A stretch of 64,000 nucleotides of DNA, taken from the NCBI RefSeq assembly GCF_036002945.1, contig NZ_CP108529.1:4893001-4957000 (forward strand), in the 5' to 3' direction. The DNA comes from Streptomyces sp. NBC_01224 (GTDB taxonomy: Bacteria; Actinomycetota; Actinomycetes; Streptomycetales; Streptomycetaceae). The notes beneath the pieces are model-generated. The model had not been told where the DNA came from, did no database searches, and saw only the letters and a program-made list of their open reading frames with translations. A program made the position numbers and the translations under genes. Shown here one piece after another: positions 1 through 64,000 of this stretch (positions are counted from its first letter, which is position 1; each line of letters opens with the position of its first letter).

Positions 1-2015
1 GCCACCGCGAGCGAGGCGACCAGAGTCTGGAGGAGTTCGGACTTGCCGGAGCCGGTGGTGCCGGCGACCAGCCCGTGCGGGCCGTCGCGCCGCAGGTCCA
101 GGTAGAACGGGCCGTCCAGGGAGACGCCGACGGCTGCCCGGGTCGAGCGGCCCCCGGCCGTCCAGCGCGCCCGGATGCCGGCGGCCTGCGGCGGGTCGAG
201 GGCGAGGACGTCGAGCAGCCGCGCGGAGCCGGGAAGCACCGCGGCCTCCTCGTCGGCACCGCCCGGGTCCCGCAGCGGGCCCATCGCGCGGGCCAGCGAA
301 CGGCACCAGTCCAGGGACACCGCGTCGGGCCGGATGCCCCCGACGGTGCCCCTCCCGGAGCGTCCCACCCGTACGGTTCCGCCGGGCTCCTCGGCGACGA
401 CGGCGTGGCACTCCTCGGGCAGCAGCCGCTCCTCGGCGTCCAGGCAGACCGCGCGGACGCCGACGGCCGGTCCGTCGCGCAGGATCTGCGCCACGCCGGG
501 CAGCGAACGCAGCCTGCGGGCTCCGTCGAGGATGACGAGCACGTCGGGCCCGGCGGGCCGGCTCCGCCGGTCCTGCCGTCCGGCGCGCTCGACGATCAGC
601 GCGGTGAGTTCGGCGACCCGCCGGGCGCAGGTCTCCGTGCCGTAGCCGATGCTGGCCGGGGTGTCGCCGGACTTCTTGCGCACATGCGGCAGCCAGCGCA
701 GCCAGGACCAGCCGTCCCGGCCCCGTTCGCCGGTCGTCAGCAGATAGATCTGGAGGTCACGGGGGCTGTGCAGGACAGCGGCCTGGGCGACCGCCCAGCG
801 CGACACGGCGCGCGCGGCCGGGCCCTCGCCGGCGATGCCCAGGACGTCGTGCTCCCGCAGCGGAACGGTCACCGGGACGTCGTACGCGGTCCGCGGGTCC
901 TCGCGGCGGTGTTCGTCCTTCGTCGGGTCCTGGAGCACCACGTCGGAGGCCAGATCGGCGGTTCCGATGCGCAGTTCGAGGAAGTCGGCGTCGGAGGTAC
1001 GGCGTTCCCACAGGCGGCGCCGGGGGCCGACGGCGGTCAGGAGGACCTCGGCCGGGTCCGGGAAACCGCGGCGCCGGGCGGTGCGTTCGGCCGCCAGGGC
1101 CTTCGCCGCGTCGCCCTCGATGCGTGCCTTCTTCTCCTCGTAGGCGGCGACACTGCCGGAGTGGGTCTGGCGCCCGGTACGCCGGCTCATCAGATAGTTG
1201 CCGAGGATCGCGACCGGGGAGAGCAGCCCGAACAGCAGCATCGACATACGGTCGAATATCAGCGCCCCGGCCCCCGCCATCACCAGCGGGGCCGCCGCGG
1301 TGATCCACGGGAGCGGCCGGGCGGCGGGCGGGGCGGGCGGGGAGGGCAGGGTGAAGCGGGTGGCGTTCTCGGCCGGCCGCAGCCGCGGCGGCCGGTTGTA
1401 GTCCCAGCCGGTGCCGTCCTCCGACGGCTGCACGGCCGCGTCCGGCTTCTGCGGGAGGGCGAGTTCGAGCAGGCTGTCTCCGACGAGGAGCTGTGCGCCG
1501 GCCGGCCAGGCGGTCGCCTCGGCGAGGTCCTCGCGGTCCAGTTGCAGGGTGCCGTCGCCCGGCGCGGAGGCGTCGGGCGTGATACGGCAGCGTCCTTGGG
1601 GGCCCACCGCCAGGACGGCGAACGGACGGTCCGGTACGGCGCGCAGCACCTGGGCGGTCCCGTCGTGGGCCAGCCCGATCCGGTACTCCCCCATGTCGAG
1701 CCGGTGTACGGTGCCCGCGCCGGTCCCACCGACCGTACGGACCTCCACCAGCCCGGCCGGTTCGGCCGACACGGTGCCCGCGGGGCGGCCCAGGCCCACG
1801 ATGGCCGCGTGGTGCAGCGGCGCGTCCCGCAGCCGCATATCGGCGGGCAGCAGCCGGTCGCCGGCATACAGGCCGAGGCCCTCCGGGGGCCGGTGGACGC
1901 CTCCTGCCCCGGCCAGCGCCTCCGCGACAGCGCGCACAGGCGTGTCGGGATCGGCGTCGAGGTGGACGTCGAACGCGTCACCGCCCTCCTCGACCACGGT
2001 CAACATCAACGACAC
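1..2015 (-). CDS. FHA/FtsK-SpoIIIE-type ATPase (EccC/EssC-like), C-terminal part outside the window
   Basis: The frame stays open from the left edge to a GTG at 2015, which has GGAGGA seven bases upstream; an in-frame ATG lies three codons in (2006). About 671 residues are visible. Residues ~1-85 look like a small N-terminal fold, ~90-185 resemble an FHA-like domain, and ~236-275 form one or two membrane segments. A Walker A motif, GTTGSGKSE, lies near the window edge at ~652-660. FHA plus membrane segments plus FtsK/SpoIIIE ATPase is the order seen in EssC/EccC-type secretion motors, so a role in protein secretion at the membrane is inferred. I see no WXG100 genes nearby. A decayed EccC gene lies 5 kb to the right. 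The divergent neighbour at 2250 is separated by a strong inverted repeat. Confidence 0.85.
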   Translation of the reverse strand, partial: MSLMLTVVEEGGDAFDVHLDADPDTPVRAVAEALAGAGGVHRPPEGLGLYAGDRLLPADMRLRDAPLHHAAIVGLGRPAGTVSAEPAGLVEVRTVGGTGAGTVHRLDMGEYRIGLAHDGTAQVLRAVPDRPFAVLAVGPQGRCRITPDASAPGDGTLQLDREDLAEATAWPAGAQLLVGDSLLELALPQKPDAAVQPSEDGTGWDYNRPPRLRPAENATRFTLPSPPAPPAARPLPWITAAAPLVMAGAGALIFDRMSMLLFGLLSPVAILGNYLMSRRTGRQTHSGSVAAYEEKKARIEGDAAKALAAERTARRRGFPDPAEVLLTAVGPRRRLWERRTSDADFLELRIGTADLASDVVLQDPTKDEHRREDPRTAYDVPVTVPLREHDVLGIAGEGPAARAVSRWAVAQAAVLHSPRDLQIYLLTTGERGRDGWSWLRWLPHVRKKSGDTPASIGYGTETCARRVAELTALIVERAGRQDRRSRPAGPDVLVILDGARRLRSLPGVAQILRDGPAVGVRAVCLDAEERLLPEECHAVVAEEPGGTVRVGRSGRGTVGGIRPDAVSLDWCRSLARAMGPLRDPGGADEEAAVLPGSARLLDVLALDPPQAAGIRARWTAGGRSTRAAVGVSLDGPFYLDLRRDGPHGLVAGTTGSGKSELLQTLVASLAV

Positions 2016-2050
2016 GAGAACGTCCTCCAGCCGGCGTGAATGGGGGGCCT

Positions 2051-2157
2051 CGGCAGCCGCACTCGGCGGCTGCCGTGCCACTGACGGGACCTACGGCGCC
2101 CGTCGGCGGATGGTTCACCCGGCGCACCGGTGAACCATCCGCCGACGGGCGCCGTAG
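2051..2157. repeat. Two hairpins in the divergent intergenic region, one with 29-bp perfect arms
   Basis: The arms at 2091-2119 and 2129-2157 are perfect reverse complements (29 bp) around a 9-base loop. Just left of them a second inverted repeat has 9-bp arms (2051-2059 and 2067-2075). The structure sits between the divergently read FtsK-like gene (start 2015) and the gene at 2250, so it is not an ordinary 3' terminator for either. Possible roles are a transcription barrier for read-through, a cruciform, or a footprint of a lost mobile element; the sequence alone does not decide. Confidence 0.8.
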
Positions 2158-2249
2158 TGGCCATCGGGGGCACGGCGCAGCGACTGTGCAGCCCCCGTTC
2201 TCGACCGTCCCGGCTCCGCCGCCGGGGCGTCCCGACAAGGAGTCAGAAG

Positions 2250-3200
2250 ATGATCTGGTACGTCCTGGCCGTGGTGCTGGGGCTGGCGCTGATCGGCGCG
2301 GTGGCCGCGCTGATCGTCACCGAGCGACGCCGGCCACCCCGCCCGCCGAAGCCCGTCGCGGCCTCGGCGGCCGTCGTGGGCCGGGAGGCGCTGGACGTGG
2401 TCAACGCGGGCCTGCGCCGGCTGACGGGCGAATGCCTGCGTTCCGGCCGGTCGCTGCCCGACCTGTACGCCGTCGTCTACTCCGAGGAGCGGCTCGCACT
2501 GCTGCTGGCCGGGGCCGAGGAGGCCGCCCCCGCGCCCTGGAGAGTCGAGGCGGACGGCGAGCGCTGGACGATCTCGCCCGACGATCTGCACCGCCCCGGC
2601 CCGGAGGGCGAACCGGCCCTGCCGTACGCGCTGACGGTGACGGTGGGCCTGGACGGACCCGACCGCGTGCTGGTCGACCTCTCCCGGGCGGCGGGGCCCG
2701 TGTCGGTGACGGGGCCGGACAAGGAGGTGCGCAGCCTGGTGCGGGCCGTCGTCACCGAGGCGCTCGCCGGCCCGGTGGGGGCGCTCGCCGAGGTCACCCT
2801 GGTGGGATCCCTGGCCGACGGCGGGCTCCTTTCCGGCGACGAGCCGCGGACCTCGCGTCTGCACAGCGCGGCCAGCCTGGAGGATGCGTTCGCCACGGTG
2901 GCGGCGTCGGCGGGCACGGGAGCGCCGGAGCCCGGCTCGCCCGACGTCACCCAGATCTTCCGGCTGATCGAGGGCAGCAGCCGGATCGCCGTCCAGGGCG
3001 AGGCGCCGCACCTGTTCGTCGTGGACGCCTCGCAGCTCCCGCGACGGGAGGGGGCACTGGCCGGTCTGCGGCGCGGGGACGCGCTGCTGGTGGTCGGCGA
3101 GGCACCCACGGGGTGGCGCTGGCGTGCCGGTGCGGGCGGATCGCTAGACACCGGGCCGCTCGGCCTGGAGATCACCCGGCACGCGGGACGTCTGGCATAA
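2250..3200 (+). CDS. Membrane-anchored hypothetical protein
   Basis: The ATG at 2250 follows AAGGAG with suitable spacing and is preferred to earlier in-frame starts, which would run through the intergenic hairpin. The 316-residue product opens with one hydrophobic segment (about residues 4-24, MIWYVLAVVLGLALIGAV onward) followed by Arg/Pro-rich sequence, so an N-terminal anchor with a cytoplasmic body is likely. The rest is a soluble alpha/beta-looking region without a motif I recognise. It is divergent from the FtsK-like ATPase and could be an accessory protein of it, which is inference from position only. Its stop is three bases from the stop of the convergent sigma gene. Confidence 0.8.
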   Translation: MIWYVLAVVLGLALIGAVAALIVTERRRPPRPPKPVAASAAVVGREALDVVNAGLRRLTGECLRSGRSLPDLYAVVYSEERLALLLAGAEEAAPAPWRVEADGERWTISPDDLHRPGPEGEPALPYALTVTVGLDGPDRVLVDLSRAAGPVSVTGPDKEVRSLVRAVVTEALAGPVGALAEVTLVGSLADGGLLSGDEPRTSRLHSAASLEDAFATVAASAGTGAPEPGSPDVTQIFRLIEGSSRIAVQGEAPHLFVVDASQLPRREGALAGLRRGDALLVVGEAPTGWRWRAGAGGSLDTGPLGLEITRHAGRLA

Positions 3201-3203
3201 GTG

Positions 3204-3788
3204 TCATCCGGCCTCGCGGTACACGTCGCCCGCGTACAGCCCGCGGCTGTGCAGCGCCTCGCGCAGGGCGCGGGCGGCGTAGTACGTCCGCGACTTGACC
3301 GTGCCCGGCGGCACGCCGAGGACCTCGGCCGTCTGGTTGACGCTGCGTCCCAGGTAGTGCACGTGCAGCAGGACCTCGCGCTGTGCCGGCCGCAGGTCCC
3401 GCAAGGCGTCGATGAGCACCTGGGAGGTGAGCATGTGGTCCACGCCGTCGGACACCGGCAGGTGGGCGAGTTCGGGGTCACCGGTCTCCGGTGGTCTGGC
3501 CTGGCGGGCCCGGTGGCCGTCGATGACCAGATTGCGCAGCGCGGTGAACAGCCAGGGCCGTACCGAATCCGTGGTCGGGTCGAGTTCCTCGGCGTGCCGC
3601 CAGGCGCGTATCGCGACTTCCTGGACGACGTCCTCGGCGCGGTGCCAGTCGCCCTCCAGCCGCCGTGCGGCGAACTGCAGCAAGGCGCTGCCGTGGAAGT
3701 GGTAGAGCGCTCTGAGGAACTCGTCGGGGTGGGGTTCCGCGGCGCGGGGGCCAGGTATGAGGCCTTCGGTCGAAGCGCTGGCCGACAA
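3204..3788 (-). CDS. ECF-type RNA polymerase sigma factor
   Basis: The 194-residue product has both ECF core regions. Sigma region 2 runs through GDWHRAEDVVQEVAIRAWRH and region 4 through the VNQTAEVLGVPPGTVKSRTY helix-turn-helix. A TTG at 3788 is chosen because AGGAAGG stands about four bases upstream; a longer form from a TTG at 3845 has no ribosome site. No anti-sigma gene with a zinc-binding HxxxCxxC motif lies next to it. Its partner is therefore unknown; the anchored protein at 2250 is convergent rather than co-transcribed. It is likely to direct a small regulon, perhaps cell-envelope related given the neighbouring surface proteins (inference). Confidence 0.88.
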   Translation of the reverse strand: MSASASTEGLIPGPRAAEPHPDEFLRALYHFHGSALLQFAARRLEGDWHRAEDVVQEVAIRAWRHAEELDPTTDSVRPWLFTALRNLVIDGHRARQARPPETGDPELAHLPVSDGVDHMLTSQVLIDALRDLRPAQREVLLHVHYLGRSVNQTAEVLGVPPGTVKSRTYYAARALREALHSRGLYAGDVYREAG

Positions 3789-3930
3789 GGGCCCTTCCTC
3801 TCCGGTCGTCTGTGGGGAAGGCGGGTTCCGCCGGCTGCGGGACAACCGGCAGGCGCCGCCGCGAGCCGCCGTGCGCCCGTGCGGCGCCCGTCAGCCTGCG
3901 GCGGCGGTGAACTCGCCCCGTCAGCGCCGG

Positions 3931-4701
3931 TCAGCCCGGTTCGCGAGAGGAAAGCGAGCCCACCTCACGGGACGTCAACTCCCGGTTGTAGACATGTATG
4001 TCGGCGATGTCGCCGTTCCAGTAGTCGGCCGCCTTCCCATCGAACTTGCCGCGTCCGATCACCACAGTGCCGGTGGGTTTCACGCTGCTGGAGGCCACCC
4101 TGGTTCCCGCGAGCCGGCCGTCCACGTAGACCTGCATCCGGTGGTCCTTCTGACTGTACGTGCCGGTCAGGTGGTACCAGCGGCCGGGCTGCGGCTTCTC
4201 GGGCGTCTTCGCGACCGTACGGGCACCGCCGAAACTGAAGGCGAAGTTCCCGTCCGGGCCGGAGTACTGGAGGAAGAATGTGCTGATCCGGTCGCCGTCC
4301 TGGGACAGGGCGGTGTGGATGCCGGTCATGCCCTGGGGGGTGAGGCGCACCCGCGCGGCGACCGAGTAGTCCTTGCCCACGGTGTCGAGCCGGGTGTTGG
4401 AGTCCGCGTATCCGCTGGTGCCGTCCAGTTGCACGGCGCCGCCCTCGGGGCCGTCGGTCCACTGCGTGCCGCCCCTGACCACGGCGTCGTGCTCGCCGGC
4501 CTTCGCGGTGCCGGACTGGTGCAGGGGCCACCAGCCGAGGCCCTGCAGCGACTCGGCGTCGTCGGTCGGGCTCGACGCGGCCGGTTTCGCCCCGGCCTGT
4601 TCCTTCCCGGAGTCCTGGCCGCGCACCAGTTGGACGACGACGAAGGCCAGCGCGACGGTCAATACGGTGATCGTGGTGATGAGCGGCCATCTGCGCGTCA
4701 T
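3931..4701 (-). CDS. Membrane-anchored LamG (concanavalin-like) domain protein, surface-anchor paralogue 1
   Basis: The ATG at 4701 is preferred because GAGG stands six bases upstream. The 256-residue product starts MTRRWPLITTITVLTVALAF, a positively charged tip plus one membrane segment (~7-28), then a short Gln/Lys/Ala/Pro linker. From ~50 on it is a LamG/laminin-G-like jelly roll, with the typical features of a variable LHQSG-type start, DYSVAARV, RWYHLTGTY, VYVDGRLAG and a C-terminal NGDIADIHVYNREL strand. Such domains bind glycans or proteins outside the cell. The first ~45 residues and the DNA upstream are nearly identical to those of the genes at 5604 and 7764, whose heads are unrelated. 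It probably sits outside the membrane; its ligand is unknown. Confidence 0.85.
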   Translation of the reverse strand: MTRRWPLITTITVLTVALAFVVVQLVRGQDSGKEQAGAKPAASSPTDDAESLQGLGWWPLHQSGTAKAGEHDAVVRGGTQWTDGPEGGAVQLDGTSGYADSNTRLDTVGKDYSVAARVRLTPQGMTGIHTALSQDGDRISTFFLQYSGPDGNFAFSFGGARTVAKTPEKPQPGRWYHLTGTYSQKDHRMQVYVDGRLAGTRVASSSVKPTGTVVIGRGKFDGKAADYWNGDIADIHVYNRELTSREVGSLSSREPG

Positions 4702-5041
4702 GAATGTCCTCAGGAGGTGCGGCATATATATGTCACTGGTGATCACGCGTCCGATCCGGAAGTGGTTCGGTGTGCCGTTAAGTTGTGACGGGCCTGTGAG
4801 GACGCGGAGCTGTCCGCCCCTGGATGTGCGCCGGTGCGCCGGGAGATGCGGCGATGCCTTGTTCGGGGCAGTGGAACATGGGGAGTTGTGGCGTTCCGGC
4901 GGCGCGGGCGCATCGTCCGTCAACCGTTCCCGAGTGTTCACGACGCGGTCGCCGGGGTCCGCCGGCTTTCCCCGGCCGTTCACCTGTGTGCGGTGGGGTG
5001 CGGGGTGTGTCCCGTGGAATCCGCTCCAACTCCGCTACGGC
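4558..5041 (-). repeat. Anchor cassette copy 1 (shared N-terminus plus upstream DNA)
   Basis: This is one of three near-identical direct copies (others 5985-6531 and 8306-8838). Each carries the linker and membrane-anchor codons of a surface gene plus ~340 bp of upstream DNA holding the ribosome site and presumably the promoter. Copy 1 stops abruptly at 5041, where sequence identical to the region next to the WhiJ-like gene begins. The non-coding part (4702-5195, about 490 bases together with the next segment) has no gene I can support. Confidence 0.85.
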
Positions 5042-5987
5042 TGCGATCCCTTTTCGACTCGACCGGTCTCAACCGGTCACTACCCGGCCCCGCCGGATTC
5101 AACTGAGGTTCAGGGGAGTTCGCGCAGGTCGACGGGTTTGTGACCCCCCTCGTCAGTCAAGGGAGACGCTAGCCAACCGGGGGCGGACTGGTCCCGTGGA
5201 TGCGCCGAGAAGTGAACTGAAACGTGAATGGATTCCGGCTTCCGGATTTCAACTCCGCAAGGCGGGCGCGCAATTCGAAGCCGTGCGCGTGGACGGTGAC
5301 GAAGGGCGGCGGCTCGCCTTCTTGATGGAGGCGATTACGGGCGGCGAGCCGGGGCCCGTCGTCACCGAGGCGAACGGGCGGCGGGCGGTGTACTTCTTCG
5401 TCCCGGCCGGAAGTACCGTACGCAAGTCCTGGCCGGCCGGAGCGATTCCGTTCAACGCGGCGGTGGGCCGGATCAGTTATGTGCCGATCCCCGCCCTGGC
5501 CGGCCGTACATGGCCGTTGGCGTGGTATTTCCCGCCGACCGCGCCGGACCGGTTCGTCCACACGCTGTTGCTGCTGAACGCGGTGTCTGCCCTGCTGCGC
5601 TGATCAGTCGGCCTTGGTGTACGTGAGCTTCTCGCCGGTGTCCGTGTTCTCGCGGCGCAGAGAGCCGTCCGGGAGCAGGGTGAGCGTGGTGGGTTTGCCC
5701 GCGGTGCAGGACGTCATGGGTTCGCCGACGACGACCGTGGAGGGGCCGACCTCCACCGGGCCGGTCGGGGACGGTTCCGCGGTCAGGTCCGCCTGGAAGA
5801 CGCAGTGGTAGGAGCCGCCACCGTCGAGCGGGCCGTCCGCGGTGAGGGTGAGGACCCTCCGGCCGACCGTGCCCTGCTGGATGACGAGTTCCCGGGTGGA
5901 GTGGCCCGCGGCGTTGTCGATGGAGCCCGACCAGGTGCCGAGGTAGCCGGCCGGGATGGGGCCGTCGCTGTTCCTCTTGTCGTCGGT
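5042..5987. repeat. Segmental duplication, copy A (matches 44857-45801)
   Basis: About 946 bases match 44857-45801 in the same orientation with scattered substitutions. The segment contains the promoter region divergent from the WhiJ-like gene (without that gene), the complete 135-residue gene, and the 3' end of the Ser/Thr kinase gene that encodes its sensor domain. The left edge coincides with the base just before the WhiJ-like ATG. The right edge falls in TCGTCGG, which is also present in the anchor cassette and is therefore a likely microhomology junction. Confidence 0.9.
5196..5603 (+). CDS. Small protein resembling primase/polymerase-like partners of WhiJ loci, orphan copy
   Basis: The 135-residue product is read from a GTG at 5196; an in-frame open frame continues upstream, but the paralogue at 45011 has the same GTG context. 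By my count it differs from that paralogue at 15 of 135 positions, so it appears still to be under protein-level constraint. The pattern RKAGAQFEAVRVDGDEG, then GEPGPVVTEANGRRAVYF and VPAGS, resembles short proteins often annotated as bifunctional primase/polymerase-like near WhiJ/DUF397 loci. That match is from memory and is tentative. It has lost the WhiJ-like and DUF397 neighbours that accompany the other copy. It is convergent with the gene ending at 5604. Confidence 0.6.
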   Translation: MDAPRSELKREWIPASGFQLRKAGAQFEAVRVDGDEGRRLAFLMEAITGGEPGPVVTEANGRRAVYFFVPAGSTVRKSWPAGAIPFNAAVGRISYVPIPALAGRTWPLAWYFPPTAPDRFVHTLLLLNAVSALLR

Positions 5988-6137
5988 CGGGCTCGACGCG
6001 GCCGGTTTCGCTCCGGCCGGTTTCGCCCCGGCCTGTTCCTTCCCGGAGTCCTGGCCGCGCACCAGTTGGACGACGACGAAGGCCAGCGCGACGGTCAATA
6101 CGGTGATCGTGGTGATGAGCAGCCATCTGCGCGTCAT
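5604..6137 (-). CDS. Membrane-anchored free copy of the kinase sensor domain, surface-anchor paralogue 2
   Basis: The ATG at 6137 has GAGG six bases upstream, as in paralogue 1. Of 177 residues, the first ~50 are the shared anchor (MTRRWLLITTITVLTVALAF, then a linker with a small internal duplication, AGAKPAGAKPA). The last ~120 residues are almost identical to the extracellular C-terminus of the Ser/Thr kinase at 45419, differing at about 8 positions by my count (start GPIPAGYLGTWSGSID, end GEKLTYTKAD, with two cysteines conserved). The gene is therefore a chimera: cassette anchor plus kinase ectodomain, without the kinase. It may compete for the kinase ligand or bind it for another purpose (inference). 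Confidence 0.82.
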   Translation of the reverse strand: MTRRWLLITTITVLTVALAFVVVQLVRGQDSGKEQAGAKPAGAKPAASSPTDDKRNSDGPIPAGYLGTWSGSIDNAAGHSTRELVIQQGTVGRRVLTLTADGPLDGGGSYHCVFQADLTAEPSPTGPVEVGPSTVVVGEPMTSCTAGKPTTLTLLPDGSLRRENTDTGEKLTYTKAD

Positions 6138-6531
6138 GAATGTCCTCAGGAGGTGCGGCATAAATGTGTCACTGGTGATCACGCGTCCGATCCGGAAGTG
6201 GTTCGGTGTGCCGTTAAGTTGTGACAGGCCTGTGAGGACGCGGAGCTGTCCGCCCCTGGATGTGCGCCGGTGCGCCGGGAGATGCGGCGATGCCTTGTCC
6301 GGGGCAGTGGAACATGGGGAGTTGCGACGTTCCGGCGGCGCGGGCGCATCGTCCGCCAACCGTTCCCGAGTGTTCACGACGCGGTCGCCGGCGTCCGCCG
6401 TCCTTCCCCGGCCGTTCACCTGTGTGCGGTGGGGTGCGGGGTGTGTCCCGTGGAAACCGCTCAAACTCCGTTACGGCTGCCGGTGAACGGTACGGCGGGC
6501 ACGCCGAGGGACTTCTGGACGGGCAGACCGG
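5985..6531 (-). repeat. Anchor cassette copy 2
   Basis: This copy carries anchor codons plus upstream DNA and continues ~50 bases beyond the end of copy 1, up to about 6531, matching copy 3 at 8306-8838. From 6532 to ~6700 the sequence is unrelated to copy 3. It contains two imperfect copies of CCGAGTTCTT (near 6568 and 6638) and no gene I can support. Confidence 0.85.
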
Positions 6532-6701
6532 GGGCTGTTTGTAAGCACTTGTTTTGGGACCAGGGTTCCGAGTTCTTTTGGCCCCGGTCCTGGCAGGTCG
6601 GGGGCGCTCAAGGGGGTGGTTCGCGCCCACATTTCCGAGTTCTTCTGGCTCCACCACGATCGGGTGGTTGTAATGGCCTTTGGCGGGCGGCAGGGCGATA
6701 G

Positions 6702-6869
6702 CGCAGGGGCTCGGGTCCTGCTGAGCGGTGTGCCCCCGACAGGCGCGGCGGCTCTGCGGGCCTCGACCCGTATTCGATCCGGGACCGATGGTTTCTCCGA
6801 GCCTCGGTGGACGACGAGGACGGGCATTGGCTCGACCAGTCGGAGAACGGCCGGGCCCAGCATGGCTGA
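6702..6869 (+). pseudogene. C-terminal tail of a lost plus-strand gene
   Basis: A 55-codon frame with coding-like composition ends in TGA at 6867-6869 directly in front of a strong terminator hairpin. It includes SIRDRWFLRASVDDEDGHWL near its end. No start codon with ribosome site precedes it; an in-frame TAG stands at 6699. I do not recognise the family. The gene-tail-plus-terminator arrangement suggests a gene whose front was removed when the surrounding DNA was rearranged. Confidence 0.4.
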
Positions 6870-6899
6870 GGCCGGCGCCGCCCTCGGGGCGCCGGCCTC
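6868..6899 (+). terminator. Strong hairpin terminator
   Basis: Twelve-base perfect arms (6868-6879 and 6888-6899) flank an 8-base loop. It overlaps the stop codon of the plus-strand gene tail and marks about where EccC-like sequence ends on the other strand. Confidence 0.7.
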
Positions 6900-7685
6900 G
6901 GTATGCCTGACGTCCGGCCGTTCCGCGGCCTGCTCCAGTCGCGTCCGCAGGTAGCCGGCGATGCCTTCGAAGTCCTCCGCGGCCAGCGGCACCACTTTGG
7001 CCTCACCGGTGGCATCCGGCTCGTGGGTGTGCGGCAGCCACTTGGCCCACTCCCAGTCCTCGCCGCCGGTGACGATGGCCATGCCCACGTCGTCGGGCGC
7101 GTGCCGCACCGCCGGCTGGCACAGAAGGGCTCTTACCACCCCGCGGGCCGCATCCGACGACCCCAGCACGCTGACGACACCGGCGCGCCCCGGATCAACC
7201 ACCGCCGGCTGGCTGCTGACCGTGGACATCGACTCGATCAGCCGGTCGGCGGCGGCCTTGGCCCGGGTGTCGTACTCCACCGTCGGATCGTTCCGGGTGG
7301 CCGGCCGGATGGGCGTCGACAGCGGCGCCGTCCCGACGCCGACACATATCCGCAGGAAGTCGGGGTCGGTGGCGCGGCGCTCCCACACCCGTCGGCGCGC
7401 GGCGGCGATCGCTCACAGCCGGTAGGGGGACGGGAAGGACCACGCCGCGACCAGCCGCTGGTTCTCGGCGACCTGCCGGGCGACGCCCCGCACCTCGACC
7501 AGATGCTCCAGGTAGAGGTCCGGGGCTCGCATCTTCTTCTTGCGTGCCTGGCCACGCATCTGCATCCGGACGGCAACGGTGACGCCGATCGACAGCACCA
7601 CGAAGGCGATGCCCAGCAGAATCAGCAGCCTTCTGCCGCCGGACATCAGATACGCGGCCATGCTGATGCTGGACAGCAGGGGCAT
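6900..7685 (-). pseudogene. Decayed EccC (type VII secretion ATPase) gene
   Basis: From an ATG at 7685 the frame encodes two membrane segments and the EccC-like stretch YLEHLVEVRGVARQVAENQR. It then hits TGA at 7413-7415. Immediately after, in the same frame, the match continues with RRRVWERRATDPDFLRICVG, the hallmark of EccC proteins, up to about residue 255. A Trp codon (TGG to TGA) is the simplest origin of the stop. The normal N-terminal extension is missing, and the sequence ends before the first FtsK ATPase domain, near the 6868-6899 hairpin. No nucleotide-binding motif remains, so it cannot act as a motor. It lies downstream of and in frame with the lectin gene, so read-through fusion is possible but unlikely to matter. 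Confidence 0.75.
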
Positions 7686-7763
7686 GGCGTCACGTTCCTC
7701 GCGTTGGGGAAGAAGAGGCGTGGTGGCGGCTGTGGGGCGCCCGGGACGGGCCTGCTGTCGGCG

Positions 7764-8441
7764 TCAGATGTGCGTGTTCGTGGCCCACACCTGCTTCCCA
7801 CCGGCCATGATGACGACGTTGCCGTCGGGCTGGATGACCAGGGTGGCGTTGGTGAAGCCGGCGGGGTTCGAGGCCCATATCGCTCGACCGGCTGCGGTGT
7901 AGATGACGAGATTGCCGTCATCCTGGAAGGCCGCCATGTTGTCCTTGCCGGAGGTGCCGGCAGCCCAGAGCACCCGCTTTTCCTGCCGGTCGTAGAGCAC
8001 GAGGTTGCCGTCGGCCTGCATGCCCAGCTGCAGCCGGTCGGACTTCCAGGACGTGGCGGCGTGCAGCTTCGCGACCGGCTTGATGACGACGGGCGCCGGG
8101 GTCGTCGTACGGGCCTTGTCCGCGGCGTGTTCCGGGATCTTGGCCTGGGCTGTCGTCTGCCCCGTCGGTGAGGTGTGCCTCGTGGTCCCCGTGTCGGGGA
8201 AAGTGGTCCCCGTGCTGGGGTGAACCCCGGAGGGCGCCGGGCTCTTGCCCTTGCCGGCGTGCTTCTTGGGCGTCGACGACGCGGATTCCAGCCCTCCCGG
8301 CACGCCGGGGCTCGACGCGGCCGGTTTCGCCCCGGCCTGTTCCTTCCCGGAGTCCTGGCCGCGCACCAGTTGGACGACGACGAAGGCCAGCGCGACGGTC
8401 AATACGGTGATCGTGGTGATGAGCGGCCATCTGCGCGTCAT
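7764..8441 (-). CDS. Membrane-anchored bulb-type (B-) lectin protein, surface-anchor paralogue 3
   Basis: The start is the ATG at 8441. The bases just upstream differ from the other two paralogues (CTACAGG instead of CTCAGG), and the ribosome site is weaker (AGGGA). Of 225 residues, ~1-42 are the shared anchor, ~43-120 a Ser/Thr/Pro-rich stalk, and the rest a B-lectin domain with repeated mannose-binding-type motifs, QADGNLVLYD, QDDGNLVIYT and QPDGNVVIM. These match the QxDxNxVxY consensus; the third is slightly degenerate. It should face outward and bind mannose-like sugars or act as a bacteriocin-type lectin. The decayed EccC gene follows in the same frame after its stop. Confidence 0.87.
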   Translation of the reverse strand: MTRRWPLITTITVLTVALAFVVVQLVRGQDSGKEQAGAKPAASSPGVPGGLESASSTPKKHAGKGKSPAPSGVHPSTGTTFPDTGTTRHTSPTGQTTAQAKIPEHAADKARTTTPAPVVIKPVAKLHAATSWKSDRLQLGMQADGNLVLYDRQEKRVLWAAGTSGKDNMAAFQDDGNLVIYTAAGRAIWASNPAGFTNATLVIQPDGNVVIMAGGKQVWATNTHI

Positions 8442-8838
8442 GAATTCCCTACAGGAGGTGCGGCATAAATGTGTCACTGGTGACTACGCGTCCGATCCGG
8501 AAGTGGTTCGGTGTGCCGTTAAGTTGTGACGGGCCTGTGAGGACGCGGAGCTGTCCGCCCCTGGATGTGCGCCGGTGCGCCGGGAGATGCGGCGATGCCT
8601 TGTCCGGGGCAGTGGAACATGGGGAGTTGTGGCGTTCCGGCGGCGCGGGCGCATCGTCCGTCAACCGTTCCCGAGTGTTCACGACGCGGTCGCCGGCGTC
8701 CGCCGTCCTTCCCCGGCCGTTCACCTGTGTGCGGTGGGGTGCGGGGTGTGTCCCGTGGAAACCGCTCAAACTCCGTTACGGCTGCCGGTGAACGGTACGG
8801 CGGGCACGCCGAGGGACTTCGGGACGGGCAGACCGGGC
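8306..8838 (-). repeat. Anchor cassette copy 3
   Basis: This third direct copy of anchor codons plus upstream DNA matches copy 2 out to about 8838. The gap 8442-8993 (over 500 bases) consists of this repeat and then ~155 bases of unassigned sequence. It may contain the native promoter of the family, since the longest copies (2 and 3) share the same right end. Confidence 0.85.
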
Positions 8839-8993
8839 GGGCCGTACCGGAGGGGAGAGTCCGCTCGGCCTGTGACCGGTGTAGGAGCCGGGTACGGCAT
8901 ACGCGCCGGGCCGGGCGTTCGGTCGGTCAGGCGTCCAACAGCTCGCGCAGCGTGGCCTCGCCGACGCGGAGACATTACTGCGGAGGAGCTCGG

Positions 8994-9236
8994 CTGACCC
9001 AGCGCACCCTGATCACCGCGGGCTGTGTCCTCACCATCGCCGGGATCGTCGTCCTGATCGCCATGGTCAACAGCTCCCCCGGCACCCGGCCCTTCGCCCC
9101 TGGACTCCTCCGCGCCGCCCGCCCCGGCGCGTCCGGAAAACGACGCCGCGCCATTCGCCACCGGTCCCTCCTCTCGTGGGGACCGGTGCCGAACGGCGCA
9201 GGCGGCTGGCACCGCACCGCGCCGGGTTACACGTAA
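8994..9236 (+). CDS. Possible small single-span membrane protein with CTG start
   Basis: Eighty residues begin LTQRTLITAG and contain one convincing membrane helix (about residues 6-25), then a basic tail. GGAGGAG stands five bases before a CTG at 8994; no ATG, GTG or TTG is in frame near the ribosome site. CTG initiation is rare, so this may instead be a damaged gene whose start was lost. I recognise no family. The rest of 8839-9290 holds nothing else I can support. Confidence 0.3.
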   Translation: MTQRTLITAGCVLTIAGIVVLIAMVNSSPGTRPFAPGLLRAARPGASGKRRRAIRHRSLLSWGPVPNGAGGWHRTAPGYT

Positions 9237-9290
9237 AGCCCCTGGTCAGGTTGGGGTCCGTACTTCATTCGGGATGAAGGGGGCGCGGGT

Positions 9291-10457
9291 TCAAGACGCC
9301 AGGTGCCGCAGCCGACTGGCTGCCTCCTGGAGGACGTCGTCCCCCTTGCAGAAGGTGAAGCGGACCTGGCTGCGGCCGGCGTCGAGGTCGTCGTAGAACA
9401 CGGAGTTGGGGATGGCGACGACGCCGCAGCGTTCGGGGAGCGCGCGGCAGAAGGCGTAGGCGTCCTTCTCGCCGAAGGAGGTGATGTCGGTGGTGATGAA
9501 GTAAGTGCCCTGGGGTTGGTAGACCTCGAACCCGGCCGCGCGCAGGCCGTCGCCGAGCAGGTTGCGCTTGCGGCGGAGGTTGGCGCGGAAGCTGTCAAAG
9601 TACGAGTCCGGCAGGCGCAGCGCTTCGGCGATCGCGTACTGGAAGGGGCCCGCGCTGACGTACGTCAGGTACTGCTTGGCCGTCCGGACCGCTGAGACGA
9701 GCGGGCCGTTCGCCGTGACCCAGCCAACCTTCCATCCGGTGAACGAGAAGGTCTTGCCGGCGGACGAAATGGAGACGGTGCGCTCACGCATGCCGGGCAG
9801 GGCCGCGATGGGGCGGTGCGTGCCCTCATAGACAAGGTGCTCGTACACCTCGTCGGTGACGACGAGCAGATCGTGCTCGACGGCGAGTACAGCGATGGCG
9901 TTCTGCTCTTCGGCGGAGAGGACCATCCCGGTCGGGTTGTGCGGGGTGTTGAGGAGCAGGAGACGGGTCCGCGGGGTGATCTTGGCGCGCAGCTCATCCA
10001 GGTCTGGGCGGAAGGACGGCGCTCGCAGCGTGAGCGGCACGCGCTTCGCACCGGCCATCGCGATGCAGGCGGCGTAGGAGTCATAGAAGGGTTCGAAGGC
10101 GATCACCTCGTCGCCCGGCTCCAGCAGCGCCAGCATGGTGGCGGCGATGGCCTCGGTGGCGCCGGCGGTGACCAGGACCTCGGTATCGGGGTCGAAGGAG
10201 AGTTCGTAGAAGCGCTGTTGGTGTTCGGAGATCGCGGCGCGCAGTTCCGGAACGCCCGGGCCGGGCGGGTACTGGTTGCCCTTGCCCTCCCGCAAGGCAC
10301 GGACGGCGGCCTCTCTGATCTCTTCGGGCCCGTCGGTGTCGGGGAAGCCTTGGCCCAGGTTGATCGCGCCCGTCGCGGATGCCAGCGCCGACATCTCCGC
10401 GAAGATCGTCGTCCCGAGTCCGTTCAGCCTTCGGTTCAGCAGTGGCCTGGCGTTCAT
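9291..10457 (-). CDS. Pyridoxal-phosphate aminotransferase, class I/II (KAT/DapC-like)
   Basis: The 388-residue protein (ATG with GGTGGAG six bases upstream) has the full fold-type I layout: NLGQGFPDTDGP at ~34-45, NTPHNPTG in the middle, DEVYEHLVYEG, and the PLP lysine in SISSAGKTFSFTGWKVGW. The combination matches the kynurenine/glutamine aminotransferase-like and N-succinyldiaminopimelate aminotransferase-like group. Substrate assignment within that group is uncertain. A kynurenine pathway lies 11 kb away but is not linked. A truncated second copy of its first ~60 codons lies immediately upstream in the same orientation. Confidence 0.9.
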   Translation of the reverse strand: MNARPLLNRRLNGLGTTIFAEMSALASATGAINLGQGFPDTDGPEEIREAAVRALREGKGNQYPPGPGVPELRAAISEHQQRFYELSFDPDTEVLVTAGATEAIAATMLALLEPGDEVIAFEPFYDSYAACIAMAGAKRVPLTLRAPSFRPDLDELRAKITPRTRLLLLNTPHNPTGMVLSAEEQNAIAVLAVEHDLLVVTDEVYEHLVYEGTHRPIAALPGMRERTVSISSAGKTFSFTGWKVGWVTANGPLVSAVRTAKQYLTYVSAGPFQYAIAEALRLPDSYFDSFRANLRRKRNLLGDGLRAAGFEVYQPQGTYFITTDITSFGEKDAYAFCRALPERCGVVAIPNSVFYDDLDAGRSQVRFTFCKGDDVLQEAASRLRHLAS

Positions 10458-10856
10458 GTCTCCACCGTTCTTGCTCGGCTACCCGTCGATGCTCCGGGGC
10501 CATCCTGACGCATAGCCGGTCGCGGCCTCGCGCGGCGTGGGGATCGCGGAGAGGGAAACTCGCACTTCTCGTCGGGCTCCGCCTCCTGCTCCAGGAGAAC
10601 GCCGGCCTTCGCCGAGATGTCGCGTACAAGCGCGTCCTTCAGGTCGTGCAGTGTCGCGACCTCGGAGACCAGTTGCCGTGCCCGGCGCGCAGTGCCCGGA
10701 CCGCGGCCTCTCTGATCTCTTCGGGCCGTCGGTGTCGGGGAAGCCCTGGGCAAGGTTGATGGAGCCGGTCCGTACGGCAAGCGCCGACATCTCCGCGGAG
10801 ATCGTTGTGCCGAACTCGGTGAGGCGGCGGTTGAGCAGCGGTCGTCCCCGTGTCAT
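10458..10856 (-). pseudogene. Truncated, frameshifted second copy of the aminotransferase N-terminus
   Basis: An ATG at 10856 opens MTRGRPLLNRRLTEFGTTIS, clearly the same beginning as the intact gene. After the codons for FPDTDGP a single base is missing; the match then resumes in another frame as EEIREAAVRAL and stops near 10675. The remaining ~215 bases up to the intact gene encode, in that second frame, a stretch beginning VSEVATLHDLKDALVRDISA that looks like protein but not like an aminotransferase. This is probably a remnant of tandem duplication followed by deletion. Confidence 0.75.
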
Positions 10857-10985
10857 GGCCGCCGTCCTGCGCGGAAGCTCTGGAGTTGCTCAAGTCTGCT
10901 TTGGCCGCACGGGGCCGGGGGCATCCCCCACTCACGCAGGAAGCGGACGGAAGCGAGGGACCTCGCTTCGGGGGAACAGAAGGAC

Positions 10986-11294
10986 GTGAGGTCGGTGGGA
11001 ACCTTTGTCACAGTGGTGATCGCGTTTGCCGTGATCGGGCTGGTCATCTCGCTGGTGGGGGCCGGCAACCGGAAGAAGAAGCGCGGGCGGGGCGCGCGCC
11101 GGGGCGCGAGCGGCGGCAGCGCCGCGGGTGGCAGCTGGTGGGCGGGGGGTGACGGTGGCGGTGGCTCGTCCTGCGGAAGCAGCAGCGGGCACTCCGGCGG
11201 GCACTCCGGGGGGCATTCGTGCGGCGGCGGTCACTCCTCGTGCGGTGGCGGCTCCTCGTGCGGCGGCGGGGGCGGATGCGGCGGAGGCAGCTGA
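10986..11294 (+). CDS. Small membrane protein with Gly/Ser/Cys/His-rich tail
   Basis: The 102-residue product is read from GTG 10986; a second GTG at 10995 with GAGG just upstream is equally possible. One membrane segment (~6-25) is followed by a very basic stretch (RKKKRGRGARR) and then ~55 residues made almost wholly of Gly, Ser, Cys and His, including repeated GGHS and SSCGGG units. The many cysteines and histidines could bind metal, but such tails are also common in uncharacterised actinobacterial proteins. A clean terminator follows ~75 bases downstream. Confidence 0.65.
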   Translation: MRSVGTFVTVVIAFAVIGLVISLVGAGNRKKKRGRGARRGASGGSAAGGSWWAGGDGGGGSSCGSSSGHSGGHSGGHSCGGGHSSCGGGSSCGGGGGCGGGS

Positions 11295-11368
11295 CACGGG
11301 GCAGCTGATCCGTGACCGGGCAGGGCCACACGCCCGGTGCCGGGCCCGTGCGGTTCCGGTGCCCCACA

Positions 11369-11405
11369 GGTGCCCGGCGGATGAACTCCCGCCGGGCACC
11401 TTTTT
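11369..11405 (+). terminator. Rho-independent terminator
   Basis: Twelve-base perfect GC-rich arms (11369-11380 and 11389-11400) are followed by TTTTT. It ends the transcript of the Cys/His-rich protein. The rest of 11295-11646 (about 350 bases) has no further feature I can support. Confidence 0.9.
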
Positions 11406-11646
11406 GTTGGGGCTTTTCCCGAGATACCGGTGAACAGATGAACCGAGAGGCCCCCGAGGGGATGGAAACCGCGTCAAGTTGGGCAAAAACGCTGTGGATG
11501 CGGCTTACTTCGTGATTCCCTCGGTTGAGAGAACATCCAGCCCTCGGACCCGAGTTGGACCTGATCGGGCGCTTCCCACCTCCCACGTGCATCACGTCGG
11601 AGGCGTCCCCTGTCCATGTGTCCACGCTTGTTTGCGGAGCCGACCC

Positions 11647-12168
11647 ATGCTCACGACCCTCCAGACGGCCTATTCCGACACCCGCGCTGCAGACCTGGCC
11701 TGGGCACTGGGGCGCGAACCGCTCCCCGCCCTGGCCGTGCTCGACCTCGATCTCGCCGGTGCCCGACTCCAACTGCGCCTGCTCGGCGCCTCCCACCAAG
11801 TGCTCCTGGAGGAGGACCGGGGCAACTGTTCCGAAACCGTCGCGTGCATCCCGGGCAGCAGCACACCGCTGCCGCTCGGTGTCTCCAAGCGGCTCGGAGA
11901 GTGGGAGTACGAATTCGCGGCGCGCGTCGAGACGCTCTCGGCGGGCTCGTTCGCGGGGCGTGCGCAGGAGCTCCTCGCGCTCGTGACCGACCATCCCCAC
12001 GGTCTCGCCGGGACGTTCCCCGGCAGCCCGCACGCCTTCACCGCCATGCTCGCCCAGCGGACCGAAGGCCAGGTGCGGTGGCGCACCTGGCATGCGTACC
12101 CGCAGGAGGGGCAGCTGGTGGTGACGCGCACCCGAGTGGGAGTGCGGATGCCGGCGGCAGCGCTCTGA
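11647..12168 (+). CDS. DUF2617 family protein
   Basis: The ATG at 11647 follows GGAG by seven bases. The 173-residue product begins MLTTLQTAYSDTRAADLAWA and contains RLLGASHQVLLEE and FAARVETLSAG, which I recognise as the actinobacterial DUF2617 family of unknown function. It is complete. The spermidine-synthase-like gene follows 84 bases downstream, an association I believe is common in Streptomyces; no reaction can be assigned. Confidence 0.85.
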   Translation: MLTTLQTAYSDTRAADLAWALGREPLPALAVLDLDLAGARLQLRLLGASHQVLLEEDRGNCSETVACIPGSSTPLPLGVSKRLGEWEYEFAARVETLSAGSFAGRAQELLALVTDHPHGLAGTFPGSPHAFTAMLAQRTEGQVRWRTWHAYPQEGQLVVTRTRVGVRMPAAAL

Positions 12169-12252
12169 CGCGGCCCAACTCCGTTGTGAGCGCGCCACTT
12201 GCACCCTTGTGGGTGACAGGCGGCCACCTCGTCGTGACGTAGCGTTCGCATC

Positions 12253-13851
12253 ATGATCGATCAGCAGGTGTCGCTGCGAGGGGGCGCGGGGCGTCTTCCC
12301 GTGCGGCCGAGGACCGGTCGGTGTCTCGTGCTGGCCGCTGTCTTCATCTGTGCTGCCTGCGGTCTGGTCTACGAGCTCGAACTGGTGGCGCTCGCCTCCT
12401 ACTTGATCGGTGATTCCGTCACCCAGGCGTCCGTCGTGCTCTCCGTGATGGTGTTCGCGATGGGCGTCGGCTCGCTCCTCGCGAAACGTTTACGCAGCCG
12501 TGCAGCAGTCGGTTTCGGGCTGATCGAGGCGGCGCTCGCACTCGTCGGCGGCTCCTCGGCGGTCGTGCTGTACGCGTCGTTCGCCTGGATCGGGGAGTCG
12601 CGGTACGCCCTGGTCGGGTTCTCGCTCACGATCGGCGTCCTGATCGGGGCGGAGATCCCGCTGCTGATGACGCTGATCCAGCGCGTCGACCGGCAGGACG
12701 CGGGCGGGACCGTCGCGGATCTGTTCGCCGCCGACTACGTGGGTGCGCTGGTCGGCGGGCTCGCGTTCCCCTTTCTGCTGCTGCCGGTGCTGGGACAGCT
12801 CACCGGGGCGCTGTTCACCGGCGCGGTCAACGCGGCGGCGGGCGGGGCGCTGGTGCTGTGGGTGTTCCGGCGGGACCTCACCCCGCGCTCCCGGTGGCTG
12901 CTGATCCTCGTCAACGTGGCCGTGATCGCCGTACTCGCCACCGTCACCGCGCTGGTCGGTGACTTCGAGCGGGCGGCGCGGCGTGCGGTGTACGGGGACG
13001 GGGTGCGGGTCGCGGTGCAGACCGGGGTCCAGGAGGTGGTGCTGACGGGGGCGGGCCGCAGCTCCCTGGACCTGTATCTGGACGGGCGGCTGCGGGTCAG
13101 CGCGCGCGACGAGTACCGCTACCACGAGGCGCTGGTGCACCCGGCGATGAACGGGCCACGCGCCCGTGTTCTGATCCTGGGCGGTGGTGACGGTCTCGCC
13201 GCCCGGGAGGTGCTGCGCTACCCGGACGTACGCAGCGTCACCCTCGTCGAGCTCGATCCCGGTGTCACCCGGTTGGCCCGTACCGACCGTGCGCTCTCGG
13301 CGCTGAACGCCCACGCGTACCGCGATCCGCGACTGACGGCCGTCAACGCCGACGCCTTCAACTGGCTGCGGGCGGTGCACGGCAGCTACGACGTGGTGAT
13401 CTCCGATCTGCCCGACCCCGGGATCTCCGTCGGCACGAAGCTCTACTCGGCGGAGTTCTACGGCCTGGTCTCGGAGGCCCTCGCACCGGGCGGCCGGCTG
13501 GTGGTGCACGGAGGCCCGCCGGTGACCCGGCCGCGTACGTACTGGACGGTGGAGGCGTCGATGAGGGCGGCAGGTCTGCACACCCGCCCGTACCGGATCA
13601 GCGGCCGGCTCTCCGATTTCGCGGCGGGCCCCGACAGGGCCACGCACCGGGCGCAGGCCGAGCACGGCTGGGGCTTCGTCCTCGCCCGGCCGGTCAGGGC
13701 GCCGGTGCTCCGGCTCGCCCCGGGGGCGCCGAAGCTGCGGTCGCTGACGCAGGCCTCGCTGATGCGCGCGGGACGGGACGCGGAGAGCGGACGGCTGCGC
13801 GGGCTGCTGCCGTCGACGCTGGTACATCCGCGGTACTGGGAGGACCGGTGA
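12253..13851 (+). CDS. Membrane-fused spermidine synthase-like protein
   Basis: The 532-residue product has two parts. Residues ~24-240 contain about seven hydrophobic segments. Residues ~245-520 form a spermidine synthase-like Rossmann domain with [20 protein letters not shown], the binding motif [17 protein letters not shown] and the acidic strand SVTLVELDP. SpeE-type enzymes move an aminopropyl group to putrescine. Membrane-fused forms are widespread in actinobacteria and their true substrate is unclear. The active-site DxP motif appears as SDLPDPG, consistent with catalysis. No ribosome site is obvious in front of the ATG; a TAGCGT box seven bases upstream suggests a leaderless start. Confidence 0.85.
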
Positions 13852-13899
13852 GCCGGACGCCGTACGCCGTACGCCCGTCGGCTTTGCGACGCGGAACCG

Positions 13900-13936
13900 C
13901 TGACGTGATGGCCGGGGCTGAGTAGGCTCGGTTTCC
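13900..13936 (+). promoter_or_regulatory. Promoter of the SRPBCC gene, leaderless type
   Basis: CTGACG (13900-13905), a 17-base spacer and TAGGCT (13923-13928) match the -35 and -10 of the housekeeping sigma factor. The ATG lies 8 bases after the -10, so transcription would begin at or next to the start codon. No ribosome binding site is present, which fits. Confidence 0.6.
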
Positions 13937-14863
13937 ATGGAGCATGAGGTGTTCGTTCCGGTTCCGGTCCCGTCCCTTCGGCGGACGCTGGGCGATCCCG
14001 CCCGCGTCGCGCGCTGCGTACCGGGGCTCCAGCAGGACGCCGACGCGTCCGCGGGCCCGCTGTCCGGCCGGCTCAAGGTCCGGGTCGACGGCCACACGAT
14101 CACGTACCGCGGTGCGCTGCGGCTCACCGTTTCCCCGCAGGACGGCCCGGACGGGAACGACGGGATCCTGGTGGCGGGCGAGGGTGTCGAGGCCAGGGGG
14201 ACCGGCTCGGCGAAGCTGGCTCTGACGATCAGCCTGACGCAGAAGGACGGTGGTACGGCGATCGGGTTCGCGGGTACGGCGAGTGGCGACGGCCGCCTCC
14301 TGGAGCTGGACCCGGCGGCGGCGCTCGCGACGGCCCACCGACTGCTGGACCGCTTTGTGCAGCAACTGGTGACGGAGACGCTGGCGGGCGAGGACGAGGC
14401 GGGCAAGGACCTCGGCGGGGCCGAGCGGTCCGTCGGGGAAGCCGTGGAACAGGCCATCGAGGAGGCGGCCGAGGAGGCCGACGCGACCGGCGCGGACACC
14501 ACTGAAGCCGCCGACGACACCGACGACGGCGCCACTGCGGACGAGACACCCTCCACCGAGAAACCCCCGGGCACGGGCTCCGTCTTCGACGCCCCCGCGC
14601 CCCCGCCGTCGCTCGACCCCGTGGCGGAGGTGGAGTTCACCGTCCCCGACGGCCCCCCGGCCGAGGCCGCGCACGCCAGGCGCACCATGATCGGCCGCAG
14701 CGCCGAGGAGGTCGACCACGCGCCGCCGCGCGGCAGGTACGCCCCCGTACCGTCACCCGATTCGACCACCGCGGGCGCCACACTCCGCTGGATCGCTCCC
14801 GCCGCCGCGCTCGCGCTCGCCTCCGCCGTCGTGGTGAGCAGGGCGCTGAGGCGGCGGAGGTAG
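13937..14863 (+). CDS. SRPBCC/CoxG-like domain protein with C-terminal membrane anchor
   Basis: Residues ~1-155 of 308 form an SRPBCC (START/CoxG-like) hydrophobic-pocket domain beginning MEHEVFVPVPVPSLRRTLGD with the conserved CVPGL turn. Residues ~160-260 are acidic and Ala/Glu/Asp/Pro-rich, probably disordered. A single membrane segment (~287-302) followed by RRRR ends the protein. This topology places the domain in the cytoplasm under the membrane. Ligand and role are unknown. Confidence 0.82.
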   Translation: MEHEVFVPVPVPSLRRTLGDPARVARCVPGLQQDADASAGPLSGRLKVRVDGHTITYRGALRLTVSPQDGPDGNDGILVAGEGVEARGTGSAKLALTISLTQKDGGTAIGFAGTASGDGRLLELDPAAALATAHRLLDRFVQQLVTETLAGEDEAGKDLGGAERSVGEAVEQAIEEAAEEADATGADTTEAADDTDDGATADETPSTEKPPGTGSVFDAPAPPPSLDPVAEVEFTVPDGPPAEAAHARRTMIGRSAEEVDHAPPRGRYAPVPSPDSTTAGATLRWIAPAAALALASAVVVSRALRRRR

Positions 14864-14888
14864 TAGCAGCGCCAGTAATGTCGGTCGG

Positions 14889-15683
14889 GTGAGTAGCAGC
14901 GAGAAGGACGTCCGGCTGTCCGTCGGCGATGCAGAGCTGACCGTGAACCCCGCCAACGGCTGTCGCATCAGCAGCCTGCGGATCGGTGGCACCGAGGTGC
15001 TGCGGCAGGGGGAGTGGTACGGCTGCTTCCCGATGGTGCCGTGGTGCGGGCGCACCGAGAACGGGCTCTTCCACAACGGCGACGTCCCGCACCGGTTGCC
15101 GCTGAACTCCCCGCCGCACGCCATCCACGGCACCGGCAGGGACACCGCCTGGCGCACCGCCCGAGTGGGCGAGCGGGAGGCCGCGTTCTACTACGACCTT
15201 GCCGACCCCTGGCCGTATCCGGGCCGGGTGACCCAGACCTTCGAGTTGTCCGAGGACTCGCTCACGCTTGCGTTCGGCATCGAGACGTACGGGGATTCGT
15301 TCCCGGCGCAGGCCGGCTGGCACCCCTGGTTCCTGCGGGATCTCGGCGGCAAGAACGTGGAGATCGCCTTCGACGCGGCCTGGCAGGAGGAGCGTGGCGA
15401 GAACCATCTACCGACCGGCCGCCGCATCCCGCCCCTGCCCGGCCCGTGGGACGACTGCTTCGGGATGCCGGACGGCGTCGACGTGACGCTCACCTGGCCG
15501 GAGCAGCTGCAACTGACCGTGAAGAGCCGGGCCGAATGGGTCGTGATCTACGACGAGCAGGCCGAGGCGGTCTGTGTGGAGCCGCAGTCCGGCCCGCCGA
15601 ACGGGCTGAACACCGCGCCCCGGTATGTCACCCCGATCGAGCCGCTGGAGATCGCGACGACCTGGAGCTGGCGCAGGCTCTGA
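14889..15683 (+). CDS. Aldose 1-epimerase family protein
   Basis: The 264-residue protein starts at GTG 14889, seven bases after TAATGT, which looks like a leaderless start. Galactose mutarotase-type features are NGCRISSLRIGGTEVL near the N-terminus, HAIHGTGRDTAW (general acid region), AGWHPWFLRD, and VCVEPQSGPPNGLN with the catalytic Glu. The family interconverts anomers of hexoses; this subgroup may act on a sugar phosphate. It precedes pyrE with a 220-base gap and is probably transcribed separately. Confidence 0.9.
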   Translation: MSSSEKDVRLSVGDAELTVNPANGCRISSLRIGGTEVLRQGEWYGCFPMVPWCGRTENGLFHNGDVPHRLPLNSPPHAIHGTGRDTAWRTARVGEREAAFYYDLADPWPYPGRVTQTFELSEDSLTLAFGIETYGDSFPAQAGWHPWFLRDLGGKNVEIAFDAAWQEERGENHLPTGRRIPPLPGPWDDCFGMPDGVDVTLTWPEQLQLTVKSRAEWVVIYDEQAEAVCVEPQSGPPNGLNTAPRYVTPIEPLEIATTWSWRRL

Positions 15684-15903
15684 CCGCGTGGGCGCGGGCC
15701 GTGAGACGGGCGCCTCAAGGCCGACCGGAAAACAGGGGCGGCGTCGCGGGGCTGAGGGGGTCCCCCTGGCCCTTAAGGCCTTGAGGGAGTGCGTGCATCA
15801 CCATGGCTCCGCCATGCCTCAATCCTCCGCCTTGCAGCTGCACGCACCCAGCCCCACTCCCTTCTCCCACCCCCCATTTGCCGGTCGGTCTAAGCTCGTA
15901 GCC

Positions 15904-16443
15904 ATGACTGACGTACGTGCTGAGCTGCTCCAGCAGATCAAGGACAAGGCCGTGGTACACGGCAAGGTGACCCTCTCCTCGGGTCTTGAGGCCGACTGGT
16001 ACATCGACCTGCGCCGCATCACGCTGGACGGCAAGGCTGCTCCGATGGTCGGTCAGGTCATGCTCGATGCCACCGCCGAGCTGGACTACGACTGCGTGGG
16101 TGGGCTGACGCTGGGCGCCGACCCGGTCGCCACCTCGATGCTGCACGCCTCCGCCGCCCGCGGGCAGGAGCTGGACGCGTTCGTCGTCCGCAAGGCGCAG
16201 AAGGCGCACGGGATGCAGCGCCGCATCGAGGGCGCGGACGTGAAGGGCCGCCGTTGCCTGGTCGTCGAGGACACCTCGACGACCGGCGGTTCGCCGCTGA
16301 CGGCCGTCGAGGCGGTGCGCGAGGCCGGTGGCGAGGTCGTCGCCGTCGCCACGATCGTGGAGCGGGGTGCGGCTCCGGCCATTGCCGAGGCCGGTCTCCC
16401 GTATGTCCACGCCTACATGGTGGCGGACCTCGACCTGGCCTGA
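15904..16443 (+). CDS. pyrE: Orotate phosphoribosyltransferase
   Basis: The 179-residue PyrE makes orotidine 5'-phosphate from orotate and PRPP in pyrimidine synthesis. The start MTDVRAELLQQIKDKAVVHG and the PRPP-binding motif CLVVEDTSTTGGSP (~118-131) are diagnostic, and length and ending are normal. A TAAGCT box stands seven bases before the ATG with no ribosome site, suggesting a leaderless transcript. The 220 bases upstream hold no gene. A hairpin containing a parS site follows directly. Confidence 0.97.
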   Translation: MTDVRAELLQQIKDKAVVHGKVTLSSGLEADWYIDLRRITLDGKAAPMVGQVMLDATAELDYDCVGGLTLGADPVATSMLHASAARGQELDAFVVRKAQKAHGMQRRIEGADVKGRRCLVVEDTSTTGGSPLTAVEAVREAGGEVVAVATIVERGAAPAIAEAGLPYVHAYMVADLDLA

Positions 16444-16470
16444 CGCTGGGGTTGACCTGCGGTTTTTGAT

Positions 16471-16506
16471 AAGGGCGGGCTGTTTCACGTGAAACAGCCC
16501 GCCCTT
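16471..16506. terminator. Bidirectional 18-bp palindrome downstream of pyrE
   Basis: Bases 16471-16488 and 16489-16506 are perfect reverse complements with no spacer. It can fold at the 3' end of pyrE mRNA, although there is no T tract. Its centre is the parS site listed separately, so DNA-binding may be its main role. Confidence 0.6.
16481..16496. other. parS centromere-like site for ParB
   Basis: TGTTTCACGTGAAACA matches the bacterial parS consensus at all 16 positions and the 14-base Streptomyces core GTTTCACGTGAAAC. ParB loads at such sites to organise the origin region for segregation. Streptomyces chromosomes carry many parS sites spread over several hundred kb around oriC, so this site suggests the window lies in that central zone. 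No second copy is visible in the window. Confidence 0.92.
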
Positions 16507-16582
16507 GTCGTATGCCCATGAACCGCCCGCCCGAGCGGTGGGGGGCCAGGCCGGGTGGAGCCGGAGCGAGAGTCTGGGAAGA

Positions 16583-16608
16583 TGGGGGCGACGATGACGT
16601 CGCCCCCA
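16583..16608 (+). promoter_or_regulatory. Hairpin in the fbaA leader
   Basis: Eleven-base perfect arms (16583-16593 and 16598-16608) around the loop ATGA lie 48 bases before the fbaA start. It could stabilise the mRNA or serve regulation; no known riboswitch fold is apparent. Confidence 0.5.
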
Positions 16609-16656
16609 GGTCAGGGAACCAGCAACGCACACCCGCACATCCCAAGGAGCGGACAG

Positions 16657-17688
16657 ATGCCCATCGCAACCCCCGAGGTCTACGCCGAGATGCTCGACCG
16701 GGCGAAGGCAGGCAAGTTCGCCTACCCGGCCATCAATGTGACGTCGACCCAGACCCTGCACGCTGCACTGCGCGGCTTCGCGGAGGCGGAGAGCGACGGC
16801 ATCGTCCAGATCTCCACCGGTGGGGCGGAGTTCCTGGGCGGCCAGCACAACAAGGACATGGTGACGGGCGCCGTCGCCCTCGCCGAGTTCGCGCACATCG
16901 TCGCCGCCAAGTACGACGTCACGGTCGCGCTGCACACCGACCACTGCCCCAAGGACAAGCTGGACGGTTATGTACGTCCGCTGCTCGACATCTCCGCCGA
17001 GCGCGTAGCCAAGGGCCAGAACCCGCTGTTCCAGTCCCACATGTGGGACGGCTCGGCCGAGACCCTCGCCGACAACCTGGCCATCGGCCAGGAGCTGCTC
17101 GCCAAGGCCGCCGCCGCCAAGATCATTCTTGAGGTCGAGATCACCCCGACCGGTGGCGAGGAGGACGGCGTCACGCACGAGATCAACGACGAGCTGTACA
17201 CGACCGTCGACGACGCGCTGCGTACCGCCGAGGCGCTCGGCCTGGGCGAGAAGGGCCGCTACCTGCTGGCCGCCTCCTTCGGCAACGTCCACGGCGTCTA
17301 CAAGCCGGGCAACGTCGTGCTCCGTCCCGAGCTGCTGAAGGACCTCCAGGAGGGCGTCGCCGCCAAGTACGGCAAGGCCGCTGGTAGCCACCCCTTCGAT
17401 TTCGTCTTCCACGGCGGCTCCGGCTCCACCGAGCAGGAGATCGCCACCGCGCTGGAGAACGGCGTCGTGAAGATGAACCTCGACACCGACACCCAGTACG
17501 CCTTCACCCGCCCGATCGTGGACCACGTGTTCCGTAACTACGACGGTGTGCTGAAGGTCGACGGCGAGGTCGGCAACAAGAAGGTCTACGACCCGCGCAG
17601 CTGGGGCAAGTCCGCCGAGGCGGGCATGGCCAAGCGCGTCACGGAGGCCTGCGCCAACCTGCGTTCCACCGGCACCAAGCTGAAGTAG
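16657..17688 (+). CDS. fbaA: Class II fructose-bisphosphate aldolase
   Basis: The 343-residue zinc-dependent aldolase cleaves fructose 1,6-bisphosphate to glyceraldehyde 3-phosphate and dihydroxyacetone phosphate. Diagnostic elements are ALHTDHCPKD with the catalytic Asp and first zinc His, GEEDGV, ASFGNVHGVYKPG with a further zinc His, FHGGSGS and NLDTDTQYAFT. The ATG at 16657 follows AAGGAG at normal spacing and is preferred to an earlier in-frame start inside the leader hairpin. The gene is monocistronic, ending in a hairpin. Confidence 0.98.
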   Translation: MPIATPEVYAEMLDRAKAGKFAYPAINVTSTQTLHAALRGFAEAESDGIVQISTGGAEFLGGQHNKDMVTGAVALAEFAHIVAAKYDVTVALHTDHCPKDKLDGYVRPLLDISAERVAKGQNPLFQSHMWDGSAETLADNLAIGQELLAKAAAAKIILEVEITPTGGEEDGVTHEINDELYTTVDDALRTAEALGLGEKGRYLLAASFGNVHGVYKPGNVVLRPELLKDLQEGVAAKYGKAAGSHPFDFVFHGGSGSTEQEIATALENGVVKMNLDTDTQYAFTRPIVDHVFRNYDGVLKVDGEVGNKKVYDPRSWGKSAEAGMAKRVTEACANLRSTGTKLK

Positions 17689-17706
17689 CAGCCGGTACGA
17701 AGTGTG

Positions 17707-17745
17707 GCCGTGGGCCCGGTACCCCTTGGGTGCCGGGCCCACGGC
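17707..17745 (+). terminator. Hairpin terminator of fbaA
   Basis: Thirteen-base perfect arms (17707-17719 and 17733-17745) lie 19 bases after the stop. There is no T tract, as is usual in this genus. Confidence 0.75.
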
Positions 17746-17774
17746 ATGTCCGAGAGAAGAAGTGAGGGATCCCT

Positions 17775-18950
17775 GTGAGTTCCAGCGCCCGCTATGACTT
17801 CGACACCGTCGTCGACCGCCGGGGCACCTGGTGCGTCCAGTGGGACGGGGTCGCGGACCGGTTCGGGGTGGACGGACTGCTGCCGTTCACCATCTCCGAC
17901 ATGGACTTCGAGACCGCACCGGAGGTGCTGAGCGCGCTGCGGACCCGTCTCGATCACGGGGTGTTCGGCTACACGACCTGGCAGCAGGACGACTTCCGCT
18001 CGGCGATAGCCCACTGGTACGGGACCCGGTACGGGACACGGATCGACACCGGGCAGCTGGTGTACGGGCCGTCCGTGCTCAGCCAGCTCTCGCAGCTGCT
18101 GCAGATGTGGACGGCCGAGGGCGAGGGCGTGGTCGTCCACGCCCCGACGTACGACGGTTTCCGTAAGGCGATCACCGGGCTCGGGCGCGAGCTGCGGGGC
18201 GTGCCGGTGGGGGACACGGCCGCACTGGAACGTGAGCTCGCCCGCCCCGACAGCAAGGTCCTTCTCGTGTGCTCGCCGCACAACCCGACGGGCCGGGTAT
18301 GGACGGAGGCCGAACTGGGCGAGATGTCGGCGCTCGCCGCGCGGCACGGGGTCGCGGTGATCAGCGACGAGATCCATGCGGACTTCGTGCACGAGGGGCA
18401 TGTGCATGTGCCGTGGACGCGGGTCGGGGGCGACGGGCGCTGGGCGGTGATCTCCTCCGCGTCGAAGGCGTTCAACTTCCCGGCGCTGACCGGCTCGTAC
18501 GGGCTGATCGGCGATCCGGCCGACCGGGCGGAGTTCCTGCGCCGGATGGAGACGGCAGAGGGGCTCGCCTCCCCGGCGGTGCTGTCACTGACCGCGCACA
18601 TCGCCGCATACCGGGAGGCCGGGGCGTGGCTGGACGAGGTCCGCGCGTATGTCGCCGGGAATCTGGCGCTGGTCGCGGAGCGGCTGAACGAGGCGTTCCC
18701 GGAACTGGGATGGCAGCCGCCACAGGCCGGCTATCTGGCGTGGATCGATCTGCGCCCGGCGGGAATCGGCGACGACGAGGCGTTGCAGCGGGTGCTGATC
18801 GAGCGCGAAAAGGTCGCGGTGATGCCGGGGGCGGTGTACGGGGCGGAGGGCTTCGTGCGGCTGAACGTCGGTTGTCCGCGGTCCAAGGCGGAGGCGGGCG
18901 TGGAGGCACTGATCCGGGGCGTACGGGCCGTGGCGCAAGGCGCGTCGTAG
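17775..18950 (+). CDS. MalY/PatB-type pyridoxal-phosphate C-S lyase
   Basis: The 391-residue fold-type I PLP enzyme is read from GTG 17775 with GAGG about ten bases upstream. It shows the PatB/MalY signature: FTISDMDFETAPEV near the start, VFGYTTW, CSPHNPTGRVW, SDEIHADFVHEG, and the PLP lysine in SSASKAFNFPAL. Members split cystathionine or cysteine S-conjugates to a thiol, pyruvate and ammonia; MalY also binds a regulator in E. coli. No methionine or maltose genes are adjacent, so the physiological substrate is open. A hairpin ends the gene. Confidence 0.9.
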   Translation: MSSSARYDFDTVVDRRGTWCVQWDGVADRFGVDGLLPFTISDMDFETAPEVLSALRTRLDHGVFGYTTWQQDDFRSAIAHWYGTRYGTRIDTGQLVYGPSVLSQLSQLLQMWTAEGEGVVVHAPTYDGFRKAITGLGRELRGVPVGDTAALERELARPDSKVLLVCSPHNPTGRVWTEAELGEMSALAARHGVAVISDEIHADFVHEGHVHVPWTRVGGDGRWAVISSASKAFNFPALTGSYGLIGDPADRAEFLRRMETAEGLASPAVLSLTAHIAAYREAGAWLDEVRAYVAGNLALVAERLNEAFPELGWQPPQAGYLAWIDLRPAGIGDDEALQRVLIEREKVAVMPGAVYGAEGFVRLNVGCPRSKAEAGVEALIRGVRAVAQGAS

Positions 18951-18972
18951 GGTCGGGTGCCGACCGTGGCCA

Positions 18973-18993
18973 CCCCGGGCACCCCGCCCGGGG
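18973..18993 (+). terminator. Short hairpin terminator
   Basis: CCCCGGGC (18973-18980) and GCCCGGGG (18986-18993) pair around a 5-base loop, 22 bases after the lyase stop, with CTTTT shortly downstream. Confidence 0.6.
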
Positions 18994-19065
18994 CATGGGC
19001 CTTTTAAGCGGGTCGGCGAGGTTCTGGACGGGCTGAACACGGCGGGGTTCGTCGCGCTCGCCGGC

Positions 19066-19353
19066 GTGGGCACCACCCAGTCCGACGGCTTCGACGACTG
19101 CACCGAAGCCGCCCACGCGCGCGGCGGCAGCCTCGCCGGCCTCGTCGGGTTCTGCTACTACACGCGGCAGGACGCCGAACGTGCGCGGGACACGGGCCGT
19201 CTCACCCTGGCGTTCCGGGGTGCCCCGGACGGCAGCACCCGGACGATGGAACACGCCGGCGGGATCGTCGTCCGGGCGTTCCGCGCGGCCGGATTCCACG
19301 TGGACCGGAACGGCACGGGAGACAGCCGCCCCTCCGTCGCCCTGACCGGCTGA
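19066..19353 (+). pseudogene. C-terminal portion of a DUF6891-like protein, probably front-truncated
   Basis: The frame (GTG at 19066) encodes 95 residues, and the match to coding sequence clearly extends upstream (LDGLNTAGFVALAGVGTT) to about 19000 without any start codon or ribosome site. GFCYYTRQDAERARDTGRLT resembles the GFxxxxxQDxERA...GxLxLAFG pattern of DUF6891 proteins, recalled from memory. The N-terminal half of that family is missing, cut off at the preceding terminator. I read it as a truncated gene of unknown function. Confidence 0.5.
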
Positions 19354-19418
19354 CAGAACCTCGCCGAGCCGTCTTCGCCCCTATGGCCCTCCCGGCGGGG
19401 AGCGGCGATGCTGCTCGT

Positions 19419-20981
19419 ATGCCTGACGCAGAGACGGGAGCCATCCGCGTCGCTTCCCCCACCGGACGCTGGGTCATCCTCACCACCGTCCTCGGCTCCA
19501 GCATGGCCCTGCTCGACTCCACCGTCATCAACGTCGCCCTGCCCCGCATCGGCAAGGACCTCGGCACCGATCTGGCCGCCCTCCAGTGGACCGTCAACGC
19601 CTACATGCTGACCCTCGCCGGGCTGATCCTCCTCGGTGGCGCCCTCGGCGACCGGTACGGCCGGCGGCGGGTCTTCGCCATCGGAGTCGTCTGGTTCGCC
19701 GCCGCGTCCGTGATGTGCGGTATCTCGCCGAACGCCGCCGTCCTGATCGCCGCCCGCGCCCTCCAGGGCATCGGCGGGGCTCTCCTCACACCCGGTTCGC
19801 TGGCACTGATCCAGGCGAGCTTCCATCCGGACGACCGGGCCCGCGCGGTCGGAGTGTGGTCGGGGCTCGGCGGGGTCGGCGCCGCCATCGGGCCGTTCGT
19901 CGGTGGCTGGCTCGTCGACGGGCCCGGCTGGCGATGGGTGTTCCTGCTCAACGTGCCGCTCGCCGCGGTCTGTCTGCCGGTGGCGCTGCGCCACGTACCG
20001 GAATCGCGCGACCCCGACGCACACGGGCGCTTCGACGTGCTGGGCGCCGTGCTCGGCGCGCTCGCCCTCGCCCTGGTGACCTATGCGCTGATCGAGGCGC
20101 CGGGACAGGGGGCGTCCGCGGTGGTGATCGGGGCGGCCGTCGGCGGGATCGTCCTCGGGGCGGTGTTCGTGCAGGTGGAGCGGCGGCGGGCGGACCCGAT
20201 GCTGCCGTCGTCGGTGTTCGCGTCCCGGCAGTTCACCGTCGTCAACATCATCACTCTCTGTGTGTACGCGGCGTTCGGCGGCTACTTCTTCCTCTCCGCG
20301 ATCCAGCTCCAGGTCGTGGCCGGGTACTCGGCTCTCGGCGCCGGCACGGCCCTGCTGCCCACGACCGTGCTGATGCTGCTCTTCTCGGCCTCCTCGGGCG
20401 AACTGGGGCAGCGCATCGGGCCTCGCATTCCGCTCACCGTCGGCCCCCTGGTCGCCGCCACCGGAATGCTCCTGATGCTGCGGGTCGGGCCGGGGTCGAA
20501 CTCCGTCTCCGCCTACTTCGCCGATGTGTTTCCCGCAGTCGGTGTGCTCGGCGTCGGACTCGTCACCCTGGTGGCACCGCTCACCGCGACCGTCCTGGCC
20601 TCCGTGGACACCGCACGGGCCGGCCTCGCCAGCGGGATCAACAACGCGGCCGCCCGCGCCGCCGGGCTGATCGCGGTGGCCGCGCTACCGCTGCTCGCCG
20701 GGATGGGCCCGGAGGCCTACCGGAACGCCGACGAGTTCGCCGCGACGTTCCGGCGGGCCATGCCGATGTGTGCCGGGCTGCTCGTGCTGGGTTCATTGAT
20801 CGCCTGGGCGACCGTACGCAAGCCCCCCGTCACGGTGGACGGGAAGGAGAAGGCGCACCCCGAGTGCACGGTGCACTGCGGCGTCGTCGCCCCGCCCCTG
20901 GAACCCACGCACGAGGAGGCGGGGAAGCCGGGCGCGGACCGGCCCTCCCCGGGGCGCCCGGATACTCCCGGCGCGAACTGA
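19419..20981 (+). CDS. MFS drug exporter, DHA2 (14-helix) family
   Basis: The 520-residue protein has about 14 membrane segments. The DHA2 hallmarks are LDSTVINVALPRIGKDLG, then LQWTVNAYMLTLAGLILLGGALGDRYGRRRVF (motif A) and GVWSGLGGVGAAIGPFVGGW (motif C). It would export amphipathic drugs with proton antiport. The ATG at 19419 is chosen by homology of the start; 19383 is possible, and neither has a good ribosome site. The C-terminal ~60 residues are a hydrophilic, Pro/His-rich tail. No regulator is adjacent. Confidence 0.9.
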   Translation: MPDAETGAIRVASPTGRWVILTTVLGSSMALLDSTVINVALPRIGKDLGTDLAALQWTVNAYMLTLAGLILLGGALGDRYGRRRVFAIGVVWFAAASVMCGISPNAAVLIAARALQGIGGALLTPGSLALIQASFHPDDRARAVGVWSGLGGVGAAIGPFVGGWLVDGPGWRWVFLLNVPLAAVCLPVALRHVPESRDPDAHGRFDVLGAVLGALALALVTYALIEAPGQGASAVVIGAAVGGIVLGAVFVQVERRRADPMLPSSVFASRQFTVVNIITLCVYAAFGGYFFLSAIQLQVVAGYSALGAGTALLPTTVLMLLFSASSGELGQRIGPRIPLTVGPLVAATGMLLMLRVGPGSNSVSAYFADVFPAVGVLGVGLVTLVAPLTATVLASVDTARAGLASGINNAAARAAGLIAVAALPLLAGMGPEAYRNADEFAATFRRAMPMCAGLLVLGSLIAWATVRKPPVTVDGKEKAHPECTVHCGVVAPPLEPTHEEAGKPGADRPSPGRPDTPGAN

Positions 20982-21038
20982 CCCACCGCACGGCGCCCGG
21001 GTACCCCCGGAGCGCATCTGCCAGGCACACTTGAACCC

Positions 21039-21452
21039 ATGTCGATCCACGAGAACCTGCTCGGGGGGCCTCCCCCGACCCACCTGCCCGACGACCCGGA
21101 GCCGCGCGAGCTGCTCGCGAGCGGCACGGCCCCCGCCGACGTCGCCGCGAAGTACCCGACCTCCTCCCTGGCCTGGGCACAGCTCGCCGACGAGGCGTTC
21201 GAGGGCGGCCGCGTCATCGAGTCGTACGCCTACGCCCGCACCGGCTACCACCGCGGCCTCGACGCGCTGCGCAGGGCCGGCTGGAAGGGCCACGGCCCCG
21301 TACCGTTCGAGCACGAGCCGAACCGCGGCTTCCTGCGCGCCCTGCACGCCCTGGCGCGGGCCGCCCAGGCGATCGGTGAGCAGGAGGAGTACGAGCGCTG
21401 CTCGACGTTCCTGCGCGACTCCTCGCCGACCGCCGCCGAGACCCTCGGCTAG
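21039..21452 (+). CDS. DUF3151 family protein
   Basis: The complete 137-residue protein begins MSIHENLLGGPPPTHLPDD and contains SLAWAQLADEAFEGG, YAYARTGYHRGLDALRRAGWKG and NRGFLRALHALARAA, the recognisable DUF3151 pattern of actinobacteria. Function is unknown. The ATG has no clear ribosome site. A terminator hairpin follows. Confidence 0.88.
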   Translation: MSIHENLLGGPPPTHLPDDPEPRELLASGTAPADVAAKYPTSSLAWAQLADEAFEGGRVIESYAYARTGYHRGLDALRRAGWKGHGPVPFEHEPNRGFLRALHALARAAQAIGEQEEYERCSTFLRDSSPTAAETLG

Positions 21453-21526
21453 AGGCGACCGAACCTCTCGGCCGGGGGCGACCGAGCTCCTCGGCCAGAC
21501 GTACACGTACACCTTGTGACGTTCCG

Positions 21527-21558
21527 GACCCCGCAGATGTACCGGTATCTGCGGGGTC
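21527..21558 (+). terminator. Hairpin terminator upstream of the kyn genes
   Basis: Twelve-base perfect arms (21527-21538 and 21547-21558) and an 8-base loop separate DUF3151 from the kynurenine genes. A TAGGAT box at 21582-21587 is the best -10 candidate for kynA. Confidence 0.75.
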
Positions 21559-21665
21559 TGCGCGCTCCTGAGGGCTCCGTTTAGGATGCGGGCAGGGGAC
21601 CGGAGCTCCACCACCTCACGGAAGGGGCGGACCGCTACCCGGAAGCTCGTGTCGAGGAGACAGCA

Positions 21666-22514
21666 ATGTCGACGATCCACCCCGACCCCGAAGCCACCGG
21701 TGCGCAGACCCCGCACCTCGACTTCGCGGGAACGACTCCGTACGAGGACTATGTCCAGGCGGATGTCCTGACCCATCTCCAGCACCTTCGCTCCGACGAT
21801 CCGGGCGAAATGGTCTTCCTGGTCACCACCCAGGTCATGGAACTGTGGTTCACCGTCATCGTCCACGAGTGGGAGACCGCCGCGCACGCCCTGCGCGAGG
21901 ACCGGCTGCCCGTCGCACGCGACGCGCTCAAGCGGTCGGTGCGGGAACTGGAGGCGCTCAACGCCTCCTGGACGCCGCTCGCCCAGCTCACCCCCGCCCA
22001 GTTCAACTCCTACCGCGCCGCCCTCGGTGAGGGATCCGGCTTCCAGTCGGCGATGTACCGGCGGATGGAGTTCCTGCTCGGCGACAAGTCCGCGTCCATG
22101 CTGGTGCCGCACCGGGGCGCGCCCCGCGTCCACGCCGAGCTGGAGAAGGCGCTCGGCGAACCGAGTCTGTACGACGAGACGCTCGCCCTGCTCGCCCGGC
22201 GCGGCCACGCCGTACCGCAGGCCGTGCTCGGCCGGGACCTGACGCAGAAGTACGAGCCGTCCCCCGAGGTCGAGGCCGTCTGGGCGGAGATCTACGCCAA
22301 CCCCGACCAGCACGACGAGCTGGTCCGGCTCGGCGAGGCGCTCACCGACGTCGGTGAACTGGTGTGGCGCTGGCGCAACGACCATCTCGTCGCCACCCGT
22401 CGCGCGATGGGTTCGAAGACCGGTACCGGCGGTTCCGCGGGGGTCGCGTGGCTGGAGAAACGGGCCACGAAGAACGTCTTCCCCGAGCTGTGGACGGCGC
22501 GCAGCCATGTCTGA
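21666..22514 (+). CDS. kynA: Tryptophan 2,3-dioxygenase
   Basis: The 282-residue heme enzyme opens the indole ring of tryptophan to N-formylkynurenine. Typical TDO sequence is visible: LDFAGTTPYEDYVQADVL, DDPGEMVFLVTTQVMELWF (substrate-binding helix), GEGSGFQSAMYRRMEFLLGD and WRWRNDHLVATRRAMGSKTG. GAGGAGACAGCA precedes the ATG. The stop overlaps the start of the kynureninase gene by eight bases, so the two are translated together. Confidence 0.96.
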   Translation: MSTIHPDPEATGAQTPHLDFAGTTPYEDYVQADVLTHLQHLRSDDPGEMVFLVTTQVMELWFTVIVHEWETAAHALREDRLPVARDALKRSVRELEALNASWTPLAQLTPAQFNSYRAALGEGSGFQSAMYRRMEFLLGDKSASMLVPHRGAPRVHAELEKALGEPSLYDETLALLARRGHAVPQAVLGRDLTQKYEPSPEVEAVWAEIYANPDQHDELVRLGEALTDVGELVWRWRNDHLVATRRAMGSKTGTGGSAGVAWLEKRATKNVFPELWTARSHV

Positions 22515-23697
22515 GACCTTCGCCGCGCGGGCCGCGGCACTCGATGCCGCCGACCGGCTCGCCGATCTGCGCAAGCTGTTCACCCTCGACGACACCGTCT
22601 ACCTCGACGGCAACTCGCTCGGTGCGCTGCCCGCTCACGTACCCGCCCGGGTGCAGGAGGTCCTCACCCGCGAGTGGGGCGAGCTGCGCATCCGGTCCTG
22701 GGACGAGAGCGGCTGGTGGACCGCGCCCGAGCGGATCGGCGACCGCATCGCCCCGCTCGTCGGGGCCGCCGCCGGGCAGATCGTCGTCGGCGATTCGACC
22801 AGTGTGAACGTCTTCAAGGCCGTCGTCGCCGCGAGCCGGCTGGCGCCGGAGGGCCGCGACGAGATCCTCGTCGACGCGACGACATTTCCCACGGACGGAT
22901 ACATCGCCGCATCCGCGGCCCGGATGACCGGCCACCGGCTCGTCCCGGTCGCCCCCGCCGAGGTGCCGGACGCCCTCGGCCCCCGTACCGCGGCCGTCCT
23001 GCTCAACCATGTCGACTACCGCACCGGCAGGCTCCACGACCTGCCCGGACTCACCGCGGCCGTGCACGCGGCTGGCGGTCTCGCCGTCTGGGACCTGTGC
23101 CACAGCGCGGGCGCCCTGCCCGTCGGCCTCGACGCGCACGGCGTGGACCTCGCGGTCGGCTGCACGTACAAGTACCTGAACGGCGGCCCCGGTTCGCCCG
23201 CCTACCTGTACGTCGCCGAGCGCCACCAGACAGCCTTCGACTCGCCCCTGCCGGGGTGGACGTCGCACGCCGACCCGTTCGGCATGACACCGGGGTACGC
23301 CCCGGCGGACGGTGCCGTACGGGGCCGGGTCGGCACCCCCGACATCCTCTCCATGCTGGCGCTCGAAGCGTCGTTGGACGTGTGGAACGGGGTGTCGATC
23401 GAGGCGGTACGGGCCAAGTCCCTGGCGCTGACGGACTTCTTCCTGGAGTGCGTCGCCGCGTATGTGCCAGAGGGCCGGGTCACCTCCGTCACCCCGGCCG
23501 CGCACGCGGAGCGCGGCAGCCAGGTCGCGCTGCGGTGCGAGGAGGCGGAACCGGTGATGAGCGCGCTCATCGCGCGGGGCGTCGTCGGGGATCTGCGGCG
23601 GCCGGACGTGCTGCGGTTCGGGTTCACGCCGCTGTACGTGGGGTTCGCGGACGTGGAGCGGGCGGCGCGAGTACTGGGTGAGGTGCTGAAGCCCTAG
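22507..23697 (+). CDS. kynU: Kynureninase
   Basis: This 396-residue PLP enzyme hydrolyses kynurenine to anthranilate and alanine. Signatures are YLDGNSLGALP near the start, WGELRIRSWDESGWW, DSTSVNVFKAVVAA, WDLCHSAGALPVGLD, and the PLP lysine in CTYKYLNGGPGSP. It overlaps kynA by eight bases and precedes a formamidase-like hydrolase by ~140 bases. Anthranilate made here may feed tryptophan catabolism or secondary metabolites. Confidence 0.95.
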   Translation: MSETFAARAAALDAADRLADLRKLFTLDDTVYLDGNSLGALPAHVPARVQEVLTREWGELRIRSWDESGWWTAPERIGDRIAPLVGAAAGQIVVGDSTSVNVFKAVVAASRLAPEGRDEILVDATTFPTDGYIAASAARMTGHRLVPVAPAEVPDALGPRTAAVLLNHVDYRTGRLHDLPGLTAAVHAAGGLAVWDLCHSAGALPVGLDAHGVDLAVGCTYKYLNGGPGSPAYLYVAERHQTAFDSPLPGWTSHADPFGMTPGYAPADGAVRGRVGTPDILSMLALEASLDVWNGVSIEAVRAKSLALTDFFLECVAAYVPEGRVTSVTPAAHAERGSQVALRCEEAEPVMSALIARGVVGDLRRPDVLRFGFTPLYVGFADVERAARVLGEVLKP

Positions 23698-23838
23698 CAA
23701 CTGGGGCCCGGGGGCCCCTGCATGAATCTGTCGGCGGGGACGGGAACGTTCCGTACTGGTACCGTCCCCGCAGGTCAGGCCAGTTGGGCTGTTGGGTTGT
23801 TGAGCTGTTGGGCTCAGATACAGGACGGTTGGAGCAGC

Positions 23839-24714
23839 ATGTCGGATTCTGCCGCGCGTGATCGTGACGCAGCCGAGACCGAGTCGGCACTCTCGCATCC
23901 ACCGGTCGCCCCCGATGCATCGGCCCCCTACGGCAACCACCCCGACCAGGTGATCGACTTCTACGCCCCGCGCGACGGCCGGACCGGTGCGCCCGTCGTG
24001 GTCGTCCTGCACGGCGGGGCGTGGCGAGCGCCGTACGACCGGCAGCATGTGTCGCCGTTCGCGGACTTCCTGGCCCGGCGCGGTTTCGCCGTCGCCAGCG
24101 TCGAGTACCGGCGCGGCAGCGAGATCCCGCAGCAGCGGGGTTCCGGTCCGGTCGCGGGCCGTTGGCCGGAGACCTTCGACGACGTCGCCGCGGCGATGGA
24201 CGCACTGCCGGCCCTGCTGGCCAGGGAACTTCCGCAGGCCGACGCCCGGCGGATCGTCGTCACCGGGCACTCCGCCGGCGGGCAGCTCGCCCTGTGGGCC
24301 GCCGCCCGGCACGTACTGCCCGAGGGCTCGCCGTGGCGGCTGCCGGCGCCTCCGCCGCTGCGGGGCGTCGTCGCCCTCGCGCCGATCGCCGACTTCGCCA
24401 CGGCCGTCGAGCTGAATGTGTGCTCGGGGGCGGTCGGTCAATTCCTCGGCCGCGAGGAGGACTTCGAGGAGCGGGCCCCGCACGCCGACCCGGCCGTGCT
24501 GCTGCCCACCGGGATCGCGACCACGGTGGTGCAGGGCACCACCGACGTCGATGTGCCGCAGGCCGTCTCGGAGGCGTTCGTCGACGCGGCGGCGACGGCG
24601 GGGGAGACGGTGGGCCTGACCCTGCTGCCCGATGTCGGTCACTACCCGCTGATCGACCCGGCCAGCGACGCGTGCGCGGTGGTGGCGGAGGAGCTCACCC
24701 AGCTCGCCTGGTGA
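23839..24714 (+). CDS. Alpha/beta hydrolase, probable arylformamidase (kynurenine formamidase)
   Basis: The 291-residue hydrolase has GGAG five bases before ATG 23839. Its oxyanion motif is HGGAW (HGGxW, as in the animal-type kynurenine formamidases), its nucleophile elbow GHSAGGQ, and Asp/His are available as DVD and GHYPL near the end. The fold plus position directly after kynA-kynU suggests it hydrolyses N-formylkynurenine, completing the three-step route. This role is inferred: sequence-wise it could be another esterase. Confidence 0.8.
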   Translation: MSDSAARDRDAAETESALSHPPVAPDASAPYGNHPDQVIDFYAPRDGRTGAPVVVVLHGGAWRAPYDRQHVSPFADFLARRGFAVASVEYRRGSEIPQQRGSGPVAGRWPETFDDVAAAMDALPALLARELPQADARRIVVTGHSAGGQLALWAAARHVLPEGSPWRLPAPPPLRGVVALAPIADFATAVELNVCSGAVGQFLGREEDFEERAPHADPAVLLPTGIATTVVQGTTDVDVPQAVSEAFVDAAATAGETVGLTLLPDVGHYPLIDPASDACAVVAEELTQLAW

Positions 24715-24819
24715 GCGGGTGGTCCGGCGCCGGTGCGGCCCCGTAGTACTTGCGACGGACGGCGCAGGATCCGTATCGCTGCTGACGACCCGGGCCAATC
24801 CGGCCCCTACCTTGGAAAC

Positions 24820-26181
24820 GTGACCAAGACCAAGAGCAGAAGCCCCGAGATCAGACTGGCCGCAGGGGCGTTGGGCGGCCTGCGGCAGGACCTTTTCCGC
24901 AACGCCTTCGAGTACCGTCCGCTGGAGCGGATGCGGACCGACGGGCCGCTGCTGCGACAGCTGCCGGAGCGGATGCGTGAGCGTGCCGCCTGGACACCCC
25001 ACGCGCTGGTCGGGGCCGCCGCACTGCTCACGGCCTTCATAGGCCTCGTCTCGGCGGACTCCTTCGGTCTGCGTTCCGTGGTCGAGCTCGTCCTGATCGT
25101 GCTGCTCCCTGTGGGCTCCGTACTGATGACGCTGGTCAGGCCGGTCGGCGCGTTCTGGATTTCGATGGCACTCACCCCGTTCGCGGCGGTCGTCAGCGGC
25201 AGCTACTGGCCATGGGCGCCGAGCACCTTCCTCTCGCATCTGACGGTGCTGGTCGTGGTCGCGGCCCGGACCCGGCCCCGTACCGCCGCCTGGATGTGGG
25301 GCTTCACCGTGGTGTTCGGCGCCGTGCTGGAGAACTTCGGCGGCTGGTACCGCTCCTCGACCACCTCCACCTTCGCCATGGCCTCCGCGTTCGCGCTGCT
25401 GGTGGTGGCCGTGGTGCAGATCCGTCGCGACGCGGAGCGCGAGGTCACCGTGCAGCGCACGGTGACCGCCGTCGAACGAGACCGGCGCACACTGCTCGAG
25501 GAGCGCACCACCATCGCCCGGGAGCTGCACGACGTGGTCGCCCACCACATGTCGGTCGTCGCGATCCAGGCCGAGGCCGCCCCGTACCGGGTGGAGAATC
25601 CGCCGCCCGAGCTGGAGCAGGCCTTCGTCACTATCAGGGAGAACGCTGTCGCCGCCCTCACTGAACTGCGCCGGGTCCTCGGCGTCGTGCGGGCCGAGGA
25701 CTACCAGGCGCCGGATGCCCCGCAGCCCACCCTCGCCCAGCTCGACGGGCTCCTCGCCAATGTGCGCGAGGCCGGTCTGGAGACGGAGAAGACCGTCACC
25801 GGCGCGGTACGTGAACTGCCGCAGGGCGTCGAGCTGTCGGCGTACCGGATCATTCAGGAGGCCCTCAGCAACACGCTGCGGCACGCACCGGGCGCCACTG
25901 CCAAGGTGGAGATCGGTTATGTGCTGGGCGGACTCGGTCTGCGCGTCGTCAACGGGGCGCCGACCGGTCCGGTGAAGCCCTCGCCGGGGGCCGGTCACGG
26001 GATCACGGGGATGCGGGAGCGGGTCGCGATGCTGAACGGCGACATGACGGCCGCGGCGACGGAGGAGGGCGGTTACGAGATCGTCGCGTTCATCCCCGTC
26101 CAACCCACCTGGGACACGGACGAGCCGAACGGGACGCACACGTCGCACGAGGCGCAGGCGGAACAGGGGGCGAAGGCATGA
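24820..26181 (+). CDS. Two-component sensor histidine kinase (NarL/DesK type)
   Basis: The 453-residue protein starts at GTG 24820, six bases after a TACCTT box and without a good ribosome site, consistent with a leaderless mRNA. About four or five membrane segments lie at ~65-190. The HisKA_3 dimerisation helix with the phospho-acceptor His is in ARELHDVVAHHMSVVAIQAE (~242-261). The HATPase domain follows, with IIQEALSNTLRHA and GHGITGMRERV. Signal is unknown. Its stop overlaps the regulator start by four bases. Confidence 0.93.
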   Translation: MTKTKSRSPEIRLAAGALGGLRQDLFRNAFEYRPLERMRTDGPLLRQLPERMRERAAWTPHALVGAAALLTAFIGLVSADSFGLRSVVELVLIVLLPVGSVLMTLVRPVGAFWISMALTPFAAVVSGSYWPWAPSTFLSHLTVLVVVAARTRPRTAAWMWGFTVVFGAVLENFGGWYRSSTTSTFAMASAFALLVVAVVQIRRDAEREVTVQRTVTAVERDRRTLLEERTTIARELHDVVAHHMSVVAIQAEAAPYRVENPPPELEQAFVTIRENAVAALTELRRVLGVVRAEDYQAPDAPQPTLAQLDGLLANVREAGLETEKTVTGAVRELPQGVELSAYRIIQEALSNTLRHAPGATAKVEIGYVLGGLGLRVVNGAPTGPVKPSPGAGHGITGMRERVAMLNGDMTAAATEEGGYEIVAFIPVQPTWDTDEPNGTHTSHEAQAEQGAKA

Positions 26182-26855
26182 CCATCCCCACCACCCCGGC
26201 CATCCGGGTGCTGATCGTCGACGACCAGATGATGGTCCGCGAGGGCTTCTCGGTGCTGCTCAACGCCATGCCGGGGATCGAGGTGGTCGGCGAGGCCGTC
26301 GACGGCCGGCAGGCCGTCGAGCAGGTCGCGGCGCTGCGCCCCGACGTGGTGCTGATGGACATCCGGATGCCGGAACTCAACGGAATCGAGGCCACCCGCG
26401 AGATCGTCGCCGCCGACGCGGACGCCAAGGTCCTGGTACTGACCACCTTCGACCTCGACGAGTACGTGTACCAGGCGCTGCGCGCCGGGGCGTCCGGCTT
26501 CCTCCTCAAGGACGCCTCCGCCCGCCAACTCGCGGACGGGGTACGGGTGGTGGCTGCCGGTGAGGCGTTGCTCGCCCCGACCGTCACCAAGCGGCTGATC
26601 AATGAGTTCTCGAAGCTCGCCGAGACCCCGCGCCTGCCCGCCTTCGCCCGGATCGGCGACCTCACGGAGCGCGAGACGGAGGTGCTCGTCCTCATCGCGC
26701 AGGGCCGGTCCAACGCCGAGATCGCCTCGCATCTGGTGGTGGCCGAGTCCACCATCAAGACGCATGTGAGCCGCATCCTGGTGAAGCTGGGGCTGCGCGA
26801 CCGCACGCAGGCGGCGGTCTTCGCGTACGAGGCCCGGCTGGTCACGCCGTCCTGA
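26178..26855 (+). CDS. LuxR/NarL-family response regulator
   Basis: The 225-residue protein has an N-terminal receiver with acidic pocket VDDQ, phospho-acceptor in DVVLMDIRMPELNG, Thr in VLTTF and Lys in LLKDAS. A C-terminal LuxR helix-turn-helix (LTERETEVLVLIAQGRSNAEI, VAESTIKTHVSRIL) follows. It is translationally coupled to the kinase. Target genes are unknown; the P450 downstream is separated by a repeat array and has its own likely promoter. Confidence 0.95.
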   Translation: MTIPTTPAIRVLIVDDQMMVREGFSVLLNAMPGIEVVGEAVDGRQAVEQVAALRPDVVLMDIRMPELNGIEATREIVAADADAKVLVLTTFDLDEYVYQALRAGASGFLLKDASARQLADGVRVVAAGEALLAPTVTKRLINEFSKLAETPRLPAFARIGDLTERETEVLVLIAQGRSNAEIASHLVVAESTIKTHVSRILVKLGLRDRTQAAVFAYEARLVTPS

Positions 26856-26880
26856 GGAGTCCGCGGAGTTCGGCGTCGCT

Positions 26881-26980
26881 GGTCGGCGACGGGCCCGGGG
26901 TGGGCGGCTGACGGGACCCGGGGTGGGTGGTCGGCGGGACCCGGGGTGGGTGGCTGACGGGACCCGGGGTGGGTGGTCGG
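26881..26980 (+). repeat. 23-bp tandem repeat array
   Basis: Units of 23 bases at 26906-26928, 26929-26951 and 26952-26974, with a diverged unit before and a partial one after, share the core GACCCGGGGTGGGT. Their first seven bases alternate GGCTGAC/GGTCGGC, giving a 46-base higher-order period. The array fills most of the gap between the response regulator and the P450 gene. Confidence 0.85.
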
Positions 26981-27009
26981 CGGCCGTCGGGTCCGGTTAG
27001 CGTCCGTAT

Positions 27010-28248
27010 ATGCACCCGACCTCACGTTCCGCGGCCGACGCCCCCTTCACCCTCTTCGACCCCTGGTCCGCGGCGTTCGTCGCCGACCCGTACCCGGCCT
27101 ACGCCGCGCTGCGAGCAGCCGGCCGGGTGCACTACTTCGAGCCGACCGACCAGTGGCTCGTCCCGCACCACTTTGATGTGTCCGCGCTGCTGCGCGATCG
27201 CCGCCTGGGCCGTACGTATCTGCACCGCTTCACCCACGAGGAGTTCGGCCGCACGCCGCCGCCCGCGGAGCACGAGCCCTTCCACACCCTCAACGGCCAG
27301 GGGCTCCTCGACCTGGAGGCCCCCGACCACACCCGGATCCGGCGCCTGGTCTCCAAGGCGTTCACTCCGCGTACGGTCGAGCAGCTCGTCCCGACTGTGC
27401 GGCGGCTGGCCGCCGGGCTGGTCGACTCGTTCGTCGAGGCGGGCGGCGGCGATCTGCTGACGGCCGTCGCCGAACCGCTGCCCGTGGCCGTCATCGCCGA
27501 GATGCTCGGCATCCCTGAGTCCGACCGTGCCCCGCTGCGGCCCTGGTCGGCGGCGATCTGCGGAATGTTTGAACTGAATCCGTCCGACGACACCGCCCGT
27601 GCCGCCGTCCGCGCCTCGCTCGACTTCTCCGCGTATCTGCGCGAGCTGATCAAGGAGCGGCGCAAGAACCCCGGTACGGATCTGATCTCCGCGCTCATCG
27701 CCGCCCACGACGAGGGGGAGCGGCTGAGCGAGCAGGAGATGATCTCCACCTGTGTGCTGCTGCTCAACGCGGGCCACGAGGCGACCGTCAACACCACGGT
27801 GAACGGCTGGTGGACGCTGCTGCGCCACCCCGAGCAGCTGGCCGCCCTGCGCACCGACCACGGGCTGCTGCCGACGGCGATCGAGGAACTGATGCGGTAC
27901 GACACTCCACTGCAGATGTTCGAGCGCTGGGTCCTCGACGACATCGAGATCGACGGCACAGTCATTCCGCGCGGCTCCGAGGTGGCCCTGCTCTTCGGCT
28001 CCGCCAACCGCGACCCGGCCCGCTTCCCGGCCCCGGACACCCTGGACCTGGCCCGCCGGGAGAACCCCCACATCACCTTCGGCGCCGGCATCCACTTCTG
28101 CCTGGGTGCCCCGCTGGCCCGGGTCGAACTGGCCGCTTCCTTCGGTGAATTGCTGCGCCGCGCCCCGAACCTGCGACTGGCGGCCGAGCCGGAGTGGAAC
28201 CCGGGCTATGTGATCAGGGGTCTGAAGGAACTGCGCGTCGAGCTGTGA
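27010..28248 (+). CDS. Cytochrome P450 (CYP107-like)
   Basis: The 412-residue soluble bacterial P450 has the I-helix motif LLNAGHEATVNTT, the ExxR pair in IEELMR, and the heme-binding loop FGAGIHFCLG with the cysteine ligand. EAPDHTRIRRLVSKAFTP is the usual C-helix region. It resembles the CYP107 family that hydroxylates macrolide-like substrates; no polyketide genes are nearby and no ferredoxin is encoded next to it. A TAGCGT box six bases before the ATG suggests leaderless transcription. Confidence 0.93.
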   Translation: MHPTSRSAADAPFTLFDPWSAAFVADPYPAYAALRAAGRVHYFEPTDQWLVPHHFDVSALLRDRRLGRTYLHRFTHEEFGRTPPPAEHEPFHTLNGQGLLDLEAPDHTRIRRLVSKAFTPRTVEQLVPTVRRLAAGLVDSFVEAGGGDLLTAVAEPLPVAVIAEMLGIPESDRAPLRPWSAAICGMFELNPSDDTARAAVRASLDFSAYLRELIKERRKNPGTDLISALIAAHDEGERLSEQEMISTCVLLLNAGHEATVNTTVNGWWTLLRHPEQLAALRTDHGLLPTAIEELMRYDTPLQMFERWVLDDIEIDGTVIPRGSEVALLFGSANRDPARFPAPDTLDLARRENPHITFGAGIHFCLGAPLARVELAASFGELLRRAPNLRLAAEPEWNPGYVIRGLKELRVEL

Positions 28249-28321
28249 CGGGGTGAGCGAACGGTGGAGGGCGGAGGGTGATGGCGGACGGGGGAGGGCG
28301 AGGCGGGGGCGGGGCCGGGAC

Positions 28322-28657
28322 TCAGCACGGCGACCCCGGATCACAGTTCAGCGGCGGGCCCGCCAGTACGTCGAACGCGACCCCGAAGCCGACGAGGGCC
28401 GTGAGGAGCACCCCCGCCCCGAGCGCTCGCCGCCACTTTCCCTGGACGAGGGCGAAGAGGGTGATTCCGGCAGCGATGCCGCCGAGAGTCATGACCGGCA
28501 GCCCGAACCAGAGCACATTCCACTCCGACTCGCCCTCGAAGCCGCCGAAGATGCCGCGCCGACCGTAGGGGGCCCAGGCCAGCATCCCCGCAGCCCCACC
28601 GGCGGCGGCGACCACGCATCCAGCGACTGCCCGGACGGCTTCGCCTCGGTTCTCCAT
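28322..28657 (-). CDS. Small integral membrane protein
   Basis: The 111-residue product has three or four hydrophobic segments (around 9-27, 47-67, 77-96) and a short tail containing two cysteines (NCDPGSPC). No family is recognised. It lies downstream of the ABC exporter on the same strand with an ~85-base gap and could be a late gene of that unit. Confidence 0.6.
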   Translation of the reverse strand: MENRGEAVRAVAGCVVAAAGGAAGMLAWAPYGRRGIFGGFEGESEWNVLWFGLPVMTLGGIAAGITLFALVQGKWRRALGAGVLLTALVGFGVAFDVLAGPPLNCDPGSPC

Positions 28658-28742
28658 GGTCTGGGGGACGCGTGCGCACCACGGGAAGGTTGCACTTCCG
28701 AGGCAGTCCCGTCCTCATCCCGAGGCCGCCCTCCCCGCCCCG

Positions 28743-30377
28743 TCACGTGAGGACGTCGCGTCTCCGCAGCGCCGTCATACCTGCCCCCACCAGCACCACC
28801 GCAGCCGCGGTGAGTGCCAGCACCGGCCCCCACTCCATCCCCGTGCCCCCCGGCAGCTTCGGCAGATGCGTGAACGGTGATACGTCCATCACCGGCTGCG
28901 GCAGATCGATGGCGGGCCCGATCCACCCCAGCGCCAGGCAGATCCCGGCCACTCCCCAGGACGCCACCGCCGCCTTCGGGAGCGCCCCGTACAGCAGGAC
29001 CGCCACTCCGCCCAGCAGCCAGATCGCCGGAAGCTGCACCAGTGACGCACCCAGCACGGCCGGGAGTTCGTGGCCGTAGCCGACGGCCAGGCCGAGGCCG
29101 CCGACCGCCATGATCAGGGCGGCGCCGCCGAAGGCGATGGCCAGATGACCGGCCGCCCACCCGATTCGGCCCACCCCGCCCGCCAGCACCGGTTCGGCGC
29201 GCCCGGCGGTCTCCTCGCCGTGCAGCCGCAGCACCGTCGCGATGATGTACAGCGCCGCGACCATCCCGAGCATCGAGACCATCGCCGCGAGGAACGCGTC
29301 GGTCAGCCCGGACTGTCCGCCCATCCGCTCGAAGATCTCCTGCGTCTTCGCGTTGTCGCCGACGAGATCCGCCGCCCCGCCGGTCAGCCCGCCGAAGACG
29401 ACCCCGACCACGGCGAAGGACAGCGTCCACCCGATCAGCGAACCGCGCTGGAGCCGCAGCGCAAGACCGAACGCCGTGGAGATCCGCCCCTGCGCGGGCC
29501 CGGGCCGGGTCGCCAGGAAGCTCATGCCGACATCGCGCCGCCCCGCCAGGGTGTACGCGAGGACGGCCTGGACCGCGACGGCCGCCGCGATGACAAGCAG
29601 CACCCACCAGCGCTCGTCCGCGTACGCGCGCACGTTCTCCGCCCAGCCGATGGGGGAGAGCCAGGTCAGTACGGACGAGCCGTCGTCCGTCGCCGAGTCG
29701 CCCGCTGCCTTCAGTACGAACGCGGCACCGATCACCACCGCCGTGAGTCCCTTCGCGAGCCGTGCGCTCTCGGTGAACTGTGCGGCGATCGCGGCGGTGC
29801 AGGCGAACAGCATGCCGATCCCGGCGATCGCCAGCGCGAGCGCCACCGCTCCGGCGCCGCCCCCGCCGGAGCCGGCCATGCCGATCGTGATCATCAGCGC
29901 CAGCGCGGCGTTGGCGATCAGCGCGGCGAGGAGTGCGGCGGTCAGCGGGGCACGGCGGCCCACCATGGCGGAGGAGAGCATCTCCTGACGGCCGGTCTCC
30001 TCTTCCTCCCGGGTGTGCCGGATGACGACGATCAGGCTCATCACGGCTGCCAGCGCTCCGCCGAAGCCGACCATCCGCCAGCTGACGAGCCCGCCGACGG
30101 AGTCGTTGAAGACCGGTCCGTACAGCGCCCGGAGCGAGCTGTTGGCGTTCATCGACGCGGCGAGCTCGGCGCGCTGGGCGGCCGTTTCGTACAGCGAGGC
30201 GAAGGACTTCCCGACCGAGGAGAAGGAAGCGCCGAGCACGATCACCCAGATCGGCATCATGATCCGGTCGCGCCGCAGCGCGAGCCTCAGCAGGGGCCGG
30301 GTGCCGGCGAGCTGCCCGGCAGCGGACCCGGTCCGGCGTCCCGCGCCGGCCGGTGCGGTCATGGTCACGGCAGTCAT
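28743..30377 (-). CDS. ABC exporter permease (ABC-2, drug/polyketide exporter type)
   Basis: The 544-residue protein has about twelve membrane segments in two similar halves, the layout of large actinobacterial ABC-2 permeases annotated as polyketide antibiotic exporters. [20 protein letters not shown] is a typical cytoplasmic loop of this family and recurs in weaker form ([20 protein letters not shown]) in the second half. It overlaps the ATPase gene by four bases. The pair would expel a toxic or signalling compound; substrate unknown. Confidence 0.9.
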
Positions 30378-31306
30378 CGCGCCGCCACCCCCACACCCTC
30401 GCCGCTGTCCGTCGTGCCCGTCGCGTCGGTCGCGTAGTGACGCAGGAAGAGCTCCTCCAGCGTGGGCGGGGTGCTGGTCAGCGTCCGTACCCCCGATGCG
30501 GAGAGCGACTTGAGAACCGCGTCCAGCTTGTCCGTGTCGACCTGGAGCGTGACCCGCAGGCCCTGGACGTCGAGGTCATGGACGCCGGGCAGATGCGCGA
30601 GCCCGTTGGGGGCGCCGGCCAGCTCGGCGCTGATGTTCGTACGGGTCAGATGGCGCATGTCCGCCAGCGAACCCGTCTCCACCGTCTGCCCCTGTCGGAT
30701 GATGCTGACCCGGTCGCAGAGCGATTCGACCTCGCTGAGGATGTGGCTGGACAGCAGGATCGTCCGCCCGCGCGCACGCTCCTCGGCGACGCAGTCCTGG
30801 AAGACCTCCTCCATCAGCGGATCGAGACCGCTCGTCGGCTCGTCCAGGATCAGCAGATCCACATCGGAGGCGAACGCGGCGACGAGGGCGACCTTCTGCC
30901 GGTTTCCCTTGGAGTACGTACGCCCCTTCTTCGTCGGGTCGAGCTCGAACCGTTCGACGAGGTCGGCGCGCCGGGTCCGGTCGAGGCCGCCGCGCAGTCG
31001 TCCGTACAGATCGATCACCTCGCCGCCGGAGAGGTTGCGCCACAGCGTGACGTCACCCGGGACGTACGCCACCCGCCGGTGGAGCTCGACCGCGTCGTTC
31101 CACGGGTCGCGGCCGAGCAGCTGGGCGGCGCCGGAATCGGCCCGCAGCAGCCCCAGCAGCACCCGGATGGTGGTGGACTTCCCGGACCCGTTGGGCCCCA
31201 GGAAGCCGTGGACCTCACCGGTCTCGACCGTGAGGTCGAGGCCATCCAGCGCGTGCGTCCGACCGAACGACTTGTGCAGCCCGGCCACCGTGATTGCCTT
31301 CGTCAT
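30374..31306 (-). CDS. ABC exporter ATP-binding subunit
   Basis: The 310-residue ATPase has Walker [11 protein letters not shown], signature [11 protein letters not shown] (a variant of LSGGQ, with SKGN), Walker [13 protein letters not shown] and the switch His in [11 protein letters not shown]. This belongs to the daunorubicin-resistance-like exporter group. There is no ribosome site in front of ATG 31306; a promoter seven bases upstream implies a leaderless transcript. Regulation by the divergent GbsR/MarR-type gene is likely. Confidence 0.93.
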
Positions 31307-31313
31307 GTTTTTG

Positions 31314-31364
31314 AAGGTACGCTACTTTCACAAAATTGTGAAGTTAAGGAAGCGTATAAAGTTG
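31314..31364. promoter_or_regulatory. Divergent promoter region with palindromic operator
   Basis: For the ABC genes, TTCACA (31342-31337, minus strand), a 17-base spacer and TACCTT (31319-31314) form a near-consensus promoter. TTCACAAAATTGTGAA (31327-31342), with 7-base arms, overlaps that -35 and spacer exactly. It also contains TTGTGA, a possible -35 for the plus-strand regulator, whose -10 may be in TATAAAGT (31355-31362). A protein bound here would block both. Confidence 0.75.
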
Positions 31365-31407
31365 GAGCCACGGCGGGGGCCGGGGAATCAGGGGAGACGA
31401 TCGGGTC

Positions 31408-31938
31408 ATGACCAGCGAAACCGAACAGAACGTGGGCGACGGGCGTGACGCGGAGGCCGTGTCGCGGTTCGTGGAGCGGTTCGCGTCCGACATGAGCGAG
31501 GCGGGGATGCAGCGAATGGCGTCCCGCGTCTTCGCCGCGCTCCTCGCGGACGACGACGGCTCGATGACCTCCGCCGAGCTTGCCATGGCCTTGCGGATCA
31601 GCCCGGCGGCCGTGTCCGGCGCGGTCAACTACCTCACGCAGGTCGGCATGGTCGGCCGCGAACGCGACCCCGGCTCGCGCCGGGACCGCTACCGCGTGCA
31701 CGACGAGGTCTGGTACACCACCTTCACTCAGCGCGACCGGGTGCTCACCCGCTGGGAGAGCACCCTCAAGGACGGCGCCCGCACCCTGGGCGAGCACACC
31801 CCGGCCGGCGCCCGCCTCGCCGAAACAGTGGCGTTCTTCGAGTTCATCCAGTCCGAGCTGGGCGGCGTGATGGAACGCTGGCGCGAGCACCGCAAGTCGC
31901 TCGACCTCCCGGTGGCCGACGGCCGCGGCCACGCCTGA
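31408..31938 (+). CDS. GbsR/MarR-type transcriptional regulator
   Basis: The 176-residue protein has a winged helix at ~40-110: SMTSAELAMALRISPAAVSGAVNYL is the recognition helix-turn-helix and RERDPGSRRDRYRV the wing. This pattern is typical of the regulators found divergent from actinobacterial ABC-2 exporters. It is expected to repress the exporter and itself through the palindrome between them, and to release on binding the exported compound (inference). Confidence 0.9.
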   Translation: MTSETEQNVGDGRDAEAVSRFVERFASDMSEAGMQRMASRVFAALLADDDGSMTSAELAMALRISPAAVSGAVNYLTQVGMVGRERDPGSRRDRYRVHDEVWYTTFTQRDRVLTRWESTLKDGARTLGEHTPAGARLAETVAFFEFIQSELGGVMERWREHRKSLDLPVADGRGHA

Positions 31939-31957
31939 CGGCCCGGCGCGGCGCCCG

Positions 31958-33913
31958 TCACACCGGACCGGGCACCATGTCCGCCAGGGATTCCAGGGCG
32001 CCGGGGTCGGACGGATCGACGTTCCGGTACGGGTCCGCCGGCCAGTACGGGCGGCCTTCGATCCACGCGACGACCAACGGCTTCCCGTCGAGCCACCCTC
32101 GCAGTTCGACTGTGCCGGTGGGTGCGGGCAGTCCTGCCCAGGGGTATTTGTCCGGCCCCGGCGGCAGGAGCCGCAGCAGGCCCTCCGGCGGAGTGTCCTC
32201 GCCGGCCTCGCCGCTCTTGCCGGGTATTTCGACGGATCCTGCGGTCTGCTTCTCGCTGAACGCTTCGCCCGTCCCCTCACCGACGCCCTCGGCCGGGAAG
32301 AGCACGAGCAGCGGCCCATCAGCCGCACCGGACCCGGCGTACAGCAGGGCGTACCGCCGGACCCGGGGTTCCGGAGCGACCACGGCACGGGCCAGCCGGC
32401 GCGCGGCCGGGACGCCCGAGCCGATCGCCTGCCAGGTCATGAGCAGCCCGAAGACCGCACTCAGCGCGGCGGCCCCCTGCGCCACCGCCGGGACCTCGTC
32501 GGAGTCCGGAACCCAGGACAGCGCAGCGATGACACCCGAATAGCCCAGCGAGAACACAGGCGCCCCGACTCCGGCGATGCGTCGCAGCGCCGGCACCCGC
32601 CACCAACGCACCTCCTGCCCCACCCGCACGTCGCCGATTGCCTGCGGTTTCACGGGGTCGGGGCCGCGCAGTCGGCTCTGCCGTTCCGCCACGGCGGCGT
32701 ACGCGACGTAGGTGCCTGCCGAGGGCTCCCTGTGCGGCCGCCCGTCACGCCCCGCTGCCGCCGACGGACGGCCCGGCAGCGGGTGCCGCGGCACCCGCTC
32801 CGCCCGCCGTCTCCTGATCCGCACGACAAACCGCCCCGCGCCGCCTACGGCCCCGGCCGCGACGAGCGCCAGCCCGCCGACCCCGACGATGTCCATGGCG
32901 GCGAAGGCCGAGGTGCCGCGCAGCTCCGAGTCGTACAGATCGCCCTTGAAGGGTGGGTACGAGACGACGAAACCGCTCTCGTAGCCCTCGACCGAGCCGC
33001 GGTAAGGGGCGCAGTGGAAGAGCCCCGTGCGTTTGCGCCCGTCGAACGGATCGGTCCACCGGACCACACAGCGGCCGTCACTGCGCTCACCGATCACTGT
33101 CAGGTCGACCAGCGGATCGTGGTCGGACGCCTCGGACCAGCCGGTGGCGAGCGCCACCAGGAGGCAGCCGACGAAGAGCACCCAGCGGAAGATGCCCCGC
33201 CACCAGGGGCGCCGCGTCCGTACCCCGCTTTCCGTTGCAGGGGCTGCCGAATCCGCGCTCTCGCCGCTCGTGCCGTGCACGGTGATCTGTGGCTGGCTCG
33301 GGAGAGGGCGCGCTTGCGCGCCGACGACCTGCGGACGGGCCGCGACCGAGCGGGCCCGACGGCCTCGTACCGGCTTGGCCCAGATCAGTTCCGTACCGCC
33401 CGGTGGAGCCAGCACACCCCCCGTGCGGGCATCGCCGCACCACCACAGCACCCCGCCAGGTCCGTTCAGCAGTTGGAAGCGCCACTGAGCGGTGGACGGT
33501 GCCAGGGGAAGCAGCTCACCCGGTCCCGGCCCGCTCAGCACCACGACGGCTCCGCTCGTCCCGCTCTGCAGCGTGACCGAGGTATGGGCCACCCACGGTC
33601 CGGCACCGAGCACACGGCGCATACGCCGGGCCCGGGACCTCACAACAACCCCGCCCAGCAGCAGCGCCCCGCCGAATCCGCCGAGCGTCGGAAGCGGGGA
33701 CCACCCGCTGACGAACACCGCGATGATCACGGTCGAGCACACAACCGCCGCGCCGCCACCGAACCAGCGCCGGACCGAGGCCCGGTACCGCTCCAGCGCC
33801 TCCGCCGTCTCCGGCAGATCGAGCGCGACGGGCGTCGCTCCCACGGCCCCCGGAGCGGGCACCGCCGCTCCCGCGCCGGTGCCCGCTCCCGGTCTGTCCG
33901 CATCGTCCGACAT
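31958..33913 (-). CDS. Large hypothetical membrane protein
   Basis: The 651-residue protein has about six membrane segments in three pairs (around 53-90, 240-265 with a second near 345-370, and 455-505), separated by soluble stretches. An extracellular-looking loop holds CVVRWTDPFDGRKRTGLFHC, whose two cysteines could form a disulfide. This resembles proteins with DUF3592-type loops. No catalytic motif is recognised. The ATG is preceded by a G-rich ribosome site. It converges on the GbsR/MarR gene with a 19-base gap. Confidence 0.75.
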   Translation of the reverse strand: MSDDADRPGAGTGAGAAVPAPGAVGATPVALDLPETAEALERYRASVRRWFGGGAAVVCSTVIIAVFVSGWSPLPTLGGFGGALLLGGVVVRSRARRMRRVLGAGPWVAHTSVTLQSGTSGAVVVLSGPGPGELLPLAPSTAQWRFQLLNGPGGVLWWCGDARTGGVLAPPGGTELIWAKPVRGRRARSVAARPQVVGAQARPLPSQPQITVHGTSGESADSAAPATESGVRTRRPWWRGIFRWVLFVGCLLVALATGWSEASDHDPLVDLTVIGERSDGRCVVRWTDPFDGRKRTGLFHCAPYRGSVEGYESGFVVSYPPFKGDLYDSELRGTSAFAAMDIVGVGGLALVAAGAVGGAGRFVVRIRRRRAERVPRHPLPGRPSAAAGRDGRPHREPSAGTYVAYAAVAERQSRLRGPDPVKPQAIGDVRVGQEVRWWRVPALRRIAGVGAPVFSLGYSGVIAALSWVPDSDEVPAVAQGAAALSAVFGLLMTWQAIGSGVPAARRLARAVVAPEPRVRRYALLYAGSGAADGPLLVLFPAEGVGEGTGEAFSEKQTAGSVEIPGKSGEAGEDTPPEGLLRLLPPGPDKYPWAGLPAPTGTVELRGWLDGKPLVVAWIEGRPYWPADPYRNVDPSDPGALESLADMVPGPV

Positions 33914-33964
33914 ACCCCGCCCCCCACCCCTACCGCCCCGCGCCGGAGGCTCCCCGCCCGGAGG

Positions 33965-34822
33965 CTACCCCTCGCCCACCGGCAGCATCAGCCCCCAGGC
34001 CCCCGCCCGTACCGTCCAGGTCCTCGTCCGGACCGGGCCGCCGACCTGTATGTCCGCGCGGTAGCGGAAGTCCGCGCCCGAGACAGTGACGGCCTTCGCC
34101 TCCGCCGTGACCGGTTCGGACGCAGGGGTGCGGATCACGACCTCCGCGAGGCCCCCGTCGCCGCCCTGCGAGGTCACCGTCACCGACTCGACCGGGCGGT
34201 CCAGATCATTCAGCAGGACGCCGTCCGCCTCGACCCGCAGCCGGTGCGTGCGCGGCGGGGCGGGAGGCGCCGGCGGGGTGGGGTGCACCAGAGTGCGGAC
34301 CAGGGTGCGGCAGGTGTCCCAGACCGCCGTGACCCCCGTATGGGCGGCCACCGCGCCCGGCAGAGTGCTCAGGGCCGGGATGTGCAGCGCGCCCAGGACG
34401 ATGCCGTCGCTGTCGTCGACCAGCAGGTCGAGCCTGCGCACGGCGCCGTCCAGCGCGGTGCGCGCCGCCGCCACCGCGCCCAGGGGCACGCCGAGCGAAT
34501 GGGCGAGTTCCAGCGCGGCCGCGGCGCCGACCGGGATCAGCGAGAGCGCGGCCTGGGCCGGCTCCCGCTCCCGGTGCAGCAGCGAAACAGCCCGCCGCAG
34601 CGCCCGGTCGTCGCCGACCACAACCGGCCGCCGACTGCCCCGGCGGGACAAGGCCCGCGCGAACTCCTCTGGCCCGTCGGGCAGACAGATCTTGGCGTGC
34701 GAACCGGCGCTGAGCACGTCCTTCGCGATACGGACGGACTCGCCGTCGGTCCGGCGGGCTACCGGGTCGATGACCACCAGCAGCTGGTGCGCACCGTCGC
34801 CGGGGGGCTGGGCAGCCGACAC
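33965..34822 (-). CDS. Diacylglycerol kinase-like (lipid/sphingosine kinase fold) protein
   Basis: GTG 34822 is chosen because GAGGAAGGA stands just upstream; an ATG 11 codons earlier has no ribosome site. The 285-residue product has the DAGK order: LLVVIDPVARR replaces the usual NP loop, VVGDDRALRRAV stands where GGDGT normally is, and IPVGAAAALELAHSLGVP replaces the PxGTxND motif. The nucleotide-binding GGDGT and GTxND motifs are therefore degenerate, and activity is doubtful. It may be a regulatory homologue. Confidence 0.75.
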   Translation of the reverse strand: MSAAQPPGDGAHQLLVVIDPVARRTDGESVRIAKDVLSAGSHAKICLPDGPEEFARALSRRGSRRPVVVGDDRALRRAVSLLHREREPAQAALSLIPVGAAAALELAHSLGVPLGAVAAARTALDGAVRRLDLLVDDSDGIVLGALHIPALSTLPGAVAAHTGVTAVWDTCRTLVRTLVHPTPPAPPAPPRTHRLRVEADGVLLNDLDRPVESVTVTSQGGDGGLAEVVIRTPASEPVTAEAKAVTVSGADFRYRADIQVGGPVRTRTWTVRAGAWGLMLPVGEG

Positions 34823-34839
34823 CTCGGTCCTTCCTCGGG

Positions 34840-35008
34840 TAGCATCTTGGTGCAAGAGCCCCTTGCGCTATTGCGCCAGGGGCTTCGTCTATTCCGGGGC
34901 ACCCGGTTCGACGGTTCAGGCCTTGTCGTACATCGTCGTACGGCATGTACGACGTTTACGTACGCCCCCTGACCTTGGACATGCCCCGCCCGGAAGGGGT
35001 GTACGCCT
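34840..35008 (+). promoter_or_regulatory. purA promoter and structured 5' leader
   Basis: TAGCAT (34840-34845) is a good -10, though no matching -35 is seen. The inferred start near 34852 gives a ~157-base leader. Its first 30 bases fold into a stem-loop (34857-34884: 7 pairs, one mismatch, 4 pairs, loop TATT). Further on, short repeats of CGTACG-type sequence surround 34925-34970. No known purine riboswitch core is evident. Confidence 0.5.
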
Positions 35009-36292
35009 GTGCCCGCACTTGTGCTGCTCGGTGCTCAGTGGGGTGACGAGGGCAAGGGAAAGGCCACCGACCTCCTCGGTGGATCCGTGGACTATGTGGT
35101 GCGCTACCAAGGCGGCAACAATGCCGGCCACACGGTGGTCGTCGGTGACCAGAAGTACGCACTTCATCTCCTCCCCTCCGGAATCCTTTCGCCGGGGTGT
35201 ACCCCGGTCATCGGAAACGGTGTCGTCGTCGACCCGGCCGTCCTGCTCTCCGAGCTGAGTGGGCTGAACGATCGCGGCGTGGACACGTCCAAGCTGCTGA
35301 TCAGCGGTAATGCCCATTTGATCACCCCGTACAACGTCACGGTCGACAAGGTGACGGAACGGTTCCTCGGCAAGCGCAAGATCGGTACGACCGGTCGGGG
35401 TATCGGCCCGACGTACGCCGACAAGATCAACCGTGTGGGCATCCGCGTCCAGGACCTCTACGACGAGTCGATCCTGGAGCAGAAGGTCGAAGCGGCCCTG
35501 GAGCAGAAGAACCAGCTCCTCGCCAAGGTCTTCAACCGCCGTGCCATCGAGTCGGGCAAGATCGTCGAGGAGATGCTCCAGTACGCGGAGCAGATCAAGC
35601 CGTACGTCGCCGACACGACGCTGGTCCTGAACAACGCCATCGACGCGGGCAAGGTCGTCCTCTTCGAGGGCGGTCAGGGCACGCTGCTCGACGTCGACCA
35701 CGGCACGTACCCCTTCGTCACCTCGTCGAACCCGACCGCGGGCGGCGCCTGCACCGGTTCCGGCGTGGGCCCGACGAAGATCAGCCGGGTCATCGGCATC
35801 CTCAAGGCGTACACCACCCGCGTCGGCGCCGGCCCGTTCCCGACGGAGCTGCTCGACGAGGACGGCGAGGCGCTGCGCCGGATCGGTGGCGAGCGCGGTG
35901 TCACCACCGGCCGCGATCGTCGCTGCGGCTGGTTCGACGCGGTGATCGCGCGGTACGCGACCCGGGTCAACGGCCTCACCGACTTCTTCCTCACCAAGCT
36001 GGACGTGCTGACCGGCTGGGAGCAGATCCCGGTGTGCGTCGCGTACGAGATCGACGGCAGGCGCGTCGAGGAGCTCCCGTACAGCCAGACCGACTTCCAC
36101 CACGCGAAGCCGGTCTACGAGATGCTGCCGGGCTGGTCCGAGGACATCACGAAGGCCAAGACCTTCGCTGATCTGCCGAAGAACGCGCAGGCGTACGTGA
36201 AGACGCTGGAGGAGATGTCCGGCGCCCCGATCTCCGCGATCGGTGTCGGCCCCGGCCGCACCGAGACCATCGAGATCAACTCCTTCCTGTAG
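35009..36292 (+). CDS. purA: Adenylosuccinate synthetase
   Basis: The 427-residue enzyme joins IMP and aspartate using GTP, the first committed step to AMP. Signatures are [20 protein letters not shown] at the N-terminus, [19 protein letters not shown], and [13 protein letters not shown] near the C-terminus. It is read from GTG 35009, with GGAAGGGG about nine bases upstream. The last codons are inside a 29-bp tandem duplication that runs past the stop. Confidence 0.98.
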
Positions 36293-36344
36293 GAGTTTCC
36301 GCAGGAGCGGCGAACCTGTAGGAGTTTCCGCAGGAGCGGCGAAC
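36287..36344 (+). repeat. 29-bp perfect tandem duplication across the purA stop codon
   Basis: Bases 36287-36315 and 36316-36344 are identical. The first copy includes the purA TAG, so the second carries an out-of-use copy of the last codon and stop. The terminator begins two bases later. Confidence 0.95.
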
Positions 36345-36345
36345 G

Positions 36346-36386
36346 CGCCAGGAGGGCCGGGACGGTGCGTCCCGGCCCTCCTGGCG
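36346..36386. terminator. Bidirectional terminator after purA
   Basis: Nineteen-base perfect arms (36346-36364 and 36368-36386) enclose a 3-base loop. It can end both purA and the minus-strand remnant that stops at 36392. Confidence 0.85.
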
Positions 36387-36391
36387 TCCTG

Positions 36392-36640
36392 TCAGTCCTC
36401 GCCGCGGACCCGCAGCCCCTTCGGCGTCGTGCACGGCAGATGACCGTGCGCACGGATCACGTCCTGGCCGTTCCCCCGGCTCAGACAGCCCAGGAAACTG
36501 GAGGCCGGCGAGTCGGCGGGCGGCCGGCCGTAGGCGTTGGCGTACTCGATCTCCCGGTACGGGTACGCCCGGGTCGCCACGTACGAGCGGATCACCGGCA
36601 TCCGCGGCACGCCGCCGGGCTCCCGGCTGTACTGCTGACG
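36392..36640 (-). pseudogene. C-terminal remnant of a solute-binding (PstS-like) protein
   Basis: About 80 codons ending RVRGED-stop look coding: VIRSYVATRAYPYREIEYA, then GRPPADSPASSFLGCLSRG and AHGHLPC. This resembles the end of phosphate-type periplasmic binding domains, where a ...YGH(L/V)PC tail is common. The match is from memory. No start or upstream domains exist; the frame is cut off near 36640 and runs into the neighbouring gene. Likely a leftover of a deleted gene. Confidence 0.45.
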
Positions 36641-36704
36641 GCCGGATGCCGCGGCGCCGTGGACGACTTGGGCCTGCCCGGCCCGGTGGTGCGGTCCGGA
36701 GTGC

Positions 36705-37526
36705 TCAGCGGAAGGCCGCGGCATTGCGTTCGGCCCACGCGGCGAAGGTGCCCGCCGTCCGGTTCAGGACGCGCTCGGCATCGGGGCTCACCCGCTGCTC
36801 CTCCTCGGTGGGTTCGCCCAGGATGGCCAGCGTGCCCTCGACCACGGGAAGCGGCATGAACCGCGCCATCAGCGTGTGGGCCTCCTCGCGGGTCTGCTCG
36901 GTGAACCGCACCGGTTCGCCCAGCGCGGCCGCGATCGCCGCCGCCCGCTCGCGCGGGGTGGTCGGCGCGGGACCGGTCAGGGTGTACGTGGCACCCGCGT
37001 GAGCGTCCTCGCGCAGGACGGCGGCGGCGACCGCGGCCACGTCGGCCGGGTCGATGAAGGGCAGACCGACGTCACCGAACGGTGCTGCGGCCTCCCGCCT
37101 GGTACGGATCGACTCGGCCCACGCGAGGGCATTGGTGTCCATCCCGCCCGACCGCAGGACCGTCCAGTCGAGCCCGGACTCCCGTACGGCCGTCTCGAAC
37201 AGAAGGGGATGCCGGTACGCCTCGGGGCGGGTTCCCGCACCCTGCGAGGACAGCAGCACCACCTTGCGCACCCCGGCGGTTTTCGCCACCTCGAGAATGC
37301 CGTGCGGGTCGTCGCCCGCCACCAGCAGGAACAGCGCCTGCGCCCCGTCGAACGCGGCCCGCAGACCGGCCGGCTCGGCCAGGTCGGCAGCCGTCGCCCG
37401 AACCCCCGGCGGCACATCGGCGTCGGTGATGTGCCGGGCCACGGCCGTCACCGGCACCCGGGCATCGGTAAGCATCTGCACCAGCGCCCGCCCGACGTTC
37501 CCGGTCGCACCTGTCACCACGATCAT
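36705..37526 (-). CDS. NmrA/SDR-type NAD(P)-binding protein
   Basis: The 273-residue protein begins MIVVTGATGNVGRALVQML, the atypical SDR nucleotide-binding loop (GxxGxxG). It lacks the usual YxxxK pair in the right place, as in NmrA-like proteins, but has VVLLSSQG and the C-terminal FTEQTREEAH region of NAD(P)H-binding quinone reductase-like or redox-sensing proteins. GAGGGAGA precedes the ATG. Divergent from a TetR gene, which probably controls it. Confidence 0.88.
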   Translation of the reverse strand: MIVVTGATGNVGRALVQMLTDARVPVTAVARHITDADVPPGVRATAADLAEPAGLRAAFDGAQALFLLVAGDDPHGILEVAKTAGVRKVVLLSSQGAGTRPEAYRHPLLFETAVRESGLDWTVLRSGGMDTNALAWAESIRTRREAAAPFGDVGLPFIDPADVAAVAAAVLREDAHAGATYTLTGPAPTTPRERAAAIAAALGEPVRFTEQTREEAHTLMARFMPLPVVEGTLAILGEPTEEEQRVSPDAERVLNRTAGTFAAWAERNAAAFR

Positions 37527-37566
37527 GCCGGTCTCCCTCGTTGAGAATGAGTCGGTGAGTCGAGTT

Positions 37567-37639
37567 AGTTAGTCGGCTCACTTACTTCGTTGGCGAGACG
37601 CTAGCACAGTCGGACCGGTCGCTGTCTATAGTTAGTCGG
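37567..37639. promoter_or_regulatory. Direct repeats and leaderless promoter in the NmrA-TetR gap
   Basis: AGTTAGTCGG occurs at 37567-37576 and 37630-37639; each is part of a looser inverted repeat (the first with CTCACTTACT, the second with TGACTGAC). The second lies between a TATAGT box (37627-37632) and the TetR GTG at 37640, so the regulator gene is probably leaderless and its own product could bind right over the start. No strong -35 is seen. Confidence 0.6.
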
Positions 37640-38233
37640 GTGACTGACTCAATGGATTCCCGGCGCCCTCGGGCGAAGGCCGCCGACAAGCGGCAGCGGC
37701 TGATGGCGGCCGCCGCCCGGGTCCTGCACGAGCAGGGCGTGGAACGCACGACCATCGCGGACATCGCCCAGGCCGCCGACGTCCCGGCGGGCAACGTGTA
37801 CTACTACTTCAAGACCAAGGGCGAGCTGGTCGAGGCCGCCCTCTCCGAACACACCAGGCACCTGGAAGCCCTCACCGGCCGCCTCGATCAGCTCGCCGAT
37901 CCGCGCGAACGCCTGAAGGGCCTCGTGGATGCGTGGGTCGGGCAGCGCGACACCGCGGCCCGCTACGGCTGCCCCACCGGCACCCTCGCCGTCGAACTCG
38001 ACAAGCGCGCCGAGGGCGGTCTCGATCTGTCGGTGGGCCAGGTCATCCGCCGGCTGCTGGGCTGGGTGGAGCAGCAGTTCCGTGAGATGGGGGTGGCCGA
38101 CCCCGAGGGTCTCTCGGTTACGTTCGTCGGCGCCTACCAGGGCATGTCGCTGCTCTCCAGCGCTCTGCGCGATCCGGAGATCATGACCCGCGAGGGTGCC
38201 CGCCTCGTCGGCTGGCTCGACACGTTGACCTGA
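37640..38233 (+). CDS. TetR/AcrR-family transcriptional regulator
   Basis: The 197-residue protein has an N-terminal helix-turn-helix ARVLHEQGVERTTIADIAQA and VPAGNVYYYFKTKGELVEAA (~25-70). The C-terminal ligand domain is of the TetR_C type with HTRHLEALTGRLDQL and YGCPTGTLAVEL, a pattern I associate with quinone- or thiol-sensing members next to NAD(P)-binding reductases. It probably represses the divergent gene at 36705. Confidence 0.93.
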   Translation: MTDSMDSRRPRAKAADKRQRLMAAAARVLHEQGVERTTIADIAQAADVPAGNVYYYFKTKGELVEAALSEHTRHLEALTGRLDQLADPRERLKGLVDAWVGQRDTAARYGCPTGTLAVELDKRAEGGLDLSVGQVIRRLLGWVEQQFREMGVADPEGLSVTFVGAYQGMSLLSSALRDPEIMTREGARLVGWLDTLT

Positions 38234-38299
38234 CGCGGCCGGCCGGGCCCAGGTGCCGCCGGCCGCTGAACCGGCCGACCGGTCCGACGTTTCGCATGC

Positions 38300-38336
38300 C
38301 GGACGGGCCCGAAGGTTTTACCTTCGGGCCCGTCCG
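38300..38336. terminator. Bidirectional terminator between convergent genes
   Basis: Seventeen-base perfect arms (38300-38316 and 38320-38336) with loop TTT lie between the TetR gene and the PucR-type gene. The remaining ~190 bases of this gap hold nothing else I can support. Confidence 0.9.
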
Positions 38337-38461
38337 TGTTGCGGCGCGTGATCCGGATGAATTCCTTCCGGAATTCCTCCTGTTGAGAGCGGGTCCGGCG
38401 GCGCGAATGTGTTGCGGGCCCGCCCGTGGACGCTCCTTCGGTGCGCGCCCGCCGTTCCGGT

Positions 38462-39976
38462 TCACCGGACGGCGTCCGCTCCCGCGACGTCCAGGGCCCG
38501 GAAGGCCAGCCACAGGTCGTAACGGGCACTCGGCGTCTGCAGCAGCGAGCGCTGAAGAATCGACTCAAGCCGCGCGAGGCGTTTTCGGGCCCCTGGCACC
38601 GAAATGCCCAACGCGGCGGCCATCGGACCAAGGTGGGCCTCGCACTCCAGCCAGGTACGGAGCGTTGCCCGAGGGTCGGCGGCGGGCCGGGAAGAGCGGG
38701 ACGCGATGAGCGGGCGCAGCTGCTGGGCCGCCCATTCCTGGACGGCCGGGCCACGCAGGATGTCGTCCAGCCGGTGGGGCGGCCCAGGCGTTACCCCGGC
38801 CGGGCCGACCGCCCGGGGCACGGTGGGCGTGGCGCGGATACGCAGGGCCAGGTCGAGGGCGGCCTGGTCGGCGACCCGGTTCAGGTCGAGGCCGAGCAGC
38901 TCGCCGATCAGCCGGAGCCGTGCGGCCAGCGTGTTCCGGTGGATCTTCAGATGCTGGGTCGCGTGCGAGGAGAACGCGAGCCAGGAGGAGAGGGTTGCCA
39001 CGAGCTCCTGGCTGCCCGGGTCATGGCTGCGCCGCGGCAGATGTGTGAGCAACGGGTTCAGCAGCGCATCCGCCCACTGAGCGCCGGCCGCACCGACGAC
39101 CAGGGCGGCCTCCGGCGCCGAGCCGAAGCGGGCATGCCGGGCGGGCAGCCCGCGGGCCACGGCCAGGGCATGGAACGCCTGGCGGTATCCGGTCGCCGTG
39201 TCGGACAGCGGTACATCCTCGCTCGCCCCCACGGCACACTCGTCCACCACGTCGGCGACCCGGATACCGAGCTGCTGTTCGGCCGCGTCCGGGCCCGCCG
39301 GCACGACGAGGATCAGATGGCGTGCGTACACCGGACACCGCACGATCCAGGACCGGCCGCCGGAGAGTTTCGCGCAGATCCGTGCCACCTCGTCCCGGCG
39401 CCCGCCCGGGCACTCCACGACGCACACCCGGACGGGGTCGGGCAGCGTGGGCTTCAGAGCACCCGCCACCTGATGCGCGATGGACAGCTGGCCGGTCATG
39501 AGCAGATGCAGCACCGCTTCCCGGCTGCGGGACTCCGCGAGGTCCACGCGGCGGCGCTTGCGTTCCACGGTCTCCGCGGCCCAGCACATGGCGAGGGGCA
39601 ACGCCACGTCGGAGAGAAGCGTGACGAGTCCGTCCGGCAGCGGGCTCGGTGCGACGACGGCCAGGACCGGGGGAGAGACGCTCGGCGGGCCGTCCAGCGG
39701 GAACAGCAACGCGGTGTGCGGTCCCCTGTCGAACGAGAAGGAGTGTGCGCCGAGTGACGCCAGTTCTCTCACGCCCTCGGTGGCCAGCGCGGCGGCCTCG
39801 ACGCCCGTACGGTCCGGCGTCCGGGTCACGCCGTGCAGAACGGTGCCGTCACCGTCGAGCAGTCCGGCCCAGCCCTCCGCCCGGCCGGCCACCCAGCGCA
39901 GGAGCTCCTGCGATCCGCCGGATCGGGCCAGCCGGTACATCCGCAGTACGTCGTCGGCCCGTTCCCGCGCGTGCAC
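38462..39976 (-). CDS. PucR-type helix-turn-helix regulator
   Basis: The 504-residue protein is read from GTG 39976, which has GGAGG four bases upstream; an ATG at 40015 lacks one. Residues ~20-160 look like a GAF-like sensor. After ~180 residues of middle domain there is the PucR helix-turn-helix region (HATQHLKIHRNTLAARLRLI, with GELLGLDLN following). A second similar segment lies near the C-terminus (ALGISVPGARKRLARLESIL). Such proteins activate purine or amino-acid catabolism genes; target here unknown. It is divergent from the beta-clamp paralogue. Confidence 0.85.
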   Translation of the reverse strand: MHARERADDVLRMYRLARSGGSQELLRWVAGRAEGWAGLLDGDGTVLHGVTRTPDRTGVEAAALATEGVRELASLGAHSFSFDRGPHTALLFPLDGPPSVSPPVLAVVAPSPLPDGLVTLLSDVALPLAMCWAAETVERKRRRVDLAESRSREAVLHLLMTGQLSIAHQVAGALKPTLPDPVRVCVVECPGGRRDEVARICAKLSGGRSWIVRCPVYARHLILVVPAGPDAAEQQLGIRVADVVDECAVGASEDVPLSDTATGYRQAFHALAVARGLPARHARFGSAPEAALVVGAAGAQWADALLNPLLTHLPRRSHDPGSQELVATLSSWLAFSSHATQHLKIHRNTLAARLRLIGELLGLDLNRVADQAALDLALRIRATPTVPRAVGPAGVTPGPPHRLDDILRGPAVQEWAAQQLRPLIASRSSRPAADPRATLRTWLECEAHLGPMAAALGISVPGARKRLARLESILQRSLLQTPSARYDLWLAFRALDVAGADAVR

Positions 39977-40303
39977 GCGTCCTCCGCTTCTGTGTCCCTG
40001 TGTTTTTGCGCTCATGCCAAAAAAACCGGAGTGCAGCGTACCGGTTTGGCTGTGCGGACTGATACCTCTGGCGGCCCACACAGTGCGAACTGAATCTTTC
40101 TGTCGCGTACCCGAAGTCCTAGAGTCCGAACACGGTTGCGGGGTCCTTCGGGGGAGGGGCACGGGGACGACGGCCGCGGCTCACGGGGGTGGCCGCTGTC
40201 GTCGGCCGCGACCGTCTTCTTCTGCTCCCGTTGTCAGTGGTGGCCCCTAGTGTCGGCTCACGATCACGACCACGATCAGAGACGACCGGGAGAGGCCGCC
40301 GCC

Positions 40304-41431
40304 ATGGAGTTCCGCATTGAGCGCAGCGCACTGACCGATGCCGTGGCCTGGGCGGCCCGGGTGCTGCCCACGCGCTCGCCCGTTCCCGTGCTGGGCGGGC
40401 TGCTGTTGGAGGCTTCCGACGGACGGCTGCGTATCTCGGGCCTCGATTACGAGGCGTCCGCGTGCATCGAGGTGGAGGCGGAGACCGTACGGGCCGGGAA
40501 GGTGCTGGTCATGGGCCGCCGGCTGCTCGATGTCTGCCGGGTGCTGCCCGAGGGGGCGGTGCAGTGCGCGGTCGAGGGTTCACGGTTCTCGCTGACGAGT
40601 GACAGTGCCCGGTTCGGACTCTCGGTGCTGCCGTTCGACGACTATCCGGCGCTGCCGTCGCTGCCGGAGGTGCTCGGTGCGGTGGACGCGGAGGAGTTCG
40701 CCGCGGCCGTCGCCCATGTGACGGTGGCGGCGGGCCGGGACGACACGCTGCCGACCCTGACCGGTATCCGGCTGGCGCTCGACGGCGACACGATGACGCT
40801 CGCCGCCACGGACCGCTACCGGTTCGCGGTACGCACGCTCCTCTGGAAGCCCGGGAAGGACGGCGTCTTTGCCGATGTCGTGGTCTCCGCCCGCAGGCTG
40901 ACCGAGATCGCCCGCTCCTTCGGCCGGGCCGGAATGGTCCAACTCGCACTGGACGGTGGTTCGGCCGGTTTCGAACTGGCCGGGATGCGCACCACGGTGC
41001 GTCTGCTCGACGGCCGACTGCCGCGCCACGACAAGCTGTTCGCCATGGTGGACCCCGTCTCTGCGGTGACGGACCGGGCACCCCTGGTCGAGGCCGTCAA
41101 GCGCGTCGCCGTGGTCGCGGAGGGCGGCAGCCCGCTCCAACTGACGTTCTGCGGTGACTCGGTGCTGCTGCAGGCGGGTTACGAGGACGACATCGCCTCC
41201 CAGCGTCTGCCTGCCGTCCTCGACGGCACCGATGAACTGACGGTCGCCTTCAACCCCTCGTACCTGATGGACGCCCTGGCCTCGTTCGACGCACCAGTGG
41301 TCCGGTTCGACCTGATGGGCCCCGGCCAGCGCGCGATGGTCACCGGTCGGTCGTCCCGGGAGGACGCGGCCGACGATGCATCGCACCCCGCTCACCAGCA
41401 CCTGCTGATGTCGGCGAGGCCGCTGATCTAG
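40304..41431 (+). CDS. Second DNA polymerase III beta sliding clamp (DnaN paralogue)
   Basis: The 375-residue protein has three clamp repeats. MEFRIERSALTDAVAWAARV, PVPVLGGLLLEA, DYPALPSLPEV and AAGRDDTLPTLTGIRLALDG match actinobacterial DnaN closely, and TMTLAATDRYRFAVR is the signature strand. The end, HLLMSARPLI, keeps the clamp-like C-terminus. The true dnaN is expected next to dnaA; this gene sits alone beside a PucR regulator. It may form an alternative clamp for repair or be a regulated paralogue. GGGAGAGG precedes the ATG at 40304. Confidence 0.9.
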   Translation: MEFRIERSALTDAVAWAARVLPTRSPVPVLGGLLLEASDGRLRISGLDYEASACIEVEAETVRAGKVLVMGRRLLDVCRVLPEGAVQCAVEGSRFSLTSDSARFGLSVLPFDDYPALPSLPEVLGAVDAEEFAAAVAHVTVAAGRDDTLPTLTGIRLALDGDTMTLAATDRYRFAVRTLLWKPGKDGVFADVVVSARRLTEIARSFGRAGMVQLALDGGSAGFELAGMRTTVRLLDGRLPRHDKLFAMVDPVSAVTDRAPLVEAVKRVAVVAEGGSPLQLTFCGDSVLLQAGYEDDIASQRLPAVLDGTDELTVAFNPSYLMDALASFDAPVVRFDLMGPGQRAMVTGRSSREDAADDASHPAHQHLLMSARPLI

Positions 41432-41585
41432 GACGCGCTGTCGGCGGTGGGTGCCGGACGTGCCGTGGCCGATGGGCGGTCGGTGGCTGTTTCAAGCATC
41501 TCGGGCTCGTTCAGGGTGCGCAGAAGAACCCAGCCGAGGGCGGGCAGCGCGATCAGCGGTGCGAGGGCGGTCTGCGCCCTGACAG

Positions 41586-41622
41586 GGGTGCGGGGCCGGG
41601 CGATCCGCCCGGCCCCGCACCC
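41586..41622. terminator. Hairpin terminator between the clamp paralogue and the secreted protein gene
   Basis: Seventeen-base perfect arms (41586-41602 and 41606-41622) with loop ATC serve convergent genes. The rest of 41432-41652 contains, on the minus strand, a ~50-codon stretch with one membrane-like helix ending at a TAG that overlaps the clamp gene stop (41429-41431). It has no start and is not called. Confidence 0.85.
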
Positions 41623-41652
41623 TTCCCGCTCGCTCGTCCACCTGCCTGCCGG

Positions 41653-43662
41653 TTACTTCGTGAAGATGAAGTACTTCCAGGAGCCGTTGGTGTTCGAGTT
41701 CACGGAGTCGCCCGAGGTGCCGTTCACGTACGAGGCACGGACGCGCATCCGGTAGCCCGTGTCATGGGTGCCGGTGAGCGTCACGATGGACTTGCCGTTG
41801 GTGCCGAGCTTGAAGTACTGCGAGCCCGCGTCGTACCACGTGCCCTGGTAGTAGAACTGCAGGGACAGCTTGTGGGACCGGTTCTTGTAGTAGCTCATCG
41901 TCGTCGTGAAGACCGGGTTGGTCTTCTTGTGGAAGTACGCGTACGACGTGGAGCCGATCTTGGCCGTCTTGTACTGCTTGGAGATGGAGGTCGAGACCCT
42001 CACCTTGGCGTACGCCGTGGACGTGACCGTCTTGGACGCGTACCGGCCGTCACCCTTGAAGACGGCGGTGACGGTGGTGTCCCGGGTCATGGCGACCGTG
42101 GTGGACAGATCGCCCTTGGAGTTGACCTTGCCGGTCTTCACCAGCTTCTTGGGCTTGTCCGGACCGAACGGGTCCACCCAGAGCTCGACGGTGCGGTTCT
42201 TGTACGTCTTGCCGAGGTGCGCGGTGAACGACACCTTGGCGCCGTAGGAGTACAGCGCCTTGTTGTGGTTCAGGGTCAGCGAGGTGGCCGCCCGGGAGAC
42301 GGCGACCTTGTCGGAACCCGACGCCGCGGAGTGGGTGGCGTCGCCCGCGTACGACACCTTGTAGGTGACCTGGCCGCCCGCGGTCGGGGTGTCGGTGAAG
42401 GAGAAGCTGCCGTCCGACTTCAGCGTCACCGCGGGAAGTGTCTTGCCCTTGGGCGACTCGATGTCGGTGCGCGTCACCGTGGCCCTGGCGCCCGCCGGGA
42501 ACGCGCCCTCGGACTTCACCCGGCCGGTGACGGTGAGCTTCTTGCCGCGCTCCGACTTCGCCGGGGCGTTGACCGTGACGGTGGTCGCGGACTTGACGGC
42601 GTCGGTGAGCACCCGCAGCGAGCGGACGCCGTTGTCGTTCACGGTGACGGCGAACAGACGGCTGGTGTCCGGCGCCCAGGCCAGGCCCGCGTCCTCCAGG
42701 GTGTCCGAGCCGCTGCTGTTCCCGGTGTTGGGGAAGTCGTACGTCCGGACCGGCTTGCTGGTGACACCAGGCTTGTAGACGTACACGTCCGGGTCGTACC
42801 AGGCGAACGATCCGGCGGCGACCATGCCGTTCGGAGCGATGTCGACCGCATTGGGGTACGAGGTGGACGGATACGCGATCCCCGGCGTGAGGTCCGTCGC
42901 GCTGTACGCCTGGTGAAGGTACGGAGCGGCGCTGGCCACCACGACCTGCTTGCCGTCCGGCGTCAGCGCGAGGTCGCGCAGATTGCCCCCGTCCGTGGAC
43001 CGGAAAGCGGTGCGTGTGGCCGTGCCCGAGGACACGTCGTACATGGCCAGATAGGTCGGACTCTGGGTCTCGATACCGGCGGCCAGCGTGTCCGGCGCAC
43101 CGGGCGTCGATGCCAGGGTCGGGGCCGCGTACCAGGTGCCGTTCGTCTCGTGGTCCAGGGTGACGACCGGCTCGGCGCCGGACAGGTCGAGCGAACCGAT
43201 GTGGCCCGAACCGCCCCCGCCGTACCCGAACCAGAGCTTCCCGCCCGCCAGCGCCGGGAACTTCGGGTCGGTGCCGGTGCCGGTCGCGTACCGCGCGGAC
43301 TCCTTGAGAGCCGCCGTGTCGATCGTCACGATGGCGTCGACGCCCGGCACGGCCGCGTACAACGTGCCTGAGTCGGCGGAGAGTTCGAGACCGGTCACGC
43401 CCGGCAGGGACGAGATCGTGGCGACGACCGAGCCGTTGTAGTCGGCGACGAGGACCTTGCCGCCGGTCGGGTCACTGATGAAGACCCGCTGGTGCACACC
43501 GTCCGCGACGATGTCGCCGACCGATGCGGCGGGAAGGATCTTGCTGGAGTCGGCAGCGGCCGGATTCGCCGCACCGCCGACCAGAACCACGGAACTGAAG
43601 AGGACCGCGAGCGAGGTCGCGGCCGAGATTCTGCGCGTACGCAAAATGATGTCTACCCCCAC
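41653..43662 (-). CDS. Secreted YncE-like beta-propeller protein with Ig-like repeats
   Basis: The GTG at 43662 gives 669 residues; an in-frame TTG at 43644 is an alternative, and neither has a clear ribosome site. The signal peptide is RRISAATSLAVLFSSVVLVG ending near ANPAAADS. Residues ~40-335 are a propeller with ADYNGSVVATISSLPGVTGL-type blades (surface-layer/YncE-like). Residues ~345-540 contain two Ig-like repeats (VNAPAKSERGKKLTVTGRVK and LTLNHNKALYSYGAKVSF). The last ~130 residues are Tyr/Lys-rich, with YYKNRSHKLSLQFYYQGTWY. It is probably secreted or cell-wall associated; function unknown. Confidence 0.85.
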   Translation of the reverse strand: MGVDIILRTRRISAATSLAVLFSSVVLVGGAANPAAADSSKILPAASVGDIVADGVHQRVFISDPTGGKVLVADYNGSVVATISSLPGVTGLELSADSGTLYAAVPGVDAIVTIDTAALKESARYATGTGTDPKFPALAGGKLWFGYGGGGSGHIGSLDLSGAEPVVTLDHETNGTWYAAPTLASTPGAPDTLAAGIETQSPTYLAMYDVSSGTATRTAFRSTDGGNLRDLALTPDGKQVVVASAAPYLHQAYSATDLTPGIAYPSTSYPNAVDIAPNGMVAAGSFAWYDPDVYVYKPGVTSKPVRTYDFPNTGNSSGSDTLEDAGLAWAPDTSRLFAVTVNDNGVRSLRVLTDAVKSATTVTVNAPAKSERGKKLTVTGRVKSEGAFPAGARATVTRTDIESPKGKTLPAVTLKSDGSFSFTDTPTAGGQVTYKVSYAGDATHSAASGSDKVAVSRAATSLTLNHNKALYSYGAKVSFTAHLGKTYKNRTVELWVDPFGPDKPKKLVKTGKVNSKGDLSTTVAMTRDTTVTAVFKGDGRYASKTVTSTAYAKVRVSTSISKQYKTAKIGSTSYAYFHKKTNPVFTTTMSYYKNRSHKLSLQFYYQGTWYDAGSQYFKLGTNGKSIVTLTGTHDTGYRMRVRASYVNGTSGDSVNSNTNGSWKYFIFTK

Positions 43663-43786
43663 GGTAAGAGGGCCGCGTGGCACCCGAAGATGAGAAAGGG
43701 GTGCGGCCCAGGAACGCAGGGTATGGCATGGCGTCCACATCTCGTACACATTTGCGGGGCCGGGGCGTCCCCGACCCCGCCAACCG

Positions 43787-44023
43787 TCAGTTCGCCCAGG
43801 TGAGGAACGTCGACCAGGCGTCAGGGGCGACCGCGAAGGTGGGCCCCTCGGGCACCTTGGAGTCCCGGACGTGGACGGCGTGGGGGCAGGTGGCGACCTC
43901 GATGCAGTCACCGCCGTTGGCCGCGCTGTACGAGGACTTGTGCCAGTCGAAGGCGACCTCGATGCAGTCGCCGCCGTTGGCGGCGCTGTAGCTGGACTTG
44001 AACCAACGGAGTGCGTTGCTCAT
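43787..44023 (-). CDS. DUF397 protein with internally duplicated motif
   Basis: The 78-residue protein starts with ATG 44023, overlapping the WhiJ-like gene stop by four bases. DUF397 proteins are short partners of WhiJ-type regulators. Here the family motif WFKSSYSAANGGDCIEVA is followed at once by WHKSSYSAANGGDCIEVA, an exact 18-codon tandem duplication apart from one residue. The normal ending VRDSKVPEGPTFAVAPDAW follows once. Its role is thought to be modulation of the partner regulator. Confidence 0.9.
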   Translation of the reverse strand: MSNALRWFKSSYSAANGGDCIEVAFDWHKSSYSAANGGDCIEVATCPHAVHVRDSKVPEGPTFAVAPDAWSTFLTWAN

Positions 44024-44856
44024 TGCTGATCTCCTGCCAACCGCTCGATGAGGTCCAGCGATTTACGAGGACCCAGGGCCTGTGCCCGGATCTTCGCACA
44101 GCGCTGGGCATACTTGCTTACCTTTGCCGGGTCGCTGAGCAGCCAGCTTTCCTCCTGCACTTCCAGGTAGGCGAGGTGCTGGTGGTCCGGGGTCTCCAGC
44201 ACGTTCAAGCTGCCGTGTCCTCCGGCGTACTCGCCACCTGGGCCGGGGTCCAAGGGCAGCACCTGAAGCGTGACATTGCGACGCCGGGCGCACTCGGCGA
44301 GGTACAGCATCTGCTCCCTCATGATCTGCTTGTCGCCGAATACTCGGGTGAGCACGGACTCCTCCAGGACCAGCTCGATGAGCGCCACCGGATCCCGTTC
44401 GAAGAGCGCCTTGCGAGCCAGCCGCGCTTCGACGAGTTCCTCCACTCGTGCGTCGGGAAGCGGAGGGTATCCGCCGCCGATCAGCGCACGAGCGTATGCC
44501 GCCGTCTGGAATAGGCCGTGGACGAAGTCCATCGCGTACAGCTCGATTCTTACTGCCGTCTGCTCCAAGGGCACATAGTTCTTGAACTCATCCGGATACT
44601 TCTCCATCCGGATGTACTTCCGCGCTGCCTCGAAGATGCCGGTGCTGTCACCGAGCGCCCGCTCCAACGCCGCCAACATGTCGTCACTCGCGGGCTGCGC
44701 GCAGGTCTCCATCGCGCTGACAGCCGCCGCCGAGTAGCCGATTTCCGCGCCCAGCTGTTCCTGGGTCAACTTCCTTTTGGTGCGCATCGTGCGGGCCACC
44801 TCGGACACCATCTGCGCCGTCGGACTCGCCGTTTCCTTGTTTTCCGCTCGCGCCAT
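44020..44856 (-). CDS. WhiJ-like XRE-family regulator (HTH plus DUF5753)
   Basis: The 278-residue protein has AAGGGA five bases before ATG 44856. The N-terminal Cro/C1-type helix-turn-helix is TMRTKRKLTQEQLGAEIGYS (~23-42). The C-terminal DUF5753 contains YVPLEQTAVRIELY, DFVHGLFQTAAYARALI and LERDPVALIELVLEESVL. WhiJ-like proteins, together with DUF397 partners, act in developmental control of Streptomyces. Directly upstream the tandem CTCAACCGGT repeat (44875-44894) may be its operator. Confidence 0.92.
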   Translation of the reverse strand: MARAENKETASPTAQMVSEVARTMRTKRKLTQEQLGAEIGYSAAAVSAMETCAQPASDDMLAALERALGDSTGIFEAARKYIRMEKYPDEFKNYVPLEQTAVRIELYAMDFVHGLFQTAAYARALIGGGYPPLPDARVEELVEARLARKALFERDPVALIELVLEESVLTRVFGDKQIMREQMLYLAECARRRNVTLQVLPLDPGPGGEYAGGHGSLNVLETPDHQHLAYLEVQEESWLLSDPAKVSKYAQRCAKIRAQALGPRKSLDLIERLAGDQQ

Positions 44857-45010
44857 TGCGATCCCTTTTCGACTCAACCGGTCTCAACCGGTCACTACCC
44901 GGCCCCGCTGAACTCAACTGAGGTTCAGGGGAGTTCGCGCAGGTCAACGGGTGTGCGACGCCCCTCGTCAGTCAAGGGAAACGCTAGCCGTCCGGGGACA
45001 GACTGGTCCC

Positions 45011-45418
45011 GTGAATGCGCCGAAAAGTGAACTGAAACTTGAATGGATTCCGGCTTCCGGATTTCAACTCCGCAAGGCGGGCGTGCAATTCGACGCCGTG
45101 CGCGTGGACGGCGACGAAGGGAGGCGGATCGCCTTCTTGATGGAGGCGATCACCGGCGGCGAGCCGGGGCCCGTCGTCACCGAGGCGAACGGGCGGCGGG
45201 CGGTTTACTTCCTGGTTCCGGCCGGAAGCACCTTGAGCAAGTCCTGGCCGGCCGGGGCGACTCCGTTGAACGCGGCGGTGGGCCGGATCAGTTACGTACC
45301 GATCCCCGCCCTGACCGGCCGCACATGGCCGCTGACGTGGTACTTCCCGCCGACCGCGCCGGACCGGTTCGTCCACACCCTGCTGCTGCTGAACGCGGCG
45401 TCCGCCCTGCTGGGCTGA
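45011..45418 (+). CDS. Small primase/polymerase-like protein divergent from the WhiJ-like gene
   Basis: The 135-residue product (GTG 45011) is paralogous to the gene at 5196. It contains VRVDGDEGRRIAFLMEA, GEPGPVVTEANGRRAVYF, VPAGS and ISYVPIP. Small proteins with this pattern commonly stand beside WhiJ/DUF397 loci and are sometimes labelled bifunctional primase/polymerase because of a distant match; no catalytic acidic triad is evident here. It abuts the kinase stop with no spacer (45418/45419). Confidence 0.65.
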   Translation: MNAPKSELKLEWIPASGFQLRKAGVQFDAVRVDGDEGRRIAFLMEAITGGEPGPVVTEANGRRAVYFLVPAGSTLSKSWPAGATPLNAAVGRISYVPIPALTGRTWPLTWYFPPTAPDRFVHTLLLLNAASALLG

Positions 45419-47281
<1,863 letters not shown>

Positions 47282-47585
47282 GGTGTGCGTCCTCCCCCGT
47301 GCGGCGATACGCCGGAACGCGTTGAGAATAGCGGCGCGCGCTGTGCCCCCGGCGGGCGTGGTTTTCAGGCCCGTCCGTCGGGCGCCCCCGGTCCTGCCTC
47401 CTGCTCTGTCCTCAATCGCCGGACGGTCCGGATTCCGTGCCCGTCACAGAGACGGCCACCGGACGGCCCTCGGTTCCCGCGCGTCCCCGGCCACCGCACC
47501 GACCCGACACCCTGCCGACCAAAGCGCCCCACGCCATACAAGGTGGCCATGTCGAGCCGCTCCCGGCGCGACCTACGCTCACCGC
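47282..47585. promoter_or_regulatory. Divergent promoter gap with an intergenic GC-rich repeat
   Basis: This 304-base gap separates divergent genes. For the aminotransferase, TACGCT sits six bases before the ATG, a leaderless arrangement. Around 47408-47430 the string TCCTCAATCGCCGGACGG resembles a short repeat I remember as common between Streptomyces genes. No gene is seen. Confidence 0.45.
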
Positions 47586-48959
47586 ATGACCCCTCATGCC
47601 CCGCATGCCCCGCATGTCGACCCCGCTGCCGGTGCGGCCGTGAAGGCCGCCGACCGCGCGCACGTGTTCCACTCCTGGTCCGCCCAGGGCCTGATCGACC
47701 CGCTCGCCGTCGCCGGCGCCGAGGGGGCGTACTTCTGGGACTACGACGGCAACCGCTACCTGGACTTCACCAGCGGCCTCGTCTACACCAACATCGGCTA
47801 CCAGCACCCCACCGTCGTCGCCGCGATCCAGGAGCAGGCGGGCAAGCTCGCCACGTTCGCCCCCGCGTTCGCGATCGAGGCGCGTTCCGAGGCCGCACGC
47901 CTCATCGCCGAGCGCACCCCCGGTGACCTGGACAAGATCTTCTTCACCAACGGCGGCGCGGAGGCCGTCGAGAACGCCGTCCGGATGGCCCGGCTGCACA
48001 CCGGCCGTACGAAGGTGCTCTCCGCCTACCGCTCGTACCACGGCGCCACCTCCACCGCGATCAACCTGACCGGCGACCCGCGCCGCTGGCCGTCCGACAA
48101 CGGCTCGGCGGGCGTCGTCCGCTTCTGGGCCCCGTTCCTCTACCGCTCGCCGTTCCACGCCGAGACCGAGGCCGAGGAGTGCGCCCGCGCGCTCCAGCAC
48201 CTGGAGGACACCCTCGCCTTCGAGGGCCCCGCCACCATCGCCGCGATCATTCTGGAGACGATCCCCGGCACGGCGGGCATCATGACGCCGCCGCCCGGCT
48301 ACCTCGCGGGCGTACGCGAGATCTGCGACCGGTACGGAATCGTCTTCATCCTCGACGAGGTGATGGCCGGCTTCGGGCGCACCGGCAAGTGGTTCGCCGC
48401 CGACCACTTCGACGTGGTGCCGGACCTGATGACGTTCGCCAAGGGCGTCAACTCCGGTTACGTACCGCTCGGCGGCGTCGCCATCTCCGCCGAGATCGCC
48501 GCCACCTTCGAGACCCGCCCCTACCCGGGCGGACTGACCTACTCCGGTCACCCGCTGGCCTGCGCCGCCGCTGTCGCCACCATTCATGTGATGGAGGACG
48601 AGAAGGTCATCGAGAACGCCGCCCACATCGGCGAGACGGTCCTCGGCCCCGGCCTGCGCGAGCTCGCCGAACGACACCCGTCGGTCGGGGAGGTCCGCGG
48701 CCTCGGCGCGTTCTGGGCGCTGGACCTGGTCCGAAACAAGGAGACCCGCGAGCCGCTGGTCCCGTACAACGCGGCGGGCGAGGCCAACGCGGCCATGGCG
48801 GCCTTCGGCGCGGCGGCGAAGAAGAACGGCCTGTGGCCCTTCATCAACATGAACCGCACCCATGCCGTTCCGGCCTGCAACGTCACCGAGGCCGAGGCCA
48901 AGGAGGGCCTCGCGGCTCTCGACACGGCGCTGTCGGTCGCGGACGAGTACACCGTGTAG
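47586..48959 (+). CDS. Class III omega-aminotransferase
   Basis: The 457-residue PLP enzyme has FWDYDGNRYLDFTSGLVYTN, FFTNGGAEAVENAVRMAR, YHGATS, ILDEVMAGFGRTG and the PLP lysine in MTFAKGVNSGYVPLGG. This fits the taurine/beta-alanine/diamine:pyruvate aminotransferase group. Substrate cannot be read from the sequence. The GntR regulator ~105 bases downstream on the same strand may control it. The N-terminal PHAPHAPHVD repeat is unusual but within the ordinary start region. Confidence 0.9.
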   Translation: MTPHAPHAPHVDPAAGAAVKAADRAHVFHSWSAQGLIDPLAVAGAEGAYFWDYDGNRYLDFTSGLVYTNIGYQHPTVVAAIQEQAGKLATFAPAFAIEARSEAARLIAERTPGDLDKIFFTNGGAEAVENAVRMARLHTGRTKVLSAYRSYHGATSTAINLTGDPRRWPSDNGSAGVVRFWAPFLYRSPFHAETEAEECARALQHLEDTLAFEGPATIAAIILETIPGTAGIMTPPPGYLAGVREICDRYGIVFILDEVMAGFGRTGKWFAADHFDVVPDLMTFAKGVNSGYVPLGGVAISAEIAATFETRPYPGGLTYSGHPLACAAAVATIHVMEDEKVIENAAHIGETVLGPGLRELAERHPSVGEVRGLGAFWALDLVRNKETREPLVPYNAAGEANAAMAAFGAAAKKNGLWPFINMNRTHAVPACNVTEAEAKEGLAALDTALSVADEYTV

Positions 48960-49065
48960 CGGCGGGCCCGCGCAGCCCAGCAGTACGGCGCCCCTCCCCT
49001 GCCCGGATCCGGGCACGGCGGCCCTGGCTTAAGGTGACCCAAGCCGAAAAAGGGGAAGGGGCGCC

Positions 49066-49839
49066 ATGGGCGCGAGCGGAGCTGTAACCCGCAGTACGCT
49101 GCGGCAGCAGATCGCGGACGCGCTGCGTGACGAAGTGCTTGCCGGGCGTTTGCAGCCGGGACGGGAGTTCACCGTCAAGCAGATCGCCGAGCAGTACGGA
49201 GTCTCGGCGACTCCGGTACGCGAGGCGCTCTTCGATCTCTCCGCGCAGGGCCTGCTCGAATCGGATCAGCACCGCGGTTTCCGGGTACGTGAGTTCACCG
49301 TCGCCGACTACCGGTCGATGGTCGAGGCCCGCGTCCTGGTCATGGACGGAGTCATCCGCGGCATCTTCCACGGGCCCACGCTGTCGTCCGCGCAGACGGC
49401 GAGGCACCCGGACTGCCTGGTCTCCGTGCGCCGCAGGGCCCAGGAGGCCGCACGGGCGGCGCAGGGTGGCGACCTCGACATCCTCATCGGCTACGACCTG
49501 CGTTTCTGGCGAGAACTGGGCGCGCTCGTGGGCAACACGTACATCAACGATTTCCTGCACCGGCTGCGTGTCCAGGCCTGGGTGTTCGCGGTGCCGTATC
49601 TGCGCCACGACGCGGGCGCCCGGGACTGGCTCTGGCACGGCCATCCGGAACTGGTCGCGGCGGTCACGCTCGGCAGCCACGACGCGGTGCGCGCGGTGAT
49701 CGACGACTTCAACGCACACGCGCTGAACTGGGCGGACCGGCTCGCGGCCGGAAACCTCCCGCACCCGGGCCACGGCCCGCAACCGGCCGGGCAGGCACCG
49801 CCCCCCGGGTCGTCGGAGCTGGAGCCTCCGACGCGATGA
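49066..49839 (+). CDS. GntR-family regulator (FadR-type, FCD domain)
   Basis: The 257-residue protein has a winged helix-turn-helix LRQQIADALRDEVLAGRLQP, EFTVKQIAEQYGVSATPVRE and AQGLLESDQHRGFRVRE (~10-75). A helical C-terminal ligand domain of FCD type follows, with metal-ligand-like His/Asp residues in DLRFWRELGALVGN and LWHGHPELVAAV. It probably senses a carboxylate or amine linked to the upstream aminotransferase (inference). Stop is at 49839; the last 20 residues are Pro/Gly rich. Confidence 0.9.
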   Translation: MGASGAVTRSTLRQQIADALRDEVLAGRLQPGREFTVKQIAEQYGVSATPVREALFDLSAQGLLESDQHRGFRVREFTVADYRSMVEARVLVMDGVIRGIFHGPTLSSAQTARHPDCLVSVRRRAQEAARAAQGGDLDILIGYDLRFWRELGALVGNTYINDFLHRLRVQAWVFAVPYLRHDAGARDWLWHGHPELVAAVTLGSHDAVRAVIDDFNAHALNWADRLAAGNLPHPGHGPQPAGQAPPPGSSELEPPTR

Positions 49840-50010
49840 CCGCACGTCAGGAGCCATGGCCCCCACGCACCGACCATGTCGGCCGGGGCCACGGGCCACG
49901 ACCGGCCCCTACCCGCAACCCTGGGCCACTGTGCGCGACGAGTCCGCCGCATTACGCTGTCCCGACCGTTGTGAATATTCCGATGCGCACCCGTGGGAGA
50001 GCGAGACTTC

Positions 50011-50661
50011 GTGGCCTGTGACCTGTGGCTGGTCCCCCTCGTCGATGTGCTGTGCCACAGCCCCGACAACCCGTTCGCCGAAGAGATAGCCGTCTACGAC
50101 AAGGCACTGGGCGAGGCCGGACTGCCGCCCGTCCCCGTGTACGCCTACATGCCGGGCCTGACCGGCGAGGTCGCCCCGGTCGCGGGCTTCGACTACGACG
50201 CACTGCACTTCCTGCGCCGCGCCTATCTGCTCCAGCTCAGCGGTCTCGCCGTCACGCCCGTCGACGAACTGGGCGGGGACTACGAGCAGTTGCTGGAGAT
50301 GTTCGAGGCGACGGCCCGGCAATCCCACCTGGTCTGGCACTACGACCATGCGGGGGCGTACGTTCCGCTGGACTTCGCCGTCCCGCTCTCCAACGACGAC
50401 CTGCTGGAGGGCGGCGGCCCGCTCGGCTCCGCGCACGGGCTGCTGCGGGAGCTGGAGTTCGTCGCCTGGTCCATCGGCATCGACCCGGCGAACCCGCCGG
50501 CCGCCCCGCTGCCGCCCGCCGCACCGACCTCTCTGGAGGAGCCGGCGGGCCCGATTCCGTACGACGGCAGTCCGTTCGCCCGTGAGCGGCACGTCTGGCT
50601 GGGCCTGCACGCGGCGGCCACCCGCAGCCTCGCCCAAGGCTCCATGATCATCTTCAGCTGA
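50011..50661 (+). CDS. Conserved hypothetical protein
   Basis: The 216-residue product is read from GTG 50011 (GAGCGAG five bases upstream); a GTG at 49993 is possible but has no ribosome site. It begins ACDLWLVPLVDVLCHSPDNP and contains DYDALHFLRRAYLLQLSG, LLEMFEATARQSHLVWHYDH and GPLGSAHGLLRELEF. It is soluble, without membrane segments. I do not recognise the family. It is convergent with the SLATT gene. Confidence 0.8.
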   Translation: MACDLWLVPLVDVLCHSPDNPFAEEIAVYDKALGEAGLPPVPVYAYMPGLTGEVAPVAGFDYDALHFLRRAYLLQLSGLAVTPVDELGGDYEQLLEMFEATARQSHLVWHYDHAGAYVPLDFAVPLSNDDLLEGGGPLGSAHGLLRELEFVAWSIGIDPANPPAAPLPPAAPTSLEEPAGPIPYDGSPFARERHVWLGLHAAATRSLAQGSMIIFS

Positions 50662-50733
50662 AGCAGACAGCCGGGGCAGTTACCGGTACGGGTACCGGGG
50701 CGGCCACGCGCCTTCGGTGTCACCGCGGTGGGA

Positions 50734-51528
50734 TCACCGGGGGGACTCCGGGGGCCGCTGCCGCGGCATGTTCGGCCGGGCCATCGTCTGCATCGGGAAC
50801 CGTCCCGGCGGCGCCCCCTGGTCCGTACGGCCGCCGCCCCCGCTGCCCGACGACAGCGCCTGCATCCCCATCGGCGCGGGCCCGGCCCGGAACTCCACCA
50901 TCCAGTCCGCGGTCTCGGTCCGTACGAGCTCCGTGATGTCCTCCGAGAACCGCCGCAGCACCCCCAGACACCGCTCGGCGGCCTCGCTGGCCGTCCCTTC
51001 GGTCGGGCCGAGCACCTCCCGTACGCACTCCGATGCCCAGTCGAACTGCAGCACCTGAAGGCGCCGCTGCACGGCCTGGGCGGTGGCGAGGTTTCTTATC
51101 CAGCCCGAGGTCAGGCCGAAGTACCGGTCGCAGGCCATGCAGGCGGCGCCCAGCAGCAGCGACAGATAGCCCCAGCCCGCCGCCCCGCCCAGCGCCCCGG
51201 TGAGATCGAGCAACGGCAGCGCGGCGCCCGCCACCGCCCCGGCCGCCGTACCGATCCGCAGCGCCCTGGCCCCGCGCCGCTTCCACACCCGGTCGCGCAG
51301 ATACCAGCCGGCGGTGTGCAGCGCATCGGCCTCGACCCAGCGGTACAGCTCGTCGAGGCGTTCGGCGGGTTCGCCCCAGTCGCCGAGCGGGAACGGCGTG
51401 CCGGTCAGATCCCGGCCCCGCGCGTCCCGGCCGCGTGCGCCGGAGCCCGAGCCGGTCGAACCGGGCTCGTTGCGGGGCGGCCCTTCGGGCTGCATCTCCG
51501 GCTGACTCACCGGGGTACTCCTCTGCAT
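50734..51528 (-). CDS. SLATT-domain membrane protein
   Basis: The 264-residue protein has two close membrane segments (about 95-113 and 117-135; GTAAGAVAGAALPLLDLTG and GYLSLLLGAACMACDRYFG). They are preceded by LYRWVEADALHTAGWYLRDR and followed by a helical region, the layout of SLATT (2TM effector) proteins. SLATT domains elsewhere are effectors of nucleotide-signalled defence systems. Here it stands alone beside recR-ybaB, which suggests a chromosomal housekeeping or inactive role. The last ~50 residues are Gly/Pro/Arg-rich. Confidence 0.75.
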   Translation of the reverse strand: MQRSTPVSQPEMQPEGPPRNEPGSTGSGSGARGRDARGRDLTGTPFPLGDWGEPAERLDELYRWVEADALHTAGWYLRDRVWKRRGARALRIGTAAGAVAGAALPLLDLTGALGGAAGWGYLSLLLGAACMACDRYFGLTSGWIRNLATAQAVQRRLQVLQFDWASECVREVLGPTEGTASEAAERCLGVLRRFSEDITELVRTETADWMVEFRAGPAPMGMQALSSGSGGGGRTDQGAPPGRFPMQTMARPNMPRQRPPESPR

Positions 51529-51866
51529 TCTGCGTAGCGACGCCTGATGTGTGGCGGTGTGTTCGACGATGGGCTGATCACTGCTCTCAGGCGTGGCCGA
51601 CTGTCCCGCGTACGTAACCTTGCGTGACGAGCGGTGTGCCCGTGTGTCCTGAGCGCATGCCCTTCCTACCGCCGAATGGTGGGCCGTGGGGTCGAAATCG
51701 CGGTATTCCCGGGTGTACAGGGTCTGTGATCAGGTATAGGAGTTTCGCCGACGTTGCCCGGAACTCACTCGAAAGAGTTGCTCGCCAGTGGGTGGGGCGC
51801 GCTGCGCGGTGACCACGTAGGCTCGGCGTACCGAAACATTTTGTCGTCGAATTGCCAGGAGTGACC

Positions 51867-52202
51867 GTGATTCCCGGTGGTGGTCAGCCCAATATGCAGC
51901 AGCTGCTGCAGCAGGCCCAGAAGATGCAGCAGGATCTCGCCGCGGCCCAGGAGGAATTGGCCAGGACCGAGGTCGACGGTCAGGCGGGTGGCGGTCTGGT
52001 GAAGGCGACCGTGACCGGCTCCGGCGAGCTCCGTGCTCTGGTGATCGACCCCAAGGCCGTCGACCCGGAGGACACCGAGACGCTCGCCGACCTCGTCGTC
52101 GCCGCAGTCCAGGCAGCGAACGAGAACGCGCAGCAGCTCCAGCAGCAGAAGCTGGGCCCGCTGGCCCAGGGTCTGGGCGGCATGCCGGGCCTCCCCTTCT
52201 GA
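51867..52202 (+). CDS. YbaB/EbfC-family nucleoid-associated protein
   Basis: The 111-residue protein is read from GTG 51867 with AGGAG five bases upstream. [40 protein letters not shown] and [20 protein letters not shown] are typical. It binds DNA as a dimer and is found upstream of recR in most bacteria, as here. Confidence 0.95.
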
Positions 52203-52285
52203 CGCTTCTGATCCTTCAGGTCTCTTCTGACCTGCGATCCGAACTCGTAAGTTGTATTCATAGCTCATTCCAGGAAGGCGTTCCG

Positions 52286-52885
52286 TTGTACGAAGGCGTG
52301 GTTCAGGACCTCATCGACGAGTTGGGCAGGCTGCCCGGCGTCGGTCCCAAGAGCGCGCAGCGGATCGCTTTCCACATCCTGCAGGCCGAGCCGACCGATG
52401 TACGCCGCCTTGCCCATGCCCTCCTGGAGGTCAAGGACAAGGTCCGGTTCTGTTCGGTCTGCGGCAATGTCGCCCAGCAGGAACAGTGCAACATCTGCCG
52501 CGACGCGCGCCGCGACCAGACGGTCATCTGTGTGGTCGAGGAGCCGAAGGATGTCGTCGCGATCGAGCGGACCCGTGAGTTCCGGGGCCGGTACCACGTG
52601 CTCGGCGGCGCGATCAGCCCGATCGAGGGCGTCGGCCCCGACGATCTGCGCATCCGCGAGCTGCTCGCCCGTCTCGCCGACGGCTCGATCACGGAGCTGA
52701 TCCTGGCGACCGACCCCAACCTGGAGGGCGAGGCCACCGCGACGTACCTGGCGCGGATGGTCAAGCCGATGGGCCTGCGGGTCACCAGGCTGGCCAGCGG
52801 CCTGCCGGTGGGCGGCGACCTGGAGTACGCGGACGAGGTCACCCTGGGCCGCGCCTTCGAGGGGAGGCGCCTGCTCGATGTCTGA
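52286..52885 (+). CDS. recR: Recombination protein RecR
   Basis: The 199-residue RecR acts with RecO and RecF in gap repair. It is read from TTG 52286 with GGAAGG seven bases upstream. Order: helix-hairpin-helix [19 protein letters not shown], zinc-finger [16 protein letters not shown] (four Cys), Toprim [14 protein letters not shown] with [13 protein letters not shown], and the C-terminal [18 protein letters not shown]. Complete and canonical. Confidence 0.98.
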
Positions 52886-52998
52886 TGCCTTCACGATGAC
52901 GACGTCCGATGTTCTTGCATCGGCTCACGACGGCTTTACGTTCAGCGACGCTATGTTCTACTCACCGTTCGCGACCGTGCCCACGGGAGGTCCCCTCG

Positions 52999-53658
52999 AT
53001 GTCTGACGCCACGCTGAACTCCGTCACGCAGGACCCGGACGACTTCGCCGTCCAGATCGCCGACCAGATCAAGACGTTCATCGTCGCGGTCACCGAGGTG
53101 TCCAAGGTCGAGGAGCCGGAGGAGGCCGTCCCCGTACTGCTGCTCCAGATCTCCCAGCTGCTGCTGGCGGGCGGCAGGCTCGGTGCGTACGAGGACATCG
53201 TCCCCGACGAGCGATACGAGCCGGATCTGGGCGCCGAGCCGGACGCCGACGGCCTGCGCGAGCGGTTCGCCGCCCTGCTGGAGCCGATCGACGTCTACTC
53301 CGAAGTCTTCGACCCGTACGAGCCCCGCAAGGCCCCGGTGCCGGCCCGTATCTCCGACGACCTGGCCGACCTGGTCACCGATCTGCGCCACGGTCTGGCC
53401 CACTACGAAGCGGACCGCACGACCGAGGCCCTGTGGTGGTGGCAGTTCTCCTACTTCTCCAACTGGGGCTCCACCGCGTCCGCCACTCTGCGCGCCCTCC
53501 AGTCCCTCATCGCCCACATCCGCCTCAACCAGCCCCTCCAGGAGCTGGACGGCCTGGACACGGACTCGGAGACCGCCGACGACGAGCTGGCCGAGGAGGC
53601 GGGCCGGGTGATGGCCGAGGAGATCGCGGGCCCGCTGGGGCTGCGGCCGGTGCAGTAA
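52999..53658 (+). CDS. DUF5063 domain protein
   Basis: The 219-residue acidic protein has GGGAGG eight bases before ATG 52999. DDFAVQIADQIKTFIVAV, VLLLQISQLLLAGGRLGAY and WWQFSYFSNWGSTASATLRAL are the DUF5063 pattern that regularly follows recR in Streptomyces. Function unknown, possibly linked to recombination by its conserved position. Ends before a terminator. Confidence 0.88.
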   Translation: MSDATLNSVTQDPDDFAVQIADQIKTFIVAVTEVSKVEEPEEAVPVLLLQISQLLLAGGRLGAYEDIVPDERYEPDLGAEPDADGLRERFAALLEPIDVYSEVFDPYEPRKAPVPARISDDLADLVTDLRHGLAHYEADRTTEALWWWQFSYFSNWGSTASATLRALQSLIAHIRLNQPLQELDGLDTDSETADDELAEEAGRVMAEEIAGPLGLRPVQ

Positions 53659-53685
53659 CGCCCGGCGCCCATCCACCCTTCACAG

Positions 53686-53718
53686 CAACGTGGCACTCGA
53701 CGTCCGAGTGTCACGTTG
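53686..53718 (+). terminator. Hairpin terminator after DUF5063
   Basis: Arms at 53686-53699 and 53705-53718 pair with one G-T position. It closes the ybaB-recR-DUF5063 unit. Confidence 0.75.
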
Positions 53719-54113
53719 TCCGGTCTGTGGCAGCGCCACCGCGCGCGGGCGCGATCCGGACAACCACCCGCACAACCTCCGGCGGGAGCGGCTGGAACTC
53801 CTTTCGTCGGCTTCGCCGTCGCTCGCGGCTGAGTTGCCGCAGGGGCCTCCGAAGAGCGGACCGTAAGGTTCCGGTCCACGCTGGAGGTGGGTGGCTCATG
53901 AATCGTGGACCCGGCTCACCGTGCGTGTGGGCCAGGCCACATACGGGAGTAAGGGCCCGATCGGCGGGCAGCAGCCCCGTACGAGCAGTTCGGGGCGACA
54001 CGCCGGTGATCACGTGCTGAGCGGGACATCTCACCATGTGATATCGGCGGGGCGTTTCCGGACTGCTCGTTAAACTGAGTCGACCGCAGTAATGGACTGA
54101 GCGAGGAGCGCAC
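53719..54113 (+). promoter_or_regulatory. Leader/promoter region of ask-asd
   Basis: This ~395-base gap has no gene I can support; short open frames here lack starts or composition. TAAACT at 54071-54076 is the best -10 candidate for ask, about 35 bases before the GTG, with no convincing -35. GAGCGAGGAGCGCAC supplies the ribosome site. Confidence 0.45.
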
Positions 54114-55385
54114 GTGGGCCTTGTCGTGCAGAAGTACGGAGGCTCCTCCGTAGCCGATGCCGAAGGCATCAAGCGCGTCGCCAAGCGAATCGTCGATGCC
54201 AAGAAGAACGGCAACCAGGTGGTTGTCGTGGTGTCAGCGATGGGCGACACGACGGACGAGTTGATCGATCTCGCCGAGCAGGTATCCCCGATCCCTGCCG
54301 GGCGTGAGTTCGACATGCTGCTGACCGCCGGAGAGCGGATCTCCATGGCCCTGCTGGCGATGGCGATCAAGAACCTGGGTCACGAGGCCCAGTCGTTCAC
54401 AGGTAGCCAGGCAGGCGTCATCACCGACTCGGTCCACAACAAAGCGCGCATCATCGATGTGACGCCGGGCCGTATCCGTACGGCGCTGGACGAGGGGAAC
54501 ATCGCGATCGTCGCGGGGTTCCAGGGTGTGTCCCAGGACAAGAAGGACATCACCACCCTCGGCCGCGGCGGGTCCGACACCACCGCGGTCGCGCTCGCGG
54601 CCGCGCTGGATGCCGAGGTCTGTGAGATCTACACCGATGTGGACGGTGTCTTCACCGCCGACCCGCGGGTCGTGAAGAAGGCCCGGAAGATCGACTGGAT
54701 CTCCTTCGAGGACATGCTGGAGCTGGCCGCGTCCGGCTCCAAGGTGCTGCTGCACCGGTGCGTGGAGTACGCACGCCGCTACAACATCCCGATCCACGTC
54801 CGCTCGTCCTTCTCCGGACTGCGCGGAACCTGGGTCAGCAACGAGCCGCAAGGGGACCAGAAGGTGGAGCACGCGATCATCTCCGGAGTCGCCCATGACG
54901 TCTCCGAGGCCAAGATCACCGTCGTCGGTGTGCCCGACAAGCCGGGCGAGGCCGCCGCGATCTTCCGCGCCATTGCGAACGCGGAAGTCAACATCGACAT
55001 GGTGGTGCAGAACGTCTCCGCCGCGTCGACCGGTCTGACCGACATCTCGTTCACGCTGCCGAAGTCCGAGGGCCGCAAGGCCATCGACGCCCTGGAGCGC
55101 AACCGCGGCACCATCGGCTTCGAGTCGCTGCGCTACGACGACCAGATCGCGAAGATCTCCCTGGTCGGCGCCGGCATGAAGACCAACCCGGGTGTTACGG
55201 CGGGCTTCTTCGAGGCGCTGTCGGACGCCGGTGTGAACATCGAGCTCATCTCGACGTCCGAGATCCGTATCTCGGTGGTCACCCGCGCCGACGACGTCAA
55301 CGAGGCCGTGCGCGCCGTGCACACCGCCTTCGGTCTCGACAGCGATTCCGACGAGGCCGTCGTCTACGGGGGCACCGGCCGATGA
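54114..55385 (+). CDS. ask: Aspartate kinase
   Basis: The 423-residue kinase phosphorylates aspartate for lysine, threonine and methionine synthesis. The catalytic part starts [20 protein letters not shown] and includes [20 protein letters not shown]. Two ACT domains follow ([20 protein letters not shown] and [20 protein letters not shown]), the place where lysine and threonine bind for feedback. In related actinobacteria an internal start yields a separate regulatory subunit. It overlaps asd by four bases. Confidence 0.97.
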
Positions 55386-56446
55386 CCGCCCGCCGTCCTT
55401 CGCTCGCGGTCGTCGGGGCGACCGGGGCGATCGGCGGAGTCATGCTCCAGATCCTTTCGCAGCACGCGGATGTCTGGGGCGAGGTGAAACTGATCGCCTC
55501 GCCGCGTTCGGCCGGCCGCAAGCTGGTCGTGCGCGGCGAGGAGAGCGAAGTCCTCGAACTCACCGAGGACGTCTTCGACGACGTCGACGTGGCGCTGTTC
55601 CTGGTGCCCGAGGCCGTCGCCGCGCAGTGGGCGCCGATCGCCGCCGCCAAGGGCACGGTCGTCATCGACGACTCCGCCGCGTTCCGGCTGGACCCGGACG
55701 TTCCGCTGGTCGTGCCCGAGATCAATCCGCATGCCGTGCGGATCAGGCCGCGCGGCATCGTCGCGAGCCCGAACTGCACGACACTCTCGCTGATCGTCGC
55801 GGTCGGCGCGCTGCACGCCGAATTCGGGGTACGGGAACTGGTCGTCTCCTCGTACCAGGCGGTGAGCGGGGCGGGCCGGGACGGTGTCGCGGCGCTGCGC
55901 GAACAACTGTCGATGGTGGCCGGTACGGAACTGGGCACGAAGCCCGGGGACGTGCGCCGGGCCCTGGGGGACACGGAAGGCAGCCCCTTTGCCGCGCCGG
56001 TGGCCCTCAATGTGGTGCCCTGGGCCGGGACCGAGGCCGGGGACGGCTGGTCGTCGGAGGAGCTGGCGATCCGCGAGGAGTGCCGCAAGGTCCTGGACCT
56101 GCCGAGCCTGCGGGTGGCGGCGACCTGTGTCTACGTACCCGTCATCGCGACGCACTCGATGTCCGTGCACGCACGGTTCGAGAACGAGATCGCGGTCGAC
56201 CGGGCCCACGAGATCCTGGCGACGGCACCGGGCGTGGTGCTCTACGACAGCCCGGCGGCGGGGGACTTCCCGACACCGTCCGACGTCGTCGGCACCGATC
56301 CGACCTGGGTCGGACGGGTGCGCAGGTCGCTGGACGATCCCCGGGGCCTGGAACTGTTCGTCTGCGGCGACAACCTCCGCAAGGGAGCGGCGTTGAACGT
56401 GGCGCAGATCGCCGAATCGGTGGCTGCCGAATTTCCCCAGGTCTGA
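55382..56446 (+). CDS. asd: Aspartate-semialdehyde dehydrogenase
   Basis: The 354-residue enzyme reduces aspartyl phosphate with [25 protein letters not shown] is the cofactor loop, [15 protein letters not shown] holds the catalytic cysteine, and [17 protein letters not shown] and [20 protein letters not shown] complete the active site. Translationally coupled to ask. This is the usual actinobacterial ask-asd pair. Confidence 0.97.
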
Positions 56447-56719
56447 TTCGAACCTGTTTTGTACTCTCTGTGAATGCCCTGTGAGCAAGTTGAAGGTCTG
56501 AACCTCTTGAGCTGGGGTGTCGGGGTATCCGACGATGACCTTTCGGCCTGGTGCAACCGTCGGCTGGAGAGCACGCGTCTATGCGGTCACCTCTTGCGCG
56601 GCGGGGCGCATATTCGGGGCATTTGTGGAAGAGCAGGTACGTATGAGGGCATGTCGCACTGCGACGAACGCGGTGCCGCGCGCGTACAACCCTGACGGGG
56701 GGAAACGTGTCCAACTGGC

Positions 56720-57382
56720 GTGGCAGAGGTTCTCGATATCACAGTGGTGGGCCCCTTGCGCGGCGCTTCGGTGCGTCCGCTCAGACGGCCCCGCGCACCC
56801 GGCGGTATGCCGGTGATTGCGCCCATGCCCGCTGCACGTCCCACACGGCTGCCGTCACAGCGCGAGGGCGCTGAGGAGGGCGTGGCTGCCGGAACCACGG
56901 TCGACCATCTCACCGAGACCTATCGGGCCCACTACCGTTCGCTGCTGGGCCTCGCGGCGCTGCTCCTGGACGACACCGCCTCATGTGAGGACGTCGTGCA
57001 GGAGGCGTTCATCCGCGTGCACTCGGCGCGCAGCCGGGTACGGGACCCCGAGAAGACACTCGCGTATCTGCGCCAGACCGTCGTCAATCTGTCGCGCTCC
57101 GCGCTGCGCCGCCGCATCCTCGGGCTGAAGCTGCTGTCCAAGCCGATGCCGGACATGGCGAGCGCGGAAGAGGGCGCGTACGACCAGCTGGAGCGGGACG
57201 CGCTGATCAAAGCGATGCGGGGGCTGCAACGGCGCCAGCGGGAGGTGCTGGTGCTGCGTTACTTCGCGGATATGACGGAGGCCCAGGTGGCCGAGACGCT
57301 GGGTATATCCCTGGGCTCGGTCAAGGCCTACGGCTCCCGTGGGATCGCGGCGCTGCGCGTCGTGATGGAGGCGCAGGCATGA
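56720..57382 (+). CDS. SigE-family (ECF) sigma factor
   Basis: The 220-residue product has a Pro/Arg-rich lead of ~55 residues, then LTETYRAHYRSLLGLAALLL, SCEDVVQEAFIRVHSA (region 2) and YFADMTEAQVAETLGISLGS (region 4). GTG 56720 lacks a ribosome site, while GGGGGG stands before a GTG in another frame at 56707; translation of a short coupled frame or a downstream start are alternatives. It overlaps the next gene by four bases. Confidence 0.88.
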   Translation: MAEVLDITVVGPLRGASVRPLRRPRAPGGMPVIAPMPAARPTRLPSQREGAEEGVAAGTTVDHLTETYRAHYRSLLGLAALLLDDTASCEDVVQEAFIRVHSARSRVRDPEKTLAYLRQTVVNLSRSALRRRILGLKLLSKPMPDMASAEEGAYDQLERDALIKAMRGLQRRQREVLVLRYFADMTEAQVAETLGISLGSVKAYGSRGIAALRVVMEAQA

Positions 57383-58704
57383 GTCGGCGCTACCGCAGGA
57401 ACGAGAACAGCCACGAGCGTGAGCATCGGATTGACCGGACTGGAAACGGAATTGTGAACGACGGGCCGGAGAGCGCCTCGCATGTGAACCCGGACGTGAA
57501 GTCGGACGCGAAGTCGGATACGGATCACGCGGATACGGATCACGCGGGTCGGGACCTCGCGTCCGTGGGAGGTGCGGGTGGCCTCTGTGAGGGCGACACA
57601 GCCGCTGGGACGGCCGAGCTCGGGGGGCTGAGCAGCCTCTTCGGCGAGGGCCCGGGCGCGGGTTCCGGTTCGGGGGGCGGTGGCGGCCCGGACATGGACG
57701 AGGTCGTGCTGCGCAGCATGCTGCGCGGGGCCGTCCAGCACATCGAACCCCGCGACGGCACCCTCGACCATCTGTACCGCGCGGTGCCCGCCCGGCGCGC
57801 CAGGCGTCGGCAGGCCGTCGTCGGCATGGCGGCAGCGGCGCTGCTCATCGGCACGGCGGTCCCCGCCTTCGTCCATGTCGCGAACTCCGACGGTTCGAGC
57901 ACCGCCGACCCCGCGATAGCCGGACACGGCGAGCAGGCGCAGGGCGGCAGCGGCACCGACAACGACTCCGGAGCCGGCGGGAAGAGCAGCGGCGGCGGCA
58001 CCGACGGGCAGGGGGACGGCTCCGGGAACCAGCCGGCGAGCACGAGCAGTCCGTCCGACAGCCGTGGCCAGGGCGCCGACGGCAACCTGGTCGGCGGGGT
58101 CGCCGACCCGGCCAACTCCGCGCCGGCCTCCATGCCGACCTGCGACCCGGGGCAGCTCGGTGTCGCCTCGGCCGAGACGGGCGCGGCGGGGGCCGACGGC
58201 ACGGTGTACGGCACGTTCCGGATCGCCAATGTCTCCGGCACGAACTGTTCGGTGAGCAGCAGCGGCAGCGTGGGCTTCCAGGCGATGGGCGCGGCCGACC
58301 CGGCCAAGATCACGGTCGTCCAGCACACCGCGGGTGATGCGGCGGCCGGACTGCCCGACCCCTCGCAGGAACAGGGGACGGTGCTGCTGAAACCGTCCAT
58401 GGCGTACGAGGTGAAGTTCGCCTGGGTGCCGAAGGACACATGCCCGGCCTCCGGAGGTTCACCGAGCCCGACACCGACGGACGGCGCGGGCGGCGCCGCT
58501 GCCGCCGGTACCAGTACGGGTGCCACTGACGGGACTTCGGATACGGCTGCGCAGCTCGGCAGCGAGGACGGCGGCGGGGCGCTGGACGGCAGCGTTGCCG
58601 TGACGCACACGCCGGAGGCGGGGGCGCCGGTCGCGGAGACGAAGATCCCCAACGCCTGCGCGGGCACGATCTACCGGACCGGGGTGCTGGCCCCCGCGAC
58701 GTGA
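57379..58704 (+). CDS. Membrane-anchored acidic protein paired with the sigma factor
   Basis: The 441-residue protein has a ~100-residue charged N-terminus, a short helical block (VVLRSMLRGAVQHIEPRDGT), one membrane helix at ~148-166 (VVGMAAAALLIGTAVPAFVH), a long Gly/Ser/Asp stalk and a C-terminal outer domain with DUF4232-like strands (GTVYGTFRIANVSGTNCSVS and VLLKPSMAYEVKFAW). Position and topology suggest an anti-sigma factor, with the N-terminus inside, but no classic anti-sigma motif is seen. Confidence 0.8.
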   Translation: MSRRYRRNENSHEREHRIDRTGNGIVNDGPESASHVNPDVKSDAKSDTDHADTDHAGRDLASVGGAGGLCEGDTAAGTAELGGLSSLFGEGPGAGSGSGGGGGPDMDEVVLRSMLRGAVQHIEPRDGTLDHLYRAVPARRARRRQAVVGMAAAALLIGTAVPAFVHVANSDGSSTADPAIAGHGEQAQGGSGTDNDSGAGGKSSGGGTDGQGDGSGNQPASTSSPSDSRGQGADGNLVGGVADPANSAPASMPTCDPGQLGVASAETGAAGADGTVYGTFRIANVSGTNCSVSSSGSVGFQAMGAADPAKITVVQHTAGDAAAGLPDPSQEQGTVLLKPSMAYEVKFAWVPKDTCPASGGSPSPTPTDGAGGAAAAGTSTGATDGTSDTAAQLGSEDGGGALDGSVAVTHTPEAGAPVAETKIPNACAGTIYRTGVLAPAT

Positions 58705-58734
58705 CGCAGGGGCGGCGGCGTACGACGCATGCGC

Positions 58735-58769
58735 GAGGGGGCCCGCCGGTCGATTCGGCGGGCCCCCTC
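58735..58769. terminator. Bidirectional terminator
   Basis: GAGGGGGCCCGCC-type arms (58735-58747 and 58757-58769) pair perfectly around a 9-base loop between convergent genes. Confidence 0.88.
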
Positions 58770-58795
58770 ACGCATGTGTGTCTCAGGTGTCTGTC

Positions 58796-59680
58796 TCAGG
58801 CCGTGCCGGCGCTCACGTTGGAGTCGGCGGGATCGGTGGAGCCGGTGTTCGTGCCCGCATCCTTGCCCGTATCTGCATCTGCATCTGCATCTGCATCCGT
58901 GTCCGCATTCGAATCCGCGCCGTCGACGAGGCCCAGTTTCAGGTCCCGCGTCGCTTCGGCCTCGCGGCGGACCAGCCGGAACCACATGAAGAGCACGAAC
59001 CCGGCGAAGACGAACCACTCGCCGGTGTAGCCGAGGTTCTGGAAGGCTTTCAGATCGAGCCCGGTGCCCTGCGGTACGGCGGCCGGTACGGGACGCAGCG
59101 CGCCGCTGGAGCCGGCGTCCTGGAGCGTCACCCATGCGTCGTAGACGTCGTACGGGACGAGGTTGACCAGGGACGCGGCGCTGATCATGCCTAGCTGACC
59201 GTCCGGGAGCCCGCCCGCCGCGTCGACGCCCGCGGTGCCGGCGTTCTCGGACGCCTGGAGGTCGCCGGTCACAGTGACCTCGCCGGTCGGTGCGGCGGGC
59301 ACGGCGGTGTGGCCGGGCTTGCCGGGGAGCCAGCCGCGTACCACCGGCAGGGCCTTGCCGCTGTCCGTGCGGAGCATGTTCAGGACATAGAAGCCGCTCT
59401 TGTCGTCCAACTCCCGGCCGGGTACCAGGAACTGGTCGGCGTACCGGCCGGTGGCGGTGGCGGGGCGGCCCGAGGTCACGGTGTCGACGGGCAGGAGGTC
59501 GTCGATCGGCTTGGCGGCCCTCGTGCCCGGGGCGGGCTGCTTCTCGGCGGCGTCGTGCGTCTGCACGCGGTCCTCGAAGCGGCCGAGCTGCCAGGTGCCC
59601 ATGAAGATGCAGAACGGGATGGCCAGCACGACGAAGAGGTTGATTCCCCACCATCGCGGGGTCAGCAGGAACCGGTACAC
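58796..59680 (-). CDS. SURF1-family protein
   Basis: The 294-residue protein has two membrane segments (about 12-28 and 217-235) flanking an outer domain. FMGTWQLGRFEDR and VVRGWLPGK-type strands match SURF1 (cytochrome oxidase assembly). The extreme C-terminus carries an acidic Asp/Ala/Thr repeat encoded by a hexanucleotide microsatellite. It probably helps insert heme a into the aa3 oxidase; no cox genes are adjacent. Confidence 0.9.
   Translation of the reverse strand: MYRFLLTPRWWGINLFVVLAIPFCIFMGTWQLGRFEDRVQTHDAAEKQPAPGTRAAKPIDDLLPVDTVTSGRPATATGRYADQFLVPGRELDDKSGFYVLNMLRTDSGKALPVVRGWLPGKPGHTAVPAAPTGEVTVTGDLQASENAGTAGVDAAGGLPDGQLGMISAASLVNLVPYDVYDAWVTLQDAGSSGALRPVPAAVPQGTGLDLKAFQNLGYTGEWFVFAGFVLFMWFRLVRREAEATRDLKLGLVDGADSNADTDADADADADTGKDAGTNTGSTDPADSNVSAGTA
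58871..58894. repeat. Hexanucleotide microsatellite in the SURF1 gene
   Basis: ATCTGC occurs four times in a row, with a diverged fifth copy. On the coding strand this gives DADADADAD. Copy-number changes would keep the reading frame and lengthen or shorten the tail. Confidence 0.9.
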
Positions 59681-59914
59681 CCCTCCACGGTACGGTCCCC
59701 GCTCCGGTCGCTCGGAGCGGGGTGCGGGTGGGTGGCTTGTTCACGAGTCGTGAAGTCAGCTGTAGAGGGGTTGCGCACGACGCGCCCTCGGACACCCGGT
59801 TCGGCGTCGGGCGGCGCCGCGGTGCAGTCATCGCCGGCTCACACTGCCCCGGAACATCCCGTCAAGCGGGCACCGCGCCACCGAGGCCGACACGGCCTGC
59901 GCCGACCTCGCGAT

Positions 59915-60682
59915 TCACGAGCTCGGGAACAGGGGCCCGCCCGCCATGAGGCCGCCGTCGACAAGGAGGATGTGCCCGGTGACGTAGCTCGCCTTGTCCG
60001 AACCCAGGAACTGGACGGCCTCGGCGATCTCCTCAGGGGCACCCGCCCGGTGCATGGGCAGCACCGAATCGACCTCGGCACGAGCCGTGTCGTCGCCGGT
60101 GAACCGCTCGTACATAGCGGTCCGGGTGTAGCCGGGCGCAACCGCGTTGACCCGGATACCGTGGGCGGCGCCTTCGAGTGCGGCCGCCTTGGTGATGCCG
60201 ACGACGGCGTGTTTGCTCCCCACGTACAAGGTCGCCCCGGGATAACCCATCAGGCCGAAGCTGGAGCTGACGTTGACGATGCTGCCGCCGGCCTGTTCCC
60301 TCATGACCCGGAACTCGTGCTTCAGGCACAGCAGCGTTCCCTTGACGTTGGTATCGAAGGTGGCCTGGTAAGCCTCGTCGGTCACTTCGGTGACAGGGCC
60401 GGGTGTTCCCTCGGTGCCGGCGTTGTTGAAGGCGACATCGATCCGCCCGAACCGTGCCACCGCACGGTCGACGAGGTCCTTCACCTCGGCGTCGAAGCGG
60501 ACGTCGGCACGCACGAACTCGGCCGGGGCGCCGAGGTCGGAGAGCTCCACGGCAAGCTGCTCACCCACGTCCTCGTGGCGGCCGGAGACCACAAGGTTCG
60601 CGCCTTGACGGGCGTAAGCGAAGGCGGTGGCGCGGCCGATACCGGTAAGCGCGCCCGTGATTAGGACAACGGGACCAGACAC
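59915..60682 (-). CDS. Short-chain dehydrogenase/reductase
   Basis: GTG 60682 follows AGGAAGGA at normal spacing. The 255-residue classical SDR shows cofactor loop LITGALTGIGRATA, NNAG, catalytic Ser in IVNVSSSFG, YVGSKHAV with Tyr and Lys, and the C-terminal ITGHILLVDGG-type end (here VTGHILLVDGGLMAGG). Substrate unknown. The CACCCGGGTG palindrome at 60704-60713, ahead of the start, may be an operator. Confidence 0.92.
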   Translation of the reverse strand: MSGPVVLITGALTGIGRATAFAYARQGANLVVSGRHEDVGEQLAVELSDLGAPAEFVRADVRFDAEVKDLVDRAVARFGRIDVAFNNAGTEGTPGPVTEVTDEAYQATFDTNVKGTLLCLKHEFRVMREQAGGSIVNVSSSFGLMGYPGATLYVGSKHAVVGITKAAALEGAAHGIRVNAVAPGYTRTAMYERFTGDDTARAEVDSVLPMHRAGAPEEIAEAVQFLGSDKASYVTGHILLVDGGLMAGGPLFPSS

Positions 60683-61258
60683 GTCGAGGGTCCTTCCTGA
60701 AACCACCCGGGTGAACGACGGGCAAGCGGTTCGGAACCCGCACGACACCGGGTTCCTCTTCGTGCCGGGGCGTATCCCCCGGCACGCCCGCAAGGAAGGT
60801 GTCCCAGCCGGACGACCGCCCCATCGGACCCGACCGCCGCGTCCGTCGAACGGCGGCACTCGATGACCCGCACGGCCCACGGACGGCGGCCGGGGCGGAC
60901 GACCCGAAAGCCGACACGGCCCCCGACCGTCACGCACAGTGCCCGCGTCACGGAATGTGTGCAGAACCATTTCTCGTGAACATCGCGGACGCTCCGGCTT
61001 GCCCTCACCTCCCGAACTGGTGGACAAAGGCTGCTCCTGAAAGCGAACGAAGCCAGGTGGGGCACGGCCTCGGTGCCGACGGGGCTGCCGGCCGTCGGCG
61101 GCGTCCGGCTCGGCGCCCCGCCGCGTTGCTCGCCGGTCACTTCTTCGTCCTCGGTCACCTATTCGTCCTCGGTCTCCGGACGGGTTCACGATGGGGTTCA
61201 CGATGACCGTGGGTCCGGCGGTTTCATGCGGGATCCGTGCAGGTGGGGACAGACGCCC
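60683..61258. other. Gene-free region between SDR and S9 peptidase genes
   Basis: This 576-base stretch has open frames on both strands but none with a credible start, ribosome site or recognisable motif. It contains the CACCCGGGTG palindrome (60704-60713) and a perfect 12-base tandem duplication, GGGTTCACGATG, at 61182-61205. It may be the remains of a degraded gene. Confidence 0.5.
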
Positions 61259-63157
61259 CTATTCGCCGGACAGGCTCGAAGAGGCGGGGGCGCTGCCCGG
61301 GGCCAGGTGGCGCTGGGCGAAGTCGAGTTCCAGCCGGATCTGCTTGATCCGCTCCTCCACGACGAGCGAACCGTGTCCCGCGTCGTACTGGTAGACCTCG
61401 TGCACCGCGTCACGGCCCTTCAGCCGGTCCACGTAATTCTCGACCTGGCGGATCGGGCAGCGCGGGTCGTTGACGCCCGCCGAGATGTAGACCGGCGCCC
61501 GCACGGCGTCGACGTACGTCAGCGGGGACGAGGCCTCGAAGCGCTCGGGAACCTCCTCCGGCGTGCCGCCCAGCAGTGTGCGGTCCATCGCCTTCAGGTC
61601 CTCCATCTCGTCGTGATACGCCGTGACGTAGTCGGCGACCGGGACCGCCGCCAGGCCCAGGGCCCAGTCGTCCGGCTGCGTACCGAGGCCGAGCAGAGTC
61701 AGATAGCCGCCCCAGGAGCCACCGGCCAGGACCAGCTTCGCCGGGTCCGCGAGCCCCGACTTCACCGCCCACTCCCGTACCGCGGCGATGTCCTCCAGCT
61801 CGATCAGACCAACCCGGTGCTTGAGCGCGTCCGTCCAGGCGCGGCCGTATCCGGTGGAGCCCCGGTAGTTGACCCGGACGACCGCGTAGCCGTGGTCCAC
61901 CCAGGCGGCGGGGCCGGAGGCGAAGGCGTCGCTGTCGTGCCAGGTCGGGCCGCCGTGGATCTCGAAGACGGTGGGAAACGGGCCCTCCGCCGGGGCGGCC
62001 GGCCGCTGCACGAGAGCGTGGACGCGGCCCCCGGGCCCGTCCACCCACACGTCCTCCACCGGCACGGACGCCGGCGCCTTCAAGCCGGGCGGATCGAGCA
62101 CCACCGCACCCGAGGTGGACCGGATGACGGGCGGCTGCGCGGCCGACGACCACAGGTACTCCACCGTGCCGTCGGGCCGGGCCGTGGCTCCCGACACCGA
62201 ACCCGCGGGGGTATCCACCCGGACGGGAGCGCTGCCCGCCCCCGGCTCGTACCGCCACAGGTCGCTGCGGGCCTCGAAGCCATGCACGATCAGCAGCGCG
62301 GAGGCGTCCGGATACCACTCGGCGCCCACATCACCGGGCAGGTCGATCGCGAGGTCCGTCTCCGTGCCCGTCATCGGATCCCAGATCATCGGCTCCCAGC
62401 GGCCCCGCCGCTGATGCCCGACCAGCAGCCTCGTGTCCCCCGCGACGGGGGCGAAGCCCAGCACGGACAGGCCCAGCTCCTTCGTACCGCCCTCGGTGTC
62501 GTCCAGCTCGGCGACCGTCGACCCGTCGGGCCGCACCACGCGCAGCGCGGAGTGCATCGCATCGCCGTGCTCGGTGTGCTCCAGGGCGATCAGCGTCCCG
62601 TCGTACGACAGGTCACCGACGCCCGCCGACTCGCGGTGGCGGTAGATCTCGACGGGCGCGGCCCCGGGCCGTACGACATGGATCGTCGTCCCGTCCTCGT
62701 CGGTCGAACGGCCGACCACCGCCGTACCGTCACGCCCGATCGCGAGCCCGGCCGGGTACGAGGCACCGAGACCGGGTGCCGCCGGCTGGTCCACCGCCTC
62801 CTCGCCCTCGCCGCCGTGGAACGGCTGGCGCATCCACACGCCGAACTCGTCCCCGTCGGTGTCGCTGAACCACCAGATCGACTCGCCGTCCGGTGTCAGC
62901 ACGCCGTCAGTCGTCCCGTTCGGCCGGTCGGTCACCTGGCGCTGCTTGCCGGTCGCGCGGTCCCATGCGTACAGCTCGTACGTCCCCGTGGCATTGGAGA
63001 CGAACAGCGCGTGGTCCGGCGCATCCTCCGCCCAGTCGGGCAATGACACCCGCGGCGCCCGGAAACGCTGCTCCCACTCCGGTACGGAAGCGGTCGCCGG
63101 AGCGGAATCGGTCGCCGCCGGTGCGGTGGGGGCCGTCGAGCCAGTGATCTCAGTCAT
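61259..63157 (-). CDS. S9-family prolyl oligopeptidase-like peptidase
   Basis: The 632-residue protein is read from ATG 63157 (G-rich site just before). Residues ~1-390 form a beta-propeller (ATGTYELYAWDRATGKQRQV and VTDRPNGTTDG-type blades). The last ~240 residues form an alpha/beta-hydrolase domain with nucleophile GGSWGGY, Asp in VNDPRCP and His in GHGS. No signal peptide: cytoplasmic. It likely trims peptides after proline or hydrolyses acyl peptides. Confidence 0.93.
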   Translation of the reverse strand: MTEITGSTAPTAPAATDSAPATASVPEWEQRFRAPRVSLPDWAEDAPDHALFVSNATGTYELYAWDRATGKQRQVTDRPNGTTDGVLTPDGESIWWFSDTDGDEFGVWMRQPFHGGEGEEAVDQPAAPGLGASYPAGLAIGRDGTAVVGRSTDEDGTTIHVVRPGAAPVEIYRHRESAGVGDLSYDGTLIALEHTEHGDAMHSALRVVRPDGSTVAELDDTEGGTKELGLSVLGFAPVAGDTRLLVGHQRRGRWEPMIWDPMTGTETDLAIDLPGDVGAEWYPDASALLIVHGFEARSDLWRYEPGAGSAPVRVDTPAGSVSGATARPDGTVEYLWSSAAQPPVIRSTSGAVVLDPPGLKAPASVPVEDVWVDGPGGRVHALVQRPAAPAEGPFPTVFEIHGGPTWHDSDAFASGPAAWVDHGYAVVRVNYRGSTGYGRAWTDALKHRVGLIELEDIAAVREWAVKSGLADPAKLVLAGGSWGGYLTLLGLGTQPDDWALGLAAVPVADYVTAYHDEMEDLKAMDRTLLGGTPEEVPERFEASSPLTYVDAVRAPVYISAGVNDPRCPIRQVENYVDRLKGRDAVHEVYQYDAGHGSLVVEERIKQIRLELDFAQRHLAPGSAPASSSLSGE

Positions 63158-63209
63158 GCCCCCCATTCTGCGCCGGAACGCCGACAATTCGTTCGCATCG
63201 CCCACAGCC

Positions 63210-63218
63210 TGTGGATAA
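63210..63218 (-). other. DnaA-box-like 9-mer
   Basis: The minus strand reads TTATCCACA, the strong general DnaA box. It lies between the divergent peptidase and methyltransferase genes, 11 bases before the latter's start. Single boxes can affect transcription; this is not an origin. Confidence 0.4.
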
Positions 63219-63228
63219 CCTCCCGGGC

Positions 63229-64000
63229 ATGAATGCACCGACCCCTGCCGACTGGCACGAGGCCAACCGCGCGCACTGGGACGAGCGGGTTCCCATCCAC
63301 GCCGGGAGCGACTTCTACGACCTGGATTCCTTCCGCGCCGGCAAGGACGCCCTGCGCGACTTCGAACTCGCCGAGGTCGGGGACGTCACGGGCAAGTCGT
63401 TGCTGCATCTGCAGTGCCACATCGGGGTCGACACCCTCTCCTGGGCCCGGCACGGCGCCGCACACGTCGTCGGTCTGGACTTCTCCGAACCGGCCGTGGA
63501 GACCGCGCGCGGCCTGGCCCGCGAGCTGGGGTTCACCCAGGACCGGGCGGCGTTCGTCGCCGCCGATGTCCATGACGCCGCGCAGGCCGTCCCGGACTCG
63601 TCGTACGACATCGTCTACACCGGCGTCGGCGCGCTGAACTGGCTGCCCGACACCCGGCGCTGGGCCGAGACCGCCGCATCGCTCGTGGCGCCCGGCGGCT
63701 TCCTCTACCTCGCGGAGTTCCATCCGCTCACGGACTGCCTCGACGACTCGACCGGCGCGAAGGTCGTCCACGACTACTTCAGCCGCGACGCATGGGTGGA
63801 CGAGACGCCGGGCACGTACGCGGACTTCGACGCTCCGACCGTCCACAACCGCAGCGTCGAATGGCAGCACCCGATCGGCGACGTGGTGTCGGCGCTGGCC
63901 GCCGCCGGGCTGCGGATCGATTTCCTGCACGAGCACGACGTCTCGCTCTTCGCCCGTTTCCCGGCGCTGGAGCGGCACGGCGACGGCTTCTACCGCTTCC
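63229..64000 (+). CDS. SAM-dependent class I methyltransferase, C-terminus outside window
   Basis: 257 codons are visible from ATG 63229 to the right edge. GKSLLHLQCHIGVDTLSWAR is the SAM-binding motif I region (LQCHxGxDT type), VVGLDFSEPAV the acidic motif and TGVGALNWLPDTRRWAE motif IV. This subgroup resembles methyltransferases annotated as ubiquinone/menaquinone-type or generic. Substrate unknown. No ribosome site; probably leaderless. Confidence 0.9.
   Translation, partial: MNAPTPADWHEANRAHWDERVPIHAGSDFYDLDSFRAGKDALRDFELAEVGDVTGKSLLHLQCHIGVDTLSWARHGAAHVVGLDFSEPAVETARGLARELGFTQDRAAFVAADVHDAAQAVPDSSYDIVYTGVGALNWLPDTRRWAETAASLVAPGGFLYLAEFHPLTDCLDDSTGAKVVHDYFSRDAWVDETPGTYADFDAPTVHNRSVEWQHPIGDVVSALAAAGLRIDFLHEHDVSLFARFPALERHGDGFYRF

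Follow-up and report, generated by a model that had tools for sequence, protein, structure and literature searches.

Two probable captures of unrelated outer domains under one repeated promoter and anchor module in a Streptomyces genome

How did three neighbouring genes of Streptomyces sp. NBC_01224 come to begin almost identically and to end in unrelated domains? The window analyzed here is a stretch of 64,000 nucleotides (contig NZ_CP108529.1, positions 4,893,001 to 4,957,000, forward strand), and three of its minus-strand genes, named here after their LamG, kinase-type and lectin heads, share a module of 343–395 bp of upstream DNA and 45–48 codons with 94–98% DNA identity. The upstream part common to all three copies (M1 in the LamG gene, M2 in the kinase-head gene, M3 in the lectin gene) is 343 bp long, extends to ~395 bp between M2 and M3, and the copies display 97–98% identity across 300 bp. 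A preliminary description, made from the sequence alone, had reported ~45 N-terminal residues and ~340 bp of upstream DNA as nearly identical, and blastn bears this out (94.2–97.9%). The three ends that it named are likewise found: Pfam recognizes a LamG domain and a B-lectin domain in the outer genes (Table 1), while the middle head has no Pfam family match but is 92% identical to the C-terminus of a kinase from the same genome. At the protein level the 45 anchor residues are identical between the LamG and lectin genes, and the kinase-head anchor differs from them by one substitution (P6L) and a 5-residue insertion. Judged by its sequence, this anchor part (MTRRWPLITTITVLTVALAFVVVQLVRGQDSGKEQ...) resembles a signal anchor that stays uncleaved and has a proline/alanine linker. 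The order along the locus is module-lectin/eccC-module-kinase tail-module-LamG, and a search of the genome returned these three module copies and no more. The dN/dS values of the heads (0.35–0.88) indicate that they are not freely decaying.

Table 1. Features of the locus and of the kinase donor segment, in window coordinates
Feature	Position	Strand	Basis or remark
eccC-like T7SS ATPase gene, runs past the left end of the window	1–941	-	EccCa/EccCb and EssC models, E down to 9e-158
Inverted repeat with two divergent GAACC-N16-CGT promoters (2132 +, 2116 -)	2072–2176		pair in 16/16 loci
orf2130, conserved gene, convergent to the sigma gene, under one divergent promoter	2130–3200	+	neighbour in all LamG loci
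ECF sigma factor gene, SigL-like, directly 3' of LamG	3204–3845	-	Sigma70_r2/r4
LamG gene, 256 aa, anchor + LamG head	3931–4701	-	Laminin_G_3 E=1.7e-25
Module M1, upstream DNA + anchor codons	4558–5044	-	blastn 94–97% to M2, M3
M1 ECF-type promoter GAACC-N16-CGT (predicted)	4745–4768	-	motif conserved in 21/21 anchor genes
Insert copied from kinase locus	5042–5986	-	93.0%, ungapped, to 44857–45801
Hitchhiking 155-aa gene copy	5136–5603	+	138/156 positions (stop included) identical to 44951–45418
Kinase-head gene, 177 aa, anchor + kinase ectodomain	5604–6137	-	head 92% to C-terminus of kinase 45419–47281
Module M2	5979–6532	-	97.9% to M3, 94.2% to M1
M2 ECF-type promoter GAACC-N16-CGT (predicted)	6181–6204	-	conserved motif
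Decayed 5' fragment of plasmid-type T7SS eccCa, in-frame TGA at 7413–7415	6533–7685	-	TIGR03924 E=1e-32
Lectin gene, 225 aa, anchor + B-lectin head	7764–8441	-	B_lectin E=2.5e-8
Module M3	8308–8837	-	97.9% to M2, 97.1% to M1
M3 ECF-type promoter GAACC-N16-CGT (predicted)	8486–8509	-	after CGT: AGT, not GAT
Donor segment, kinase gene 3' end + downstream region	44857–45801	-	945-bp match; kinase domain E=8e-35 for 45419–47281

The likeness of the modules within this genome is far beyond chance, since M1 shares only ~50–81% identity with the orthologous LamG modules from other species. Simple tandem duplication of one gene, with the heads diverging afterwards, would account for the tandem order, the same strand and the common 5' halves, but it is hardly credible for heads that are unrelated domains, one of which has a 93% identical donor elsewhere, and for an identity among the three genes that stops abruptly at codon 45–48. 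The preliminary description had named upstream similarity that scales with coding similarity as the mark of such a duplication, and the upstream identity does not follow head similarity. Functional constraint on a long leader, in place of recombination, is just as improbable an explanation of the upstream identity. Diverged species do share the promoter motif and the initial anchor codons, but the rest of the leader differs by at least 19% between orthologues against 2–6% among the copies of this genome, and changes specific to the window or to a plasmid described below are common to all copies within a genome.

The donor of the middle head lies in the same window, ~40 kb from the three genes. 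The DNA between M2 and M1 matches the donor segment without a gap over 945 bp (blastn): the insert starts where M2 ends, and M1 starts where the insert ends. The insert contains the kinase ectodomain, a small convergent gene and intergenic DNA. Its counterpart in the donor takes in the 3'-terminal part of a Ser/Thr kinase gene with a Pkinase domain, the region downstream of this gene, the convergent gene itself, and the opening bases of an XRE-type regulator gene. The same kinase-small gene-XRE order is kept in Streptomyces sp. Ncost-T10-10d and, at the DNA level, in another genome (G075), which argues that it is native to the donor locus. An identical anchor-ectodomain junction is present in three genomes—this one, Ncost-T10-10d, where it stands beside LamG, and G019—suggesting that the fusion most likely arose once. 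The kinase ectodomain family is common in Streptomyces, and the kinase-head protein finds matches in 259 of the 394 genomes surveyed, a few of them via the anchor alone. The identity between heads and kinases is uneven: the window head is 93% identical to its kinase, the Ncost head 81% to its own. This requires extra conversion or a second capture and counts against the explanation that we prefer below. That the kinase and its copied head have exchanged sequence by conversion is faintly hinted at by a run test (p=0.013, uncorrected for three comparisons). We also considered a CCGACGA identity at the kinase junction as the trace of a template switch and dropped it: orthologous modules do not contain CCGACGA, which may be kinase-derived.

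The lectin head points to a plasmid. Between M3 and M2 it is accompanied by the decayed eccCa fragment, which displays 76% DNA identity to plasmid eccCa genes of S. coelicoflavus and S. anthocyanicus. The same lectin fusion, 93.5% identical over 225 aa, is carried by a 270-kb linear plasmid of Streptomyces sp. NBC_00057 (NZ_CP108257.1), and the anchor-lectin junction is the same in the two genomes. On that plasmid the lectin gene is followed by an extra small gene, YbaB, a shorter eccCa piece and a second module, after which come a frameshifted LamG gene, a sigma gene and orf2130. Since YbaB lies directly 5' of eccCa on the S. coelicoflavus plasmid, the original insert was probably the lectin together with a YbaB-eccCa piece, of which the window genome appears to have since lost YbaB, and NBC_00057 more of eccCa. 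A search for an unfused lectin donor found none; other Streptomyces lectins are at most 51% identical, and at the loci read these homologues do not stand beside YbaB and eccC, with the exception of one in G014 that has an eccC ~6 kb off.

We observe concerted evolution of the modules: copies from the same genome are more alike than orthologous copies between genomes. Identity within the genome reaches 94–98% in the window and 97.7% on the NBC_00057 plasmid. Certain changes are common to all three window modules and absent from other genomes, and the two plasmid modules share others. In a tree built on 165 bp of upstream DNA the window three group together with support of 92/97 and the plasmid two with 91/89. 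The AU test rejects a clade of the window and plasmid modules that belong to the LamG orthologues (p=9e-5), and is borderline for the lectin-module and kinase-module groupings (p=0.058 and 0.061). The modules thus cluster by genome and not by gene, though the LamG and lectin genes of window and plasmid are clearly orthologous (~95% identical), which argues that they were homogenized after head capture. An earlier tree on 420 bp of upstream DNA placed the Ncost kinase-head module with the LamG module of G019; this was an artefact of a shared aminotransferase flank, and the tree was redone with 165 bp.

To determine how far the module has spread, we surveyed 394 Streptomyces genomes and supplemented them by a contig search and one plasmid, sampling one genome per species. 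The anchor was found in 11 of the 394 genomes (~3%), in four more species and on the plasmid, giving 16 loci. This count excludes G074, where the anchor match is weak (41–43%) and the locus, once read, proved unrelated; the match in G550 is likewise weak (41–43%). The LamG gene is present in all 16 module genomes, although frameshifted in NBC_00057, which points to it as the ancestral member. It is the only head in 12 of them, whereas the kinase-head fusion occurs in three and the lectin fusion in two, this genome having both, and no fourth head type was found among all genomes searched. Such a distribution suggests occasional capture and not a shuffling system. The preliminary description had read the locus as repeated recombination, and possibly as a general way to diversify surface receptors, expecting many different C-terminal domains behind the module in other genomes. 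The first part stands in that heads were swapped in twice under one promoter and anchor; the second does not, only two head types besides LamG having turned up. A dedicated domain-shuffling system, in which heads are swapped routinely at the module, used as a landing site, in the manner of phase or antigenic variation, would explain two independent captures that both joined in frame at almost the same codon, the position of the G019 kinase-head unit, which lies with its promoter 2.2 Mb from LamG, and the deletions around modules by which the plasmid and chromosome versions differ. We nevertheless hold it to be highly unlikely: no integrase, transposase or recombinase is present in the 10 neighbouring ORFs checked (12.2–28.2 kb), the genome has no silent head cassettes, only its three module copies, the kinase insert includes a whole unrelated gene, and both fusion junctions are fixed between species.

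What a captured head gains may be read from the promoter motif. All 21 anchor genes carry GAACC-N16-CGT 63–73 bp before the start codon, even those copies whose leader is otherwise only ~50% identical, and the motif takes the longer form TGAACC-N16-CGT in the module. The base after CGT is G in M1 and M2 and A in M3 and the plasmid copies, whose predicted promoters may be weaker. The sigma factor encoded next to the LamG gene finds its best match among solved structures in M. tuberculosis SigL (E=1.5e-28; next best 2e-10). The -10 region of SigL prefers CG followed by TG (PMC6372665), and the CGTG of M1 and M2 fits this preference. A divergent pair of the same motif occurs in all 16 loci, ~2.5–2.95 kb downstream of the LamG start and between orf2130 and the eccC side, and likely drives both. 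Seven motif matches were found in 83 kb against ~2.9 expected from composition, five of them at module or divergent-pair sites. The true start of orf2130 is probably near 2250, downstream of its promoter. Its product has no Pfam or NCBIfam match, and no RslA-like anti-sigma gene was recognized at the locus. The EccC-type ATPase models score below the NCBIfam curated cut-offs, and the other large ORFs near eccC show no match to WXG100 or EccB/D/E. We infer the pairing of sigma factor and promoters from conservation and adjacency; the simplest reading is one predicted ECF regulon that comprises the anchored LamG protein, orf2130 and a T7SS-type locus. Since the motif of the module also occurs beside the eccC locus next to the SigL-like sigma gene, captured heads are predicted to enter this T7SS-linked regulon. 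Our literature search returned no paper on LamG proteins with type VII secretion in Streptomyces, and none on the predicted regulon of LamG, SigL-like sigma factor and EccC.

We consider it probable that the locus as a whole reflects domain capture by duplicative rearrangement, homogenization of the module and a SigL-like regulon. At its root would stand an old gene for a LamG surface protein, part of a SigL-like ECF sigma regulon at a T7SS-type locus with eccC; the module would be the portion of this gene that holds promoter and signal anchor. The kinase ectodomain and its downstream DNA would have been copied from 40 kb away by duplicative rearrangement, and the B-lectin would have arrived on DNA that included part of a plasmid-type T7SS locus. 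Every capture would leave the pattern module-insert-module, and ordinary gene conversion between the repeated modules would keep promoter and anchor alike while the heads stay different. With the adjacent sigma factor active, the heads would most likely be displayed on the outer side of the membrane, and may there serve in extracellular binding. Of these points, the sequence itself shows the kinase donor, the layout, the common junctions, the homogenization and the conservation of the promoter motifs. The exact rearrangement is less certain: single-crossover integration of plasmid-borne or circular module-head DNA, instead of replication template switching, has a substantial chance, if somewhat short of even, of having produced the module-insert-module pattern. 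The aminotransferase-lectin-LamG-sigma stretch on the linear plasmid of NBC_00057 and the arrival of the lectin with plasmid-type eccCa favour this route, but for the kinase head, whose source lies in the same chromosome region 40 kb away, no plasmid is required. The variant bears on the route alone and is compatible with the capture account. A bolder proposal, and in our judgement an unlikely one, is that the modules form a permanent platform for capture. As direct repeats within a T7SS-linked ECF regulon, they would time and again take up extracellular domains, foreign or local, put them under sigma control and lose them by module-module recombination. Head content would then turn over between close strains.

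Capture under one promoter and anchor resembles several known systems. As when segmental duplication creates chimeric genes, the copy includes adjacent non-coding DNA and is joined in frame to the promoter and start of another gene; here the case is bacterial, and the recipient part is duplicated around each insert and later homogenized. In the bab/sab outer-membrane adhesins of Helicobacter pylori, too, gene conversion maintains the shared ends of paralogues that differ in their binding part. The variable parts of these adhesins, however, are homologous to one another and change places frequently within strains; the heads of the present locus are mutually unrelated, and we see two captures only. 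The middle head matches an ectodomain of the Streptomyces Ser/Thr kinase family at 92% identity, with the difference that a short anchor replaces the kinase domain and transmembrane segment, leaving no signalling domain. The predicted regulon shares with that of M. tuberculosis SigL, for which the -35 consensus is TGAACC, an ECF factor of SigL type and a promoter of GAACC/CGTG type; it differs in having no recognized RslA-like anti-sigma gene and in its predicted targets, which are the LamG anchor protein, orf2130 and the eccC locus. The locus is an unusually readable record of bacterial surface proteins gaining unrelated outer domains, in which donor, recipient, junctions, hitchhiking gene and later homogenization can all still be made out. 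A further outcome is a predicted, conserved regulon of LamG anchor protein, SigL-like sigma factor and EccC-type locus in ~3% of the sampled Streptomyces.

Several further observations concern the surroundings of the modules. The stretch of aminotransferase, lectin, LamG, sigma and orf2130 genes lies mid-chromosome in the window genome and on the linear plasmid in NBC_00057, ~92–95% identical. A resident second aminotransferase gene is found in pieces, at 10716–10847 and ~5.3–5.6 kb left of the window start (residues 3–46 and 282–382). Between the pieces lies a ~16-kb stretch that holds the three genes, sigma, eccC and a complete aminotransferase gene of its own, an arrangement that looks like an insertion of this stretch into the resident gene. 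At the T7SS locus of the S. coelicoflavus plasmid, YbaB, eccCa, two WXG100 genes and a LamG-fold protein stand in a row; LamG proteins may accompany T7SS regularly. Across species the initial 30 nt of coding sequence in the anchor (4672–4701 and orthologues) are near-invariant even at synonymous sites, which may reflect a constraint on initiation or on the leader.

The kinase ectodomain (e.g. 45419–45801) is widespread in Streptomyces, has no Pfam model and yields a confident beta-barrel-like model. For the kinase head, AlphaFold2 predicts an eight-stranded beta structure (pLDDT 92.6). A fold search against the PDB returned weak matches (best E=0.008), several lipocalin-like barrels among them, and offers only a hint of a small-ligand barrel. 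The ectodomain profile also matches a tail-protein chain (9c2d_S, E=7.5e-5). Compared with the window kinase 45419–47281, the G019 kinase displays 81% DNA identity in the kinase domain and only ~66–71% in the ectodomain; judging by this case, ectodomains may be exchanged between kinases too.
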